Of a stretch of 64,000 nt of DNA, positions 1 through 64,000 are shown one piece after another. The stretch comes from Microbacterium rhizomatis (GTDB taxonomy: Bacteria > Actinomycetota > Actinomycetes > Actinomycetales > Microbacteriaceae). A program made the translations under genes and the position numbers. Each line of letters opens with the position of its first letter. Position 1 is the stretch's first letter. The notes beneath the pieces are model-generated. The model did no database searches, was not told the DNA's origin, and saw only the letters and a program-made list of their open reading frames with translations. The stretch spans positions 434,001 to 498,000 of the forward strand of contig NZ_VYSA01000001.1 in NCBI RefSeq assembly GCF_008710745.1. The letters run 5' to 3'.

Positions 1-1
1 T

Positions 2-106
2 GCGGTCCGGGAGGCTGCTGACGCCGCCGCCGCCCTGCTCTTCGGTGCGTTCCCGATCGACTTCCCGCTCGACGTCCGTATCGCTGACACCGCCGACAAG
101 TCCTGA
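2..106 (+). CDS. C-terminal tail of a DNA polymerase A family protein (partial)
   Basis: Only the last 34 codons lie in the window; the reading frame is open from base 2 and stops with TGA at 104-106. The tail contains an LLFG motif followed by a FPL motif, which resembles the end of actinobacterial bifunctional 3'-5' exonuclease/DNA polymerase proteins (LLFG, then PV.FPL). The match is short, so the family call is tentative. The family enzyme would act in DNA synthesis or repair in the cytoplasm. The actinobacterial codon pattern supports real coding sequence. Confidence 0.5.
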   Translation, partial: AVREAADAAAALLFGAFPIDFPLDVRIADTADKS

Positions 107-153
107 GACTCCGTCAGCGTCAATGGCCGCTTCGCCGAGCCACCCGCTTCCCG

Positions 154-214
154 CCGAACCACCCCCTGTCTCCTGCGATCACAGGGGCGGCTCTGCACTG
201 AGGGGGTGGTTCGG
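154..214. terminator. Long inverted repeat with alternative pairing
   Basis: A perfect 13-nt inverted repeat (154-166 with 202-214) encloses a 35-nt loop. The CCCCTGT at 163-169 can instead pair with ACAGGGG at 181-187, so two hairpins compete for the same 5' arm. It lies between the end of the polymerase-like gene and the converging LPXTG gene. Termination in one or both directions is the simplest reading; there is no U-tract. Confidence 0.45.
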
Positions 215-281
215 TGTGGGGGGATGGCGCACGCCGAGCGCCGGGGGCGGCCCGATCCGGCTCACCCCCGTGCGAACGAAC

Positions 282-923
282 TCAGGCCCGTGAGCGCCGT
301 CGAGCCAGCAGCACGACCAGTCCGACGACGACGATCGCGCCGCCTGCCACACCCAGCGGCAGCACCATGGAGCTCATCCCGGTGGCCGGGAGCGATCCGG
401 ACGTCACCGCGGCGACGCCGGCCGGGTCGGTCAGGCACTGGGGCGTCGAGGGCGGATACGAGAGCGCCACGGTCAGCTGCGGGTTGACCCGGATCTCGGC
501 CGTGATGCTCCCGCGCGTCCACGCGAAGTTGCCCGATGTCTTGACCCACTGGCCGTTCTCGAACGCCCATCCCGGCCAGCCGTTTCCGCGTCCGTCTGCG
601 CCGACCGACGCACCGGGCCACAGGACCCGACCCTCGAGGTGGTTGTTCTGCAGCTCGCCCAGCGGGATCTCGGTGCTGTTGGTGCCGTCCGTCATGAAGA
701 GCACGGCCGTGTGACCTGTCGACACGTTGGATGGATCCGTCAGCGTGACCGAGTAGTCGATCCACGGAGTGTCCGCCTCGCACTCGGCCATCGCGGTCGA
801 CCCCGAGAGGCTCGCGGTGGTCGGTGGCGTCGGCGGATAGTCGTCATCGGCTGCGTAGGCAACCGACGGCACGGCCAGTACGGCCAGAAGTGAAATCCCC
901 AGAATTGAAACGAATTTACGCAT
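282..923 (-). CDS. LPXTG-anchored secreted surface protein
   Basis: A 213-residue protein of unknown function, built as a sortase substrate. An N-terminal signal peptide (residues 1-24, basic MRK start, hydrophobic core, AYA cleavage site) precedes an acidic, threonine-rich ectodomain with two cysteines. LPATG at about 178-182 is followed by a hydrophobic segment and a terminal RRRSRA. The motif order means export and covalent linkage to peptidoglycan by a housekeeping sortase. The ATG at 921-923 is chosen because GGAGG lies upstream and the signal peptide begins exactly there; the frame stays open further upstream but would run into the rnpB region. No sortase gene is nearby. Confidence 0.85.
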   Translation of the reverse strand: MRKFVSILGISLLAVLAVPSVAYAADDDYPPTPPTTASLSGSTAMAECEADTPWIDYSVTLTDPSNVSTGHTAVLFMTDGTNSTEIPLGELQNNHLEGRVLWPGASVGADGRGNGWPGWAFENGQWVKTSGNFAWTRGSITAEIRVNPQLTVALSYPPSTPQCLTDPAGVAAVTSGSLPATGMSSMVLPLGVAGGAIVVVGLVVLLARRRSRA

Positions 924-1039
924 GATGATTACTGCCTCCCCAGGCATGCCGCTGTCTCCCCAGAAGACAGATCGGCAACCCCAGGCTAGCCCATCAGCGC
1001 GAAATCGCGCCTGGGAATCGCCAGCACGGGTCGCGAGGA

Positions 1040-1045
1040 TAGACT
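1040..1045 (+). promoter_or_regulatory. -10 box of rnpB
   Basis: TAGACT ends 7 nt before the first base of the RNase P P1 helix at 1053, the spacing expected between a -10 element and the start of transcription. No convincing -35 was recognised. Confidence 0.6.
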
Positions 1046-1052
1046 CGGCGAC

Positions 1053-1438
1053 GCGAATGGGTCGGCTGGACGGTCGCGTCGCTGCGGTTCGCCGCAGCGC
1101 CGAGGAACGTCCGGGCTCCGCAGGGCAGGGCGGTGGGTAACACCCACCCGGAGTGATCCGCGAGACAGTGCCACAGAAAACAGACCGCCGGGGAACCTCG
1201 CATGTCGAGGGACCGCGGTAAGGGTGAAACGGCGGTGTAAGAGACCACCGGGGTCGTGGTGACACGACCCGCAAGGTAAACCTCGCCCGGAGCAAGGCCA
1301 GACAGAGGATGTTGACGCGGCTCGCCGAGTCCTCGGGTAGGCCGCTGGAGCGGCACGGCAACGTGTCGCCGAGAGAGATGACCGTCCACGGGGCTCACGC
1401 CCCCGGACAGAACCCGGCGTACAGGCCGGCCCATTCGC
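1053..1438 (+). ncRNA. rnpB: RNase P RNA, bacterial class A
   Basis: Catalytic RNA of RNase P, which removes the 5' leader from pre-tRNAs. The ends form the P1 helix: GCGAATGGG at 1053 pairs with the CCCATTCGC ending at 1438. Inside are the family's conserved blocks, including GAGGAACGTCCGGGCTCC near 1100, ACAGAAAACAGACCGCC near 1175, GGTAAGGGTGAAACGGCGG near 1215 and AGAGAGATGACCGTCC near 1372. The length of about 386 nt fits actinobacterial type A RNAs. The gene accounts for most of the non-coding stretch 924-1442; it converges with ppgK, and only a few bases separate the two. Confidence 0.93.
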
Positions 1439-1442
1439 CCTC

Positions 1443-2264
1443 TCAGCCGGCGGCGCTGTCCGGCTCCGCCTCAAGAGGTGTCTCGGCCTGCGCGAGCTCG
1501 GGAGCATCCGTCACGAGCGCGAGCGCGGCCGCACCGATGATGCCGGCGTTGTTGCGATGGACCGCCGGAACGATGGGCGTACGCAGATCCAGCAGGTGCA
1601 GAAACTGGTCGGCGTGCTTCGAGACTCCGCCGCCGACCACGAAGAGGTCCGGGCTGAACAGGAACTCGATGTACGAGTAGTACCACTGCAGCCGCTCAGC
1701 CCACTGCTCCCAGCTGAGCTCGTCCCGTTCCATCGCCGAGTACGCCGCGAATGCCTCGGCATCCTTGCCGTGCTTGGCGCGCTGCACGTGACCGAGTTCG
1801 GAATTGGGGACGAGCACGCCGTTGTAGAGCAGCGCCGATCCGATACCGGTTCCCAGCGTCGTGAGGATGGTGAGACCCGCCTGACCCTTCGCGGCGCCGT
1901 AGCGCACTTCGGCGATCCCCGCGACATCCGCATCGTTTGCGAAGTGGATGTCGCGGCCCAGCCCATCCTCGAAGAACTTCTCGGCCTCGAACCCGATCCA
2001 CTTCTGCGACACGTTCGCCGCAGAGAGGGTTCGTCCGCTCTTGACGATGGCGGGGAAGGCGACTCCGAGCGGAATGTCGGCGTCGGTCACATCGAGCTTG
2101 CCGAGCACTTCCTTCACGGCCGCGAGCACATCGGGCGGTTCGGCGCCTTCGGGTGTCGAAACCTTGATGCGATCGCTCAGCAGCACCCCCTTCTCGAGAT
2201 CGACGAGCCCCGCCTTGATTCCTGTACCGCCGATGTCGACGCCGACCGCAGTCTTCGATGCCAT
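1443..2264 (-). CDS. ppgK: Polyphosphate glucokinase (ROK family)
   Basis: Cytoplasmic kinase phosphorylating glucose to glucose-6-phosphate, using polyphosphate and often ATP as donor. The 273-residue protein has the ROK phosphate-binding motif GVDIGGTGIKAGLVD near residue 8, the catalytic region ANDADVAG near 120, TLGTGIGSAL near 146 and ELGH. Length and the AANVSQKW segment fit actinobacterial PpgK rather than general glucokinase. The ATG appears leaderless: a TAGGCT box lies 6 nt upstream. The C-terminal 25 residues are acidic and Ala-rich, as is common in relatives. In Mycobacterium ppgK lies near sigA; here it is next to the glutamine synthetase block. Confidence 0.93.
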   Translation of the reverse strand: MASKTAVGVDIGGTGIKAGLVDLEKGVLLSDRIKVSTPEGAEPPDVLAAVKEVLGKLDVTDADIPLGVAFPAIVKSGRTLSAANVSQKWIGFEAEKFFEDGLGRDIHFANDADVAGIAEVRYGAAKGQAGLTILTTLGTGIGSALLYNGVLVPNSELGHVQRAKHGKDAEAFAAYSAMERDELSWEQWAERLQWYYSYIEFLFSPDLFVVGGGVSKHADQFLHLLDLRTPIVPAVHRNNAGIIGAAALALVTDAPELAQAETPLEAEPDSAAG

Positions 2265-2270
2265 GCGCTC

Positions 2271-2276
2271 AGCCTA
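2271..2276 (-). promoter_or_regulatory. -10 box of leaderless ppgK
   Basis: TAGGCT on the minus strand, 6 nt before the ppgK ATG. The transcript would begin at or next to the start codon. Confidence 0.5.
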
Positions 2277-2349
2277 GCCAGGACGAGCAGGCCGATCGGT
2301 AGGATCGGGACAGCGGATCCTGACGGGTGCGGGCTACGAAGGAGTCATC

Positions 2350-2535
2350 GTGTCGAGCGACAGCGAAAAGTACTGGTACAACCTGACCACGGGCGAGGTG
2401 GAGAAGGGCTTCGAATCGCCCGCGATCGATCGCGCCGGCCCGTTCGACACCCGGGAAGAGGCCGCCGCGGCGCCCCAGCTCCTGCGTGAGCGCTCTCGGG
2501 CATGGGCCGAGGAAGAAGCCCGCGAAGACGGCTGA
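2350..2535 (+). CDS. Small SPOR-like protein
   Basis: A 61-residue soluble protein starting at GTG, with AAGGAG eight bases upstream. The sequence begins with a SEKYWYNLTTGEVE segment and then has DRAGPFDTREEAAAA, a pattern seen in short actinobacterial proteins annotated as SPOR-domain-like. Function is unknown. The C-terminus is highly charged, rich in Arg and Glu. It lies just upstream of glnA2 on the same strand, but glnA2 probably has its own promoter (TAGGCT near 2572), so co-function is not implied. Confidence 0.7.
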   Translation: MSSDSEKYWYNLTTGEVEKGFESPAIDRAGPFDTREEAAAAPQLLRERSRAWAEEEAREDG

Positions 2536-2612
2536 CCGTCGTCCCCGTCGGACTGCGGCGACGCCGACCAGTAGGCTGAATTCCGGCGATGCCGGCCACC
2601 CGAGAGGATGCG

Positions 2613-3950
2613 ATGGACAAGCAGCGTGACTTCGTTCTGCGGACGATCGAGGAGCGGGGCGTCAAGTTCGTCCGGCTGTGGTTCACAGACGTGGTGGGGA
2701 CGCTGAAGTCCGTCGCGATCGCGCCGGCGGAGGTCGAGGGCGCCTTCACCGAGGGGCTCGGATTCGACGGCTCCGCGATCGAAGGGCTCACGCGTTCGTA
2801 CGAGTCCGATCTGCTGGCGCATCCCGATCCGACGACGTTCCAGATCCTTCCGTGGCGGGGCGAGATCGATCCGACCGCACGCATGTTCTGCGACATCTCC
2901 ACACCCGACGGCCAGCCCGCAGTCGCCGACCCCCGCCACGTGCTGAAGCGCACCCTCGCGAAGGCTGCCGACGCGGGGTTCACGTTCTACACGCACCCCG
3001 AGATCGAGTTCTACCTGCTGAAGTCGTCGGCATACGGTGCGGACGGCCCTGAGCCGGTCGATTCGGCCGGGTACTTCGACAACGTTCCGGGTGGCACGGC
3101 GCACGACTTCCGTCGCCGGTCGGTGCGGATGCTGGAAGACCTGGGCATCTCTGTCGAGTACAGCCACCACGAGGGCGGTCCCGGTCAGAACGAGATCGAC
3201 CTGCGGTACGCCGACGCCCTGGCCACGGCCGACAACATCATGACGTTCCGCACCGTGATCAAAGAGGTCGCGATCGAGCAGGGCGTCTACGCGACGTTCA
3301 TGCCGAAACCGCTGAGCGGCAAGCCCGGCAGCGGAATGCACACCCACATGTCGCTGTTCGAGGGCGATGTGAACGCGTTCTACGAGGAGGGCGCGCAGTA
3401 CCAGCTGTCCACCGTCGGGCGTCACTTCATCGCGGGCCTCCTCCGCCACGCGAACGAGATCGCCGCCGTCACGAATCAGTTCGTGAATTCTTACAAGCGA
3501 CTGTGGGGTGGTGACGAGGCCCCGAGCTTCATCTGCTGGGGCCACAACAACCGCTCCGCCCTGGTGCGGGTTCCGCTGTACAAGCCGAACAAGGGACAGT
3601 CGTCGCGAGTCGAGTACCGGGCGCTCGACTCGGCGGCCAACCCTTACCTCGCGTACGCGCTCATGCTCGCGGCAGGCCTCAAGGGCATCGAGGAGGGCTA
3701 CGAGCTTCCTGCCGAGGCGGAAGACAACGTGTGGTCGCTCACCGATGCCGAGCGCCGCGCGCTGGGCTACGCGCCACTGCCTGCGAGTCTCGATCACGCG
3801 CTCGAGTACATGCAGGAGTCCGAGCTGGTCGCCGAGACGCTGGGCGAACAGGTCTTCAACTACGTGCTGCTGAACAAGCGCAAGGAGTGGCAGGAGTATC
3901 GCTCCCAGGTCACGCCCTTCGAGCTGAAGAGCAACCTCGAGATGCTCTGA
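2613..3950 (+). CDS. glnA2: Glutamine synthetase, GlnA2-type
   Basis: Type I glutamine synthetase fold of 445 residues. Visible motifs are GFDGSAIEGLTR near residue 50, the metal-binding EIEFYLL segment, a glutamate-binding HHEGGPGQNEID, the ATP-contacting NSYKRLWGGDEAP, and NRSALVRVP. The Tyr adenylylation motif seen in GlnA1 (LYELPPEE) is not conserved; the corresponding region reads EGYELPAEAEDN. This is typical of the GlnA2 paralogue of Mycobacterium (Rv2222c), which is likewise followed by glnE. Whether it makes glutamine or acts on another amine cannot be told from sequence. ATG at 2613 is preferred over 2589 because GAGAGGA sits just upstream of it. Confidence 0.85.
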   Translation: MDKQRDFVLRTIEERGVKFVRLWFTDVVGTLKSVAIAPAEVEGAFTEGLGFDGSAIEGLTRSYESDLLAHPDPTTFQILPWRGEIDPTARMFCDISTPDGQPAVADPRHVLKRTLAKAADAGFTFYTHPEIEFYLLKSSAYGADGPEPVDSAGYFDNVPGGTAHDFRRRSVRMLEDLGISVEYSHHEGGPGQNEIDLRYADALATADNIMTFRTVIKEVAIEQGVYATFMPKPLSGKPGSGMHTHMSLFEGDVNAFYEEGAQYQLSTVGRHFIAGLLRHANEIAAVTNQFVNSYKRLWGGDEAPSFICWGHNNRSALVRVPLYKPNKGQSSRVEYRALDSAANPYLAYALMLAAGLKGIEEGYELPAEAEDNVWSLTDAERRALGYAPLPASLDHALEYMQESELVAETLGEQVFNYVLLNKRKEWQEYRSQVTPFELKSNLEML

Positions 3951-3964
3951 CCCCGCTTCGCCCC

Positions 3965-6958
3965 ATGTCCTCCGGCGATCGGTCATCGGCACTCACCGAG
4001 CTCGCCAGGCTCGGCTTCAGCGATCTGGGAACGGTCGACGCCCTGCTCGACGAACTCGAGGCGGCGATCGACGTTCCCCGCCATGACCTGATCGCGGCGG
4101 CAGGAGGCGCGGCTGACCCGGATGCCGCCTTGGCCGGCATGGTCCGAGTCGCGCGCCGATCGGCCGCGCCGGTGCGAGATGTCCTCGGCACCGAACGAGG
4201 CTCGCGAGTCGTGTGGGCGCTGCTCGGAGCATCCGATGGGTTCGCGGATTTCTACCTCCGGCATCCCGACGAACTGCTCCACCTGCGCGATGCCGGCGAG
4301 AGGTTGCCCACTCCCGAAGAGCTCACTTCGGAGCTCCTCGGGGCCGTCGGCGCGGTGGAGGGCTTCGCGTCGGGCGGGACCGAGGCGGAATGGGTCGCGC
4401 TCCGCGTGCGCTACCGGCGACTTCTCGCCGCGATCGCGGGCTACGACCTGCTGCACGCCGACCCCGTCGGCGCGGTGAAGGATGTCGCTGCGCGACTGGC
4501 GGATGCTGCGGGCGCGGCGCTGGAGGCATCGCTCGCGGTCGCACGGACGAGGATCTCGACCGGAGGGGCAGTCGGTGGGTTGTTCCCACGTGAGCAGGTC
4601 GCGGCCACGCGACTGGCGATCATCGGCATGGGCAAGTCGGGTGCGCGCGAGCTGAACTACGTGAGCGACGTAGATGTGATCTTCGTCGGGGGAGCCGACG
4701 AAGACACGATCGATGACAGCCGCGCGATCGACATCGCCACTCGGCTGGCGGTGCAGACGATGCGGGGGATCTCGAGCGTCGAGATCGAGCCGCCGCTGTG
4801 GGAGGTGGATGCCAACCTCCGCCCCGAGGGCAAGCAGGGCGCCCTGGTGCGCACGCTCGACTCGCATCTGTCGTACTACGACCGGTGGGCGAAGAGCTGG
4901 GAGTTCCAGGCGCTGCTGAAGGCGCGGCCGCTCGCGGGCGATCCCGAGCTCGGTGAGCAGTACGTCTCAGCGGTGCAGCCGAAGATCTGGACGAGCGCTG
5001 CCCGCGAGAACTTCGTCGACAGCGTGCAGCGCATGCGCGAACGCGTCACCGAGCACATTCCGCCCGATGAGGTCGCCTACCAGCTCAAGCTCGGTCCCGG
5101 CGGCATCCGTGACATCGAGTTCACCGTCCAGCTCCTGCAGCTCGTGCACGGGCTCACCGACGATCGGATCCGGCAGCGGGGCACGCTCGACGCGATCGAG
5201 GTGCTCGTCGCGGGCGGCTACATCGGGCGCCCGGAAGCGGGGGTGTTCGCCCACGACTACCGGGCATTGCGGGTGCTCGAGCACCGCATGCAGCTGCGCG
5301 CGCTGCGCCGCACCCACCTGATGCCCGCGACACCCGAGGGACTCCGCATCCTCGCACGTGCGAGCGGGCTCGCCGACGGCGGACAGAAGCTGTGGGAGCT
5401 GTGGGAGGCGATCAAGCGCGAAGTGCGCGACATCCATGTCCGCCTCTTCTACCGGCCGCTCCTGAGTGCGGTGGCATCCCTCCCCGAGGAGGGGCGCTCG
5501 CTGTCCACCGAGCAGGCGCACGATCGACTGGCCGCGATCGGGTTCCGCAATCCCGCGGGCGCACTGCGGCACATCGGCGCCCTCACCTCGGGGCTCTCAC
5601 GCAAAGCGACGATTCAGCGCCACCTCATGCCGGTCATGATCCAATGGTTCGCCGAGGGCGCCGACCCCGACTACGGGCTTCTCGCCTTCCGCCGCATCAG
5701 CGAGCGCCTGGGCGATTCGCCGTGGTTCCTGCGGATGCTCCGCGATTCGTCCGCTGCGGCCCAGAGCCTGACGCGGGTGCTCGCCGGGTCGCGCTTCATC
5801 GGCGAGCTGATGGAGTGGATCCCGGAGGCATCGGCGTGGCTCGATGACGAGGAGCAGCTGCATCCGCGGCGGGGGGTACTGCTGCAGGATGAAGCGCGAG
5901 CGATCCAGCAGCGGCACTCGGGTGTCGAGGACGCTGTGCGCGCCGTGCGCTCGATCCGCCGGCGGGAGATTCTCCGCACCGCGATGGGGGGACTCCTCGA
6001 CGTGCAGAGCATCGAGGAGGTCGCCGGATCCCTCACCACGATCACCGAGGTCTCGATCCAGGCGACACTAAGGGCGGTGCGGCGCGAACTCGTTCCTCCG
6101 GACGCGGGAGACTTCGACTTCGCGATCATCGCGATGGGTCGGTTCGGTGGGCGAGAACTGGGATTCGGGTCGGATGCCGACATCCTGTACGTATATCGAG
6201 CGCCCGATATGGATCCAGATCGCGGGCAGAGGCTCGCGCTGGATATCGTGGCCGAACTGCGGCGCCGCTCGGAGGACTTCCGACTGCCCCTCGACCTCGA
6301 CGCGGATCTTCGGCCGGAGGGCAGGAACGGGCCGCTCGCGCGATCCCTCGAGGCTTATGCCGAGTACTACCGGCGCTGGAGTATGTCGTGGGAAGCTCAG
6401 GCGCTGCTTCGCGCGCGGGGCTTCGCGGGGAGCGTCAACCTGATCAGAGATTTCACCGCATTGGCCGACGCGGTGCGGTACCCGGCGACTGTCGATCCGC
6501 ACGGGATCCGCGAGATCAAGCGCATCAAGGCTCGGGTCGAGAACGAACGGCTGCCGCAGGGAATCGATCGTGCGCGCCATCTGAAGCTCGGGCCGGGCAC
6601 ACTCAGCGATGTGGAATGGCTCGTGCAGCTGCTCCAGCTCGAGCATGGTGCGCGCATCCCCGGCTTGCGGACCACCTCGACGATGGGCGCACTGCATGCG
6701 GCTGAGGCCGCCGGGCTCCTCTCGCCGGTCGCGGCAGAGCGGCTGGGGGAGGCGTGGCGGCTCGCGAGCAGGCTCCGCTCCGCGAACACCCTCTGGTCAG
6801 GGCAGACCAGCGACGTGCTCCCCACCGACAGGCAGCAGCTCGACGGGATCGCCCGCATCCTGGGCTACCCACCGCGCTCGGCCTCGGAGATCGAGGAGCG
6901 GTACTTCGCAACCACGCGGCGAGCTCGGCGCATCTTCGAGAAGCTCTTCTACGGCTGA
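3965..6958 (+). CDS. glnE: Bifunctional glutamine synthetase adenylyltransferase/deadenylase
   Basis: Adds or removes AMP on the adenylylation tyrosine of glutamine synthetase in response to nitrogen status. The protein has 997 residues, normal for actinobacteria, with two nucleotidyltransferase halves: GMGKSGARELNYVSDVD at about residue 221 and AMGRFGGRELGFGSDAD at about 723. Each carries the Gly and Asp-x-Asp residues of this fold and is followed by a GlnD-type helical domain (LKLGPGGIRDIEFTVQLLQL and LKLGPGTLSDVEWLVQLLQL). The start at 3965 lies 14 nt after glnA2, suggesting co-transcription. The likely target is GlnA1, encoded convergently beyond the RHS gene. Confidence 0.93.
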   Translation: MSSGDRSSALTELARLGFSDLGTVDALLDELEAAIDVPRHDLIAAAGGAADPDAALAGMVRVARRSAAPVRDVLGTERGSRVVWALLGASDGFADFYLRHPDELLHLRDAGERLPTPEELTSELLGAVGAVEGFASGGTEAEWVALRVRYRRLLAAIAGYDLLHADPVGAVKDVAARLADAAGAALEASLAVARTRISTGGAVGGLFPREQVAATRLAIIGMGKSGARELNYVSDVDVIFVGGADEDTIDDSRAIDIATRLAVQTMRGISSVEIEPPLWEVDANLRPEGKQGALVRTLDSHLSYYDRWAKSWEFQALLKARPLAGDPELGEQYVSAVQPKIWTSAARENFVDSVQRMRERVTEHIPPDEVAYQLKLGPGGIRDIEFTVQLLQLVHGLTDDRIRQRGTLDAIEVLVAGGYIGRPEAGVFAHDYRALRVLEHRMQLRALRRTHLMPATPEGLRILARASGLADGGQKLWELWEAIKREVRDIHVRLFYRPLLSAVASLPEEGRSLSTEQAHDRLAAIGFRNPAGALRHIGALTSGLSRKATIQRHLMPVMIQWFAEGADPDYGLLAFRRISERLGDSPWFLRMLRDSSAAAQSLTRVLAGSRFIGELMEWIPEASAWLDDEEQLHPRRGVLLQDEARAIQQRHSGVEDAVRAVRSIRRREILRTAMGGLLDVQSIEEVAGSLTTITEVSIQATLRAVRRELVPPDAGDFDFAIIAMGRFGGRELGFGSDADILYVYRAPDMDPDRGQRLALDIVAELRRRSEDFRLPLDLDADLRPEGRNGPLARSLEAYAEYYRRWSMSWEAQALLRARGFAGSVNLIRDFTALADAVRYPATVDPHGIREIKRIKARVENERLPQGIDRARHLKLGPGTLSDVEWLVQLLQLEHGARIPGLRTTSTMGALHAAEAAGLLSPVAAERLGEAWRLASRLRSANTLWSGQTSDVLPTDRQQLDGIARILGYPPRSASEIEERYFATTRRARRIFEKLFYG

Positions 6959-7007
6959 GCGTCGGGCACTTCGTGCCGCGGCGAAGAGCGGCGAACGGAC
7001 ATGTCGA

Positions 7008-7038
7008 TTGAGTGATACGCAATATACCGATGTACTAT
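7008..7038 (+). promoter_or_regulatory. Possible promoter of the RHS gene
   Basis: TTGAGT at 7008-7013 and TACTAT at 7033-7038 lie in a short AT-rich island between glnE and the RHS gene. The 19-nt spacer is long, so this is a weak candidate. Confidence 0.3.
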
Positions 7039-7069
7039 TGCGCAGAACCTATCGTCTGGAGAGCTTGCT

Positions 7070-10000
7070 GTGGTGTCTGTCTTTGGTGTGCGTCGTGGTG
7101 CGAACGTGTGTGGCGTGGGCGTTGCTGTCGTGTTGGTGTCCTGTCTGGTGTTGGGGTCGGATGTGGTGTCGGCGCGTGCGGCTGACGGGGAGGGGCGTGG
7201 TTCGGTGTCGCCGGTGGTGGGTGGGTTTGGTTTGGGTGATGGGGTGGAGGGTTTGATCGATGAGCGGGTGGGGTCGCTCTCGTTGGATGTGCCGATCAAG
7301 GGTTTGGGGTTGCGGTGGGATTCCCGGTCGGTGGGGGTCGATCAGGTGGGGTTTGGTTCGGGTTGGGTGGTGTCGGGGTTGGGGCGTGTGGGGGTGACCG
7401 GTGGGGTGAAGGTGTTCCCGGCGTCGGGTGGGGTGTATGACGCGGATGCGAGTGTGCCGTCGGGTATGGCGGGGTATGTGTTGGGTGATGTGGTGTTTTC
7501 GCAGATCGTGGGGGTGTTGCCGGGTCGGGTGGATGGGTCGGTGGGGGATCGGGAGTACGGGTTCGTGTTGTCGCAGACCGGGGGGACGACGACGTATTTC
7601 AGTGCGGTGGGTGATCCGGTGGCGCAGGTGGATGTGTTCGGGAACCGTACGGATTGGACGTGGGCGCGGGATGGGTCGCGTCGGCTTGAGCGGGTCATCG
7701 ACCAGGTGGGTGTGGTGACGGGTTTGGATTGGTCTGACCCTGCCGTGGTGCGGGTGACTCGTGGTGTGGGTGGGGTGTCTGTGGTGGCGGGTGTGGTGGA
7801 GTTGGATGGGGGGCTGGTGACTGGGGTGGTTGACGCGGTCGGTGGCCGGACTGCTGTGGGGTATCACCCGTCCGGGTTGATTTCACGGATCGCGGGGGTC
7901 TCGGGTGCGGTCACGGAGGTGGCGTGGCAGACCCTCGCTGATGGGTCCTCAGCGGTGGATCGGGTGCGGGTCGTTGATGGGCTGACGGGGGCGGAGTTGT
8001 CGGCGCGGGAGTGGGATGCGGTGTCGGGGGTCGCGTCGGGGTGGCCGGTGTATGCGGGCGAGCGGGACGTGTTCGATTCCGGTGACAGCCGGTTCCGGTA
8101 CCAGACGGTGGTGTCGGATGGGGCGACTCGGGTGGTCTCGGAGTACAACTCCACCCACCTCCTCATCGACCGGTCGGTGGAGGTGACGACTCCGAACGGG
8201 CCGGTGGTGCTGCAGGAGCAGGGGTTCGCCTATCTCGGCACGGAGGGCGACGGGGTGCCGTTGCCGTGGGATCTGCCGGAGCAGTTCAATCGGCCCACCG
8301 AGACCGAGGTCACGTTCCGTGACGCGGCCGGACGGGAACGGTCGACGTCGGAGGAGTATGAGTTCGATACGTTCGGGCGGCCGACATCGCAGATCGCCGT
8401 GGACGGTGCGGTCACCAAGACGGTGTATGACGAGATGGTCCCGGCCGGGGGAGTACTCCCCGTGGGGTTGCCCTTGTCTGAGACGGTCACCACCACGGAT
8501 GGGTTGGTCTCGCAGACCCGGTACGAGCTGAACCCGGAACGCACCGCCCCCGTCGTCGCCGAGACGTTCACTGGGAAGGTCGGGGAAGAGCTGACCCGCA
8601 CCGGCCGGGTCGAGTACACCGTCCAGGCCGACGGGTTCGTGTCCGAAGAACGCGCCTTCGGGCAGGGTGGCGACGGGACCCCCGTGGTGACCACGCATGC
8701 CAAGGATGTCGACCTGGATGCGGGCACGGTGACCGTGCTCGACACGGTCGCAGCCGGCACGCCCCTTGCTGTCACCGGGTCGCAGACATCAGACCTGCTG
8801 TCGGGGCAGCCGGTGGCAGCCACGGACGCGCTCGGCAACACCGGGACGGCCGAGTACGACGCCGCCGGCCGCATCATCGCGCAGACCGACCCGGCAGCCA
8901 ACACAGCCCGCACCGCATACTCGACCGTGCAAGCGGACGGCATCAACGCGACAGTCGTGACCACCCCCGACGGGGTGGCCACCACCACTGAGACCGACGT
9001 GCTCGGCCGGGTCGTGAAGACCACCGACAACCTCAAAGACGGCCACCCCGTCGACGGACACGTACGGGTCGTGGAATCCCGCGCATACCCGAACCCCGGC
9101 ATCGTCGAGATCACCGACGCATGGGGAGCGGTCACGGTCACGAAACAGGACGTCTTCGGCCGCGAGATCGAGACTGTCGCCCCGACCGGGTTGGCGAAGA
9201 TCACCCGCTACGACGACATCGCCCATACGGTCACCACCGCGCTGACCCCGACCGGGGATCTCTCCGACGCCGAACAGACCAGCACGCAGACGATGGATGC
9301 GGCCGGACAGGCCACTCAGACCAGCGGCACCCGCGCCGACCAGAAGCCCGTCCCGACGATCGCCTCGGTGTTCGACGGATTCGGCCGGCAGACCGCCACC
9401 ACCGACGGGACCACGGCAACCCGCACGGATCTCGACGTGTTCGGCAACCCGACCACCACCACGGTCACCCCCCAGAATTCCGGCGGAGCGCCCTTGGTCG
9501 CCGAGCGCCGGTTCGACGCGTTCGGCACGAGCGTGGAGAAGACCCTCACCGAGGGTGACCAGTCCCGCTCCGGCGGTACCCGCACCCTGGACAGTCTCGG
9601 GCAGACGGTGTCCGAAACCGACCAGGATGGTCTGGTATCTACGTTCGAATACACGCCCGATGGGTTCGTCGCCAAGACCACCACGGGATACGGGGCCGTC
9701 ACGGTCAACACGTACGACCCGGTCACCCGGGAGCTGATCGAAACGGTAACCACGTCACCGATCGGTGAGCAGGTGCGAACCGGGTTCGACTATGACCCGG
9801 TCACAGGGAATGTGCTGGCGGTGTTCGACCCGACCAATCGGGCCGGCACACAGATCGCGTACACGTATGACGGATTCGGGAACACGACCGGTAAGTCTTA
9901 CCCCGCCGGGGAGCAGGTTGTCCACACTTACGACGACAGCGGTCGGAAAGCGTCCACGACCGACATCGCGGGGAACAAGACGTCGTACGGGTACGACAAG

Positions 10001-12037
10001 GCGGGGTTGCTCACCACCGCGGTCCAGACGGATGCGGATGGGGCCGAGATCGGCCGCGTGGGATATGCCTATGACGACTACGCCAGGGTGACGGACCTAT
10101 CGCGCGGGAACGGGGTCATCACCCGGTACACGTACAGCTCGATGAATGAGATCGCGACCGAGACCACGACCGGACCGGACGGAACTGTCCATGAGTCTCG
10201 CGCGTATACCTACGACGAGCGCGGAAGCCTTTCGCGCCGCACCGACACCACTCTCAGCGAAGACAACCCGGGCACGACCAGATCGACGACGACCGTTTAC
10301 GAGTACGACGCCCAGGATCGGCTCATCCACTCCACCGTCCACGAAGGCGACACGGTCGAGGGGGCGGTGTCGTCGGACACGACCTACGTCGCGACTGTGT
10401 CCGGTGACATCTCCCGTGAGACGGTCACCACCGCAGACCCCGACACCGGTGAGATGGGGGAGACGGTGCGGGAGTTCACGTATACCCCGACCGGGCGGAT
10501 CGGCACCCTCACCACCACCTATCCGGACGGAACATCGTCCACGGTCACGCCGACCTACGATGCGGCCGGTAACCTCACCCGCGCGGTGGACGGCACCCGC
10601 TACACGTACAACGCCCTCAATCAGCGCGTCGCCGAGATCACCCCGACCGGCGAGTCGCTCACCACCGGGTACTGGGCTACCGGGCAACGCGCCGTTCTCA
10701 GCACCACCGGCGCCGCAGACGAACCCGGAGAGGCAGCGTTCTACTGGGACGACACCACCCTGATCAACGACACCCACACCCAAGGCGGTTCACCGGCTGG
10801 CACCGCGTCCTATCTGATCGGTGCTACGCGGCACGCTCGCACCACCGCGGGCGAGTCTGCGGGGGGAGAGACGGTCTACTACACCCAGGACAGGCATGGG
10901 AGCATCTCGGCGTTGACCGCGGCTGACGGCACACCGACCACTCGGTACAGCTACTCCGACTACGGCACCCCCACGATTTCGGGCACGGGGGAGTCCGTGG
11001 GGAGCGACGGCGCGACAGGGTGGGTAGGAAACGTGTCCTACCAACCGTTCCAGTACTCAGCCGAACACACCGCACCTGGCGGAGAGCAATACCTTCAGGC
11101 TCGCACCTACGACCCGAACACGATGCGGTTCACCACGCAAGATACCGCGCAACTGCACAACACCTACAATTACGCCCACCTCAATCCCGTCATGATGGTG
11201 GATCCGACCGGCAACACTCCGATGTGGGACGACATCGTCAACACGATCCACGGCGCCGTAGGCCCAATCAACGGCGTCGCCGGCGGGCTGGCCGTCGTCT
11301 TCGCCGCCATCAGCATCGTCTCCGCTGCCTATACGATGGGCGCTTCGCTATCAGGCCTCGCAATCGCCGGTTTGGTCGCTGACGCGGTCACCATCGCAAC
11401 AGCCACTGCCGTGCTTATCGACGACTATGTGGTCGATTTCATGAGCGACGAGGCCGCCACGATACTGACCGCCGTCGATATCGCGGTCGGCGTCGGAGCG
11501 TTCGGCGCCCTGGCTAGCGTGAAATCCGTCCGCAAGGCGCTGACGAAGCCGAAAGTGCGATTAAAAGATATCAGGCCCCTTAGAGAACGTGGAGTGACGG
11601 TAGCCGCAACCACAGAATTCCCTGACGGTCGAATCACAGACGCCCCTCTGCGATACCTTGAGGAAGGGCGAAAAACATTGCTTCCATTAGTCACGGGGAA
11701 GGCTGAACTGCGACTCGCGGATAAAACGCGAGAGGTTGCTAAGAAGGGACTGTGGCAGTCTCTTACAGATGGCAGTACAGAGCTTCCCTCGTTGCCGAGT
11801 GAGATCGTCAACCTATTGAAAAGCGCGATGCCGCGGGATCCCGTTCGTATTCTGAGGAATACTTGGAAGACCTTCACACGCAACGCGTACAGCACGGAGC
11901 AGTGGATGGTGAACATGTCCCTCATATGGAAAAATGAGAGGTCGCTTAATCGAGTGAAAGAAATTCGCGCTGAAATAAAGGCACAAGAGGACACGATATA
12001 TCAGGTGATTCACGCCCGGTATACCGGTACGGAATGA
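7070..12037 (+). CDS. Secreted RHS/YD-repeat protein with variable C-terminal toxin-like tip
   Basis: A 1655-residue exported protein. Residues 1-37 form a signal peptide ending ARA. A long region of YD repeats follows (for example YDDSGRK, YGYDKAGLL, YTYDERGSL), then the RHS core end RFTTQDTAQLHNTYNYAHLNP and DPTGN at about residue 1378. RHS proteins of this design wrap a toxin in a beta-cage and release it in contact-dependent competition. The last roughly 277 residues hold about 90 hydrophobic residues (1390-1480), then a Lys/Arg-rich 170-residue domain that I do not recognise. DNA for this domain, from about 11540, is clearly AT-richer than the chromosome, which suggests exchange. No immunity gene follows. 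GTG at 7070 is preferred, with GGAGAG upstream. Confidence 0.85.
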   Translation: MVSVFGVRRGANVCGVGVAVVLVSCLVLGSDVVSARAADGEGRGSVSPVVGGFGLGDGVEGLIDERVGSLSLDVPIKGLGLRWDSRSVGVDQVGFGSGWVVSGLGRVGVTGGVKVFPASGGVYDADASVPSGMAGYVLGDVVFSQIVGVLPGRVDGSVGDREYGFVLSQTGGTTTYFSAVGDPVAQVDVFGNRTDWTWARDGSRRLERVIDQVGVVTGLDWSDPAVVRVTRGVGGVSVVAGVVELDGGLVTGVVDAVGGRTAVGYHPSGLISRIAGVSGAVTEVAWQTLADGSSAVDRVRVVDGLTGAELSAREWDAVSGVASGWPVYAGERDVFDSGDSRFRYQTVVSDGATRVVSEYNSTHLLIDRSVEVTTPNGPVVLQEQGFAYLGTEGDGVPLPWDLPEQFNRPTETEVTFRDAAGRERSTSEEYEFDTFGRPTSQIAVDGAVTKTVYDEMVPAGGVLPVGLPLSETVTTTDGLVSQTRYELNPERTAPVVAETFTGKVGEELTRTGRVEYTVQADGFVSEERAFGQGGDGTPVVTTHAKDVDLDAGTVTVLDTVAAGTPLAVTGSQTSDLLSGQPVAATDALGNTGTAEYDAAGRIIAQTDPAANTARTAYSTVQADGINATVVTTPDGVATTTETDVLGRVVKTTDNLKDGHPVDGHVRVVESRAYPNPGIVEITDAWGAVTVTKQDVFGREIETVAPTGLAKITRYDDIAHTVTTALTPTGDLSDAEQTSTQTMDAAGQATQTSGTRADQKPVPTIASVFDGFGRQTATTDGTTATRTDLDVFGNPTTTTVTPQNSGGAPLVAERRFDAFGTSVEKTLTEGDQSRSGGTRTLDSLGQTVSETDQDGLVSTFEYTPDGFVAKTTTGYGAVTVNTYDPVTRELIETVTTSPIGEQVRTGFDYDPVTGNVLAVFDPTNRAGTQIAYTYDGFGNTTGKSYPAGEQVVHTYDDSGRKASTTDIAGNKTSYGYDKAGLLTTAVQTDADGAEIGRVGYAYDDYARVTDLSRGNGVITRYTYSSMNEIATETTTGPDGTVHESRAYTYDERGSLSRRTDTTLSEDNPGTTRSTTTVYEYDAQDRLIHSTVHEGDTVEGAVSSDTTYVATVSGDISRETVTTADPDTGEMGETVREFTYTPTGRIGTLTTTYPDGTSSTVTPTYDAAGNLTRAVDGTRYTYNALNQRVAEITPTGESLTTGYWATGQRAVLSTTGAADEPGEAAFYWDDTTLINDTHTQGGSPAGTASYLIGATRHARTTAGESAGGETVYYTQDRHGSISALTAADGTPTTRYSYSDYGTPTISGTGESVGSDGATGWVGNVSYQPFQYSAEHTAPGGEQYLQARTYDPNTMRFTTQDTAQLHNTYNYAHLNPVMMVDPTGNTPMWDDIVNTIHGAVGPINGVAGGLAVVFAAISIVSAAYTMGASLSGLAIAGLVADAVTIATATAVLIDDYVVDFMSDEAATILTAVDIAVGVGAFGALASVKSVRKALTKPKVRLKDIRPLRERGVTVAATTEFPDGRITDAPLRYLEEGRKTLLPLVTGKAELRLADKTREVAKKGLWQSLTDGSTELPSLPSEIVNLLKSAMPRDPVRILRNTWKTFTRNAYSTEQWMVNMSLIWKNERSLNRVKEIRAEIKAQEDTIYQVIHARYTGTE

Positions 12038-12105
12038 TCAATTGGACTTTCTACTTCATAGGATGCTGTAGCAGTCATCATCTTGACCGCATGAGAGGTC
12101 AGCGT

Positions 12106-12136
12106 GCTGCCCCCCGAGTTGAGCTCGGGGGGCAGC
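12106..12136. terminator. Bidirectional terminator hairpin between RHS gene and glnA1
   Basis: A perfect 13-bp stem (12106-12118 with 12124-12136) with a 5-nt loop, in the gap between two converging genes. It has no U-tract on either strand. Confidence 0.65.
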
Positions 12137-12199
12137 GATCGTGGGGAGGACTGAGGTGAAGCGGATGGCCTCACCGTCAGGAATGCGGCGCCGTCCGCC

Positions 12200-13624
12200 T
12201 CAAACGCCGAAGTACAGCTCGTACTCGAACGGGTGCGGGCGCGCTGCGATCGGCTTGATCTCGTTCTCGATCTTGTACTCGATCCAGGTCTCGATCAGCT
12301 CGGGCGTGAAGACGCCGCCCGCGAGCAGGAACTCGTGGTCAGCCGCGAGAGCGTCGAGCGAGTCCAGCAGCGAGTTCGGCACCTGCGGGATGTTCTTGGC
12401 CTCCTCGGGGGGAAGCTCGTAGAGATCCTTGTCGACCGGCTCGTGCGGCTCGATGCGGTTCTTGATGCCGTCCAGGCCCGCCATGAGCTGCGCCGCGAAG
12501 GCGAGATACGGGTTGCCCGAGGCATCCGGTGCACGGAACTCGATGCGCTTGGCCTTGGGGTTCGTGCCCGTGATCGGGATGCGGATCGCAGCCGAGCGGT
12601 TGCCGGCTGAGTACACCAGGTTGACGGGTGCCTCGTAGCCCTTCACGAGGCGCTTGTACGAGTTGATCGTCGGGTTGGTGAACGCGAGCACCGAGGGCGC
12701 GTGCGCCAGCAGGCCGCCGATGTACCAGCGCGCGGTGTCGGAGAGTCCGCCGTAGCCGGCCTCGTCGTAGAAGAGGGGCTTTCCCTCGCTCCACAGCGAC
12801 TGGTGCACGTGCATGCCCGAGCCGTTGTCGCCGAAGAGCGGCTTGGGCATGAAGGTCGCGACCTTGCCCCACTGCTCCGACGTGTTCTTCACGATGTACT
12901 TGAACTTCAGGATGTCGTCGGCCGCGTGCACCATCGTGTCGAAGCGGTAGTTGATCTCCTGCTGGCCACCGGTGCCCACCTCGTGGTGCGAGCGCTCGAG
13001 GGTGAAGCCCGCCTCGATCAGCTTGAGCGTGATGTCATCGCGCAGGTCAGCGGTCTTGTCAACGGGGCTGACGGGGAAGTAGCCGCCCTTGTAGGCGGTC
13101 TTGTTGGCGAGGTTTCCGCCCTCCTCCTCGCGGCCGGTGTTCCACGCGCCCTCTTCCGAGTCGACGTGGTAGAAGCTCGAGTTCTGCTTCACCTCGAAGC
13201 GCACGTCATCGAAGATGTAGAACTCGGCCTCGGGGGCGAAGAACGCCGTGTCGGCGATCCCCGTCGAGGCGAGGTACTTCTCGGCCTTCTTGGCCACCTG
13301 GCGCGGGTCCTTGTGGTAGATCTCGCCGTTACGCGGGTTGTAGATGTCGAAGATCATGATGAGTGTCTTCGCCTCCCGGAACTGGTCGACGTACGCCGTC
13401 GACACATCGGGGATGAGCTGCATGTCTGACTCGTGGATGTTCGCGAAGCCGCGGATCGAAGAGCCGTCGAACAGCTGACCGACGGTGAAGAACTCTTCGT
13501 CGACGGTCGAGGCGGGAATGTTGAAGTGCTGCTGCACACCAGGAAGATCCGTGAAACGGATATCGAGGAACTTGACGTCCTCGTCCTTGATGAACTTCAG
13601 CACCTCGGATGAATCACTGAACAT
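12200..13624 (-). CDS. glnA: Glutamine synthetase type I
   Basis: ATP-dependent synthesis of glutamine from glutamate and ammonium; the main ammonium-assimilating enzyme, a cytoplasmic dodecamer. The 474 residues are standard for the GSI-beta class. Motifs are [10 protein letters not shown] near residue 52, the metal-ligand segment [24 protein letters not shown], and [16 protein letters not shown]. The adenylylation loop [10 protein letters not shown] is intact, so GlnE control is expected. ATG at 13622-13624 follows a GGAGAG ribosome site. Upstream, a GlnR-type operator at 13720-13735 implies transcriptional nitrogen control. It converges with glnE, as in Mycobacterium, but here an RHS gene separates the two. 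Confidence 0.95.
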
Positions 13625-13719
13625 GAACTCTCCAGAGGTAGGGCATTCGGGATCACTGCCCGTTCGCACGGGCTTCGCCCGACGCTATCGAAGCGGCATT
13701 GCCCCTCAGTATCCCTCAT

Positions 13720-13735
13720 GTTTCGGGCACGTTAC
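13720..13735 (-). promoter_or_regulatory. GlnR-type operator upstream of glnA
   Basis: Read on the minus strand this is GTAAC-GTGCCC-GAAAC, an exact match to the half-site pattern gTnAC-n6-GaAAc known for the actinobacterial nitrogen regulator GlnR. After another 6 nt a weaker copy follows (GATAC-n6-GCAAT, about 13698-13713), giving the full a-b arrangement. It lies about 95 nt before the glnA start. Confidence 0.7.
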
Positions 13736-13746
13736 GCGTCGCCGGG

Positions 13747-13752
13747 TAGGCT
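13747..13752 (+). promoter_or_regulatory. -10 box of the leaderless RDD gene
   Basis: TAGGCT lies 6 nt before the ATG at 13759, so transcription and translation would start together. It sits beside the glnA operator, making this gap a divergent promoter region. Confidence 0.5.
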
Positions 13753-13758
13753 CGATGA

Positions 13759-14160
13759 ATGAGCGATCGCACGTCGGATTCGTCGTATCCGGGCGAACGG
13801 ATCGGCCTCCCGCAGAACGGCCGCGGCAGCATCGCCCGCCTCGGTCGTCGCGCGGGGGCACTGGCGATCGACTGGGCCTGCGCGGTCGTCATCTCGATCG
13901 CGTTCTTCGCGTACGACTCTCTGGCCACCCTGATCGTCTTCGCCATCGTGCAGATGCTGTTCATCCCCACGATCGGCGGGAGTCCGGGCCATCGCCTCGT
14001 AGGACTGAGGGTGATGCAGGTCAACGGGGCCTGGACTGGTCTGTGGCGCCCGATCGTGCGCACGATCCTGCTCGTTCTCGTCATTCCCGCCGTGATCTGG
14101 GATCCCGACCAGCGCGGGTTGCACGACAAGGCCGCGGGAACGGTGCTCGTTCGCGCATGA
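13759..14160 (+). CDS. RDD family membrane protein
   Basis: A 133-residue protein with a soluble N-terminus of about 30 residues, then GRRAGALAIDWACAV (the RDD motif in degenerate R-A-D form), two membrane helices at about 38-75, the short SPGHRLVGLRV loop and another hydrophobic segment at about 100-117. The conserved DQRGLHDKAAGTVLV ends the domain. RDD proteins are small membrane proteins, some implicated in cation transport, but function here is unknown. The same gene lies next to glnA1 in Mycobacterium (Rv2219A). Confidence 0.85.
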   Translation: MSDRTSDSSYPGERIGLPQNGRGSIARLGRRAGALAIDWACAVVISIAFFAYDSLATLIVFAIVQMLFIPTIGGSPGHRLVGLRVMQVNGAWTGLWRPIVRTILLVLVIPAVIWDPDQRGLHDKAAGTVLVRA

Positions 14161-14185
14161 CGCGCGAGAAGGCCGGGCGAACCGA

Positions 14186-14896
14186 TCAGCGCGGTCGCGG
14201 GGCGCGTGCCTTCGTCGGGTCGATTCCCTTCGGGATCGGCAAGGAGGCGAGGGACTGCGACACGGAGTCGATCCGCTTGATCACGGCGGCCATCGTTCCG
14301 CGATCGATCTTCTTCGGCAGCGCCTTGATCGCGTTGCCGAGCTTGGCGATCGTCACGTCGTCGTCGCCGTGCCCCACGTAGAGCACGGTCACCGGAACGC
14401 CCTGCGCCACGCGCTGCACCTTCGAGCGTTCCTCGTTGACCAGCCGAGTGAGGCGACCGCGCGACCCTTCGCCGACGAGCACGACCCCACCGCGACCGAT
14501 CGCGCGATATACCGCCTCCTGCGTCTTCGGATTGATCGCCACCGGGGTCTCGCTGCTCTGCCAGTTACGGCCGAGCGAGGTCGACATGACGTGGCCGGCG
14601 GCGCCCGGCATCCCGTCGATCTTCTTGTACATGGCTGTTGTGGAAAGCCGCGTCATCGTCATGAGAGACGCCAGGATGCCCAGCAGCAGGCCAGTGACAC
14701 CCCACAGGATCACCGACCAGATCGCGACCGGTGGGATCAGGAAGCCGAGTCCGACCCCGATGCCGATGCCGACAAGAAGGATTGCGATCAGCAGCCAGGG
14801 GAGCCATGAGTAGGCCTGGCGGGTGAATGTGAAGAGGGTGCGGAGCTGCGAGAAGAAGCCGGGGCGCTTCTCGGGCGCGGCGGTACGTGCTGCCAT
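14186..14896 (-). CDS. DUF4191 family membrane protein
   Basis: A 236-residue protein with a basic N-terminus and two hydrophobic helices at about residues 32-80 (LLIAILLVGIGIGVGLGFLIPP and VTGLLLGILASLMTM). A soluble domain containing GRGGVVLVGEGSRGRLTRL and PVTVLYVGHGDDD follows. This is the DUF4191 architecture, found beside lipA and glnA1 in many actinobacteria; its role is not established. The ATG at 14894-14896 is chosen since the family begins with a short polar stretch before PGFFSQLR. It converges with the RDD gene, only 25 nt apart. Confidence 0.85.
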   Translation of the reverse strand: MAARTAAPEKRPGFFSQLRTLFTFTRQAYSWLPWLLIAILLVGIGIGVGLGFLIPPVAIWSVILWGVTGLLLGILASLMTMTRLSTTAMYKKIDGMPGAAGHVMSTSLGRNWQSSETPVAINPKTQEAVYRAIGRGGVVLVGEGSRGRLTRLVNEERSKVQRVAQGVPVTVLYVGHGDDDVTIAKLGNAIKALPKKIDRGTMAAVIKRIDSVSQSLASLPIPKGIDPTKARAPRPR

Positions 14897-15023
14897 GTCA
14901 TCCAGAGTACCGTTTCGCGTCGGGCAGCCCGTCGGCTCCTGCACATGCGTGCGCTCGGTTCCTCCATCCACAGATCGCTGGCGGACGAGGAAGAGGACGC
15001 AGCCACCACGACATGCTCGATGC

Positions 15024-16376
15024 ATGCACACGGAGGATCGCGAGACATCAGGTGACGCGCTGCGCGCGGGCTATCGCTTGATGCGGCACGTCTCACCGCC
15101 CGAGTCACCGTGGCCGGGAACACTCGCCCGCACGCCGGACGGCCAGTCTTGTGTTCTCGTCGATGCTGCGGACCTGGGCGACGCGTGGCGTGGTTGGCGG
15201 GCCGAAGCCGGGGGACATCTCCTCGCTCCGGTGGACGTTGCGCGCCGTTTGGACGGGCACGACGTCGCCCTGCCGATCTGTCGCGAACGAGTCGAGACGT
15301 TCCTCGCACGGCGCGGGCGTGGGCGTGACGCTCTCGAAGAGGGCGAGACCGTCACGCTCGCTGTCAGCCTGCTGCGCGGCGCGGCTGAGGCGGCCCGGGT
15401 GTGGCGCGATGACGCCGCGGTCGGCGAATGGTGGCTCACAGACGCGGGGTGCCCGGTCCTCGTGACCGACATCACCGGCAGCACGACCTCCGAGATTCTC
15501 GACTCTCTCGCCGCATCCGTCGACGACTGGCTGGCGCGCGCGGTCGCGGATGCTGCGACCGCCGCGCGCGATCCCCGCATTCTTCTGCGCGACATCGAGG
15601 AGTGCGAGTCGGCGTTGTTCGCCATCGCCGCACCGAGCCCTCTTGCAACACGCGCGTTGGCTCCGATGTACGCGCGCGAGGCGGCCCGTGTCCGCGAGTC
15701 CACTGAGCCCGAGCGCGCCGCTGCGCCGCGCTGGGCCGACGTCCTCGCCAGGCACGTCGATGCGGAGTTCACCGAGCTCGTCTCCGATGCGGCCATGCGG
15801 GTGTGGCGGCGTCTGCGTCGCCCGCGGACGACGCGTCGGCGCAGGCCCTGGCTGCTCGCGGCGTCGCTCGCCGCGAGTATCACCGTCATCGGCCTCGTCT
15901 GGCCATCCGGTGAAGGCCCCGCCACTGCCGAGAGCTCTCCCGTGCCCACGACCATGACGTCGGCACCCCCCGATGTCTCCGAGACGGCGCAGGGCACCCC
16001 GGAACTCGGTGACCGTGCGGCCGGTGGCGAGAGTACCGGCGAGATGACCGCTCAGACCCCGGGTGAGGGGGGCGACACGATCGATTGGGTGACAGCGGCG
16101 TCGGGGCTGCTCACGCGTCGTGCGGCGTGCGCGGGTCAGCTCAGCTGTCTCGCGGACGTGATCGAAGATCCGGCGCGGACGTTCCCGGCGGGTGTGGCGG
16201 ACAAGCAGGGCGCGGACATACGGATCACGCTGCTCGACGAGTTCGGGGGAGCGGCCGTGCTCCGGCTGGAAGACGCGGCCGATCCCCAGGCATCACCCCA
16301 GCTCGTCGTTGTGGTCCGCGCACGAGAACGCCTTCTCCTCCGCGACATCCATGCCGTCGCAGAGAAGAAGGCGTGA
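15024..16376 (+). CDS. Single-pass membrane protein with degenerate kinase-like N-terminus
   Basis: Not assigned to a named family. About 450 residues. The N-terminal 160 residues recall a Ser/Thr protein kinase that has lost its catalytic motifs: a GYRLMRHV opening, and a VGEWWLTDAGCPVLVTDI segment where a kinase would have its catalytic loop and DFG. There is no Lys-Glu pair or HRD. A run of Arg precedes one membrane helix at about 273-292, then a Thr/Pro/Glu-rich linker and an extracellular domain of about 90 residues with two cysteines (RRAACAGQLSCLADV). ATG at 15024 is uncertain; 15081 is an alternative. It occupies the place where Mycobacterium has lipB and lipA. Confidence 0.6.
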   Translation: MHTEDRETSGDALRAGYRLMRHVSPPESPWPGTLARTPDGQSCVLVDAADLGDAWRGWRAEAGGHLLAPVDVARRLDGHDVALPICRERVETFLARRGRGRDALEEGETVTLAVSLLRGAAEAARVWRDDAAVGEWWLTDAGCPVLVTDITGSTTSEILDSLAASVDDWLARAVADAATAARDPRILLRDIEECESALFAIAAPSPLATRALAPMYAREAARVRESTEPERAAAPRWADVLARHVDAEFTELVSDAAMRVWRRLRRPRTTRRRRPWLLAASLAASITVIGLVWPSGEGPATAESSPVPTTMTSAPPDVSETAQGTPELGDRAAGGESTGEMTAQTPGEGGDTIDWVTAASGLLTRRAACAGQLSCLADVIEDPARTFPAGVADKQGADIRITLLDEFGGAAVLRLEDAADPQASPQLVVVVRARERLLLRDIHAVAEKKA

Positions 16377-16381
16377 GGCTC

Positions 16382-18157
16382 TCAGATGCCCAGCTGGCTC
16401 TCGAACTGCGCGGCCTCGAGGCGGCTCTTGACCGCCCCGAGGAACCTCGCAGCATCCGCGCCGTCGATGACACGGTGGTCGTACGAGAGGGCCAGGTACA
16501 CGTAGGAGCGCACCGAGATCGCATCCTTGCCGTCGACCGAGACCACTCCGGGCCGCTTGACGACAACGCCCGTCCCAAGGATCGCAGACTGAGGGAGGAA
16601 GACGACCGGAGTGTCGAAGAGCGCGCCACGTGAGCCCGTGTTGGTGAGCGTGAACGTGCCACCGCCGAGCTCGTCCGGCTTGAGCTTGTTGTCGCGCGTG
16701 CGCGCCGCGAGATCGGCGATCTCGTGCGCGATCTCGGCGATGCTCTTCGAGGCCGCATCCCGCAGCACCGGGGTGAGCAGGCCGCGCTCGGTGTCTACGG
16801 CGATCGACAGGTTCTCGGTCGCGGGATAGACGATGGAGGTGCCGTCGACAGTGGCGTTGATCACCGGGTAGGTACGCAGCGCTTCAGCGGCGGCCAAGGC
16901 GAAGAAGGGCAGGAACGACAGCTTGTCACCCGTCTTGGCCAGGAAGTCGCCCTTCGTGCGATCGCGGAAGGTCGCGAGCTTCGTGACGTCGACCTCGATC
17001 ACCGTGGTGAGCTGAGCGGTCGCCTGCATCGATGCGACGGCGCGCTCCGCGAGCACCTTGCGCAGGCGCGACATCGGCTGGGTCGTTCCCCGCAGCGGCG
17101 AGATCTCGACCTCGGCCGGCGCGGCTGCGGGCGCCGAAGCGGGCGACGCCGCGGGTGCGGAGGCAGCCTCAGCGGCTTTGAGCACATCTTCCTTGCGGAT
17201 GCGACCGCCGACGCCGGTACCCGTCACCGTTGCAAGATCGACCCCCTGCTGTTGCGCGAGGCGACGCACGAGCGGCGTCACGTAAGTGATCGCATCCTCG
17301 TCGGACGCTGCAAGGGATGACGCCGCCGGCGTGGCGGCAACGGGTGCGGCGGGCGCGGGCGCAGGCGCAGCGGGTGCGGCGGGCGCCGGCGCAGCGGGTG
17401 CGGGAGCCACGGGCTTGTCGGCCTCCACCGGCTTCTCCGTCGAGGGCGCTTCGGGAGCGGTCTCGGCAGCAGGGGCTGCTTCGGCGACGGGAGCGGACTC
17501 GGTGGGAGCTGAAGCGGGCGCCGATGCACCGTCGCCGATTCGTGCGAGGGCCGATCCGACGGCGACGGTCTCGTCTTCCTTCACGAGGATCTCTTGCAGG
17601 GTGCCGGCGACCGGCGAAGGGATCTCTGTGTCGACTTTGTCGGTGGAGATCTCCAGGAGCGGTTCGTCGACCGCGACGCTGTCACCGACCTGCTTGAGCC
17701 AGCGGGTGACGGTGCCCTCGGTCACGCTCTCACCGAGCTCGGGAAGGACGACCTCCGTGCCGCCCTGCGCGGAAGAAGATGCTTCAGCGGGTGCAGCCTC
17801 CGAAGGTGCGGGCTCTGCGGGTGCGGGCTCTGCCGGAGCAGACCCCTCAGACTCTTCCGGCGCGGGGGCCGCTTCGGGCTCGGCTGCCGCAGGGGCGGGT
17901 GCCTCGGCGGGAGCGGCCGATCCGTCGCCGATCTTGGCGAGGACTGCTCCGACCTCGACTGTCTCGTCCTCCTGGACGAGGATCTCTTCGATGACGCCGC
18001 TGATGGGTGAAGGGATCTCGGTGTCGACCTTGTCGGTCGAGATCTCGAGCAGGCCCTCATCCGCCTGGATGGTGTCGCCGACCTTCTTGAGCCAGCGGGT
18101 CACCGTTCCCTCGGTGACGCTCTCTCCGAGCGCGGGGAGGACGACGGAAGTGCTCAT
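16382..18157 (-). CDS. sucB: 2-oxo-acid dehydrogenase E2 (dihydrolipoamide acyltransferase)
   Basis: Core acyltransferase of a 2-oxo-acid dehydrogenase complex, most often called 2-oxoglutarate dehydrogenase E2 in this group. In Corynebacterium and Mycobacterium the equivalent protein serves pyruvate dehydrogenase too. The 591 residues hold two lipoyl domains with modified lysines at K43 and K174 ([14 protein letters not shown] in both). Pro/Ala/Glu-rich linkers follow, then an E3-binding domain at about 290-330 ([23 protein letters not shown]) and a catalytic domain ending in DHRVIDG with His near 561. The start has GAAGGAG 8 nt upstream. It is the last gene of the pepA-lpd-sucB operon. Confidence 0.92.
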
Positions 18158-18238
18158 GACGGTGTCTCCTTCAGGGATGCCGATTTCGTTTCTAGCTTAG
18201 TGTTGCCGCGGCACCCGGTGCCGCGGCGGCGCTCCGCG

Positions 18239-19612
18239 CTACAGCGCGTGCAGTGGCTTGCCCGCGAGGGCGAGGAACGCCTCGCCCAGCGCTTCGCTCT
18301 GGGTGGGGTGCGCGTGGATGAACGGGGCGATGTCTTCGGGGTGCGCTTCCCAGCCGACGGCGAGCTGCGCCTCGGTGATGAGCTCGCCGACCCGATCGCC
18401 GACCAGGTGCACACCCAGCACCGGACCCTCTTTTGCGCGGACGACCTTGACGATTCCACCTGTACCGATGATCTCGCTCTTGCCGTTGCCCGCGAGGTTG
18501 TACTCGTATGAGACGACCGCGTCGACCCCGTGGGCGGCGACCGCCTGGGCTTCGGAAAGTCCCACGGACGCCACTTCGGGGTGGGAGTAGGTGACCTTCG
18601 GGATCTGGACATCGGGGACCAGCACCGGATGAAGTCCGGCGATCTCCTCGGCGACGAAGATCCCCTGCTGGAATCCGCGGTGAGCCAGCTGCAGCCCCGG
18701 AACGATGTCACCGGCCGCCCACACGTGATCAGCGGCGGTGCGAAGGCGCTCATCCGTCACGACGAAGCCGCGATCGAGCACCACACCCGACTCCTCGTAG
18801 CCGAGTCCTGCCGTCGCAGGCCCCCGCCCGACGGCGACGAGCAGGTAGTCGGCCGTGTACTCCGTGCCGTTCTCGAGGGTGACGGTCACGGAGGCGTCCG
18901 ACTGGGTCGCGCGTGCGAATCGAACGCCCAGCGAGAACGTGATCCCGCGCTTGCGGAAGGCGCGCTCCAGCGTCTTGCTCGAGGTGATGTCCTCATTGGG
19001 GACAAGGTGATCCAGCGCCTCGACGATCGTGACGTCCACACCGAACGACCTCCAGATGCTGGCGAACTCGACGCCGATCACACCACCTCCGAGGATGACG
19101 ACCCGCTCGGGAATCTCGTCGAGCTCCAGCGCGTGCTCGCTCGTGAGAATCCGGCCTCCGATCTCCAAGCCGGGAAGCGAGCGACTGTACGACCCCGTGG
19201 CCAGGACGACGTCCGTGCCGCGGTACAGGTCGTCGCCCACGCGCACCGCCGGCCCGCTTTCGAGCCTGCCCTCGCCACGGACCACGATGATCCCGCGGGC
19301 CTTGACCAGACCCTCGAGGCCCTTGTACTTCTTCGCCACGATGCCCTCGCGGTAGTCGCGCAGGCCCATCGGGTCTACGCCGTCGAGCTGGGCGCGGATT
19401 CCGACAGTCGCGGCGTCCCTCGTCATATCGGCGACCTCGGCGGCGTGCAGGAGAGCCTTCGTCGGGATGCACCCACGGTGCAGGCAGGTCCCGCCGACCT
19501 TGTCCTGCTCGATCAGAGCGACCGAGCGGCCCAACTCTGCCGCTCTCAGCGCCGCCGCGTAGCCACCGCTACCACCGCCCAGGACGACCAGATCGAATGC
19601 GTGCTCGGTCAT
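18239..19612 (-). CDS. lpdA: Dihydrolipoyl dehydrogenase (E3)
   Basis: FAD enzyme that reoxidises the dihydrolipoyl groups of the E2 protein, passing electrons to NAD+. The 457 residues show the FAD-binding GGGSGGYAAALRAAELG near residue 12, the redox disulfide GGTCLHRGCIPTK (C43, C48), the NAD-binding GGGVIGVEFASIW and a second FAD motif VWAAGDIVPG. The C-terminal HAHPTQSEALGEA has the catalytic His and Glu. The ATG overlaps the upstream aminopeptidase stop by four bases (ATGA), so translation is probably coupled. Its position just ahead of sucB supports a shared complex. Confidence 0.95.
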   Translation of the reverse strand: MTEHAFDLVVLGGGSGGYAAALRAAELGRSVALIEQDKVGGTCLHRGCIPTKALLHAAEVADMTRDAATVGIRAQLDGVDPMGLRDYREGIVAKKYKGLEGLVKARGIIVVRGEGRLESGPAVRVGDDLYRGTDVVLATGSYSRSLPGLEIGGRILTSEHALELDEIPERVVILGGGVIGVEFASIWRSFGVDVTIVEALDHLVPNEDITSSKTLERAFRKRGITFSLGVRFARATQSDASVTVTLENGTEYTADYLLVAVGRGPATAGLGYEESGVVLDRGFVVTDERLRTAADHVWAAGDIVPGLQLAHRGFQQGIFVAEEIAGLHPVLVPDVQIPKVTYSHPEVASVGLSEAQAVAAHGVDAVVSYEYNLAGNGKSEIIGTGGIVKVVRAKEGPVLGVHLVGDRVGELITEAQLAVGWEAHPEDIAPFIHAHPTQSEALGEAFLALAGKPLHAL

Positions 19613-21102
19613 CGTGATGCTCCCTCTGCCGAATCAGTCCCGACGAAGTCGATCAGAGCCCGTACGGTGGCCCCGGTCGGTCCCTTGTCCGTGAAGCCGT
19701 ACCCTGCGCCCTTGTTCATTCCGACGCCCGCGATGTCCAGATGCACCCAGGGGATGCGCGGGGCGTCGACCTCATCCGAGACGGGTCCGACGAAGTGCTG
19801 CAGGAACAGGCCGGCGAAGAGCGAACCACCCGCGGGATCGCCGATCTTGGCGTTCTGAAGGTCGGCGATCGGCGAATCGAGGTCTTCCTTCATGTGGGCG
19901 GGCAGGGGGAGCTGCCATGCCGGTTCGCCGACGCGCGCCGACGACGCGAGGTACGCGCGCACGGCGGCGTCGTCGCCCATGACACCGGCGTGGCGGGTGC
20001 CGAGCGCGACGGTGATGGCACCGGTCAGAGTGGCCACGTCGACGATGACATCCGGATGCTCGCGGCTGGCCGCGACGAGTCCGTCGGCCATGACGAGCCT
20101 GCCCTCTGCGTCGGTGTTGAGGACTTCGACGGTCGTGCCGTCCAGCATCCTGAGGACATCTCCCGGGCGCGTCGCGCGCCCGGACGGCATGTTGTCGGCG
20201 ATGCAGAGCCACGCCGTCACCCGTACCGCCAGACCCAGGGTCGCCACGGCCCTCAGGACTGCCAGGGCCGTCGCGGCGCCGCACATGTCGTACTTCATTC
20301 CGACCATGCCTGCGGGGGGCTTCAGGGAGAGCCCGCCCGTGTCGAAGGTGATCCCCTTTCCGACGAGCGCCACGTGGCGTGCCGCGCCGGCGGGGGAGTA
20401 CGAGAGGCGGACGAGTCGCGGCGGCCGATCCGACCCCTGGCCGACTCCGAGGATGCCCCCATATCCGCCGGCGGCGAGTTCTTCCTCGTCCAGCACGTCG
20501 ACGTCGACGGGAAGGCCCGCGACGGCTTCGATCGCGCGTTCGGCGAAATCGGCGGGGCCGAGCCATTCAGCCGGAATCGACACCAGGTCCTTCACCAGGG
20601 CGACGGCCGAAGCCGCGGCGGTGACGGCTGCGATCTGGTCCGCATCGACGGTCTCCACCATGCCGTGCACGGTCACACGCGCCGCGCGCGGCTTGGGCGC
20701 GGACGTCTTGTAGTCGTCGAACCGATACCCGCCCAGCGCGGCTCCCTCGGCGACGGCCCGCCACGACGACGGCTCCGCCGCCGGCGCGCTCACGGCGACG
20801 TTCGCGAACCCGGTGAGGGTGCGGATGCCGGTGCCCACGGCGTTGCGCAGAGCCGCGGCATCCGGTCGCGTCCCTGTGCCCACGATCGCGAGCGGGAGGG
20901 ATGTGCTCTCGGGTGCGAACACCCGGTGGTATGACGACGGGGCGCCGCTGAACCCGATCGCCAGGAGAGCCTCACGCAGACCGGGCCACTCGTCGACGAC
21001 GGCCGGGTCGTCTCCCTCCAACGGCGGGAGAGCAAGGAGGATCGCGTCGTCCTCCGTCTCTCGAATCGGCAGCGGACTGTAAACGAGGTCGGGGAACGAC
21101 AT
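19609..21102 (-). CDS. pepA: Leucyl aminopeptidase (M17)
   Basis: Cytosolic manganese/zinc exopeptidase that removes N-terminal residues from peptides. The 497-residue protein has an N-terminal alpha/beta domain and the M17 catalytic domain. That domain carries GKGITFDTGGLSLKP (metal- and bicarbonate-site residues), MKYDMCGAA, and the family signature NTDAEGRLVMAD. A start at 21102 is proposed, with GGAGG close upstream; an ATG at 21111 would add three residues. It is the first gene of an operon with lpdA and sucB. Mycobacterium also keeps pepB close to the E2 gene. Confidence 0.92.
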   Translation of the reverse strand: MSFPDLVYSPLPIRETEDDAILLALPPLEGDDPAVVDEWPGLREALLAIGFSGAPSSYHRVFAPESTSLPLAIVGTGTRPDAAALRNAVGTGIRTLTGFANVAVSAPAAEPSSWRAVAEGAALGGYRFDDYKTSAPKPRAARVTVHGMVETVDADQIAAVTAAASAVALVKDLVSIPAEWLGPADFAERAIEAVAGLPVDVDVLDEEELAAGGYGGILGVGQGSDRPPRLVRLSYSPAGAARHVALVGKGITFDTGGLSLKPPAGMVGMKYDMCGAATALAVLRAVATLGLAVRVTAWLCIADNMPSGRATRPGDVLRMLDGTTVEVLNTDAEGRLVMADGLVAASREHPDVIVDVATLTGAITVALGTRHAGVMGDDAAVRAYLASSARVGEPAWQLPLPAHMKEDLDSPIADLQNAKIGDPAGGSLFAGLFLQHFVGPVSDEVDAPRIPWVHLDIAGVGMNKGAGYGFTDKGPTGATVRALIDFVGTDSAEGASR

Positions 21103-21174
21103 GACCTCCATCCTAGGTACGGGTGTGTTCGCTCTGAGCGGGACGGTTGCCGCGCCCTCCGCGGACTCGGCTCG

Positions 21175-21180
21175 TAGAGT
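21175..21180 (+). promoter_or_regulatory. -10 box of the leaderless PAC2 gene
   Basis: TAGAGT ends 6 nt ahead of the ATG at 21187. Confidence 0.5.
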
Positions 21181-21186
21181 GGGAAC

Positions 21187-22110
21187 ATGCCCCTGTCCGA
21201 GCCTCTGTTCGAACGCGTCGCGTCGGCGCCGCCCGTTCCGCGCGGGCTGCCGCTGGTGATCGCGCTGACGGGGTTCACGGACGCGGGGAACGCCGTCGCA
21301 CGCCTCGTGGAATACTTCCGCGACGACCTCGCGCCCCACACCCTCGCGGTGTTCTCCAACGACGTACTGCTGGACTACCGCGCGAGACGCCCGCTCGTGT
21401 CGTTCGACCAGGACCATCTCACCGACTATCGGCCCCCGCGCCTCGAGCTCTCACTAGTGCACGACGCGCTGGGGCAGCCCTTCGTCCTGCTGGCCGGCTA
21501 CGAGCCTGATTTCGCATGGGAATCCTTTTCCCAGACCGTGCTCGGTTTGGCCGACTCGCTCGGCGTGTCGTCCGTCACCTGGGTCCACGCCATCCCGATG
21601 CCTGTTCCGCACACCCGTCCGATCGGAACGACCGTGAGCGGCACGCGCAGCGACCTCACGAAGGCGCACTCGGTGTGGCAGCCGCACACCCAGGTGCCCG
21701 CCACGGTCGGACACCTTCTGGAGTACCGCTTCGCGGAAGCCGGAGCATCCGTCGCGGGATTCGTGCTCCTCGTGCCGCATTACCTCGGCGACACCGAGTT
21801 CCCTGCTGCGACGCTGGCGGCGCTGGACGCGCTGACCGTCGCGACCGGACTCGTCTTCACCGGTGAGGACTTGCGGGAGGAGAACCGGCAATACCTCGCG
21901 AAGGTCGAAGAGCAGGTCGAGGGGAGCGAAGAGCTCTCGCGAATGCTCCAGGGCCTCGAGGAGCGGTATGACGCTTACATGGCGGGTTCGACCCTCGCCA
22001 CCCCGATCATCCACACCGGGGATCTCCCCAGCGCGGACGAGCTCGCGGCCGAGCTGGAGCGGTTCCTCGCGAGCCGGCCGTCCGGGGACGACGACAAGCG
22101 CGGGTCCTGA
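21187..22110 (+). CDS. PAC2 family protein (proteasome-assembly-chaperone fold)
   Basis: A 307-residue soluble protein of the PAC2 family, whose eukaryotic members assist proteasome assembly. In actinobacteria the family is widespread, including in species without a proteasome, and its function is unclear. Typical features are LVIALTGFTDAGNAVARLVEYF near residue 22, the LLAGYEPDFAWESF segment, and a C-terminal helical stretch after TGEDLREENRQYL. The C-terminus is charged. The gene appears leaderless and is divergent from pepA, with 84 bp between the starts. Confidence 0.85.
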   Translation: MPLSEPLFERVASAPPVPRGLPLVIALTGFTDAGNAVARLVEYFRDDLAPHTLAVFSNDVLLDYRARRPLVSFDQDHLTDYRPPRLELSLVHDALGQPFVLLAGYEPDFAWESFSQTVLGLADSLGVSSVTWVHAIPMPVPHTRPIGTTVSGTRSDLTKAHSVWQPHTQVPATVGHLLEYRFAEAGASVAGFVLLVPHYLGDTEFPAATLAALDALTVATGLVFTGEDLREENRQYLAKVEEQVEGSEELSRMLQGLEERYDAYMAGSTLATPIIHTGDLPSADELAAELERFLASRPSGDDDKRGS

Positions 22111-22190
22111 ACGGAATACCCGGGCGCCGGATTTCGTTGTCTTTCTCGTGTCTCGCGCACGGCACGTGATGTCGGGCGCAGAACGTATGC

Positions 22191-22196
22191 GATACT
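22191..22196 (+). promoter_or_regulatory. Candidate -10 box of sigA
   Basis: GATACT within TATGCGATACTAG. Transcription from here would give a leader of about 120 nt before the GTG at 22326. No good -35 was seen. Confidence 0.4.
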
Positions 22197-22211
22197 AGAG
22201 GACCTGACCCG

Positions 22212-22259
22212 TTGTCAACCGATGTCTCCGAGCCTTCTCGAGGACAAAGGACTTGACAA
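22212..22259 (+). promoter_or_regulatory. Nested stem-loop in the sigA leader
   Basis: Outer arms TTGTCAA (22212-22218) and TTGACAA (22253-22259) are exact reverse complements. Between them GTCTCCGAG (22224-22232) and CTCGAGGAC (22237-22245) form a 7-of-9 paired stem closed by a CCTT tetraloop. The element is inside the predicted 5' leader of the sigma-factor mRNA. Confidence 0.5.
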
Positions 22260-22325
22260 GGGTCTTACTAGTGTCCGAACACGACTGATGGGCGTCGACA
22301 CTCGCCCGCCGGTGAAAGGCGAACC

Positions 22326-23738
22326 GTGACCGCAGGCACGAAGACCACCACCCGCTCCCGCAGCACCGCAGACATCGAGACCGCTGAGGTCGTCGACGAG
22401 GTGACGCCGACGAAGACGCCGGCTGCTGCGGCCAAGAAGGCATCGGCCAAGACCGGTGCCGCGAAGGCTACGACCGGCAAGGCGGCGACCGCGAAGAGCG
22501 CTCCCGCCAAGGCCGGCGCCGCGAAGGCGAAGGCAGGCGCGAAGGGCGCGGCCGAAGACGCCGAAGAGATCGACGACGACATCGAGCTCGAAGATGTCGA
22601 GGTCGAAGAGCTCGACACCGAGGACGAGACGCCGCCCACCCCGGCCGCGCGGGGCCGCAAGGCTGCCGAGCCCGAGGCGTCCGACGCGGAGGCGTCCGAC
22701 GAGGACGACGACGATGACGACGAGAAGAAGCCGACGTTCTCCGAACCGCTTCCGACCGGCGCGATCGTCATCTCCTCGAGCGACGACGAGGACGTACCCG
22801 TCTACTCGACGCAGATCACCGGCGCCACGGCAGACCCGGTCAAGGACTATCTGAAGCAGATCGGCAAGGTTCCGCTGCTGAACGCGGCCGAAGAGGTCGA
22901 GCTCGCGATGCGCATCGAGGCGGGCCTCTTCGCCGAAGAGAAGCTGTCGCACATGTCCGCCGCCGAGAAGACGAGTCAGATCGGTCTCGATCTCCAGTGG
23001 GTCGCTCGTGACGGTCAGCGTGCCAAGTCCCACCTGCTCGGGGCCAACCTCCGCCTGGTCGTCTCTCTGGCCAAGCGCTACACGGGTCGCGGCATGCAGT
23101 TCCTCGACCTCATCCAGGAGGGCAACCTCGGCCTCATCCGTGCGGTCGAGAAGTTCGACTACACCAAGGGCTTCAAGTTCTCGACGTATGCGACGTGGTG
23201 GATCCGGCAGGCGATCACGCGCGCCATGGCCGACCAGGCCCGTACGATCCGCATCCCCGTCCACATGGTCGAGGTCATCAACAAGCTTGCCCGTGTGCAG
23301 CGCCAGATGCTCCAGGATCTCGGCCGTGAGCCCACTCCGGAAGAGCTCAGTCGCGAACTCGACATGACGCCGGAGAAGGTCATCGAGGTGCAGAAGTATG
23401 GTCGTGAGCCGATCTCTCTGCACACGCCTCTCGGCGAGGACGGCGACAGCGAGTTCGGCGACCTGATCGAAGACACCGAGGCGGTGGTCCCCGCCGACGC
23501 GGTGGGCTTCACGATGCTGCAGCGCCAGCTCGAGTCGCTGCTGGACTCGCTCTCCGAGCGCGAGGCCGGTGTGATCCGGATGCGCTTCGGACTCGGCGAC
23601 GGCCAGCCCAAGACCCTCGACCAGATCGGCGACACGTTCGGGGTCACCCGCGAGCGGATCCGTCAGATCGAGTCGAAGACGATGGCCAAGCTGCGGCATC
23701 CCTCCCGCTCGCAGTCCCTCCGGGACTACCTCGAGTGA
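22326..23738 (+). CDS. sigA: Housekeeping RNA polymerase sigma factor (group 1)
   Basis: Primary sigma-70 factor that directs RNA polymerase to -10/-35 promoters. The 470 residues begin with a low-complexity Lys/Ala then Asp/Glu-rich extension of about 130 residues, as in actinobacterial HrdB/SigA. Region 1.2 follows ([16 protein letters not shown] near 175), then region 2 ([22 protein letters not shown], the DNA-melting and -10 recognition helix), region 3, and region 4 ([20 protein letters not shown], the -35 helix-turn-helix). The start is GTG at 22326, with GAAAGG upstream. Its stop codon shares a base with the next gene's ATG. Confidence 0.96.
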
Positions 23739-24433
23739 TGGCCGAGGCCAACGCGGGCAAAGCTCTCACGATCGACGTGGACGGCACGTCTTTCTCGCGC
23801 ATCCCGATCCGTACGCGGGTCGTGCTGCACGGGGATGAGCTCGATCCGTTCATCTCGGAGTACGCGCAGGGAGTCGTCCAGCAGGGCGACATCCTCTTCG
23901 TGACCGAGAAGATCGTGGCGATCACGCAGGGCCGCTCCTACCCGATCGAATCCATCCAGCCGCGCCGGCTTGCACGGTTTCTGTCGCGATTCGTCGTGCG
24001 CACGCCCCACGGCATCGGACTCGGAATGCCCGAGACGATGGAGATGGCCCTCCGCGAATGCGGCACGCCTCGCATCCTTCTCGCCGCCGCCGTGTCGGCC
24101 GTGACGAAGCTCTTCGGCCGTAAGGGCGACTTCTATCGGGTCGCCGGCGACAAGGCACGCGCGATCGACGGCCCCACGGAGGGCACGATGCCTCCCTACG
24201 ACCGTTCGGTCGTACTGGGCCCGGATCGTCCCCGCGAAGTGGCCGCGCACCTCAAGAGCCTGCTGACGGTTCCGGCGGAGGTCGCGGTCGTCGACATCAA
24301 CGACCTCGGCGGAAACATCCTCGGCTCGACGCTCGACCGGGCCGGGGAGCAGCGTCTCGTCCGTATCCTGGGCGACAACCCGCTCGGCCAGGGTCGGGAA
24401 TCGACGCCGCTTGGGATCGTCCGCCCGGTCTAG
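23738..24433 (+). CDS. F420 gamma-glutamyl ligase-like (CofE-like) protein
   Basis: A 231-residue protein resembling the CofE domain, whose known member adds L-glutamate to coenzyme F420-0 with GTP. Features of the fold here are ISEYAQGVVQQGDILFVTEKIVAITQG near residue 32, RTPHGIGLGMPETMEMAL near 88, and a VVDINDLGGNILG segment near 187. No other F420 gene is in the window, so a role with a different acceptor is possible. The ATG shares its A with the sigA stop (TGATG), implying co-transcription and coupled translation with the sigma factor. It converges with the ATP-grasp gene. Confidence 0.7.
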   Translation: MAEANAGKALTIDVDGTSFSRIPIRTRVVLHGDELDPFISEYAQGVVQQGDILFVTEKIVAITQGRSYPIESIQPRRLARFLSRFVVRTPHGIGLGMPETMEMALRECGTPRILLAAAVSAVTKLFGRKGDFYRVAGDKARAIDGPTEGTMPPYDRSVVLGPDRPREVAAHLKSLLTVPAEVAVVDINDLGGNILGSTLDRAGEQRLVRILGDNPLGQGRESTPLGIVRPV

Positions 24434-24461
24434 GCGTCGATGCGGGCGCAACGCCCGTCCG

Positions 24462-25484
24462 TCAGAAGCCGATGGCCTCGCGGTAGCGGGGCTTGTGGCC
24501 CGTCCGGATCCCGGTGACGCTCGGCTTGTTCTCGTACACTCCGGCACCCCAGTTGCCCTCTACGAGCACGGGGCCGGTCGGGGTCACGACGATGTCCCAG
24601 CCGACGTACTGGACCTGCGGGACGACCCGGGCGACCCGATCGACGAACGCCTTCACGTCGTCGATCATCGGCAGCTGGAAGTCACCGATCACGAAGCCGG
24701 AATCCGGGTGGGTGCGGTGGACATGACCGTGTGAGTCGTAACCGGCGCCGACCGCGTGGCCGTCGTCGTCCAGCATCGTGTAGAAGCCGCCGAATGTCAT
24801 CTGGTCGCTCACGGCGCCCCGGCCGAACTTCTGGGCCATCGCGAGGATGTGCGTGCGCTCCCCATCGAAGAATGCCGTGACTCGGGTCGTGTTGACTGTG
24901 CCAGGGCAGACGGCGGCGAGATCGGGATGCTGGACGATGACCTCTTCGACGAGCAGCTCGCCGCGCGAAAGCAGGTCGGAGTGGAATCGCGACCAGTCCT
25001 CGATCTCCTCCGCGTGATAGCGGTGCACGCCCGTTCCGGCTTGGCCGACCGGCTCCTTCGTCACGATCGTGCCCTGACGTTGGGTGAACTCGCGCAGCGC
25101 CTCGGCGTTGCCCTCGGCGACGACCATCCATTCGCGCTTGAGGAAGTCGGAGAACGCGTGATCGAACTCGACCTTGTCTTGGAACAGGTGGCGGAAATCG
25201 GGGTGGTCGTACTTCTGCGACAGCTGGTTCGAGACCGGGTGGGTCATGTAGGTCGCGCGCTCGTCGCGGTTCAGGATCGCGAAGTCGTAGTCGATGTAGT
25301 CCTGGAACCCGACGTTGCGCACGCCCGCCTGCCACAGCATGTCGACGACGACCGCCGGCATCCACTTGCCGTGGTCGGCGGAAGCTTCGCGCGCGCGCTC
25401 GAGGACCGATCCGACGTTGATGCGTCGTGCGCGGTCGGCGAGGTAGTGCAGGCGAGGCGCGAGGCCGAGGCCGTTCTGAGGCAT
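24462..25484 (-). CDS. ATP-grasp ligase-like protein (sugar-transfer-associated type)
   Basis: A 340-residue protein of the ATP-grasp superfamily, closest by eye to the family called sugar-transfer-associated ATP-grasp. Motifs include TIVTKEPVGQAGTGVHRYH (nucleotide-binding Lys and Gly-rich loop) near residue 140, ELLVEEVIVQHPDL near 180, and the metal-ligand region TGPVLVEGNWGAGVYE near 310. Enzymes of this fold join a carboxylate to an amine or another nucleophile through an acyl phosphate; the substrates here are unknown. ATG at 25482-25484 has CCGGAG just upstream. It is divergent from the racemase pair, with only 45 bp between. Confidence 0.75.
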   Translation of the reverse strand: MPQNGLGLAPRLHYLADRARRINVGSVLERAREASADHGKWMPAVVVDMLWQAGVRNVGFQDYIDYDFAILNRDERATYMTHPVSNQLSQKYDHPDFRHLFQDKVEFDHAFSDFLKREWMVVAEGNAEALREFTQRQGTIVTKEPVGQAGTGVHRYHAEEIEDWSRFHSDLLSRGELLVEEVIVQHPDLAAVCPGTVNTTRVTAFFDGERTHILAMAQKFGRGAVSDQMTFGGFYTMLDDDGHAVGAGYDSHGHVHRTHPDSGFVIGDFQLPMIDDVKAFVDRVARVVPQVQYVGWDIVVTPTGPVLVEGNWGAGVYENKPSVTGIRTGHKPRYREAIGF

Positions 25485-25516
25485 GCGTGCTCCGGGGTAG
25501 GCGGCGGGGACCCGGA

Positions 25517-25523
25517 TAGTCTA
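25517..25523. promoter_or_regulatory. Overlapping divergent -10 boxes
   Basis: TAGTCTA reads as TAGTCT on the plus strand (7 nt before the GTG at 25530, a leaderless start) and TAGACT on the minus strand (toward the ATP-grasp gene). The two promoters would exclude each other or be regulated together. Confidence 0.5.
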
Positions 25524-25529
25524 GATGGC

Positions 25530-26258
25530 GTGATCGGGGCGGAACGCGGGCAGCAGACGCCCGGCGACGGCATCGGCCCGCGGAGCGCGCCGGTGGCTCG
25601 CATCGCGCTGGACGTTCTCGCGCGCAACGCCGCCGCGCTCGGGGGCCCCGATTCCGTGGCCGATCTGCGTGCGGACGCGTGGGGGCACGGAGTGGCACAT
25701 GCCGCGCCCGTGATCCTGCGAGCCGGGGTGGATTCCGTCATCGTCGACCCTGAGGATCGCGCTGCGGTGCTCGTCTCGGGTGTCGACTCGGCCAGGGTCG
25801 TGACGGCTGGCCGCCCCACCGTCGACCCCGCGGCGCTCTTAGGACTCCCCGGTGGCGGAACGACACCTGTCATGCGCCTGTACGGCTCTGTGCTCGGCGT
25901 CAAGCCGCTGCTGGCGGGCGAGGGCGTGTCCTACGGGTACGCGTATCGCGCCCCCGTAGACACGCATGTGGCGCTCGTGACGGGCGGGTACGCGCAGGGC
26001 ATCGTGCGCGAGCTGGGCGGGCGGGTGCGTGTCGTGATCGAAGGATCGCAGCATCCCATCGTCGGGCGGATCGCGATGGACGCCTGCGTCATCGACATCG
26101 GCGACAGTGAGATCGCTCGTGGCGCGACCGTGTGGTTCTTCGGAGACACGAGCACGGGCGCGCCCGCACTCAGCGATTGGACGGCCGCGGTGGGCTGGAC
26201 CGCTGCCGAACTCGTCACGTCCGTCGGCCGACTCGCGGTCAGGGAGCACACCTCGTGA
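25530..26258 (+). CDS. Alanine racemase C-terminal-domain protein with remnant barrel (subunit A of a split pair)
   Basis: A 242-residue protein. Residues 22-95 match the start of the alanine racemase barrel, but the PLP-lysine motif has become LRADAWGHG (R47 instead of Lys, W51 instead of Tyr). About 130 barrel residues are then missing. From residue 113 the C-terminal beta domain is well kept: GEGVSYGYAYRAP with Y135 (equivalent to the catalytic tyrosine, Tyr265 of the Geobacillus stearothermophilus enzyme), GGYAQG with Y154, and GRIAMDAC with M183. It cannot bind PLP covalently alone. The GTG start is supported by a TAGTCT box 7 nt upstream. Its stop overlaps the next gene by four bases (GTGA). 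Confidence 0.8.
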   Translation: MIGAERGQQTPGDGIGPRSAPVARIALDVLARNAAALGGPDSVADLRADAWGHGVAHAAPVILRAGVDSVIVDPEDRAAVLVSGVDSARVVTAGRPTVDPAALLGLPGGGTTPVMRLYGSVLGVKPLLAGEGVSYGYAYRAPVDTHVALVTGGYAQGIVRELGGRVRVVIEGSQHPIVGRIAMDACVIDIGDSEIARGATVWFFGDTSTGAPALSDWTAAVGWTAAELVTSVGRLAVREHTS

Positions 26259-27304
26259 CGGCGAGCCTCGAGGTGGATCTCGACGCGTTCGGCGCCAATC
26301 TCTCCCGTATCCAGTCCGTCGCCGACTCCGCCACCGTGATGCTCGTGGTCAAGGACGACGCGTACGGGCATGGCCTCGCACCCATCGTGCGGCGCGCATG
26401 GACGGAGGGGATCCGATGGATCGGTGCGTTCGACGTGCGCACCGGACTCGCCATCCGAGCACTCCTCGGTGCGGATGCCCGCATCTTCATCTGGATCTCG
26501 GCATCGCCCGCCGACGCTCTGGCTGCGGTGGCCGCGGACTTGGACATCGGGGTGGGCGACGCGCAGGTGCTCGAGGAGGTCGCCGCCGCGGCCGCGACCC
26601 TGGATGCGCGCGCCCGCGTCCACCTCAAGATCGACACCGGCCTGCACCGCAACGGTGTGCGACCCGAGTCATGGCCCGCCTTCACCGCACGGGCTCGCAT
26701 CCTCGAGGAGCGGGGATCCCTCGACGTCGTCGGGATCTGGAGCCATATCGCGGAGGCTTCGGACGAAGAGGACGACGCCGCTCGAGAAGTGTTCGATCAA
26801 GCCATCGCCGTCGCGCGCCGCACCGGCCTGGAGCCCCGGGTGCGCCATCTCGCTGCCAGCGCAGCCTCGTTCGCCCGGCCCGAGTTCCGCTACGACCTCG
26901 TGCGCGTGGGCGCCTTCGCCTACGGCATCGCACCGGCCGGAGGGCCCTCGGCGGACGAGCTCGGCATCCGTCCCATCGCCACGCTCCGCGCGGACGTGAC
27001 GACGGTGCACGGTGAGCTCGTGCACATCGGGATCGGCTCGCTCAACGGAGTGCCGTCGACGCTCGCCGGTCGGGTCGACGTGGCGACGCCGGAAGGGGCC
27101 CGTCGTGTCGTGGCGATCCACGAACTGCACAGCGTGATCGAGGGATGGCCGAGCGCCGGAGTCGGCGACACCGTGGCCGTGTACGGTCCGGCGGACACGG
27201 CCCCGTACTCTGCGACGGCTCTGGCTGAGACGATCGGCACGATCGGCGAGCAGATCGCCGTCCGTCTCAGTCCGGGAATCGCCCGCGTGTATCGCGGACG
27301 GTGA
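26255..27304 (+). CDS. Alanine racemase-like PLP barrel protein lacking the catalytic tyrosine domain (subunit B)
   Basis: A 349-residue fold-type III PLP protein. The barrel is complete: VVKDDAYGHG with PLP lysine K33 and Y37, LKIDTGLHRNG with R132, GIWSHIAEAS with H164, ASAAS near 203, and VRVGAFAYG with R217. After residue 245 the C-terminal domain no longer has the SYG, GYADG or MD motifs of alanine racemase; it reads GIGSLNGVPSTLAGRVDV instead. The catalytic tyrosine is therefore missing, while subunit A, encoded upstream with a 4-bp overlap, supplies exactly that motif. The natural substrate (alanine, or another amino acid of the peptidoglycan) cannot be deduced. The start is GTG at 26255. 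Confidence 0.82.
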   Translation: MTASLEVDLDAFGANLSRIQSVADSATVMLVVKDDAYGHGLAPIVRRAWTEGIRWIGAFDVRTGLAIRALLGADARIFIWISASPADALAAVAADLDIGVGDAQVLEEVAAAAATLDARARVHLKIDTGLHRNGVRPESWPAFTARARILEERGSLDVVGIWSHIAEASDEEDDAAREVFDQAIAVARRTGLEPRVRHLAASAASFARPEFRYDLVRVGAFAYGIAPAGGPSADELGIRPIATLRADVTTVHGELVHIGIGSLNGVPSTLAGRVDVATPEGARRVVAIHELHSVIEGWPSAGVGDTVAVYGPADTAPYSATALAETIGTIGEQIAVRLSPGIARVYRGR

Positions 27305-27307
27305 CAG

Positions 27308-27529
27308 TCAGGCCGGTTCGCTCAGACGAGGCGTCTCGTCGTGCCAGCTCGTGGCGACGCTGCGGAGCTTCTCTTCGTACTTGCGGCCGTGGTGGGCGCA
27401 GAAGAGCAATTCGCTCCCGTTGACCTCGGCGGCGATGTACGCCTGTGCGCCGCACGAATCACACCGGTCTGCAGCAGTGAGACGGTAGGTGAGGGCGGCG
27501 GTCTCGTCGGGTGTCGTCAGGGTGTTCAT
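27308..27529 (-). CDS. DUF7455 family zinc-ribbon-like protein
   Basis: A 73-residue protein with a CDSCG motif and, about 20 residues later, CAHHG, the four likely zinc ligands of a small ribbon. The family is conserved in actinobacteria near sigma-factor and topoisomerase genes (Rv2708c in Mycobacterium) and has no established function. The ATG at 27527-27529 is preferred because GAGGAGG lies 8 nt upstream; an in-frame ATG further out would include that site in the coding sequence. It converges with the racemase pair and is divergent from parE. Confidence 0.82.
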   Translation of the reverse strand: MNTLTTPDETAALTYRLTAADRCDSCGAQAYIAAEVNGSELLFCAHHGRKYEEKLRSVATSWHDETPRLSEPA

Positions 27530-27705
27530 GTCAGGTGCCTCCTCGGTCATCGCGTCCACGTCCGGTTCCGGATGCATGACATACAACCACGCAGATGTTT
27601 CATGAATGCCGCGAATCCATGACATTTCGCTGTGCGCGTACGTCCCTGTGCGCTGCCGAGTGTCGTCGGCCTCCGTCAGATACCCCGCGGCTACTGTGGA
27701 GGATT

Positions 27706-29793
27706 GTGACCGCCGAGTATTCCGCCCACCATCTACAGGTGCTCGAAGGCCTCGAGGCCGTTCGTAAACGACCCGGAATGTACATCGGCTCGACCGACTC
27801 GCGCGGCCTGATGCACTGTCTCTGGGAGATCATCGACAACTCCGTCGATGAGGCACTCGGTGGCTTCGGCTCCCGCATCGACATCATCCTTCACCCCGAT
27901 GGCAGCGTGGAGGTTCGCGACCGCGCTCGAGGTATCCCGGTCGACATCGAGCCCCGCACCGGGCTGTCGGGCGTCGAGGTCGTCTTCACGAAGCTGCACG
28001 CCGGTGGGAAGTTCGGTGGGGGGTCCTACGCGGCATCCGGGGGCCTGCACGGCGTCGGGGCATCCGTGGTCAACGCCCTGTCCGAGCGGCTCGACGTCGA
28101 GGTGGACCGGGGCGGCAAGACATGGGCCATGTCGTTCCACCGCGGTGAGCCCGGGATCTTCGCGAACGGCGCCCCGGATTCCACGTTCACGCCGTTCGAC
28201 AAGAGCTCCGAGCTCCGCGTCGCCGGTCGCGCGGCGAAAGGCGTGACGGGCACGCGCATCCGCTACTGGGCCGACCCGCAGATCTTCACGAAGGACGCCG
28301 CGTTCAACCTCGAAGAACTCGAGCAGCGCGCGCGGCAGACCGCATTCCTCGTCCCGGGTCTGGAGATCGTCATCCGCGATGAACGCGCCTCGACGCAGGC
28401 CTCGGCCGGGGGGCCGGTCGAGACGAGCTACCGCTTCGACGGCGGCATCTCGGAGTACGCCGACTTCCTCGCCCCCGACACGGCGATCACCGATACCTGG
28501 CGCCTCACAGGAACGGGAGCCTTCACGGAGACCGTCCCCGTACTCCAGCCCACCGGGGCGATGGTCCCCACGGCGGTCGAGCGCGAATGCGTTGTCGACG
28601 TCGCCCTGCGGTGGGGGACCGGCTACGACACCGTCACGCGGTCGTACGTCAACATCATCGCGACCCCGAAGGGCGGCACGCATCAGCAGGGCTTCGACGC
28701 CGGACTGATGAAGGTGATCCGCACGCAGGTGGAGCAGAATGCGCGCCGCCTCAAGGTCGGCAACGACAAGCTCGAGAAGGACGACATCCTCGCGGGCCTC
28801 ACCGCCGTGCTCACGGTTCGCATACCCGAGCCGCAGTTCGAAGGACAGACCAAAGAGGTACTGGGAACTCCGGCCGCCCGCCAGATCGTCGCGAACGTCG
28901 TCACGCGCGAGCTGACCGCGCGGTTCGCCTCGTCCAAGCGCGACGACAAGGCTCAGACGTCGCTCCTTCTCGACAAGGTCGTCTCCGAGATGAAGGCGCG
29001 CATCTCGGCGCGCACCCACAAGGAGACCCAACGGCGCAAGAATGCGCTCGAGTCGTCGTCCCTGCCGACGAAGCTCGCGGATTGCCGCACGAACGACGTC
29101 GCCGATTCCGAACTCTTCATCGTCGAGGGGGACTCGGCGCTCGGCACCGCGAAGCTCGCCCGCAACAGCGAGTATCAGGCGCTCCTCCCCATCCGAGGCA
29201 AGATCCTGAACGTGCAGAAGGCGTCGATCAGCGACATGCTGTCCAACCTCGAGTGCGCGTCGATCATCCAGGTGATAGGGGCAGGCTCGGGTCGCTCGTT
29301 CGACCTGGATGCCGCGCGCTACGGCAAGATCATCCTGATGAGCGATGCCGACGTCGATGGCGCGCACATCCGCACCCTCCTCCTGACGCTCTTCTTCCGG
29401 TACATGCGACCCCTGATCGAAGACGGCCGTGTCTACGCCGCGGTGCCGCCGCTGCACCGCGTGATCGCGGTCAACGCCGGCAGCAAGCCGAACGACACGA
29501 TCTACACCTACAGCGAGCAGGAGCTGCACGCGCTGCTGGCCAGGCTCACAAAGGCCGGCAAGCGCTGGCATGAACCCATCCAGCGCTACAAGGGTCTGGG
29601 CGAGATGGACGCCGAACAGCTCGCGACCACCACGATGGACCGCGCAGGGCGCGCACTGCGCCGCGTCCGGGTGTCGGACGCCGAGTCGGCGTCGGCGGTC
29701 TTCGAACTGCTCATGGGCAACGAGGTCGCCCCGCGGCGCGAATTCATCGTCGACTCATCGGCCAACCTCTCCCGCGAGAGCATCGACGCCTGA
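27706..29793 (+). CDS. parE: DNA topoisomerase IV/gyrase-type subunit B
   Basis: ATPase subunit of a type IIA topoisomerase. The 695 residues include a GHKL ATPase domain (GMYIGSTDSRGLMHCLWEII, with the catalytic Glu and Asn in EIIDNSVDEA near residue 45; GGLHGVGASVVNAL), a transducer domain (KGGTHQQGF), and a Toprim domain (FIVEGDSALG near 472, and DADVDGAHIRTLL). The C-terminal KGLGEMDAEQL is also typical. A GTG start at 27706 is placed by homology and by GTGGAGG just upstream. The partner parC is directly downstream on the other strand, eight bases away, so this is probably the second topoisomerase (decatenase) rather than DNA gyrase. Confidence 0.88.
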   Translation: MTAEYSAHHLQVLEGLEAVRKRPGMYIGSTDSRGLMHCLWEIIDNSVDEALGGFGSRIDIILHPDGSVEVRDRARGIPVDIEPRTGLSGVEVVFTKLHAGGKFGGGSYAASGGLHGVGASVVNALSERLDVEVDRGGKTWAMSFHRGEPGIFANGAPDSTFTPFDKSSELRVAGRAAKGVTGTRIRYWADPQIFTKDAAFNLEELEQRARQTAFLVPGLEIVIRDERASTQASAGGPVETSYRFDGGISEYADFLAPDTAITDTWRLTGTGAFTETVPVLQPTGAMVPTAVERECVVDVALRWGTGYDTVTRSYVNIIATPKGGTHQQGFDAGLMKVIRTQVEQNARRLKVGNDKLEKDDILAGLTAVLTVRIPEPQFEGQTKEVLGTPAARQIVANVVTRELTARFASSKRDDKAQTSLLLDKVVSEMKARISARTHKETQRRKNALESSSLPTKLADCRTNDVADSELFIVEGDSALGTAKLARNSEYQALLPIRGKILNVQKASISDMLSNLECASIIQVIGAGSGRSFDLDAARYGKIILMSDADVDGAHIRTLLLTLFFRYMRPLIEDGRVYAAVPPLHRVIAVNAGSKPNDTIYTYSEQELHALLARLTKAGKRWHEPIQRYKGLGEMDAEQLATTTMDRAGRALRRVRVSDAESASAVFELLMGNEVAPRREFIVDSSANLSRESIDA

Positions 29794-29802
29794 CCAGTCC
29801 GC

Positions 29803-32274
29803 TCAGCGGACGATCTCGCCGACCGCGCCGATGACTCCGTCGAGGGGCTGACCCGAGGCATCCCGCTTCGCGCCCGCATCGGGGAGCACTCGGACGGTGC
29901 CGTCGGTACCCACGGCGCGAGCAGGACCCTGACCCACCCACGCGATCGTGAGCGTGTCTTCGCCCTTCAGGAACCGCTGAGCGCGCACACCGCCCGTGCC
30001 ACGACCCTTGGGCGGGAACTCGTCGTATGTCGAGACCTTCGCCGAACCCGGGTCGGCTCCGGCTATGGCCTGAGTGCTTCCCGCCACGGTGACGACGAGA
30101 ACATCGGATGCCTCGGCTTCCACGACACCGAAGTACACCGTGCTCGCACCCGCGGTGAGCCGCACGCCGGCCATCCCTCCGGCCGACCGGCCCTGCGGGC
30201 GCACCGATGAGGCGTCGAAGCGCAGCAGCTGAGCATCGGAGGCGACGAACACGAGCTCGGCGCCATCGGGCGCGGGCGCGGCCCCCACGACCCGGTCGCC
30301 GGGCTTGAGCGCGATCAGCTCGACGTCGTGCTTGGTGCCGATCTCGGCCGCCGAGACACGCTTGACCACGCCCTGCGCGGTGCCGAGGGCGATGGGCGGC
30401 TCGGCGTCGAGGGCGACGATCGCCACGATGTGCTCGCCCCCGGTGAGCGCGAGGTACTGGTCGGCCCGGATTCCCGCGGAGAGCTGGACGGAGTTGCCTG
30501 GTACCGACGGCAGATCGACGGGTGAGAAGCGCACGATGCGCCCGGCACTCGTGACGGCGCCGAGATCGGCGCGCGTCGTCGTGTCGACGGATGAACGCAC
30601 CGCGTCGTGCTTGGACCGGCGCGTGGGAGTGACCACACCGCCGCTCGGCGCGTCCGCACTCAGCTCGGCGCGCAGCATCCTTCCCGTGGCAGACAGGTAG
30701 ACCCGGCACGGGGAGTCGGCGATCTGCAGATCGGCCGGCGCGGCTCCCGAGCGGGACGGCCGCGCCGTGACGGGGCCGCCGTTCAGCAGCAGCGTTCGCC
30801 GGGGTGTGCCGTACGTGTCGGCGGCGGCTTCGAGCTCGCGCGCCACTTGAGCGCGCAGCAACGCCTCGCTGCCGAGGAGCTCTTCGAGCTGTGCGATCTC
30901 GGTCATCAGCGAGTCGCGTTCTGCCTCGAGCTCCACGCGCGAGAACTTCGTCAGCCTGCGCAGACGCAGCTCGAGGATGTACTCCGCCTGTGCGTGCGAC
31001 AGATCGAACACGTCGATGAGACGGGCACGTGCCTGCTCGCCGTCGTCGGACGTGCGGATCACCTGGATGACCTCGTCGATGTCGAGGATCGCGATGAGCA
31101 GTCCTTCGACGAGGTGCAGCCTCTCGCGCCTGCGGGCCAGCCGGAACTCGCTCCGCCGGGTCACCACGCGGATGCGGTGATCGATGTAGACGCGCAGCAG
31201 CTCCTTCAGACCGAGGGTCTGCGGCTGCCCCTGGACCAGAGCGACGTTGTTGATGCTGAACGAGTCCTCGAGGGGAGTCAGGCGGTAGAGCTGCTCCAGC
31301 ACCGCCTGCGGATCGAACCCGGTCTTGATGGCGATCACGAGCCGCAGACCGTGGTGACGATCGGTCAGATCGGTGACGTCGGCGATCCCCGTCAGCTTCT
31401 TCGCGTTGACGGCATCCTTGATCTTCTCGATGATCCGCTCAGGACCGACGAGGTACGGAAGCTCGGTGACGACGAGCCCTGTGCGGCGCGGACCGAGCGA
31501 TTCGACCGCCACCTTGGCGCGGGTCCGGAAGCTTCCCCGCCCGACCGTGTACGCGTCCTTCACGCCGTCGAGCCCGACGATGATCCCGCCGGAAGGAAGA
31601 TCGGGCCCGGGTACGAACTCCATGAGGTCTTCGACGGTCGCTGCCGGATTCTGCAACAGATGGATCGCAGCAGCGACGACCTCGATGAGGTTGTGCGGGG
31701 CCATGTTCGTGGCCATGCCGACAGCGATACCGGTGGCGCCGTTGACGAGCAGGTTGGGGTATGCCGACGGGAGCACCTCGGGCTGCTGAAACTGTCCGTC
31801 GTAGTTCGGGATGAAGTCCACGACGTCTTCGTCGAGGTTCTCGGTCAGTGCCAGCGCTGCGGGCGCGAGGCGTGCCTCGGTGTATCGCGGGGCGGCCGGA
31901 CCGTCGTCGAGCGAGCCGAAGTTGCCGTGGCCGTCGACGAGCGGCACGCGCAGCGAGAACGGCTGGGCGAGGCGCACGAGCGCGTCGTAGATGGGCGCGT
32001 CACCGTGCGGGTGGAGCTTGCCCATCACCTCCCCGACGACGCGTGCACTCTTGACATGTCCTCGGTCGGGACGCAGGCCCATCTCGGCCATCTGGTAGAG
32101 GATGCGACGCTGGACCGGTTTCAGCCCGTCGCGTGCATCGGGCAGTGCCCTCGAGTAGATGACGGAATAGGCGTACTCGAGGAACGAGCCCTGCATCTCG
32201 GCGGCGACATCGACATCCTCGATGCGCTCCTCTGCGCGCGCTGAGCCGGGAGTCTGAGGGGGAGTGGCGGGCAT
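29803..32274 (-). CDS. parC: DNA topoisomerase IV/gyrase-type subunit A
   Basis: DNA-cleaving subunit of the type IIA topoisomerase. In the 823 residues the catalytic tyrosine is Y131 ([10 protein letters not shown]), within the winged-helix region that also contains [26 protein letters not shown] and GNFGSLDD. A coiled-coil tower follows, then a C-terminal beta-propeller of six repeats from about 500 to 823 used to wrap DNA. The gyrase-box Q(R/K)RGG(R/K)G is not seen in intact form; one blade contains PPKGRGTGG. This argues for topoisomerase IV over GyrA. It converges with parE. Confidence 0.88.
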
Positions 32275-32334
32275 GCGGCTTCCGTGCGTCGGGTGAACAG
32301 AGGGGCCGATCCGCCGTATGCGAGACTGGCCCCG

Positions 32335-33465
32335 ATGTCCCTCAGCCTACCGGCGGACCCTGTCCGCGCCCGGAGCCTCACCGGCGTGCTTCCGCAGCTG
32401 ATCTCGGCCCTCGACGGCTCGTCGGATTGGTTCGCTCCCGCGACGAGTGCGATCGTCGTGGTCGTCGACGGCCTGGGCGCGCGCAACCTCGCCGCGCGTG
32501 CAGGGCACGCGCGCTTCCTCGCGCCACGTATGACGAAGAGGGATGTGGCGCGCACGGTGTTCCCGTCGACAACCGCTGCCGCGCTGACGAGTCTGCTGAC
32601 CGGGACTTCGCCCGGCATTCACGGCATCGTCGGATACCGGGTCCGCATCCCCGGCACCGACGTGGTCTCCAACCAGCTGCACGGCTGGGAGACGGACGGG
32701 CTCGATCCGCACAGCTGGCAGCGCGCGCAACCGCTCATCGCGCGCGAAGCTGCCTCAGGGAGGCCGTGCTTCGTCGTCTCCCGCGCCGATTACGTCGGAT
32801 CGGGCTTCACGGAGGCCACACTGCGTGGTGCCACGTTCCTGAGTGCGCCTGAATTCGCAGACCGAGCAGGTATCGCCGCGGACCTTGCCGCCCAGCATCC
32901 GGGTGCCCTCGTCTATCTGTACGCCCCGGAGCTGGACTCGGCCGGACACAGGCACGGGTGGGAGTCCGACGAGTGGTCGGCTGCTCTCGAGGGGGCGGAT
33001 GCTGCCGTCACGGCCTTGTCCGACCTCCTCGGGCCGACGGTGGGGGCGGTGGTCACGGCCGATCACGGCATGGTCGACGTGCCACGGCACCGGCAACTCC
33101 TGCTCGGCGAGGGCGACGACCTCGTGGCAGGGGTGCGTCTGATCGGTGGTGAACCGCGGATGCTGCACCTCTACGCCGAGGAGGGCATGGCGCCGCGAGT
33201 GCTCGAGGCGTGGCGGAGCGCGGAGAGCGGGCGCTCGTGGGTGATGTCGCGCGAAGAGGCGATCGGCGCAGGGATCTTCGGCCCGGTGATCGACGCGGCC
33301 GTCGAGCCGCGGATCGGCGATGTGGTGGTCGCGGCGCGTACGTCGGTCGCGTACTACGACGACCGGCTCACAGACAAGGGCCCCCAGCGCATGGTCGGGC
33401 AGCATGGATCGCTGACGGACCAGGAGCGCACCGTTCCGCTCATCCCGCTGGGCGCCTTCGCCTGA
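32335..33465 (+). CDS. Alkaline phosphatase superfamily hydrolase
   Basis: A 376-residue enzyme of the nucleotide pyrophosphatase/phosphodiesterase type. Metal and nucleophile motifs are [12 protein letters not shown] near residue 42, [17 protein letters not shown] with the probable nucleophile Thr, [13 protein letters not shown], and [13 protein letters not shown]. These are the Asp, Thr, His and Asp-His ligands of the two-zinc site. No signal peptide is obvious, so it may act in the cytoplasm; the substrate is unknown. The ATG at 32335 is chosen since residues before it are not conserved in style. It is divergent from parC and converges with sepH. Confidence 0.82.
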
Positions 33466-33469
33466 CATC

Positions 33470-33540
33470 CGCGAGACCGGATATGCGCCACGAGAAGGCG
33501 ACGAATGCGCTCGGTCTCGTGCCGCCTATCCGGTCTCGCG
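33470..33540. terminator. Long two-part hairpin between convergent genes
   Basis: Outer arms 33470-33483 and 33527-33540 are perfect 14-nt reverse complements. Inside, CACGAGA (33489-33495) pairs with TCTCGTG (33515-33521). The element almost fills the gap between the phosphatase and sepH stops. No U-tract follows. Confidence 0.6.
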
Positions 33541-33543
33541 AGT

Positions 33544-34596
33544 TCAGTTCTCGTCGGTGCGCGCGCCGAACACGATCTCGTCCCACGACGGCATCGAGCT
33601 GCGGCCCTTGCGTCGGGCTCCCGCCTCGTTCGCCGCGGCCTGATCGACGGAGGCGCGCTCGATCGGGACAGGCCCGGACTCGAACGTAGGGTCCTCGTCG
33701 TACCCGGGCTCGAGCGCGTCGAACAGGGCCATCGGAGCCTGTCCTCGTGACGGCTCCACCACGTCGATCCCCGGGAGCGGCTCACGCTGGCCGCGACGGC
33801 GGCGCAGAGCCTCGAGAAGATCGGCGGTCTCGGACGACGTCACCGTGGCGTCGGGTGCGCGCTTGATCGCTGCCTGCTGCACCGCCGGCGCCGCCGGTGC
33901 GGGAACGTCGGGACTCTGCAGGTGGGCGTCGGGATCGGGTAGCCGACGCGGGCCGAATGCGCCGCTGTCGAAGCGCGTGTCGTCCTTGGCGGCCGGAGCA
34001 TCCAGGGCGCGGAGGCGAGGAATCAAACCCTCCGGAAGCGATCCCTGTCGTGACAGCTGCGTCGCATCGCCGTTCAGGGGCGAGAGGATCGTACGGCGGG
34101 GGTCGAAGCTCCACCGAGCGTCATGCGCGACCTCGGCGGAGGTGAACTCGAGCTTGACAACCCAGCCCGTCGGTTCCTTCCAGCTCGTCCAGCGCTCCCC
34201 ACTCGCGCCCGCTTCCGCCAGCTTCGCGCGCACCGCCGCTCCGAAGGTCGGGAGTGCATCGGGTTCGAAGTCGCCCCCGAGCAGCACGGGCACCGACAGC
34301 GCCTGGCCGACGATGTGCTCGCGCTCTGCAAGCACGGGCCCCTCGAACCGGGCGACGTCCTCCAGACGGGCGTTCAGCAGCGTCGCGACCTCGGCGGTCG
34401 AGAGTCCGGAGCGGATATGCGCCTGAATCTCGCGGGGACTGGGGTGGGCAGCGCGCTGATCGTCGTCGCGGTCGTGGCGTGCGCGGCGCAGTTCGCCGCG
34501 CAACACATCATCGACCGCGAGCGAAAAACGCTCTCCCGATTCGGTCACCAGGACGAGCACATCGTCTTCGGTGCCGACGACTTTGAGCTGTTCCAT
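33544..34596 (-). CDS. sepH: Septation protein SepH
   Basis: DUF3071-family protein. In Streptomyces and Mycobacterium SepH binds FtsZ and stimulates its assembly during division. The 350-residue protein has the conserved N-terminal domain (MEQLKVVGTEDDVLVLVTESGE, then a helix-turn-helix-like PREIQAHIRSGLSTAEVA) up to about residue 170. A variable Pro/Ala linker follows, with a conserved C-terminal tail (RSSMPSWDEIVFGAR) that marks the family. The start is ATG at 34594-34596 with GAGAGG 8 nt upstream. It is divergent from the DUF4193 gene. Confidence 0.9.
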   Translation of the reverse strand: MEQLKVVGTEDDVLVLVTESGERFSLAVDDVLRGELRRARHDRDDDQRAAHPSPREIQAHIRSGLSTAEVATLLNARLEDVARFEGPVLAEREHIVGQALSVPVLLGGDFEPDALPTFGAAVRAKLAEAGASGERWTSWKEPTGWVVKLEFTSAEVAHDARWSFDPRRTILSPLNGDATQLSRQGSLPEGLIPRLRALDAPAAKDDTRFDSGAFGPRRLPDPDAHLQSPDVPAPAAPAVQQAAIKRAPDATVTSSETADLLEALRRRRGQREPLPGIDVVEPSRGQAPMALFDALEPGYDEDPTFESGPVPIERASVDQAAANEAGARRKGRSSMPSWDEIVFGARTDEN

Positions 34597-34813
34597 GCGA
34601 AACGCCTCTCCGATCCAGCGGTGTGCGGCCATGCTTGCACAGGCCGGGCCGACCGCCGGGAATATCGCGGGCGTGCCGTCAGTTTCACGCATCGCCGACC
34701 CGGAAAGTCGCCGCAGCCAGTGGCGCATTTGCGAAATACATAAAGGTCGTGCAAACTATCGCCGCCCGCAGGGGCGACGCACACGCACTTTGGGAAGTTG
34801 AGACGTTTACGCA

Positions 34814-35107
34814 ATGGCCACCGATTACGATGCCCCCCGCAAGACCGAGGACGACAGCGAGTCGATCGAGGCCCTGAAAGAGCGCGTTCCTGACAAGCTC
34901 TCCGGCTCGGTCGACGTGGAAGACGCCGACAACCCCTCGGGGTTCGAGCTTCCTGGCGCCGATCTGTCCGACCTCGAACTCGATGTGGTGGTGCTGCCCG
35001 CCCAGGAGGACGAGTTCACCTGCGTCAGCTGCTTCCTCGTGAAGCACCGTTCGCAGCTCGACCACGAGACCTCGTCCGGGCCTATCTGCGTGGAGTGCTC
35101 CGCGTAG
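34814..35107 (+). CDS. DUF4193 family zinc-ribbon protein
   Basis: A 97-residue acidic protein ending in a zinc-ribbon-like CVSCF...CVEC (two CxxC pairs 22 residues apart). The DUF4193 family is conserved across actinobacteria (Rv2699c in Mycobacterium) with unknown role. The start is ATG 34814. Its 3' end overlaps the convergent DUF3093 gene by 26 bp, so each stop codon lies inside the other gene. Confidence 0.88.
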   Translation: MATDYDAPRKTEDDSESIEALKERVPDKLSGSVDVEDADNPSGFELPGADLSDLELDVVVLPAQEDEFTCVSCFLVKHRSQLDHETSSGPICVECSA

Positions 35108-35567
35108 GCTCCGCCCGGCGAATGGCCGCCGCGAGGCGGTCCGGAGTGCGCGTCGACAGCGCCCAGAACGGCACGGGGTCGTCGGGGTCTTTCACCGCGA
35201 CGACCACGACGCCGTCGATTCCGCCCCGGAACAGGTGCCATGCGCGGGGGTGCAGACCCGGACCGCGCGCGTTCCGGGCGTCCTCGCCGCTGAAGGTCTG
35301 TGTTTCACCCAAGAACGACAGCTCGATGCGTGCGCGTCCGGCGCGCAGCCACCCGTCCGACACTTCCACGGTCGGGGAAGCCGCGACCAGGAGCACGACG
35401 ACGGCGACTCCGACGATCGCACCGAGCACGAGGGCGAGCGTCTTATCGATGGGCGTGAACACGAGCGCGATCATCGGCCCGCACAGCGCTGCGCTCACCA
35501 GCGCCCACAGCGAAGGGCTCAACCGCTCGCGGAACACGACGCCCGACGGCGTCCGAATACTGCTCAT
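35082..35567 (-). CDS. DUF3093 family membrane protein
   Basis: A 161-residue protein with two membrane helices at about residues 18-58 (LWALVSAALCGPMIALVF and LVLGAIVGVAVVVLLVA) and a soluble C-terminal domain containing the conserved RAWHLFRGGIDGVVVV and DPVPFWALSTR segments. This is the DUF3093 layout; no function is established. An ATG at 35579 would add four residues. It is divergent from dut, with at most 24 bp between starts, so the promoters must overlap coding sequence or the mRNAs be leaderless. Confidence 0.85.
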   Translation of the reverse strand: MSSIRTPSGVVFRERLSPSLWALVSAALCGPMIALVFTPIDKTLALVLGAIVGVAVVVLLVAASPTVEVSDGWLRAGRARIELSFLGETQTFSGEDARNARGPGLHPRAWHLFRGGIDGVVVVAVKDPDDPVPFWALSTRTPDRLAAAIRRAEPTRSTPRR

Positions 35568-35591
35568 CGTCTTCTGCATTACCCTCGTTGC

Positions 35592-36047
35592 GTGACCGAA
35601 ACCGTGGACGTCCTCATTATCGCTCCCGAAGTTCCGGCTTACGCGCACCCCGGCGATGCGGGAGCCGACCTCGTCTCGGCGGAAGCGCTCACGCTTCCGC
35701 CCGGCGGCCGGGCGCTGGTGGGCACGGGAGTGCGGATCGCGTTGCCCGACGGGTACGTCGCCTTCGTGGTACCCCGCAGCGGTCTGGCCGCCAAGCACGG
35801 CATCACGATCGTCAACTCGCCCGGAACGGTGGATGCCGGGTACCGGGGCGAGATCAAGGTCACGCTGCTGAACACCGACGCCGAAACCGCCTACGACATC
35901 GCGGTCGGCGACCGCATCGCGCAGCTCATCGTCATGCCGGTTCCTACGGCACGATTCATCCCCGTCGAGACGCTCCCGGAGAGCGCTCGGGGCGAGGGGG
36001 GCTTCGGCTCCACCGGATATCAGACAGGCAAAGGAAGCAACGCATGA
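35592..36047 (+). CDS. dut: dUTP diphosphatase
   Basis: Trimeric dUTPase hydrolysing dUTP to dUMP and diphosphate, keeping uracil out of DNA and feeding thymidylate synthesis. The 151 residues have the five family motifs: HPGDAGADLVS, PRSGLAAKHGITIVN, GTVDAGYRGEIKV, GDRIAQLIVMP, and the C-terminal arm ARGEGGFGSTG. The start is GTG 35592. The stop overlaps the next gene (ATGA), as in other actinobacteria where dut, DUF3710 and DUF3159 lie together. Confidence 0.96.
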   Translation: MTETVDVLIIAPEVPAYAHPGDAGADLVSAEALTLPPGGRALVGTGVRIALPDGYVAFVVPRSGLAAKHGITIVNSPGTVDAGYRGEIKVTLLNTDAETAYDIAVGDRIAQLIVMPVPTARFIPVETLPESARGEGGFGSTGYQTGKGSNA

Positions 36048-36643
36048 CCGATGCAACACCGGCGGACGACGACACGGTCGTCGACGCATCCGCTGACCGC
36101 GCCGTCACCGGCCCTTTCGACGAGAGCGAAGCCAATCCGGTGCGTCCCTACATCGACCTCGGCGGAATCAAGATCCTCCCTCGTGAGGGGCTGAACCTGC
36201 GGCTCGAGGTCGAAGAGCAGACCAAACGCATCGTCGCGGTGGGTCTGGACTACGCGGACTCCACCCTCCAGGTGCAGCCGTTCGCCGCGCCGCGTTCGTC
36301 GGGCCTCTGGGAGGAGACCCGCGATCAGATCCGCGGGCAGATCCGGCAGCAGGGGGGTCGTGTCGAGGAGCGCGAGGGCCCGCTCGGTCCGGAACTCCTG
36401 GCCGAGGTCCCGGTGTCGGGCGCAGACGGAGCTGCGGGCAAGCGCCTCGCGCGCTTCGTGGGCGTCGACGGACCGCGCTGGTTCCTTCGCGGAGTCATCG
36501 GAGGCGCCGCCGCCGGGGACGTGGATGCTGCGGCCAAGGTCGAGGACCTCTTCCGGTCGATCGTGGTGGTGCGCGGCACGACACCCATGCCGCCGCGAGA
36601 CCTGATTCCGCTGCGGATGCCCGCGACGCCGGGCGCGGCGTGA
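36044..36643 (+). CDS. DUF3710 family protein
   Basis: A 199-residue soluble acidic protein of the DUF3710 family (Rv2696c type). Conserved blocks are PYIDLGGIKILPREGLNLRLEVEE near residue 30, VQPFAAPRSSGLWEETRDQIR, and the RWFLRGVIGG motif near 150. Its function is unknown; its constant partnership with dut and DUF3159 hints at a shared pathway but no reaction can be inferred. ATG 36044 has AAAGGAAG upstream. Its stop overlaps the next gene by four bases (GTGA). Confidence 0.88.
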   Translation: MTDATPADDDTVVDASADRAVTGPFDESEANPVRPYIDLGGIKILPREGLNLRLEVEEQTKRIVAVGLDYADSTLQVQPFAAPRSSGLWEETRDQIRGQIRQQGGRVEEREGPLGPELLAEVPVSGADGAAGKRLARFVGVDGPRWFLRGVIGGAAAGDVDAAAKVEDLFRSIVVVRGTTPMPPRDLIPLRMPATPGAA

Positions 36644-37419
36644 CCGACGCTCCGATCCCGGGCCCCGACCGCGAGGGGTCCCCGGTACCCCTTGAACCGG
36701 CTGCAGAGCCGAAGGCCTCGGACGTGTTGAGCGCCGCGCTCGGCGAAGCCGCGCGCCGGGCAGGGCTGGACCCCGCCAAGGGCCACTCGACGGGCCATGT
36801 GGTCTGGCATGCGATGGGCGGCTGGCGCGGCATCCTGGAATCCGTACTGCCCGGACTCGTCTTCATCGTCGTCTACACGCTGACGATCGATCCGCAGACC
36901 GGCCAGGGGTCGCTGTGGCTCTCCCTCGGGCTGTCTCTGGGCATCGCGGTGGTCTTCACGATCGTCCGGCTCGCGATGCGCCAGCCGATCACCGCGGCTC
37001 TGGGCGGGCTCATCGCCGCAGCCGTCGCAGCGGCGTTCGCCGTGTTCACCGGGCAGGCGAGCAACAACTTCATTCCCGGGTTCGTCACGAACGCGCTTTA
37101 CGGATCCGCCTTCCTCATCTCGGCGCTGATCGGGTGGTCTCTCATCGGACTCGCCGCCGGATACCTGATGGGGGAGGGACTTGCGTGGCGCAAAGACAGG
37201 CGCAAGCGCCGGGTCTATTTCTGGCTCGCGATCGCGTGGGCTGGTCTGTTCGCGGCGCGACTGCTCGTACAGCTCCCGCTGTACTTCGCCGACAACGTCA
37301 CCGCCCTCGGCACCCTCAAGCTCGTCATGGGGCTTCCCCTCTTCGCGCCGCTCATCGCGGTCACCTGGCTGGCCGTGCGCGCCCTCTATCCGCGCCCGGA
37401 TGCACCTCCCGCCGAGTGA
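36640..37419 (+). CDS. DUF3159 family membrane protein
   Basis: A 259-residue protein. After a soluble N-terminus of about 60 residues it has roughly six membrane helices, beginning with ESVLPGLVFIVVYTLTI near 66 and ending with LAVRALYP. The DUF3159 signature GWRGILESVLPGLVF is present. The role is unknown. The GTG start at 36640 lies inside the stop of the DUF3710 gene, so the two are probably translated together. The acnA operator begins four bases after its stop. Confidence 0.87.
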   Translation: MTDAPIPGPDREGSPVPLEPAAEPKASDVLSAALGEAARRAGLDPAKGHSTGHVVWHAMGGWRGILESVLPGLVFIVVYTLTIDPQTGQGSLWLSLGLSLGIAVVFTIVRLAMRQPITAALGGLIAAAVAAAFAVFTGQASNNFIPGFVTNALYGSAFLISALIGWSLIGLAAGYLMGEGLAWRKDRRKRRVYFWLAIAWAGLFAARLLVQLPLYFADNVTALGTLKLVMGLPLFAPLIAVTWLAVRALYPRPDAPPAE

Positions 37420-37422
37420 TAC

Positions 37423-37446
37423 ATTTATCTTGACATCAAGATAAAT
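37423..37446. promoter_or_regulatory. Perfect palindrome upstream of aconitase
   Basis: Two 11-nt arms (ATTTATCTTGA and its exact reverse complement) around a 2-nt CA centre, in AT-rich DNA unlike the surroundings. It overlaps a TTGACA hexamer (37430-37435) that could be a -35. The form suits a dimeric MarR- or TetR-type repressor. In Streptomyces the MarR-family regulator TamR controls the aconitase gene, a precedent for regulation here. Confidence 0.65.
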
Positions 37447-37557
37447 TTGACCGTCGCGGCGGTTAGGTGATCCTCACTAGCCTGCGCGCGCCGGTACGGG
37501 AAAGATGGGGATGCCGAGCCTCGCGGTCGGTTTCCGCCGTCGAAGAAGGAGACGCAC

Positions 37558-40404
<2,847 letters not shown>

Positions 40405-40417
40405 TCCATTCTCGGGG

Positions 40418-40460
40418 AAGGCTCCGGATGCGGCGGGCTGCCGCATCCGGAGCCTTTCGC
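40418..40460 (+). terminator. Rho-independent-type terminator after acnA
   Basis: A perfect 17-bp stem (40418-40434 with 40440-40456), loop GGGCT, followed by TCGCGTT. It begins 13 nt after the acnA stop. Confidence 0.8.
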
Positions 40461-40528
40461 GTTGCCGCCAACGGGCTTCGCGGACGATCGACCGGTAGAC
40501 TCGAACGACGCTCGGGAAAGGGGTGTGG

Positions 40529-42505
40529 ATGTCTCGACTGTCATCGATCAGCGGCCCCCGCGACCTCGACGCGCTCGATATCGGCGAGTTGCGAGAGCTC
40601 GCCGAAGAGATCCGCGGGTTCCTCATCGAGAACGTCTCCAAGACCGGGGGCCACCTCGGTCCCAATCTGGGCGTCGTGGAACTGACGATCGCGCTCCACC
40701 GAGTCTTCGACTCGCCGGACGACCCGGTGATCTTCGATACGGGTCACCAGTCATACGTGCACAAGCTGCTCACCGGGCGGCAGGACTTCTCCGGACTCCG
40801 CACACGCGAGGGGCTCGCGGGCTACCCCCAGCGCGCAGAGAGCGTGCATGACGTGGTCGAGTCTTCGCACGCATCGAGTTCGCTCAGCTGGGCGGACGGC
40901 GTCTCGCGAGCCTTGACCCGCACCGGCCGCGCCGACAGGCACGTCGTCGCCGTCGTCGGCGACGGCGCCCTCACGGGGGGCATGACGTGGGAGGCGCTCA
41001 ACAACATCTCCGACGACAATGACCGCAATCTTGTGATCATCGTCAATGACAACGGGCGCTCGTATGCTCCGACCATCGGCGGGATGGCGCGCTATCTCAA
41101 CCGGATGCGCACCGGCGAGGCGTACCGCAACCTCTACGAGAGCACGGGAACCCTGTTCGCCCGGCTCGGGCCGGCGGCGCGGGCGGTGTACCGCGGCGTC
41201 CGCGGCGGCACGCACGGATTCCTGTCGCGATTCGCGAACAACGCCGCCCTGTATTCCAACCTCGACATCAAGTACCTCGGCCCGGTCGACGGGCACGACC
41301 TCGAGGCGATGATCGAGACGCTCGCCCTTGCCAAGAGCTACGGCGCGCCGGTGATCGTTCACGCGATCACAGAGAAGGGCCGCGGTTACGCGCCCGCACG
41401 TGAGGACGAGGCCGACCAGTTCCACGCGGTCGGCAAGATCGACCCGCTGACGGGCGAGACGATCGGCGGGTCGACCAGCACGGCGTGGTCCGACGTGTTC
41501 GCTCAGACACTCGTCGAGATCGGTGAAGAGCGGGAAGACGTCATCGCGATGACCGCCGCCATGTTGCGTCCGACGGGTCTCTTGCCGTTCGCGCAGCGCT
41601 TCCCCGACCGGGTCTACGACGTCGGCATCGCCGAACAGCATGCGGTCGCTTCAGCCGCCGGGATGGCCTTCGGCGGCATCCACCCCGTCGTGGCGATCTA
41701 CGCGACGTTCATGAACCGAGCGTTCGACCAGGTGATGATGGATGTCGGACTCCACCGCGCGGGGGTCACGTTCGTACTCGACCGCGCCGGCGTGACCGGG
41801 CCCGACGGTCCGAGCCATCACGGCATCTGGGATCTGGCCATGCTGCAGCTCGTGCCGCACATCCGGATCGCGGCCCCGCGCGATGCGACCCGGCTCGACG
41901 AGGCGCTGCGTGAGGCTGTCGCGGTGGATGACGCGCCGACTGTCATCCGATTCCCCAAGGGGGCGGTCGGAGAAGAGCTCCCCGCGCTCGAGCGGCTGCA
42001 CGACGGCACGGACGTCCTGTGGCGAAGCGACTCGGAAGACGTGCTGCTCGTCGGCATCGGGCCCATGGCGCATCTCGCCGTCGACGTGGCGGGGCGCCTT
42101 CGCGATCAGGGCATCGGCGCCACAGTCGTCGACCCCCGCTGGGCGGTGCCGGTGAGCCCGTCGATCGTGGCGCTGGCTGCGCGCCATCGCCTCGTCATCA
42201 CGATCGAGGACGGCATCCGCGTCGGGGGAGTGGGTACCCGCGTGCGGCAGGTCCTGCGCGAAGCGGGTGTCGACACCGCCGTCGACGAGCTCGGTCTTCC
42301 CGATGAATTCATCGCGCACGCCTCCCGCGAGCAGATCCTCGAGGATGCCGGGCTCACCGCCGCGAAGATCGCCCAGGACGTCGTCGCACAGGTTCTCGGC
42401 ACCCGCATTCCCGTCGCCCGCCCGGCGAAGGACGACGGCTCCTGGCTCATGTCAGACATCTCACCCGACACGGCACCGCCACGCGGACTCGAGCGCGGCG
42501 ACTGA
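40529..42505 (+). CDS. dxs: 1-deoxy-D-xylulose-5-phosphate synthase
   Basis: First enzyme of the MEP isoprenoid pathway; condenses pyruvate and glyceraldehyde-3-phosphate using thiamine diphosphate. The 658 residues carry DTGHQSYVHKLLTGR near residue 70, the ThDP-Mg motif VVGDGALTGGMTWEALNN near 150, and VGIAEQHAVASAAGMAFGG in the pyrimidine domain. ATG 40529 has GGAAAGG 7 nt upstream; a -10-like TAGACT lies at 40496. The C-terminus has a 25-residue tail beyond the usual end. Same neighbourhood as in Mycobacterium (dxs, rnd, DUF3000). Confidence 0.95.
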   Translation: MSRLSSISGPRDLDALDIGELRELAEEIRGFLIENVSKTGGHLGPNLGVVELTIALHRVFDSPDDPVIFDTGHQSYVHKLLTGRQDFSGLRTREGLAGYPQRAESVHDVVESSHASSSLSWADGVSRALTRTGRADRHVVAVVGDGALTGGMTWEALNNISDDNDRNLVIIVNDNGRSYAPTIGGMARYLNRMRTGEAYRNLYESTGTLFARLGPAARAVYRGVRGGTHGFLSRFANNAALYSNLDIKYLGPVDGHDLEAMIETLALAKSYGAPVIVHAITEKGRGYAPAREDEADQFHAVGKIDPLTGETIGGSTSTAWSDVFAQTLVEIGEEREDVIAMTAAMLRPTGLLPFAQRFPDRVYDVGIAEQHAVASAAGMAFGGIHPVVAIYATFMNRAFDQVMMDVGLHRAGVTFVLDRAGVTGPDGPSHHGIWDLAMLQLVPHIRIAAPRDATRLDEALREAVAVDDAPTVIRFPKGAVGEELPALERLHDGTDVLWRSDSEDVLLVGIGPMAHLAVDVAGRLRDQGIGATVVDPRWAVPVSPSIVALAARHRLVITIEDGIRVGGVGTRVRQVLREAGVDTAVDELGLPDEFIAHASREQILEDAGLTAAKIAQDVVAQVLGTRIPVARPAKDDGSWLMSDISPDTAPPRGLERGD

Positions 42506-42562
42506 CACGCGGGAGCGCCCGCCGGTACGAACACGCGGCGGGTTCCGTGAGGGGAATGAACA

Positions 42563-42590
42563 AGGGGCGGATGCCGCAGCATCCGCCCCT
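42563..42590. terminator. Bidirectional terminator between dxs and the beta-oxidation operon
   Basis: A 12-bp perfect stem (42563-42574 with 42579-42590) with loop CGCA, in the gap between convergent genes. On the minus strand it is followed by TTGTTCATT. Confidence 0.75.
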
Positions 42591-42613
42591 CACCATCGTC
42601 GCGGTGTCTCGCA

Positions 42614-44776
42614 CTATCGCGAGGCGATGCCCACGATCTTCGGCGTGTGGAACGACCCGCCGAATGCGCGCTCGGACGCACCCTCACGGTCGAGGTAGGG
42701 CGAGGCCCCGCCATCGATGAAGGGCCATCCGGCCCCGAGGATGAGGCAGAGGTCGATGTCCTCGACCTCCGGGACCACTCCCTCGTCGAGCATGAGCTTG
42801 ATCTCCTCGGCCAGGCCCTCCTGGACGCGGGCGAGGATGTCGGCCTCACTGGAGGGTGTGGAACCGACTTCGCCCTTGAGGACCTTCTCGGCCGCCTTCG
42901 ACCATCCGGTCACCCTGCCGCTCTTGTCCTTCTCGACGACCTCCGGCAGCTCAGCGAGCTTGTGGAAGTTCTCGGACGCGAAGAAGCGGTCAGGGAAGGC
43001 ATGCGCCATCGTGTCCTGCACGTGGGCGGCGACCTTCCAGCCGACCAGATCGATCAGCTGGAAGGGTGTCATCGGCAGCCCCAGAGGCCCGAACGCCTTC
43101 TCGACCGTCAGCAGCGGCGTCCCCTCGTAGACCGCGCGTGCGGCCTCGCCCATGACTTTGGCCAGCAGGCGGTTGACCACGAATCCAGGGGCGTCCGCCG
43201 TGAGAACCGCGTTCTTGCCGAGTCCCTTCGCGACCACGAACGCCGTCGACAGGGCCGCGTCGTTCGTGGCGGGCGTCTTGACGATCTCGATGAGCGGCAT
43301 CACGGCGACCGGGTTGAAGAAGTGGAAGCCCACGAGGCGCTCGGGGTGCTCGAGCTTCGCCCCGATCTCCTCGACCGACAGTGACGAGGTGTTCGTCGCC
43401 AGGATCGCATCGGGCGCGATGATCTTCTCGATGTCGCCGAACACCTGCTGCTTGACGCCGACCTCTTCGAAGACAGCCTCGATGACGAAGTCGCAGTCCG
43501 CGTACTCGGTCTTGTCGGTGGTGCCGTGAATGAGACCGCGGAGCTTGTTCGCCTGGTCGCCGTCGATGCGGCCCTTGGCCTCGAGCTTGCCGATCTCGTC
43601 ACGGATGTACGAGAGACCCTTGTCGACACGCTCCTGGTCGAGGTCGGTGATCAGCACCGGCACCTGCAGGCGGCGGACGAACAGCAGAGCGAACTGGCTC
43701 GCCATCAGCCCGGCGCCGATGATGCCGACCTTCGTGACCTTCTTCGCGAGCGCCTTGTCCGGCGCGCCGACCGGCCGCTTCGCTCGCTTCTGCACGAGAT
43801 CGAACGCATACATGGATGCGGCGAACTGGTCACCCGTGACGAGTTCGGCCAGAGCCTCATCTTCGCGTGCGAAGCCCTCTTCCCTCGTGCCGCTCTTGGC
43901 TTTGTCGAGCAGCTCCAACGCCGCGTACGGAGACTTCGGCACCGTGCCGATCCGGCTCTCGAGCATCCCACGCGCCATCTTGATCGCGATGGGCCACTTC
44001 GTGAGCCGTTCGAGCTTTCCCGGCTCGTTCTTCCGCGTCACCTTCACGGTGCCGTCCAGGACATGATCGGCCCAGCGCAGCGAGTCCTCGAGATAATTCG
44101 AGGCCGGGAAGATCGCGTCCACGATCCCGTAGTCGAACGCCTGCTGGGGCTTCAGCATCCGGTTCTGCTTCAGCGGGTTCGAGATGACGACTTCGAGCGC
44201 GTTCTCGATGCCGATCAGGTTCGGCAGCAGATACGCGCCGCCCCAGCCCGGGATGATCCCGAGGAAGACCTCGGGAAGCGCGATCGCAGCGGCAGAAGCG
44301 TCCACCGTGCGATAGGTCGAGTTCAGCGCGATCTCGAGCCCGCCGCCGAGAGCCAATCCGTTCACGAAGGCGAAGGACGGAACACCGAGTTCGGAGAGCC
44401 GGCCCAGCACATGATGGCCGAACTGTGCGACCAGACGCGCGTTGTCTTTCGAGCCGACCTTCGTGATGTCGCTGAGGTCGGCACCCGCCGCGAGGATGTA
44501 CTGCTTGCCGGTGATCCCCACCGCCTGGATCTCACCGGCGGTCGCTCGGGCCGCGAGGCCGTCGAGGGTCTCGCTGAGTTCCTTGAGGGTCGCCGGTCCC
44601 AGGGTGTTGGGCCGGGTGTGATCGCGCCCGTTGTCGAGCGTGATCAGGGCGAGCACCTTCCCGGAGGAGAGGCGGATGTCTCGCACCGGGGAGTGCGTGA
44701 CCACTTCGCCGTCGGTCATCGCGAGGATGGGGCTGAAATCGACCTTCGAGTACTGATCGGGAGCGTGGTTCGTCAT
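42614..44776 (-). CDS. fadJ: Fatty-acid oxidation protein: enoyl-CoA hydratase/3-hydroxyacyl-CoA dehydrogenase
   Basis: Bifunctional beta-oxidation enzyme. The 720 residues begin with a crotonase domain (GKQYILAAGADLSDI near 90, GLALGGGLEIAL near 140, PEVFLGIIPGWGGAYLLP near 168). The NAD-binding VGIIGAGLMASQFALLF follows near 353, then HFFNPVAVMPLIEIV and the C-terminal helical domain with APGFVVNRLLA. It hydrates trans-2-enoyl-CoA and oxidises the product. The thiolase gene ends 10 nt upstream, and the two proteins likely form a complex. The symbol fadB would be equally suitable. Confidence 0.9.
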   Translation of the reverse strand: MTNHAPDQYSKVDFSPILAMTDGEVVTHSPVRDIRLSSGKVLALITLDNGRDHTRPNTLGPATLKELSETLDGLAARATAGEIQAVGITGKQYILAAGADLSDITKVGSKDNARLVAQFGHHVLGRLSELGVPSFAFVNGLALGGGLEIALNSTYRTVDASAAAIALPEVFLGIIPGWGGAYLLPNLIGIENALEVVISNPLKQNRMLKPQQAFDYGIVDAIFPASNYLEDSLRWADHVLDGTVKVTRKNEPGKLERLTKWPIAIKMARGMLESRIGTVPKSPYAALELLDKAKSGTREEGFAREDEALAELVTGDQFAASMYAFDLVQKRAKRPVGAPDKALAKKVTKVGIIGAGLMASQFALLFVRRLQVPVLITDLDQERVDKGLSYIRDEIGKLEAKGRIDGDQANKLRGLIHGTTDKTEYADCDFVIEAVFEEVGVKQQVFGDIEKIIAPDAILATNTSSLSVEEIGAKLEHPERLVGFHFFNPVAVMPLIEIVKTPATNDAALSTAFVVAKGLGKNAVLTADAPGFVVNRLLAKVMGEAARAVYEGTPLLTVEKAFGPLGLPMTPFQLIDLVGWKVAAHVQDTMAHAFPDRFFASENFHKLAELPEVVEKDKSGRVTGWSKAAEKVLKGEVGSTPSSEADILARVQEGLAEEIKLMLDEGVVPEVEDIDLCLILGAGWPFIDGGASPYLDREGASERAFGGSFHTPKIVGIASR

Positions 44777-44786
44777 CCGCTGTGCC

Positions 44787-45992
44787 CTACTTCCGCTTGC
44801 CGTTGTAGTGCGGGTTCTCCCAGATGACCGAGCCGCCCTGGCCGAGGCCGACGCACATGGCCGTGAGGCCGTAGCGGACGTCGGGGCGCTCGGCGAACTG
44901 GGCGGCGAGCTGGATCATGAGCCGGACGCCGGAGGCTGCGAGGGGGTGCCCGAGGGCTATCGCGCCGCCCCATTGGTTGACCCGCGGGTCGTCATCGGCG
45001 ATGCCGAAGTGATCGAGCAGCGAGATCACCTGGATGGCGAAGGCTTCGTTGAGCTCGAACAGTCCGATGTCATCGATCGTGAGCCCCGCCTTCCGCAGCG
45101 CCTTCTCTGTCGACGGGATCGGGCCGATGCCCATGATCTCGGGCTGGACGCCGGCGAAGGCGAACGAGACCAGCTTCATCTTCGGCGCGAGACCGAATTC
45201 CTTGACGGCGGCACTCCCCGCGAGGAGGCTCACCGTCGCCCCATCGGTGAGCGGCGACGATGTGCCCGCCGTGACACGGCCATGCGGACGGAAGGGCGTC
45301 TTCAGACCCGCCAGGCCCCCCATCGTGGTCTCGGGCCTGCGGCCCTCGTCCTCCGTCGCAAGACCCCACGCGCCGTCGTCGCCCTTGATCGCGACCGACA
45401 CGAGGTCGGGCTGGAACTTGCCCGCTTCGTAGGCCGCCTGGGCCTTGTGCTGGCTGAGCATGCCGAACCGGTCGGCGCGCTCCTTGGTCAGCTCGGGGAA
45501 CCGGTCGTGGATCCGCTCAGCCGTCAGTCCCATGTTCAAGGCATCCGGGCTGACGAGCTTCTCAGAGACGAATCGCGGATTCGGATCGACATTGCTGCCG
45601 TCCAGAGGGTGACGACCCATGTGCTCCACGCCGCCCGCGAGAGCGAGGTCGTACATGCCGATCCCGATCGCACCGGCCATCGTCGTGACGCTCGTCATAG
45701 CGCCCGCGCACATCCGGTCGATCGCGAAGCCCGGGACGGTCAACGGGAGACCGGACAGGATCGCGACGGATCGACCGAGGGTCAGGCCCTGGTCGCCGGT
45801 CTGCGATGTCGCGGCCAGCGCGTAATCGTCGATGCGATCACCGGGCACCTTCGGGTTGCGCTCCATCAGCCCGATGGTCGCCTTCACCGCCAGGTCGTCG
45901 GATCGGGTATTCCAGTACTGGCCTTTTTCGCCGGCGCGCCCGAACGGGGTGCGCACTCCATCGACGAAGAAGACGTCCGAGATCTCGGCCAC
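44787..45992 (-). CDS. fadA: Acetyl-CoA acyltransferase (thiolase)
   Basis: Last step of beta-oxidation: thiolytic cleavage of 3-ketoacyl-CoA. The 401-residue protein has the acyl-enzyme cysteine in RMCAGAM near residue 94, GGVEHMGRHP, the ELNEAFA segment, GGAIALGHPLAASG with the catalytic His, and CVGLGQGGSVIWE with the second Cys. The GTG at 45990-45992 is chosen since GGAGGCAG lies immediately upstream. It is the first gene of a two-gene operon with fadJ. Confidence 0.93.
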   Translation of the reverse strand: MAEISDVFFVDGVRTPFGRAGEKGQYWNTRSDDLAVKATIGLMERNPKVPGDRIDDYALAATSQTGDQGLTLGRSVAILSGLPLTVPGFAIDRMCAGAMTSVTTMAGAIGIGMYDLALAGGVEHMGRHPLDGSNVDPNPRFVSEKLVSPDALNMGLTAERIHDRFPELTKERADRFGMLSQHKAQAAYEAGKFQPDLVSVAIKGDDGAWGLATEDEGRRPETTMGGLAGLKTPFRPHGRVTAGTSSPLTDGATVSLLAGSAAVKEFGLAPKMKLVSFAFAGVQPEIMGIGPIPSTEKALRKAGLTIDDIGLFELNEAFAIQVISLLDHFGIADDDPRVNQWGGAIALGHPLAASGVRLMIQLAAQFAERPDVRYGLTAMCVGLGQGGSVIWENPHYNGKRK

Positions 45993-46066
45993 TCTGCCTC
46001 CAAAACTAGGGGTTCGACACCAGCCTAGGTTCGGCGCGCACAGGCCCGGCATCGGTTGGGCTGAAC

Positions 46067-47296
46067 CTACGAATCGTCCTCCGGAGCCGCCGGAGCCACT
46101 TGCAGGGATTCCACAAAGGCATCGGCAATCCTCTGTGAGGTTTCCTCAATCTGCCAGGGCCGCGCGCCGAGACCCGCCAGCGCTTCACCGATGCTGTTCG
46201 CGCTGCCGTCCGACGGCGGCGCCCATGCGACGCGACGCAGAAGATCGGGGGTGAGGAGGTTCTCCGTCGGCATGTGCATTTCCGCTGCCCTGGCCTCGAC
46301 GGCGATCCGCGCGGCTTTCAGGCGCGCATCGGCTTCGGGATTGCGGTCCGCCCACGCGCGCGGCGGCGGCAGCGTGTCGCCGCCCGCGCCGCGTTCGGAG
46401 GGAAGATCGGTGGTTGCTCTCCCCGACTCGATCGCGGCCCACCAGCGATCGAGCTGGCTGCGGCTGGCTCGGCCGGTGAAGTCCTTCAGCTGCGCGAGCT
46501 CCTGCCGGGAGGCAGGGTCGGCGAGCACGGCGGCGATGAGCGATCGATCGGGCACGAGGCGGCCGGGAGAGACGTCCTCGGCCTTGGCGTACTCCTCGCG
46601 GGCGATCCACAGAGCACGCGCGACCGCGAGCGACCGCCGGCCGCGTACCGTGTGCAACCCGCTCAGGCGCCGCCACGGATCCTCTCGGACGGGGCGCGGC
46701 AGTCGCGTGCGGACGGCTTCGAACTCCTCGGCGGCGAGGGCTGTCTTGGACTGTTCGGCGAGCTCCGCGGCGAGCACGTCGCGCACGTCGATGAGGTGCT
46801 CGACATCCAGCGCCGCGTACTCCAGCCAGGATTGCGGGAGCGGGCGCGTCGACCAGTCCGCGGCGGAATGCGCCTTGGCCAGCGTGATGCCGAGCGTGTC
46901 CTCGACGACGGCACCCAATCCGACTCGTTCATGGCCGAGCAGACGCGCGGCGAGTTCTGTGTCGAAGATCGACGGCGGTTCCAGGGCGAGCTCGCGCAGT
47001 GACGGAAGGTCCTGGCTCGCGGCGTGAAGCACCCATTCGACATCCCCGATCGCCGCTTGCAACGGAGCGAAGTCGCCGATCGGGGGCGGGTCGAAGAGGA
47101 AGAACCCGGCGCCTCGACGGAACACCTGGATCAGATAGGCGCGCTGCGAATAGCGGAATCCCGAGGCACGCTCGACATCGACGGCCACCGGGCCGTTGCC
47201 CGCGGCCAGCAGAGCAGAGGCCTCGCGCAGGCCGTCGGCATCCGCGATCACCACGTACTCGGGAGCGGGATGGTCAGTCGGAGGCAGTTCAGTCAC
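46067..47296 (-). CDS. rnd: Ribonuclease D family exonuclease with HRDC domain
   Basis: DEDD-type 3'-5' exoribonuclease expected to act on tRNA or other structured RNA ends. In 409 residues the exonuclease motifs are VAVDVERASGFRYS near 37 (Asp, Glu), the HAASQDLPSL segment near 92, and YAALDVEHLIDV near 172. An HRDC domain covers about 205-290 (DRSLIAAVLADPASRQELAQLKDF). The GTG start overlaps the DUF3000 stop by eight bases, so the two genes are co-translated. Same pairing as Rv2681-Rv2680. Confidence 0.9.
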   Translation of the reverse strand: MTELPPTDHPAPEYVVIADADGLREASALLAAGNGPVAVDVERASGFRYSQRAYLIQVFRRGAGFFLFDPPPIGDFAPLQAAIGDVEWVLHAASQDLPSLRELALEPPSIFDTELAARLLGHERVGLGAVVEDTLGITLAKAHSAADWSTRPLPQSWLEYAALDVEHLIDVRDVLAAELAEQSKTALAAEEFEAVRTRLPRPVREDPWRRLSGLHTVRGRRSLAVARALWIAREEYAKAEDVSPGRLVPDRSLIAAVLADPASRQELAQLKDFTGRASRSQLDRWWAAIESGRATTDLPSERGAGGDTLPPPRAWADRNPEADARLKAARIAVEARAAEMHMPTENLLTPDLLRRVAWAPPSDGSANSIGEALAGLGARPWQIEETSQRIADAFVESLQVAPAAPEDDS

Positions 47297-47876
47297 GTGT
47301 CGTCCTCTGGGGTCCGAGCAGCGCGATGCCCTCGGAGCCCGGAGGAAGACCTCCGAGCATGCAGACCAGTTCGGCCCACGCTTCGACGTGCGGGGTCATG
47401 CTCCCGGACGGCGACCACGAGGCGCGGAGCTCGATCTGGGCGCCGTCACCCTCTTCGGCGAGAGAACCGAAACCCTTCGAGAGCGTCTTGGTCGCAGTTC
47501 CGGATGCCGAGTGATACACGGCACCGCGCGAGTCGAGCGCATCGATCAGCCACGACCACGCGACGTCGGCGAGCAGCGGATCCGTGCCGATCTCAGACTC
47601 CAGCGGTGCCTGCGCGAAGCATACGATGCGCCATGCACCGTTCCACGCCGCAGGCTCATCCGCATCGTGCAGCAAGATGAACCGGCCCGTGCCGTACGGG
47701 GAGTCGCCCTCGGCCTCGGGGCGGATGTCGCCGGCGAGAGCGATCGCCTCGGGGGCGACACCGGCAGGCGCCGGGATCTCGCGCACCACGAGATCGTCGC
47801 GGAAGGCGGTGCTCCGCACCTCGGCCGCCGCGTGGGCGAACGACAGGGGAGCCGCCGGGAGACGATGGTCAGCCAC
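47289..47876 (-). CDS. DUF3000 family protein
   Basis: A 195-residue soluble protein of unknown function, conserved in actinobacteria next to an RNase D gene. Recognisable segments are PYGTGRFILLHDADEPAAWNG, the VAWSWLIDAL helix near 105, and a C-terminal MTPHVEAWAELVCMLGGLPP. A leaderless GTG start is likely: TAGTCT lies 6 nt upstream on the minus strand (47883-47888). It is divergent from the hydrolase gene 25 bp away. Confidence 0.85.
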   Translation of the reverse strand: MADHRLPAAPLSFAHAAAEVRSTAFRDDLVVREIPAPAGVAPEAIALAGDIRPEAEGDSPYGTGRFILLHDADEPAAWNGAWRIVCFAQAPLESEIGTDPLLADVAWSWLIDALDSRGAVYHSASGTATKTLSKGFGSLAEEGDGAQIELRASWSPSGSMTPHVEAWAELVCMLGGLPPGSEGIALLGPQRTTRD

Positions 47877-47901
47877 GTCGACAGACTAGAGTGAGGCCTC
47901 G

Positions 47902-49140
47902 ATGCTCGTCCCCAGGCGCGCCGCGACGCGCGGTGCCACTCCCCAGCTCCTCGCCCCTCCGATCCTTGCCGCAGTGAAGACGGCGGTGACCGTTCTCAGC
48001 GCGGCGTTGGTCGCCGTATTGGCCGCACTCACCGTCACGTCCGTGCGTGTCGCCCGAACGGTCGTGACCCCCGCGGGGCGGGTGCCCGACACCCGCATCC
48101 TCGGGCTGGACACCGCAGCGCAGACGATCACCCTCTCGAGCACGCCGGACTCGCGCTTGCCGGGGCGTTACGGACTCTTCACCACCGGCACCGAGCAGTA
48201 CGTGAAACTCGGTTCGGTGCTGGCCGAGGATGCCACGACCGTCAAGCGCAAGCTCCTCACTCACATCGGCACCGAATCGCACCTGGCGGCACAGGCGGCA
48301 TTCAGCGGCTGGTACTTCGCCCGGCCGGAAGAGCTGCACCTGCCCTTCACATCAGAGCTCATCGGTTCCCCGTCGGGTCCGTGCCCGGCGTGGCTGTTCC
48401 CTGCCGCCGTCGACACCGATGTCTGGGTGATCCAGGTGCACGGGCGCGGCACGACCCGGTCGGAGTGCCTGCGCGCGGTACCGGTCTTCCACGAGCTCGG
48501 GATCACCTCGCTCCTCGTGTCGTATCGAAACGACGGAGAAGCGCCGCGGAGCCGGGCAGGCACCTACGCGCTCGGGGCGACCGAATGGCGGGACGTCGAG
48601 GCGGCTGTGGTGTTCGCCCGCCGACGCGGCGCCCGCCGGGTGATCATCATGGGCTGGTCCATGGGGGGCGCGATCGCCCTGCAACTGGCGCTGAATTCGC
48701 CTCACCGCGATGCGATCGTGGGCCTCGTGCTCGACTCGCCAGTGCTCGATTGGCGCCTCGTGCTGTCGTATCAGGCAAAGCTCCTGCATCTGCCGAGCCC
48801 TGTCACGGGTCTCGCGCTGGGGGCGCTGGGCGCCGACTGGGCGACAGCCGTGACCGGCACGGGTGCCCCGATCCCGTTCGATCGGCTCGATGTGGTTTCG
48901 AGGGCGGCGGAGCTGGAGCATCCGATCCTCATCCTGCACAGCGACGACGACGGCTTCGTTCCCTCAGACGCCTCGCACGACCTGCTGACCGCGCGTCCCG
49001 ACCTCGTCGAGCTCGAGGTCTTCGAGGTCGCTCGCCACACGAAGCTGTGGAACTACGACCAGGAGAGGTGGAGCGACAGCATCCGTTCCTGGGTGCTGCG
49101 CCAGGGGCTCACTCCCGCGCACGCAGCCGCAGAAAGCTGA
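47902..49140 (+). CDS. Alpha/beta hydrolase, membrane-anchored or exported
   Basis: A 412-residue protein. Residues 22-52 form a hydrophobic helix after an Arg-containing N-terminus, so the enzyme is probably anchored in or exported across the membrane. The hydrolase core shows VIQVHGRGTTRSE, the nucleophile elbow GWSMGGAIALQLAL with Ser near residue 254, LDSPVLDWR, HSDDDGFVPSD with an acidic residue, and RHTKLWNYD with His. The triad is therefore intact; the substrate is unknown. TAGAGT just upstream suggests a near-leaderless transcript. The 3' end overlaps the convergent reductase gene by 32 bp. Confidence 0.82.
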   Translation: MLVPRRAATRGATPQLLAPPILAAVKTAVTVLSAALVAVLAALTVTSVRVARTVVTPAGRVPDTRILGLDTAAQTITLSSTPDSRLPGRYGLFTTGTEQYVKLGSVLAEDATTVKRKLLTHIGTESHLAAQAAFSGWYFARPEELHLPFTSELIGSPSGPCPAWLFPAAVDTDVWVIQVHGRGTTRSECLRAVPVFHELGITSLLVSYRNDGEAPRSRAGTYALGATEWRDVEAAVVFARRRGARRVIIMGWSMGGAIALQLALNSPHRDAIVGLVLDSPVLDWRLVLSYQAKLLHLPSPVTGLALGALGADWATAVTGTGAPIPFDRLDVVSRAAELEHPILILHSDDDGFVPSDASHDLLTARPDLVELEVFEVARHTKLWNYDQERWSDSIRSWVLRQGLTPAHAAAES

Positions 49141-49843
49141 AGCCCGCTTCGTCCACGAGCATGCCGGCGACCTCGGTGCGGGGTCGGCCCTCGGCCGTGA
49201 CGCTGAGGAACGGTGCGTGCGCCGGTTCGATGACCGGTGCGACGCTCACGCAGTATTCGTCGATCACCCCCGCCGCGGCGAACTGCGCGGCGAGCGTCGG
49301 GCCGCCCTCGCACACCACGCGAGTGAGTCCTCGCGCGGCGAGCGCGTCGAGGATCGCCCGCGGACTGAGATGCGCATCTCCCGCCACGGGTACCACGACG
49401 GCGCCGTAGGCGGCAGCGCTGCGCGAGACCTCGTCGGCGACGGTGGCCGGGCAGATCAGCAGCACGCGGTCAGATTCGGCACCGGGCTCGAGCGAGAGCC
49501 TGTGTCCTGCGAGCCTGCCCGAACCGGTGACGATCGCGAGCCGTGCCGTGCGGGGAACCACGTAGCCCTCCGCGCGCACGCTCTGTGCCCCGACGACGAC
49601 GACGTCGGCATCCCGTCTGATGACGCCGAGGATGCCGCGGTCGATGCGGCTCGTGAGTGTCTCGCTCGTCCCGTCCTCGCCTGCGGCAGAACCGGTGAGA
49701 CTCGTGATCATGTTGAGGCGTACGTACGAACCTTCGCGGGCATAGCGTGCCCGCAGCCATTCGCGACCGTGCTCGGTGGCGACATCCGCCGCGGAGAGAC
49801 TGCGCGGCACCACCTCGGTGACCAGCAACGGCGCGTGGGTCAT
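49109..49843 (-). CDS. RibD C-terminal-like (pyrimidine reductase family) protein
   Basis: A 244-residue protein with the dihydrofolate-reductase-like fold of RibD reductase domains. Motifs are YVRLNMITSLTGSAAGEDGTS near residue 42, DADVVVVGAQSVRAEGY near 80, and VVCEGGPTLAAQFAAAGVIDEY near 188 for NADPH binding. No deaminase domain and no other riboflavin gene is present, so a riboflavin role is not assured; many actinobacterial relatives are uncharacterised. It lies 10 nt upstream of the SufE-like gene's stop on the same strand. Confidence 0.8.
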   Translation of the reverse strand: MTHAPLLVTEVVPRSLSAADVATEHGREWLRARYAREGSYVRLNMITSLTGSAAGEDGTSETLTSRIDRGILGVIRRDADVVVVGAQSVRAEGYVVPRTARLAIVTGSGRLAGHRLSLEPGAESDRVLLICPATVADEVSRSAAAYGAVVVPVAGDAHLSPRAILDALAARGLTRVVCEGGPTLAAQFAAAGVIDEYCVSVAPVIEPAHAPFLSVTAEGRPRTEVAGMLVDEAGFSFLRLRARE

Positions 49844-49853
49844 CGTGACGGGC

Positions 49854-50294
49854 TCAGGCGGCGATCTTGGCGCGCACCTGGCGCTTGGCCCGCATCAGCA
49901 TTCCCGTCATCCCGGAGATGCGCAGGGGAGACACGGCCCGCGTCAGCCCGATGCTCTGCGGGAAGTCGTCGGGGATGGCGAGGACCTCATCCGCCTGCAG
50001 ACCGGTGATCCCCTGGGCGAGGATGCTCGCGAAACCACGGGTGGTGGGTGCCTCCATGGGCGCGGTGGCGTGCATCGCGACGACCCCGTCGTCGTCGACG
50101 TCGACGACGATGTACACCGGCGACTGACACTCGACGACGCGCTCGCACAGTTCCGGATGCCCTTCGTACTCGGGCGGGATCGGCGGCAGCTCGTAGGCGA
50201 ACTCGAGCAGAAGCTGCAGCCGGTCGGGCTCCGCGAGCGCGAGGAAATCGTCGCGGATCTCAGCGAGAGCGGCGGGAAGAGGCGTCTCGGTCAT
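49854..50294 (-). CDS. sufE: SufE family sulfur acceptor protein
   Basis: A 146-residue protein accepting persulfide sulfur from a cysteine desulfurase. The acceptor cysteine is in ERVVECQSPVYIVVDV near residue 51; GFASILAQGITGLQADEVLAIP and LRISGMTGMLMRAKRQ complete the fold. The ATG at 50294 has AGGATGG at good distance; an ATG at 50303 would add three residues but has no room for a ribosome site. It lies 64 bp downstream of a thiosulfate sulfurtransferase gene on the same strand, so both may serve sulfur transfer. Confidence 0.88.
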   Translation of the reverse strand: MTETPLPAALAEIRDDFLALAEPDRLQLLLEFAYELPPIPPEYEGHPELCERVVECQSPVYIVVDVDDDGVVAMHATAPMEAPTTRGFASILAQGITGLQADEVLAIPDDFPQSIGLTRAVSPLRISGMTGMLMRAKRQVRAKIAA

Positions 50295-50358
50295 CTTCGC
50301 CATCCTGCCACGGTGCCGGATGCTGCGCTCCGCGCGGCCGGCGCGCGTTCGAGAGAGA

Positions 50359-51264
50359 TCAGCGGGCGACCGGCGCGAGTCCGGGTTCGGAACCCGTGAC
50401 GATCGGCACGCGCACGGCACTGCCCCACTCGGTCCAGGATCCGTCGTAGTTGCGCACATTCTCGAACCCGAGCAGGTGGTTGAGCACGAACCAGGTGTGG
50501 CTCGAGCGCTCTCCGATGCGGCAGTAGGCGATGACGTCGTCCCCGTCGGCGAGCCCGGCACCGTCGCGGTAGATGGCGTCGAGCTCAGCGCGGGGCTTGA
50601 AGCCGCCGTCCTCGGCGACCGCCTTGGCCCACGGCACGTTCTGGGCGGAGGGGATGTGCCCGGCGCGCAGTGCGCCCTCCTCGGGGTAGGCAGGCGCGCT
50701 GGTGCGCTCTCCGGAGAACTCCTCGGGGGAGCGGACGTCGATGAGGGGGTGGCCGAAGTGCGCCAGCACGTCGTCCTTGTAGGCGCGCAGCACGCTGTCG
50801 TCGCGCTCGACGACCGGGTACTCGGTCGTCGGCCGGGTGGCAGCATCCGTCGTCGTGGGGCGTCCCTCGGCGAGCCACTTGTCACGGCCGCCGTCGAGCA
50901 GTCGCACGTCTTCGTGGCCGAACAGCGAGAACACCCAGAGCGCGTACGCAGCCCACCAGTTGTTCTTGTCGCCGTAGATCACGATCGTGTCGTCGCGCGC
51001 GATGCCCTTGCGGCTGAGCAGGTCGGCGAATCCCGCACCGTCGACGTAGTCGCGCACGACAGGGTCGTTCAGCTCGGTGTGCCAGTCGACCTTGACTGCG
51101 CCGGGGATGTGGCCGGTCTCGTAGAGGAGCACGTCCTCGTCGGACTCCACGATCACGAGGCCCGGCTGACCGAGGTGCGCCTCGAGCCACTCACCGGTGA
51201 CGAGTCGTCCTGGCTCGGAGTACTCGGCGAACTTCGCGGATGTGGTGTCGTATTCGACGGGCAC
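50359..51264 (-). CDS. sseA: Thiosulfate/3-mercaptopyruvate sulfurtransferase (tandem rhodanese)
   Basis: A 301-residue protein with two rhodanese domains. The first (about 1-150) is inactive in style, as is usual. The second holds [14 protein letters not shown] and the active-site cysteine in [16 protein letters not shown] near residue 245. The CRIGERS loop fits actinobacterial thiosulfate sulfurtransferases. It transfers sulfane sulfur to cyanide or to protein thiols in the cytoplasm. The GTG start at 51264 has GAGGAG seven bases upstream. Confidence 0.92.
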
Positions 51265-51400
51265 GGGGGCTCCTCGGGGGAATGTTCACGGTTCGGGATC
51301 GCTCACGGCGACGGCGTAGGGTTGTCACCGCCCCTTCGACCCTAATTTCCCGGGCCCGGGCATGTACCCATTCCGTAAAACTGCGACACAGGATTGCGCC

Positions 51401-52438
51401 ATGACCCCGACAGCCGCAGCGGCCGGTATCGTCCACATCGGCCAGCGCGCCCCCCAGGTGTCGGGCGCCGAGATGGTGGCGGCGCTCGTTCCGCCTCCGC
51501 AGTTCAACGGAGCGACCTTCGAGTCGTATCGAGTCGACCCCGCCTTCCCGTCGCAGCAGGAGGCCAAGGAGAAGCTCCTCGCCTTCTCGGGGGCGACTTC
51601 CGTCGTCGCGGAGCGCGCGGGGTTCTTCCGACGGGCCAAGAAGATGCCCGAGACCAAGCCGGGCGTGTACCTCGACGGCGGGTTCGGTGTCGGCAAGACG
51701 CACCTGCTCGCGGCGATCTACCACGCGATGCCCGCACGCCGGAAGTACTTCGGCTCGTTCATCGAGTACACGGCGCTCGTGGGCGCGATGGGCTATCAGA
51801 AGACCGTCGAGCTCTTCCGCGGCTCCGACCTGCTCTGCATCGACGAGTTCGAGCTCGACGATCCGGGCGACACGATGGTGATGACGCGTCTCCTCGGCGA
51901 GCTCGTCTCCAGCGGGACCCGGCTGGCTGCGACATCCAACACTCCGCCCAACGCCCTCGGCGAGGGGCGCTTCGCGGCGCAGGACTTCCTTCGCGAGATC
52001 CAGTCGATGAGCGCGAGCTTCGAAACCATCCGCATCGACGGCACCGACTATCGCCAGCGCGCGCTCGACGGTCACGCCGGAGTGCTCACCGACACGGAGT
52101 ACGAGCGGGCCGTGGCGGATGCCGCGGCTACGGGCCTCGCCTCCGACGACCCGTTCGCCACACTCATCGAGCACCTGGCGCACGTGCATCCCAGCCGCTA
52201 CCTGCGGCTGCTCGACGGGCTCGTGCAGATCGGCATCCGCGACGTGACCCAGCTGGAGGACCAGTCGTCGGCCCTGCGATTCGTGGCCTTCATAGATCGC
52301 GCCTACGACGCGCAGATTCCGATTCGAGCGACCGGACTGTCGCTGGATCAGGTGTTCGGCGACGAGATGCTCGCCGGCGGTTATCGCAAGAAGTACCTCC
52401 GCGCCACCTCGCGACTCATCGCACTCACGCACTCCTAG
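51401..52438 (+). CDS. zapE: Cell division protein ZapE (AFG1-like ATPase)
   Basis: P-loop ATPase of the AFG1/ZapE family; in Escherichia coli ZapE acts on Z-ring stability, while in actinobacteria its role is little studied. In 345 residues the Walker A motif is GGFGVGKTHLLAA near 100 and Walker B LLCIDEFELDDPGD near 147; SNTPPNALGEGRFA is the sensor-like segment. The ATG at 51401 has AGGA seven bases upstream. It is divergent from sseA. Confidence 0.88.
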   Translation: MTPTAAAAGIVHIGQRAPQVSGAEMVAALVPPPQFNGATFESYRVDPAFPSQQEAKEKLLAFSGATSVVAERAGFFRRAKKMPETKPGVYLDGGFGVGKTHLLAAIYHAMPARRKYFGSFIEYTALVGAMGYQKTVELFRGSDLLCIDEFELDDPGDTMVMTRLLGELVSSGTRLAATSNTPPNALGEGRFAAQDFLREIQSMSASFETIRIDGTDYRQRALDGHAGVLTDTEYERAVADAAATGLASDDPFATLIEHLAHVHPSRYLRLLDGLVQIGIRDVTQLEDQSSALRFVAFIDRAYDAQIPIRATGLSLDQVFGDEMLAGGYRKKYLRATSRLIALTHS

Positions 52439-52508
52439 GCCCGGCTCGCCCTTTTCACGGCCCCCACGGTGCTTCGCGAAACGCGATGTTTACACGGCAG
52501 GGCCATGC

Positions 52509-52524
52509 GTAACCGTTCGGAAAC
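52509..52524 (+). promoter_or_regulatory. GlnR-type operator upstream of amt
   Basis: GTAAC-CGTTCG-GAAAC, an exact gTnAC-n6-GaAAc match, 91 nt before the amt ATG. A further GAAAC-n6-TTTAC pair lies just upstream (about 52479-52494). The downstream second half-site is very degenerate. Confidence 0.65.
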
Positions 52525-52615
52525 ATGCCTTCGACCGTCGCGGTAACCGGGGCTGTACACACTGGGGTCACCCGACGCTCTATTCCTGCGTCCCTGCAGA
52601 GAGGTTCTCCCCGAG

Positions 52616-53893
52616 ATGGATCAAGGCAACACCGCATTCATCCTGCTAGCCGCAGCGCTCGTGCTGCTCATGACACCCGGCCTGGCGTTCTTCTACGGTG
52701 GGCTCGTGAAGGCCAAGAGCGTGATCAGCATGATGATGCTGAGCTTCGGCGCCATGGGCCTGATCGGCGTCCTGTGGGTGCTCTACGGCTTCTCGATCGC
52801 CTTCCCGGCGACGAGTGCAGGGACCATTCAGTCGCCCTGGGCGATCGACCCCTCCGAATTCGGACTCGAGTCGCTCCTGACCACGCCTGAGGGAGCCGCC
52901 TACCCGCCGCTCGCCTTCGTCGCCTTCCAGGCGACGTTCGCGATCATCACGGTCGCGCTCATCTCCGGTGCCATCGCCGACCGCGCCAAGTTCGGCGCGT
53001 GGATGATCTTCGCCGCCGTCTGGGCGACGATCGTCTACTTCCCGGTCGCGAGCTGGGTGTTCAACTTCGGACTCGACGCCGACACCGGAGCCTTCAGCTA
53101 CGGCGGCTGGATCACGTACGGTCTGCAAACCTGGATCGGAGTGGGTGCGATCGACTTCGCAGGTGGCACGGCCGTCCACATCAACGCCGGTGCCGCAGCC
53201 CTCGCCCTCGCGCTCGTGCTCGGCAAGCGCGTCGGGTTCCAGAAGGGCATCACCGTCCCGCACAACCCGCCGTTCGTGCTCCTCGGCGCGGGACTCCTGT
53301 GGTTCGGCTGGTTCGGGTTCAACGCCGGTTCTGAGCTCGCGGCCGACAACACCGCTGCGATCGCGTTCGTCAACACGATCGCCGCTCCGGCAGCCGCGCT
53401 GCTGGCCTGGCTCGTCGTCGAGAAGATCCGCGACGGCAAGCCCACGTCGGTCGGTGCCGCATCGGGCGCCGTCGCCGGCCTCGTCGCGATCACCCCGGCG
53501 TGTGCCGCGCTCAACCCGATCTGGGCGATCCTGCTCGGCATCATCGCCGGTGCGGTCTGCTGCCTGGCCGTCGACCTGAAGTTCAAGCTCGGCTTCGACG
53601 ACTCTCTCGACGTCGTGGGTGTCCACCTCGTCGGTGGCCTCATCGGAACGCTGTACATCGGCTTCTTCGCCAACAACACCGGCCTGTTCGTGGGCGGCGA
53701 CGGACGACAGCTGCTCGCTCAGGCGATCGCGGCCTTCGCCGTGCTGGTGTACTCGTTCGTGCTCGCCTTCGCGATCGGCTGGGTCATCGAGAAGACGATG
53801 GGCTTCCGCGTCAAGAACGAAGACGAGATCGCCGGTATCGACACCGTGGTGCACGGTGAAGAGGGCTACGTCCTGACCGACGTCAAGGCCTGA
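52616..53893 (+). CDS. amt: Ammonium transporter
   Basis: Amt/MEP/Rh-family channel for ammonium uptake across the membrane, 425 residues. Eleven membrane helices can be followed. Landmarks are FFYGGLVKAKSVISMMM near residue 24, DFAGGTAVHINAGAAALAL near 180 (with the first pore histidine), GLLWFGWFGFNAGS and GVHLVGGLIGTLYIGFF with the second. The C-terminal cytoplasmic tail is short and acidic. No glnK follows: the next feature is a terminator. The upstream GlnR-like site suggests induction in nitrogen shortage, together with glnA. Confidence 0.95.
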   Translation: MDQGNTAFILLAAALVLLMTPGLAFFYGGLVKAKSVISMMMLSFGAMGLIGVLWVLYGFSIAFPATSAGTIQSPWAIDPSEFGLESLLTTPEGAAYPPLAFVAFQATFAIITVALISGAIADRAKFGAWMIFAAVWATIVYFPVASWVFNFGLDADTGAFSYGGWITYGLQTWIGVGAIDFAGGTAVHINAGAAALALALVLGKRVGFQKGITVPHNPPFVLLGAGLLWFGWFGFNAGSELAADNTAAIAFVNTIAAPAAALLAWLVVEKIRDGKPTSVGAASGAVAGLVAITPACAALNPIWAILLGIIAGAVCCLAVDLKFKLGFDDSLDVVGVHLVGGLIGTLYIGFFANNTGLFVGGDGRQLLAQAIAAFAVLVYSFVLAFAIGWVIEKTMGFRVKNEDEIAGIDTVVHGEEGYVLTDVKA

Positions 53894-53910
53894 TAGCCCG
53901 CACAGATCAT

Positions 53911-53946
53911 CGAAGGGGCGTCGCGATCACTCGCGGCGCCCCTTCG
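53911..53946 (+). terminator. Terminator after amt
   Basis: A 16-bp stem with one G-U pair (53911-53926 with 53931-53946) and loop TCAC, 18 nt after the amt stop. Confidence 0.75.
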
Positions 53947-54077
53947 CTGTGCACGCCTTCTGCGACGCTGTGGCCTGATCCGCACCGAGACAGGAGGAAT
54001 CGCCGAGACAGGATGAATTCGGCGTAGATCGTCCTGTGCTCGTGCGTCCTCCTGCGTTCGTGCGGGCGGGGCGTCGG

Positions 54078-54083
54078 TATCGT
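54078..54083 (+). promoter_or_regulatory. -10 box of the leaderless PemK-like gene
   Basis: TATCGT ends 6 nt before the GTG at 54090. Confidence 0.45.
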
Positions 54084-54089
54084 GGATAC

Positions 54090-54617
54090 GTGGCGCAACG
54101 TACGGGGTTTCTGGGGCTGATCTCGCGACTGTTCGGCTCGACGTCTACCCGGTCGCCGTCGCCGTCGCCGCGACCCGCGGCTCCGCAGGTCGGCCGCAGC
54201 GGCTCCACAGCGACGAGAGAGATCGTCCCCCCACCGGCGAACGCGCTGCGGATCGCATACGCGCCGCAACCCGACGGCGACCCCGACGCGGGCGAGATCA
54301 TCTGGACCTGGGTGCCCTACGCCGAGAACGACGGGCGTGGCAAAGACCGGCCGGTGCTGGTGATCGGCCGCGAGTCGGCCGACCGCGTCTACGCGGTGAG
54401 GTTGACCAGCAAGGCCCACGACGGCGACAGGGACTTCCTGCCGATCGGCGCGGGAGCATGGGATGCTCAGGGCCGCCCTTCGTGGATCGACATCGAGCAG
54501 CTCTACAGCGTGCATACCGCGGGCATGCGGCGCGAGGCATCCGCTCTGGATCTCGATCGATTCGTGCGCGTCGCAAGCGCTCTGCACACGCGCTACGGGT
54601 GGGCCGTCGGCAACTGA
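54090..54617 (+). CDS. PemK/MazF-like protein
   Basis: A 175-residue protein. The C-terminal 110 residues match the PemK/MazF fold as seen in actinobacteria: GEIIWTWVPYAENDGRGKDRPVLVIG, then VRLTSKAHDGDRDFLPIG and a RPSWIDIEQLYSV segment. MazF toxins are mRNA interferases. The N-terminus differs: a short hydrophobic GFLGLISRLFG and a Ser/Pro/Arg-rich linker of about 40 residues. No antitoxin gene is upstream, so a toxin role is not certain. A TATCGT box 6 nt before the GTG suggests a leaderless transcript. Confidence 0.75.
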   Translation: MAQRTGFLGLISRLFGSTSTRSPSPSPRPAAPQVGRSGSTATREIVPPPANALRIAYAPQPDGDPDAGEIIWTWVPYAENDGRGKDRPVLVIGRESADRVYAVRLTSKAHDGDRDFLPIGAGAWDAQGRPSWIDIEQLYSVHTAGMRREASALDLDRFVRVASALHTRYGWAVGN

Positions 54618-54646
54618 CGACACGAGTCGTCCGGCAGAATGAGGCG

Positions 54647-54982
54647 ATGGACCACGACTCACCGGCCGATGCGTTCGAACCCGCAGCAGAGCACCTCGAT
54701 GTCACGATCGTGGTGCGGCCCGGAAAGTCGGGGACGAAGACCCTTCGAACCCTGGTGAACTTCGCAGCGGCGGCGTTCACCGGAGATTCTGACCCGATGG
54801 TCGCAACCCGCCACGACCTGCTCGTCACCCGCCGTGAGACGGGCGGCGAGATCCTCCGGATCGGTGCCGGCACCCTCATGCAGGCGGATGGGCTGCTCCA
54901 GCACGTGCGCCGAGATCTCGAGACGAAGACCGTGGGGGAGTTTCTCGCCGAATGGCGGCTGCCGGACACCGTCGCCGAATGA
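54647..54982 (+). CDS. Hypothetical protein, 111 residues
   Basis: I do not recognise this family. The protein is soluble and acidic at its N-terminus, with a TIVVRPGKSGTKTLRTLVNFAAAAFTG segment and the end VGEFLAEWRLPDTVAE. The ATG at 54647 has GAGG four bases upstream, and codon use is normal for the genome. It lies 29 nt downstream of the PemK-like gene on the same strand. It is too different from known MazE/PemI proteins to be called an antitoxin, but the pairing is worth noting. Confidence 0.6.
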   Translation: MDHDSPADAFEPAAEHLDVTIVVRPGKSGTKTLRTLVNFAAAAFTGDSDPMVATRHDLLVTRRETGGEILRIGAGTLMQADGLLQHVRRDLETKTVGEFLAEWRLPDTVAE

Positions 54983-55005
54983 GGCGGCGAAGCGACGAAT
55001 CAGTG

Positions 55006-55078
55006 TGGGCGATACCGGACTCGAACCGATGACCTCTTCCGTGTGAAGGAAGCGCGCTACCAACTGCGCCAATCGCCC
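55006..55078 (-). tRNA. tRNA-Val (CAC)
   Basis: A 73-nt cloverleaf on the minus strand. Acceptor stem GGGCGAT/ATCGCCC; anticodon loop TTCACAC between CTTCC and GGAAG, anticodon CAC (Val GUG). The T arm GGTTCGAGTCC is present. CCA is not encoded. Confidence 0.92.
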
Positions 55079-55223
55079 GTCGGCCCGTAGGCCGGTTACC
55101 GATGTTACCGGAAGACGGCGGATGCCACGAACGCACGGCGCCCGACACGCAGGCCCTCACACGGTTTGGCGAGGCGCTCACGATCGGCTAAAGTCTTACG
55201 AGTGCCCGGAGCAATCCGGACAT

Positions 55224-55296
55224 GCGGATGTAGCGCAGTTGGTAGCGCACAACCTTGCCAAGGTTGGGGTCGCGAGTTCGAGTCTCGTCATCCGCT
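55224..55296 (+). tRNA. tRNA-Gly (GCC)
   Basis: A 73-nt cloverleaf. Acceptor stem GCGGATG/CATCCGC, discriminator T; anticodon loop TTGCCAA between CAACC and GGTTG, anticodon GCC. T arm GAGTTCGAGTCTC. CCA is not encoded. Confidence 0.93.
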
Positions 55297-55355
55297 CGAG
55301 TGAAGTGTTCCTCCTTCGGGAGGATCGTGACACGTGGGGTCAAACCACAAAACAC

Positions 55356-55429
55356 GGTGGCGTGGCCGAGCGGCTAGGCACCGGCCTGCAAAGCCGTTTA
55401 CACGGGTTCGAATCCCGTCGCCACCTCCA
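55356..55429 (+). tRNA. tRNA-Cys (GCA)
   Basis: Acceptor stem GGTGGCG/CGCCACC, discriminator T at 55426, then a genome-encoded CCA (55427-55429). Anticodon loop CTGCAAA, anticodon GCA. T arm CGGGTTCGAATCCCG. Confidence 0.92.
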
Positions 55430-55470
55430 GCTCCGCAATCTCCACTCTTCAAACTCAATATCCCTCACGG

Positions 55471-55542
55471 GCGCGATTGGCGCAGCGGTAGCGCGCTTCC
55501 CTGACACGGAAGAGGTCACTGGTTCGATCCCAGTATCGCGCA
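55471..55542 (+). tRNA. tRNA-Val (GAC)
   Basis: A 72-nt cloverleaf. Acceptor stem GCGCGAT/ATCGCGC; anticodon loop CTGACAC between CTTCC and GGAAG, anticodon GAC (Val GUC/GUU). It is the last of three plus-strand tRNA genes and is followed by a terminator. The opposite-strand valine gene nearby reads CAC. Confidence 0.93.
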
Positions 55543-55552
55543 CACACGAAAA

Positions 55553-55576
55553 CCCCCCGGATTTCCGGGGGTTTTT
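55553..55576 (+). terminator. Rho-independent terminator after the tRNA cluster
   Basis: Stem CCCCCGG/CCGGGGG (55554-55560 with 55565-55571) with loop ATTT, followed by TTTTT. It begins 10 nt after tRNA-Val(GAC). Confidence 0.9.
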
Positions 55577-55664
55577 CGTTTTGGCGGGTGGGCTGTCGGG
55601 AAGCACGCTCAGTTATCCCCAGATCTTTCTCGCAGCCCAGGCCCGGGACCGCGGGGGTGCAACG

Positions 55665-55979
55665 ATGCTGGGTATGGACCGATCGCACGCAGCGGAACGA
55701 AGAACCTCCTCGGCCTGGTGGGTGGCCGTGCTCACGGCTCTCGTCATCGCATCCCTCGCCGTAGCCACCTGGCTGATCAGAAGACCGTCTGGCTTCTGGT
55801 GGGAATCGGCGTGGATGGCTCCCTCCGGGTGGATCTCTACCCTGGGACTCGCTTTCGGCACCGTTGTCGCGGTCGTCGCCGGCAGATCCTTGCTTCGTCG
55901 TCCGTCGGCGGCGGTTCTCGCCGCCTTTGCCTGCGGAATGGCGTGCTTTGTCTTCTCCGCGACAGTCTTGATCTTCTGA
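55665..55979 (+). CDS. Small membrane protein
   Basis: A 104-residue protein not assigned to a family. Three hydrophobic segments are seen: WWVAVLTALVIASLAVATWLI near residue 18, ISTLGLAFGTVVAVVAG near 56, and AAVLAAFACGMACFVFSATVLIF at the end. The N-terminus is polar. GGGGG lies seven bases before the ATG at 55665; an ATG at 55674 is also possible. No partner gene is evident. Confidence 0.65.
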   Translation: MLGMDRSHAAERRTSSAWWVAVLTALVIASLAVATWLIRRPSGFWWESAWMAPSGWISTLGLAFGTVVAVVAGRSLLRRPSAAVLAAFACGMACFVFSATVLIF

Positions 55980-56074
55980 GAGAAACCTCTTCGGCGCATC
56001 CGACGCTGAGACGGTCCCGCCGGCATGCCATGATTCCCGGAGGGCACTGACCGGATCTGCACGCTGGAGGACCT

Positions 56075-57343
56075 GTGGCCGAGACGTACTACACCCACGG
56101 ACTGCGCCGGATGACGGGTCGCAGCATCGGGGGAGAGCATCGCCCCGCCACCTCACTCGAGCTCATCTTCGACCTCACCTTCGTTGCGGCGTTCGGAGTC
56201 GCCGGGAGCGAACTGGCGCACGGGATCGCTGTCGGCCACTGGGCCGCGGCGGTCGGGGGGTTCGTGCTGGCGATGGGCGCGACCGTGTGGGCCTGGATCA
56301 ACTACTCGTGGTTCGCCTCCGCGTTCGACACCGACGACTGGCTGTTCCGCGTCATGACGATGGTCCAGATGTCGGGGGTCATCGTCCTGGCGATCGGCAT
56401 CCCGCCGATCTTCGCGTCGGTCGACCAGGGGCAGCCGCTCGACAACCACATCCTCGTCGCCGGCTACGTCATCATGCGTCTCGCGATGGTGGCCCAGTGG
56501 CTCCGCGCGGCGCACGGAGACCCGAAGTACCGCTCGATCGCACTGACCTATGCCGTGTTCGTCACCGTCGCCCAGATCGGCTGGGTGATGACCGCGATCC
56601 TTCCCCTGGACGTCACATGGACGCTCCTGGCCGCCGTCCTCCTGTGGATCCTCGAGTTGTCGGGGCCGCTCGTGGCTGAGGCGAACGGCATCAAACAGGG
56701 CATCGGCACGACTCCCTGGCATCCGTTCCACATCGCAGAGCGGTACGGACTGCTCGCGATCATCGCGCTCGGCGAGACCGTGCTCGGCACGCTCGCGGCG
56801 GCGCAGGCGATCTCAGGGTCTGCGGGGTGGACGATCGACGCGGTTGTGGTGATCGGGGCGGGCGTGGCGCTGACCTTCGCCCTGTGGTGGACGTACTTCC
56901 TCCTCCCGTCAGCGCCTGTGCTCGCCGTCCGGCGTGATCGCGCGTTCCCGTGGGGCTATGGGCACGTCCTCGTGTTCGGCGCGATCGCCGCCGTCGGGGC
57001 GGGCCTCCACGTGATCGGGTACTCATTCGACGAGCACTACGAGGTATCCACTGTCACGGTGATCGTCTCCGTTGCCGTGCCCGTTCTCCTGTACCTCGCT
57101 TCGCTGTTCGCGATCCACGCGTGGCTGGTTTCCGGGCTGCCGCGCAACAGCCTGTCGCAGGTGTCCACGATGCTGCTTCCCGTGCTCGCGATCGTCCTTG
57201 CGGCGGTCGGGTGGCCACTGTGGGCATGTCTGCTCGTGGTGCTCGCCTCACCGGTGCTGTTGATCGTGACGTATGAACTCGGCGCCTGGCGTACCCTCGC
57301 CGCCCAGCTCGACCGCGTGCTCGCGCGCGCCGAGGCCCGCTGA
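56075..57343 (+). CDS. Low-temperature requirement A (LtrA) family membrane protein
   Basis: A 422-residue polytopic protein with about 11-12 hydrophobic segments. The LtrA family signature is at the N-terminus: ATSLELIFDLTFVAAFG near residue 27. PWHPFHIAERYGLLAIIALGETVLG near 210 is the second conserved block. The family was named from a cold-sensitive Listeria mutant; its transport or other function is unknown. GTG 56075 follows GGAGG at good distance. Confidence 0.88.
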   Translation: MAETYYTHGLRRMTGRSIGGEHRPATSLELIFDLTFVAAFGVAGSELAHGIAVGHWAAAVGGFVLAMGATVWAWINYSWFASAFDTDDWLFRVMTMVQMSGVIVLAIGIPPIFASVDQGQPLDNHILVAGYVIMRLAMVAQWLRAAHGDPKYRSIALTYAVFVTVAQIGWVMTAILPLDVTWTLLAAVLLWILELSGPLVAEANGIKQGIGTTPWHPFHIAERYGLLAIIALGETVLGTLAAAQAISGSAGWTIDAVVVIGAGVALTFALWWTYFLLPSAPVLAVRRDRAFPWGYGHVLVFGAIAAVGAGLHVIGYSFDEHYEVSTVTVIVSVAVPVLLYLASLFAIHAWLVSGLPRNSLSQVSTMLLPVLAIVLAAVGWPLWACLLVVLASPVLLIVTYELGAWRTLAAQLDRVLARAEAR

Positions 57344-57354
57344 GCGGCATCCCG

Positions 57355-58035
57355 ATGTCAGCGCTGGCCGACAGCATCCGCACCTCTCTCCGTCACGCGT
57401 CCGACCCCGCGCGAGCGCCGGCGCAGCAGGCGTACATGAAGTCCGCCATGCCCTATCTCGGTGTCAGCGTGCCGCTTGCCCGGCGGATCGCGCGCACCGC
57501 CGCGCGATCCGTTCCCGACGCCGACGCGATCCTCACTGCGGTGCGCGAGCTGTGGGATGTCGCTGCGGCGTCCGAACCGCACTACCGCGAAGAGCGCTAC
57601 GCGGCGATGGCACTCCTCGCGATCCCGGCGATGCGAGACGACCCGCGGATGCTCGCGACGATCGAGCACATGGTGCGGACCGGCCGGTGGTGGGACTACA
57701 CCGACGAGCTCGCGCACCGCGTCGCGGACGAGCTCGACGAGCGCCCCGAGGCGACCGCGGCGATCGTGCGGCGCTGGGCCTCCGATGACGACCTCTGGAT
57801 GCGGAGGATCGCGATCATCGCGCAGCTCGGGCGGAAGGACCGGGTCGATCGCATGCTGCTCGCCGACGTGCTCGCACCGAACCTCGACGACCCCGAGTTC
57901 TTCATCCGGAAGGCAATCGGCTGGGCGCTCCGCGACCTCGCCCGCGCCGATCCCGAATGGGTGCGCGGCTACGCCCAGGAACACGCCCTGAGTCCGCTCA
58001 GCCGTCGCGAAGCGCTCAAACACCTCGGGTCGTAG
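57355..58035 (+). CDS. DNA alkylation repair protein (AlkD-like HEAT-repeat)
   Basis: A 226-residue all-helical HEAT-like protein of the AlkD family, whose known members remove bulky or cationic N3/N7-alkylpurines from DNA. Motifs are YMKSAMPYLGVSVPLARRI near residue 27, WWDYTDELAHRV near 103 (the Trp/Asp region of the active site), and DDPEFFIRKAIGWALRDLA near 182 with REALKHLG at the end. Start ATG 57355, 11 nt after the LtrA stop, so co-transcription is likely. Confidence 0.87.
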   Translation: MSALADSIRTSLRHASDPARAPAQQAYMKSAMPYLGVSVPLARRIARTAARSVPDADAILTAVRELWDVAAASEPHYREERYAAMALLAIPAMRDDPRMLATIEHMVRTGRWWDYTDELAHRVADELDERPEATAAIVRRWASDDDLWMRRIAIIAQLGRKDRVDRMLLADVLAPNLDDPEFFIRKAIGWALRDLARADPEWVRGYAQEHALSPLSRREALKHLGS

Positions 58036-58038
58036 ACT
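58033..58038 (+). promoter_or_regulatory. -10 box ahead of the thrS leader ORF
   Basis: TAGACT, overlapping the end of the AlkD-like gene and 6 nt before the leader ATG at 58045. Confidence 0.5.
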
Positions 58039-58044
58039 GTGCGC

Positions 58045-58128
58045 ATGGGATCCGAGAGCAGCGCACGCATCGTCGGTCCGCGCGCGACCCACGCGGGCGT
58101 GCACGGCACGCGAACGCGCCGGGCCTGA
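58045..58128 (+). CDS. Possible leader peptide upstream of thrS
   Basis: A 27-codon reading frame starting at ATG 58045, 6 nt after a TAGACT box, so leaderless translation is possible. The peptide ends ATHAGVHGTRTRRA and has three Thr codons in its second half. Eight bases after its stop a GGGCGC/GCGCCC hairpin (about 58136-58152) can form, before the thrS ribosome site. The layout is that of an attenuator leader, though threonine density is modest. It may also be chance. Confidence 0.4.
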   Translation: MGSESSARIVGPRATHAGVHGTRTRRA

Positions 58129-58196
58129 GCGGGCAGGGCGCTGTGCGCGCCCGAAGCTGAGTAGCCTTGATCGCAGCCACCCTCTGGAGAGTTCCC

Positions 58197-60207
<2,011 letters not shown>

Positions 60208-60215
<8 letters not shown>

Positions 60216-60768
60216 CGAGTCCGCCCGCGAGGACGACCGCCTCGTCGACGCGGCGACGCTGCCGGGTGTCCCTGACGAGTTCCAGCGACTGTGGACCCCG
60301 CACCGGATGGCGTACATCGCCGCGGGGCCGCAGCCGCTGCGCGACGTGTGCCCGTTCTGCGCAGCGCCGGGAAAATCGGACGAGGACGGGCTGATCGTCG
60401 CGCGCGGCGAGACGGCCTACGTGCTGCTCAACCTCTTCCCGTACAACTCCGGCCATCTGCTCGTGTGCCCGTACCGGCACTACTCGACGTACGACGAGGC
60501 GACGCCGGAGGAGGTGGCCGAGATCGGCGCGCTCACCCAGCAGGGCATGCGGACCCTCCGGTCCGTGTCACGCTGCGACGGGTTCAACCTCGGGATGAAC
60601 CAGGGGGCGATCGCCGGCGCCGGGGTCGACGGCCACCTGCACCAGCACATCGTTCCCCGCTGGGCGTCGGATGCGAACTTCTTCCCGATCATCGCCAAGA
60701 CGAAGGCGCTGCCTCAGTTGCTGGGGGATGTGCGCAGAACCGTCGCGGACGCATGGGCGGCCGCCTGA
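60208..60768 (+). CDS. HIT domain protein
   Basis: A 186-residue histidine-triad protein, a nucleotidyl hydrolase or phosphorylase type enzyme. The active-site triad is [14 protein letters not shown] near residue 140, after [28 protein letters not shown] near 50 could bind zinc. In Mycobacterium the related protein is a diadenosine tetraphosphate phosphorylase (Rv2613c), also located just after thrS. The start is assigned at TTG 60208, overlapping the thrS stop by eight bases; no ribosome site is clear. Confidence 0.88.
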
Positions 60769-60769
60769 T

Positions 60770-61621
60770 TCAGCGGACGCAGCGCGGGGTGAACTGCATC
60801 CGCGGATGCGCGTAGGACTCCTGCGCCTCCACGAGCTGCAGCTCGCGTTCGCCGGACGCGTGGGTGCGCTCGAGCAGGTCGTACACGCTCGACACGGTGC
60901 GCGCCAGTGCATCGGCGGCATCGCCCGATGCCACGTAGTGAGCGGTGAAGAGGGCGGCGGTCACGTCGCCCGATCCATTCGCCTTCATCGGCAGCAGCGG
61001 AGTCTGCACGACCCACGCACCTTCATCCGTGACGACCAGCATCTCGATCGTGCCCGGCTCGCGATCCGGGCGCTCCACGCTGGTCACCAGGACGGTCTGC
61101 GGACCCATCGCCCGGGCGAGATCGGCCGACGCGAGAGTGGACTCGAGCGTGTCGGGTTCGGTGCCCGTGAGATAGCCGAGCTCGAACTGGTTCGGCGTGA
61201 TGATGTCGGCGGCCGGAACGACCTTCTCACGCAGCAGCACGGGGATCGCCGGAGCGACGAAGCAGCCCGACTTCGCGTTGCCCATGACCGGATCGCACGC
61301 GTACACGGCAGCCGGATTGGCGGCCTTGACGCGCGCGACGGCATCGAGGATCACCTCGCCGATCCCCTCGCCACCCTGGTAGCCCGAGAGCACCACGTCG
61401 ATCTCGGGGAGGACGCCGCGTTCCTCCACTCCGGAGATGACGTCGCGGACGTCGTCGGGGCTGATCAGGGGTCCACGCCATGACCCGTAGCCGGTGTGGT
61501 TCGAGAAGTTCACGGTGTAGACCGGCAGCACCTCGACACCGATGCGCTGCAGGGGGAACACCGCCGCGGAGTTTCCGACGTGCCCGTACGCCACGGCCGA
61601 CTGGATCGAGAGGATCTTCAC
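60770..61621 (-). CDS. pdxY: Pyridoxal kinase
   Basis: Ribokinase-fold enzyme of 283 residues phosphorylating pyridoxal to PLP in the salvage pathway. Motifs are [18 protein letters not shown] near residue 4, [16 protein letters not shown] near 40, [15 protein letters not shown], and [13 protein letters not shown] with the catalytic Asp. The GTG at 61619-61621 is chosen since GGAAGGA lies 7 nt upstream. It is divergent from pdxS, and together they cover both salvage and de novo PLP supply. Confidence 0.9.
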
Positions 61622-61707
61622 GGTGCCATCCTTCCACCGGCGACGGACCACGGGCGCTCAGGCGGCATGGCGTGGGGGCGCCGCCGCCGCAACTAGAATC
61701 AGGGGCT

Positions 61708-62613
61708 ATGACTGAAAGCACCCCCACTGCCTCGCTGACCGGTTCGAGTCGGGTCAAGCGCGGCCTCGCCGAGATGCTCAAGGGCGGCGTCATCATGGAC
61801 GTCGTCACGGTCGAGCAGGCGAAGATCGCCGAGGATGCCGGAGCCGTGGCCGTCATGGCGCTCGAGCGCGTGCCGGCCGACATCCGCGCCCAGGGCGGCG
61901 TCTCGCGCATGAGCGACCCCGACATGATCGACGGCATCATCGCCGCCGTCTCGATCCCCGTCATGGCCAAGGCCCGCATCGGCCACTTCGTCGAGGCGCA
62001 GGTGCTGCAGGAGCTCGGCGTGGACTACATCGACGAGTCCGAAGTGCTCTCACCCGCCGACTACGTCAACCACATCGACAAGTGGGGCTTCACCGTCCCG
62101 TTCGTGTGCGGCGCGACCAACCTGGGCGAGGCGCTGCGACGCATCAACGAGGGTGCCGCGATGATCCGCTCGAAGGGCGAGGCCGGCACCGGCGACGTGT
62201 CGGAGGCGACCAAGCACATCCGCAAGATCTCGAGCGAGATCAACGTGCTGAAGTCCATGACGAAGGACGAACTGTACGTGGCGGCGAAAGAGCTGCAGGC
62301 TCCCTATGAGCTGGTTGCCGAGGTCGCTGAGACGGGCAAGCTGCCTGTGGTGCTGTTCGTGGCCGGAGGCGTCGCGACGCCTGCCGACGCCGCGATGATG
62401 ATGCAGCTCGGTGCGGACGGAGTCTTCGTCGGTTCGGGCATCTTCAAGTCGGGAAACCCGGCTGAGCGCGCCGCGGCGATCGTCAAGGCCACCACGTTCT
62501 ACGACGACGCCAAGGTGATCGCCGAGGTCTCTCGCGGGCTCGGCGAGGCGATGGTCGGCATCAACGTCTCGGACCTGCCGGCGCCGCACCGCCTGGCCGA
62601 GCGTGGCTGGTAG
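61708..62613 (+). CDS. pdxS: PLP synthase, synthase subunit PdxS
   Basis: Makes pyridoxal 5'-phosphate from ribose-5-phosphate, glyceraldehyde-3-phosphate and ammonia supplied by PdxT; dodecameric in the cytoplasm. The 301-residue TIM barrel has [37 protein letters not shown], and the catalytic lysines in VMAKARIGH and [30 protein letters not shown] box lies 8 nt upstream of the ATG, so the transcript is close to leaderless. pdxT overlaps the end by 11 bp. Confidence 0.96.
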
Positions 62614-63196
62614 GCCTCGCGTCGGAGTCCTCGCCCTGCAGGGCGATGTTCGTGAGCACGCGCGCGTGCTCACCGAGCTCGGGGCCGATGTGTCGCTCGT
62701 GCGACGTCCGGAAGAGCTCGCCGGCGTCGAAGGACTCGTCCTCCCGGGCGGTGAGTCCAGCGTGATCGACAAGCTGGCCCGAGCGTTCGGGATGCAGGGG
62801 CCGCTGCGTGCGGCGATCGCTGCGGGCATGCCGATGTACGGCACGTGTGCTGGCCTGATCCTTCTCGCCGACCGCATCACGGATGGCATCACCGGGCAGG
62901 AGACGTTCGGGGGTTTGAACGTGACGGTGCGCCGCAACGCCTTCGGTAGTCAGGTCGACTCGTTCGAGACAGATCTGACCGTGGCGGCGCTCGGCGATCC
63001 GCCCGTGCACGCCGTGTTCATCCGCGCACCCCTCGTCGAGACGGTGGGAGACGGTGTGCAGACTCTGGCGGCGCTCCAGGACGGGCGCGTGGTCGCGGTG
63101 CAGCAGGGCGCGCTCATGGGAACGTCCTTTCATCCCGAGGTCACCGGGGAGAATCGCTTCCACGGCAGGTTCCTCGACATCGTGCGCGCCGCCTGA
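62603..63196 (+). CDS. pdxT: PLP synthase, glutaminase subunit PdxT
   Basis: Class I glutamine amidotransferase, 197 residues, providing ammonia to PdxS. The catalytic cysteine is in [13 protein letters not shown] near residue 79 and the His-Glu pair in [13 protein letters not shown] near the C-terminus; [11 protein letters not shown] is the substrate loop. The GTG start at 62603 lies within pdxS, so the two are translationally coupled. Confidence 0.95.
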
Positions 63197-63227
63197 GCCC
63201 GACGACCTGGCGCGATAGCGTTCCGCC

Positions 63228-63752
63228 ATGGCGACATGGGTGGCACTGCTCCGCGGGGTGAACGTCAACGGCATCACGGTGCGTTCGGCGGAACTGCGTT
63301 CCCTTTTCATCGAGCTCGGGTTCGCAGACGTGCGCACCATCCTGGCCAGCGGCAATGTCGTCTTCACGAGCCCGCGAAGCGCTGCCGATCTCAAGCGGAC
63401 CGTCGAGGCCGGGCTGCGGGAGCGATTCGGATACGACGCGTGGATCGTCCTGGTCACCCGTGAGGCCGTCGCCGCGGGGATCGCGGCGTTTCCGTTCGAC
63501 GCGGCCGATGCCGATCGCCAGCCGTATGTGATCTTCGGGTCCGATGCGGGCGTGCTGGCCGAACTCATCGCCGCGGCCGAAGGCCTCGACCGCGAGGTCG
63601 ACCCGATCGCGCGCGGTGACGGGGTCGTGTACTGGAACCCGGTCAAGGGGACGACGGTCGACACGCCCTTCGGCAAGCTGCTCTCGCGCCGGGCGTACAG
63701 GGAGACCACGACGAATCGCAATCTCCGAACGCTGCAGAAGATCGTGGGCTGA
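63228..63752 (+). CDS. DUF1697 family protein
   Basis: A 174-residue soluble protein of the DUF1697 family. The signature lies at the N-terminus: WVALLRGVNVNG, then FADVRTILASGNVVFTSP near residue 35. The end TTTNRNLRTLQKIVG is also typical. The family is widespread in bacteria and has no known function. It lies 31 nt after pdxT and 25 nt before the YebC-family gene; the latter seems to have its own promoter. Confidence 0.88.
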   Translation: MATWVALLRGVNVNGITVRSAELRSLFIELGFADVRTILASGNVVFTSPRSAADLKRTVEAGLRERFGYDAWIVLVTREAVAAGIAAFPFDAADADRQPYVIFGSDAGVLAELIAAAEGLDREVDPIARGDGVVYWNPVKGTTVDTPFGKLLSRRAYRETTTNRNLRTLQKIVG

Positions 63753-63765
63753 GCCCGCGGACCGG

Positions 63766-63771
63766 TAAACT
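63766..63771 (+). promoter_or_regulatory. -10 box of the leaderless YebC-family gene
   Basis: TAAACT ends 6 nt before the ATG at 63778. Confidence 0.5.
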
Positions 63772-63777
63772 GGACGA

Positions 63778-64000
63778 ATGTCCGGCCATTCCAAGTGGGC
63801 CACGACCAAGCACAAGAAGGCGATCATCGATTCGCGCCGTGCCAAGTCGTTCGCCAAGCTCATCAAGAACATCGAAGTCGCCGCGAAGATGGGCGGTGCC
63901 GATCTCTCCGGCAACCCCACCCTCGTGGACGCCGTCCAGAAGGCGAAGAAGACGTCGGTCCCCAACGACAACATCGACCGCGCGATCAAGCGCGGAGCGG
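63778..64000 (+). CDS. YebC/PmpR family protein (partial)
   Basis: The first 74 codons only; the gene runs off the window. The opening [16 protein letters not shown] and [20 protein letters not shown] are diagnostic of the YebC/PmpR family. Members are known as transcriptional regulators or, in more recent work, as factors helping ribosomes at difficult sequences. In actinobacteria the gene follows pdxT and precedes ruvC, so ruvC would be expected next. Confidence 0.92.

Follow-up and report, generated by a model that had tools for sequence, protein, structure and literature searches.

Two overlapping genes of Microbacterium rhizomatis as a putative heterodimeric wall racemase with one composite active site

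Two overlapping genes of Microbacterium rhizomatis, here termed A and B, divide the catalytic residues of an alanine racemase (Alr) between them, and we infer with high confidence that their products form a heterodimeric racemase with one composite site, both the complex and its activity being deduced from sequence. A single active site probably requires both proteins together, and the amino acid that they produce is probably the mirror-image one that cross-links the unusual cell wall of these bacteria, which is likewise an inference. Taken as a whole, a heterodimeric racemase that also serves a diamino-acid wall function is the best explanation we can offer, and we consider it a likely one. 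Alanine racemase is the textbook homodimer with a shared site; in this pair, a complementation experiment seems to have been carried out by evolution, with two genes and reciprocal loss of both catalytic bases. The support demonstrated in the ORFs and their surroundings comprises these reciprocal losses, their fixation, the pairing of the genes, natural fusions, an acidic gate residue and neighbouring ligase genes.

Complementary residues in two overlapping genes

All positions refer to the window, that is, the whole stretch of 64,000 nucleotides that was analysed. Gene A (25530..26258, forward strand) starts with GTG and encodes 242 amino acids, comprising a barrel remnant and the Alr C-terminal domain; it lacks the lysine and is the putative tyrosine donor. 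Gene B (26255..27304, forward strand), also with a GTG start, encodes 349 amino acids, with a complete barrel that bears the lysine and a shortened C-terminal domain without the tyrosine. The start of B lies within the stop of A, in the GTGA overlap (26255..26258, forward strand) that an earlier note on this DNA had described. A and B are separate open reading frames (ORFs) in the window, unlike the single-polypeptide Alr, which carries both halves.

Each protein has a single Pfam match, Ala_racemase_C at residues 114-235 of A and Ala_racemase_N at residues 7-227 of B. Against the NCBIfam model TIGR00492 (alr), A scored 89.2 bits and B 142.4 bits, both below the 168-bit cut-off. Alignment to the canonical Alr profile placed Arg47 of A (25668..25670, forward strand) at the PLP-lysine position and Tyr, Tyr and Met at the positions of Y265, Y284 and M312, with Tyr135 (25932..25934, forward strand) as the equivalent of the catalytic Tyr265; the middle of the barrel is missing from A and the C-terminal domain is kept. 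In B, Lys, Tyr, Arg, His and Arg occupy the positions of K39, Y43, R136, H166 and R219, corresponding to a PLP site of Lys33 (26351..26353, forward strand), Tyr37, Arg132, His164 and Arg217, and no residue aligned to Y265. These alignments bear out what the earlier note had read from the letters, namely that A has Arg in place of the PLP lysine and has lost part of the barrel, and that B keeps the barrel residues without the tyrosine motif; its numbering (Y135 in A; K33, R132, H164 and R217 in B) was also correct.

We used AF2 to generate predicted structures for A and B singly, with alignments composed of proteins from the window and from the species-titled loci described below. The model of B (pLDDT 95.4) matched Alr from S. 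coelicolor (5fag) over 349 residues (Z 43.8, 1.5 Å). The model of A (pLDDT 89.5, with low confidence at residues 1-12 and 155-157) matched Alr from M. tuberculosis (6scz) over 220 residues (Z 21.5, 2.1 Å), and spans residues 12 to 382 of the 6scz chain while skipping the middle of the barrel. By these predictions, the Alr fold is present in both A and B.

We propose that A and B are obligate partners in a heterodimeric racemase of fold type III, which would have a single, composite active site. B would contribute K33 as the PLP lysine, Y37, R132, H164 and R217 as ligands of the phosphate and pyridine, and E332 as the acidic gate, while A would supply the opposite catalytic base Tyr135, together with Met183 and Tyr154, across the dimer interface. 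A would then do what the second subunit does in the homodimer of a conventional alanine racemase, and the mirror site, composed of the barrel of A and the C-terminal domain of B, would be dead.

The pair resembles Alr/DadX (TIGR00492; PF01168 + PF00842) in its fold, in the PLP ligands (B), in the Tyr and Met of the second subunit (A) and, if the inferred complex forms, in an active site common to two subunits across the dimer interface. In contrast to Alr/DadX, it comprises two genes that each encode half the catalytic residues of one composite site, the gate Tyr is replaced by Glu or Asp in B, and both proteins fall below the TIGR00492 cut-off. Trypanosomal AdoMetDC and its prozyme are likewise a pair of paralogues that forms an active heterodimer; in the part of the source available, the paralogue is called catalytically dead (PMC6221367), whereas A and B each have a different half of one site. 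A literature search that did not extend to most subscription journals turned up no paper describing an alanine racemase that is split or heterodimeric.

Recurrence and evolution of the pair within the family

Protein searches of 299 genomes of the family returned adjacent A and B genes in many genera among the matches listed. For species-titled genomes, the best 80 loci were listed; 72 of these are titled Microbacterium, and the B identity ranges from 45 to 65%. We read 140 loci, consisting of these 80 and a further 60 regions chosen from high-scoring rows of other genomes. A few genomes occur in both parts of this set, and all of its loci were selected through B. As the B-profile score alone cannot separate B from intact tandem second copies, the two were told apart by their catalytic residues.

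Exactly one A and one B were found in 121 of the 140 loci, which answers the earlier note's suggestion that relatives be searched for co-occurrence of the two genes. Another 12 loci contain 22 intact full-length Alr ORFs and neither A nor B, L118 contains an unread stretch, and B alone was found only in L135 and L207, both at contig ends. L230 (G225:C9) carries two A and two B, and its two A-B pairs lie together with two ATP-grasp genes within 14.5 kb.

Tyr265 and Met312 were present in all 124 A-type ORFs (124/124 each). At the PLP-lysine position, these ORFs have Arg (77), Ala (17), Thr (5), Asp (5), Glu (4) or other residues (6), while the remaining 10 are unaligned there: 3 consist of the C domain only, 1 is cut by a contig end, 1 has an unread stretch and 5 have Arg, Ala or Glu by eye. 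Among the B-type ORFs, K39, Y43, R136, H166 and R219 were each found in 125/125 and Tyr265 in 0/125. No readable A has the lysine and no B has the tyrosine, a pattern that, together with the fusions described below, supports the heterodimer put forward in the earlier note, the complex itself being inferred. Both residue sets were read in at least 26 of the 85 genera sampled. The 4-base overlap between A and B was found in 75 of 79 loci (species-titled set, L135 left out).

Two other candidate explanations were rejected. Pseudogene decay or chance is ruled out by a pattern fixed in 124 A-type and 125 B-type ORFs, and a frameshift artefact by the separate ORFs, whose 4-base overlap is kept in 75/79 loci.

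On the basis of match counts only, about 149 of 179 Microbacterium genomes have A and about 30 are without it. The earlier note had held that its reading would be refuted by genomes in which either gene occurs alone; in the 140 loci, lone B was restricted to the two contig ends, and in the full-cover A rows listed, which were checked by eye, B adjoins each A, two of the rows running into a contig end once B has begun. The search for occurrence was limited to ranks up to order; the order was represented by 198 genomes, of which at least 14 belong to the family itself, and no A-type match outside the family stood out among them. Four rows from these 198 genomes have near-full A cover. One of them (G310) is truncated at its start and shows Arg, His, Arg, Tyr and Met at their positions, and the other three (G335, G426 and G445) are open frames of 402-492 aa in which the catalytic residues are unread. 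An A-B pair with a B of 56% identity was also found in a sequence titled Planococcus sp. APC 4015 (L109, JASDDH010000015.1), which is probably mislabelled or a contamination.

A was found in several states. Six A ORFs (L179, L182, L188, L190, L220 and L235) are aligned over their full length but lack the lysine, and three (L203, L206 and L213) consist of the C domain only; as far as these forms can tell, the barrel of A is dispensable. L199, L209 and L226 each encode A and B as a fusion in a single open frame, in which Lys is missing from the A half and Tyr from the B half. Two Microbacterium loci, L300 (G569:C40) and L301 (G646:C117), have a C-domain-only A fused in frame to B; the A part carries Tyr, and the B part has Lys but no Tyr. 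The A parts of these two ORFs are the smallest Tyr donor seen. The natural fusions, from both groups of loci, and the overlap in 75/79 loci argue for a putatively obligate A-B pair.

Tandem intact full-length Alr genes occur in other genera (L208, L214, L215, L217, L223-L225, L227, L228 and L229). The two adjacent genes of L229 (genus g32) are full-length and intact, and the trees put one with A and the other with B. In the trees, the intact second copies lie inside the B clade, and an extra pair from genus g78 is placed away from the remaining A-B pairs. Few forks are resolved in the C-domain tree, which rests on 124 columns, and the barrel tree includes long Lys-less A rows; we relied on the trees only for the B-clade placement of the second copies and the separateness of the g78 extra pair. 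The acidic gate is present in 10/10 of the intact tandem second copies of other genera, which suggests that a specialised racemase probably came first and was split later. This refines the duplication followed by reciprocal loss that the earlier note had proposed: the reciprocal losses stand, while specialisation probably preceded them. The intact tandem pair, the Lys-less full barrel, the lone C domain and the fusion are all states still alive in one family.

Alternatively, B alone might act as a homodimer without the Tyr base, catalysing another PLP reaction or working as a one-base enzyme, with A as a regulatory or scaffolding pseudo-subunit. B does keep the PLP ligands and models as a complete Alr-like protomer. 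However, A retains exactly what B has lost, with Tyr and Met in 124/124 ORFs, and an A without its barrel (L203, L206, L213, L300 and L301) is nothing but a Tyr-bearing C domain. A regulator would have no need of the catalytic Tyr, and we regard this alternative as improbable. That A and B are decaying, functionless copies could be argued from the absence, in each protein, of residues essential in Alr, but this idea is contradicted by invariant catalytic residues in at least 26 genera, by the 4-base coupling in 75/79 loci and by conserved synteny, and we give it next to no credence. A heterodimer with one composite site remains the reading we prefer.

Neighbouring ligase genes

The usual gene order in Microbacterium is sigA - [ligase genes] - A - B - DUF7455 - parE - parC, with other orders in some genera. 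In the window, the gene divergent from A (24462..25484, reverse strand) was assigned by Pfam to the ATP-grasp family PF14397, and we propose that it encodes a ligase acting in the same pathway; no solved relative of this protein was found by sequence. A putative -10 element, TAGTCT (25517..25522, forward strand), lies 7 nt before the GTG of A, and TAGTCTA was found in 12 of 14 hand-picked relatives inspected. A leaderless A-B transcript from this element is plausible, transcription being inferred.

In the stretches read around the 140 loci, the ligase neighbour is ATP-grasp in 74 and murT-gatD in 43, with both in 0 and neither in 23. The last group is composed of the 12 intact-Alr loci, 1 second pair of g78 and 10 A-B loci, several of which are short stretches. 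A CofE-like gene (PF01996, F420 gamma-glutamyl ligase family) lies between sigA and the ATP-grasp gene in the window (23735-24433) and is present in 69/74 ATP-grasp loci and 0/43 murT-gatD loci; its product is possibly a further ligase of the same pathway. Six loci (L092, L095, L103, L105, L110 and L134) have an ATP-grasp gene directly upstream on the strand of A plus one on the other strand, and L115 has an ATP-grasp gene on the strand of A.

Across the 179 Microbacterium genomes, MurT_C is present in 34 and ATP-grasp is absent at E 1e-10 in 34, with 33 genomes common to both; the 14 genomes that the ATP-grasp search does not list were identified by subtraction. Two genomes are exceptions: G510 combines MurT with a weak match to ATP-grasp (8.6e-13), and G526, which is 88% complete, has neither. 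Microbacterium genomes without A mostly keep ATP-grasp in divergent form, at 54-58% identity or as two at about 42%. Judged by this persistence in most genomes without A, the ATP-grasp family is not specific to D-amino acids, a point against our explanation, and the divergent forms are what one would expect of a bridge with an L-amino acid.

In group-B walls, the bridge is attached at the alpha-carboxyl of the D-isoglutamate of the stem. This is the group that MurT/GatD amidates, and the S. aureus GatD variants C94G and C94S abolished amidation, according to the part of the source available (PMC6113224). In the 43 loci, murT-gatD is located beside A-B (for example, L083:3279-5347 and L177:4295-6588), directly upstream of it in the Microbacterium loci read. 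Aligned to S. aureus GatD, the neighbour GatD has lost Cys94 in 43/43 cases (31 G, 10 A, 1 S and 1 T) and His189 in 30/43. The neighbour of A-B in these 43 loci is related to a lipid II amidotransferase that acts on the alpha-carboxyl of D-Glu2, but differs from it in lacking the catalytic Cys in 43/43; given this absence, its use of glutamine appears unlikely. We propose that the adjacent ATP-grasp ligase or glutaminase-dead MurT/GatD would couple a diamino acid to the D-Glu2 alpha-carboxyl.

Gate residue, substrate and wall chemistry

The position of the substrate-gate Tyr354 (T-I-x-Y-E) was set by alignment of B to solved Alr. Of the 125 B-type ORFs, 124 have an acidic residue (Glu or Asp) there, and in the B of the window the position corresponds to Glu332 (TIGEQ; 27248..27250, forward strand). 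The sole exception is B' of the second pair of g78, in which Tyr is kept (TINYE) in the one read (L236). Among the 22 intact Alr ORFs, Asp or Glu was found in 10, which are tandem second copies, and Tyr in the other 12; the acidic gate is probably older than the split. In Alr from T. tengcongensis, the residue at the gate position blocks larger side chains and controls substrate choice, and charged residues there lowered Ala activity, as far as the accessible portion of that study goes (PMC4517790).

We infer that the side chain best suited to an acidic gate is a cationic one. We think it reasonably likely that A-B is a diamino-acid racemase for the group-B peptidoglycan bridge, with substrate and activity both inferred. 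Its substrate would be the diamino acid of the group-B cross-bridge, giving D-ornithine in many Microbacterium and D-Dab or others elsewhere. The earlier note had allowed for a substrate other than alanine; the residue at the gate and the ligase genes next to A-B now lend that suggestion independent support, specifically for a diamino acid, although the substrate remains an inference.

The earlier note had also suggested looking for a separate canonical alr. In the genome of this M. rhizomatis strain (4.2 Mb, 9 contigs), one gene, on contig C2, has both Pfam domains and all eight residues intact. The situation is different in the five genomes of g78 (G140, G278, G192, G077 and G238; L236, L272-L276), each with an estimated completeness of 99%. 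These have only two full Alr-type Alr_N barrels: one is the usual B, and the other, B', belongs to a second pair with the order B'-A', in which B' has Lys and no Tyr and A' has Thr in place of Lys and keeps Tyr. No intact Alr was found in the five genomes; a third, weaker Alr_N match in each (50-66 bits) had no Alr-profile match at E 1e-5. None of 6 genomes (these five and that of M. rhizomatis) gave a D-amino acid transaminase match above the cut-off, and weaker matches to this class exist (33-64 bits). With no intact Alr and no above-cut-off transaminase, g78 must have a functioning split pair unless it obtains D-Ala in another way, which cannot be excluded.

Microbacterium walls are described as containing D-Orn, L-Lys or Dab, with D-Orn in M. 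galbinum and M. sufflavum and L-Lys in M. enclense (PMC10757982), and L-Orn has been reported for M. albopurpureum (PMC10978784), both sources being available to us only in part. A-B is carried by M. galbinum (L126) and M. sufflavum (L115 and L143). It is also carried by M. enclense ZYFD042 (L092), a different strain from that of the L-Lys report, which counts against a correlation with D-diamino acids. The comparison of pair and wall type covers three species only, two with documented D-Orn and one with reported L-Lys in another strain.

Two other substrates have to be weighed. A-B could be a heterodimeric alanine racemase that supplements the housekeeping Alr, in which case only its architecture would be unusual. 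The best solved relatives of A and B are alanine racemases, and one split pair of g78 must make D-Ala unless another source exists. However, M. rhizomatis has an intact alr, the gate is Glu or Asp in 124/125 B, charged gates lowered Ala activity in the T. tengcongensis enzyme (a source available in part), the sole B with a gate Tyr belongs to the extra pair of g78, and the neighbouring genes are candidates for wall-bridge ligases, all of which leaves an alanine substrate unlikely. To much the same degree, we doubt that the pair makes the D form of a non-diamino acid, such as D-Ser, D-Glu or a hydroxylated residue of group-B walls. The substrate has not been shown, and solved Alr relatives of other or broad specificity include BsrV, Bar and lysine racemase; nevertheless, the acidic gate is inferred to suit a cationic side chain best, and D-Orn, D-Lys and D-Dab are documented as wall residues in the family, in sources of which only parts were available. 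The lysine, broad-specificity and histidine racemases (4dza, 4dyj, BsrV 4beu and 5zl6) resemble A-B in their Alr fold and have non-alanine substrates, but appear as single proteins, whereas A-B is a two-gene pair.

Retaining the diamino-acid racemase, we lean slightly towards a joint reading for Microbacteriaceae. According to this, A-B makes the D-diamino acid of the group-B wall, and ATP-grasp or a glutaminase-less MurT/GatD, being interchangeable, couples it to D-Glu2, with MurT/GatD taking the diamino acid instead of ammonia. Under the same reading, the ancestral enzyme of homodimer type would persist in the genera whose tandem copies are intact, and in g78 the housekeeping alanine racemase would itself have been split in the same way a second time.

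New here are the Glu or Asp gate of B and the location of A-B beside either ATP-grasp or a Cys-less murT-gatD, never both in the stretches read. We found no paper on the supply of D-Orn or D-Dab for group-B walls or on MurT/GatD in group-B peptidoglycan, most subscription journals being outside the search. If confirmed, these findings would mean that the annotation 'alanine racemase' is misleading for A-B, and that group-B actinobacteria have a wall racemase with an unusual gate residue. The loci provide candidate genes for how group-B walls obtain and attach their D-diamino acid.
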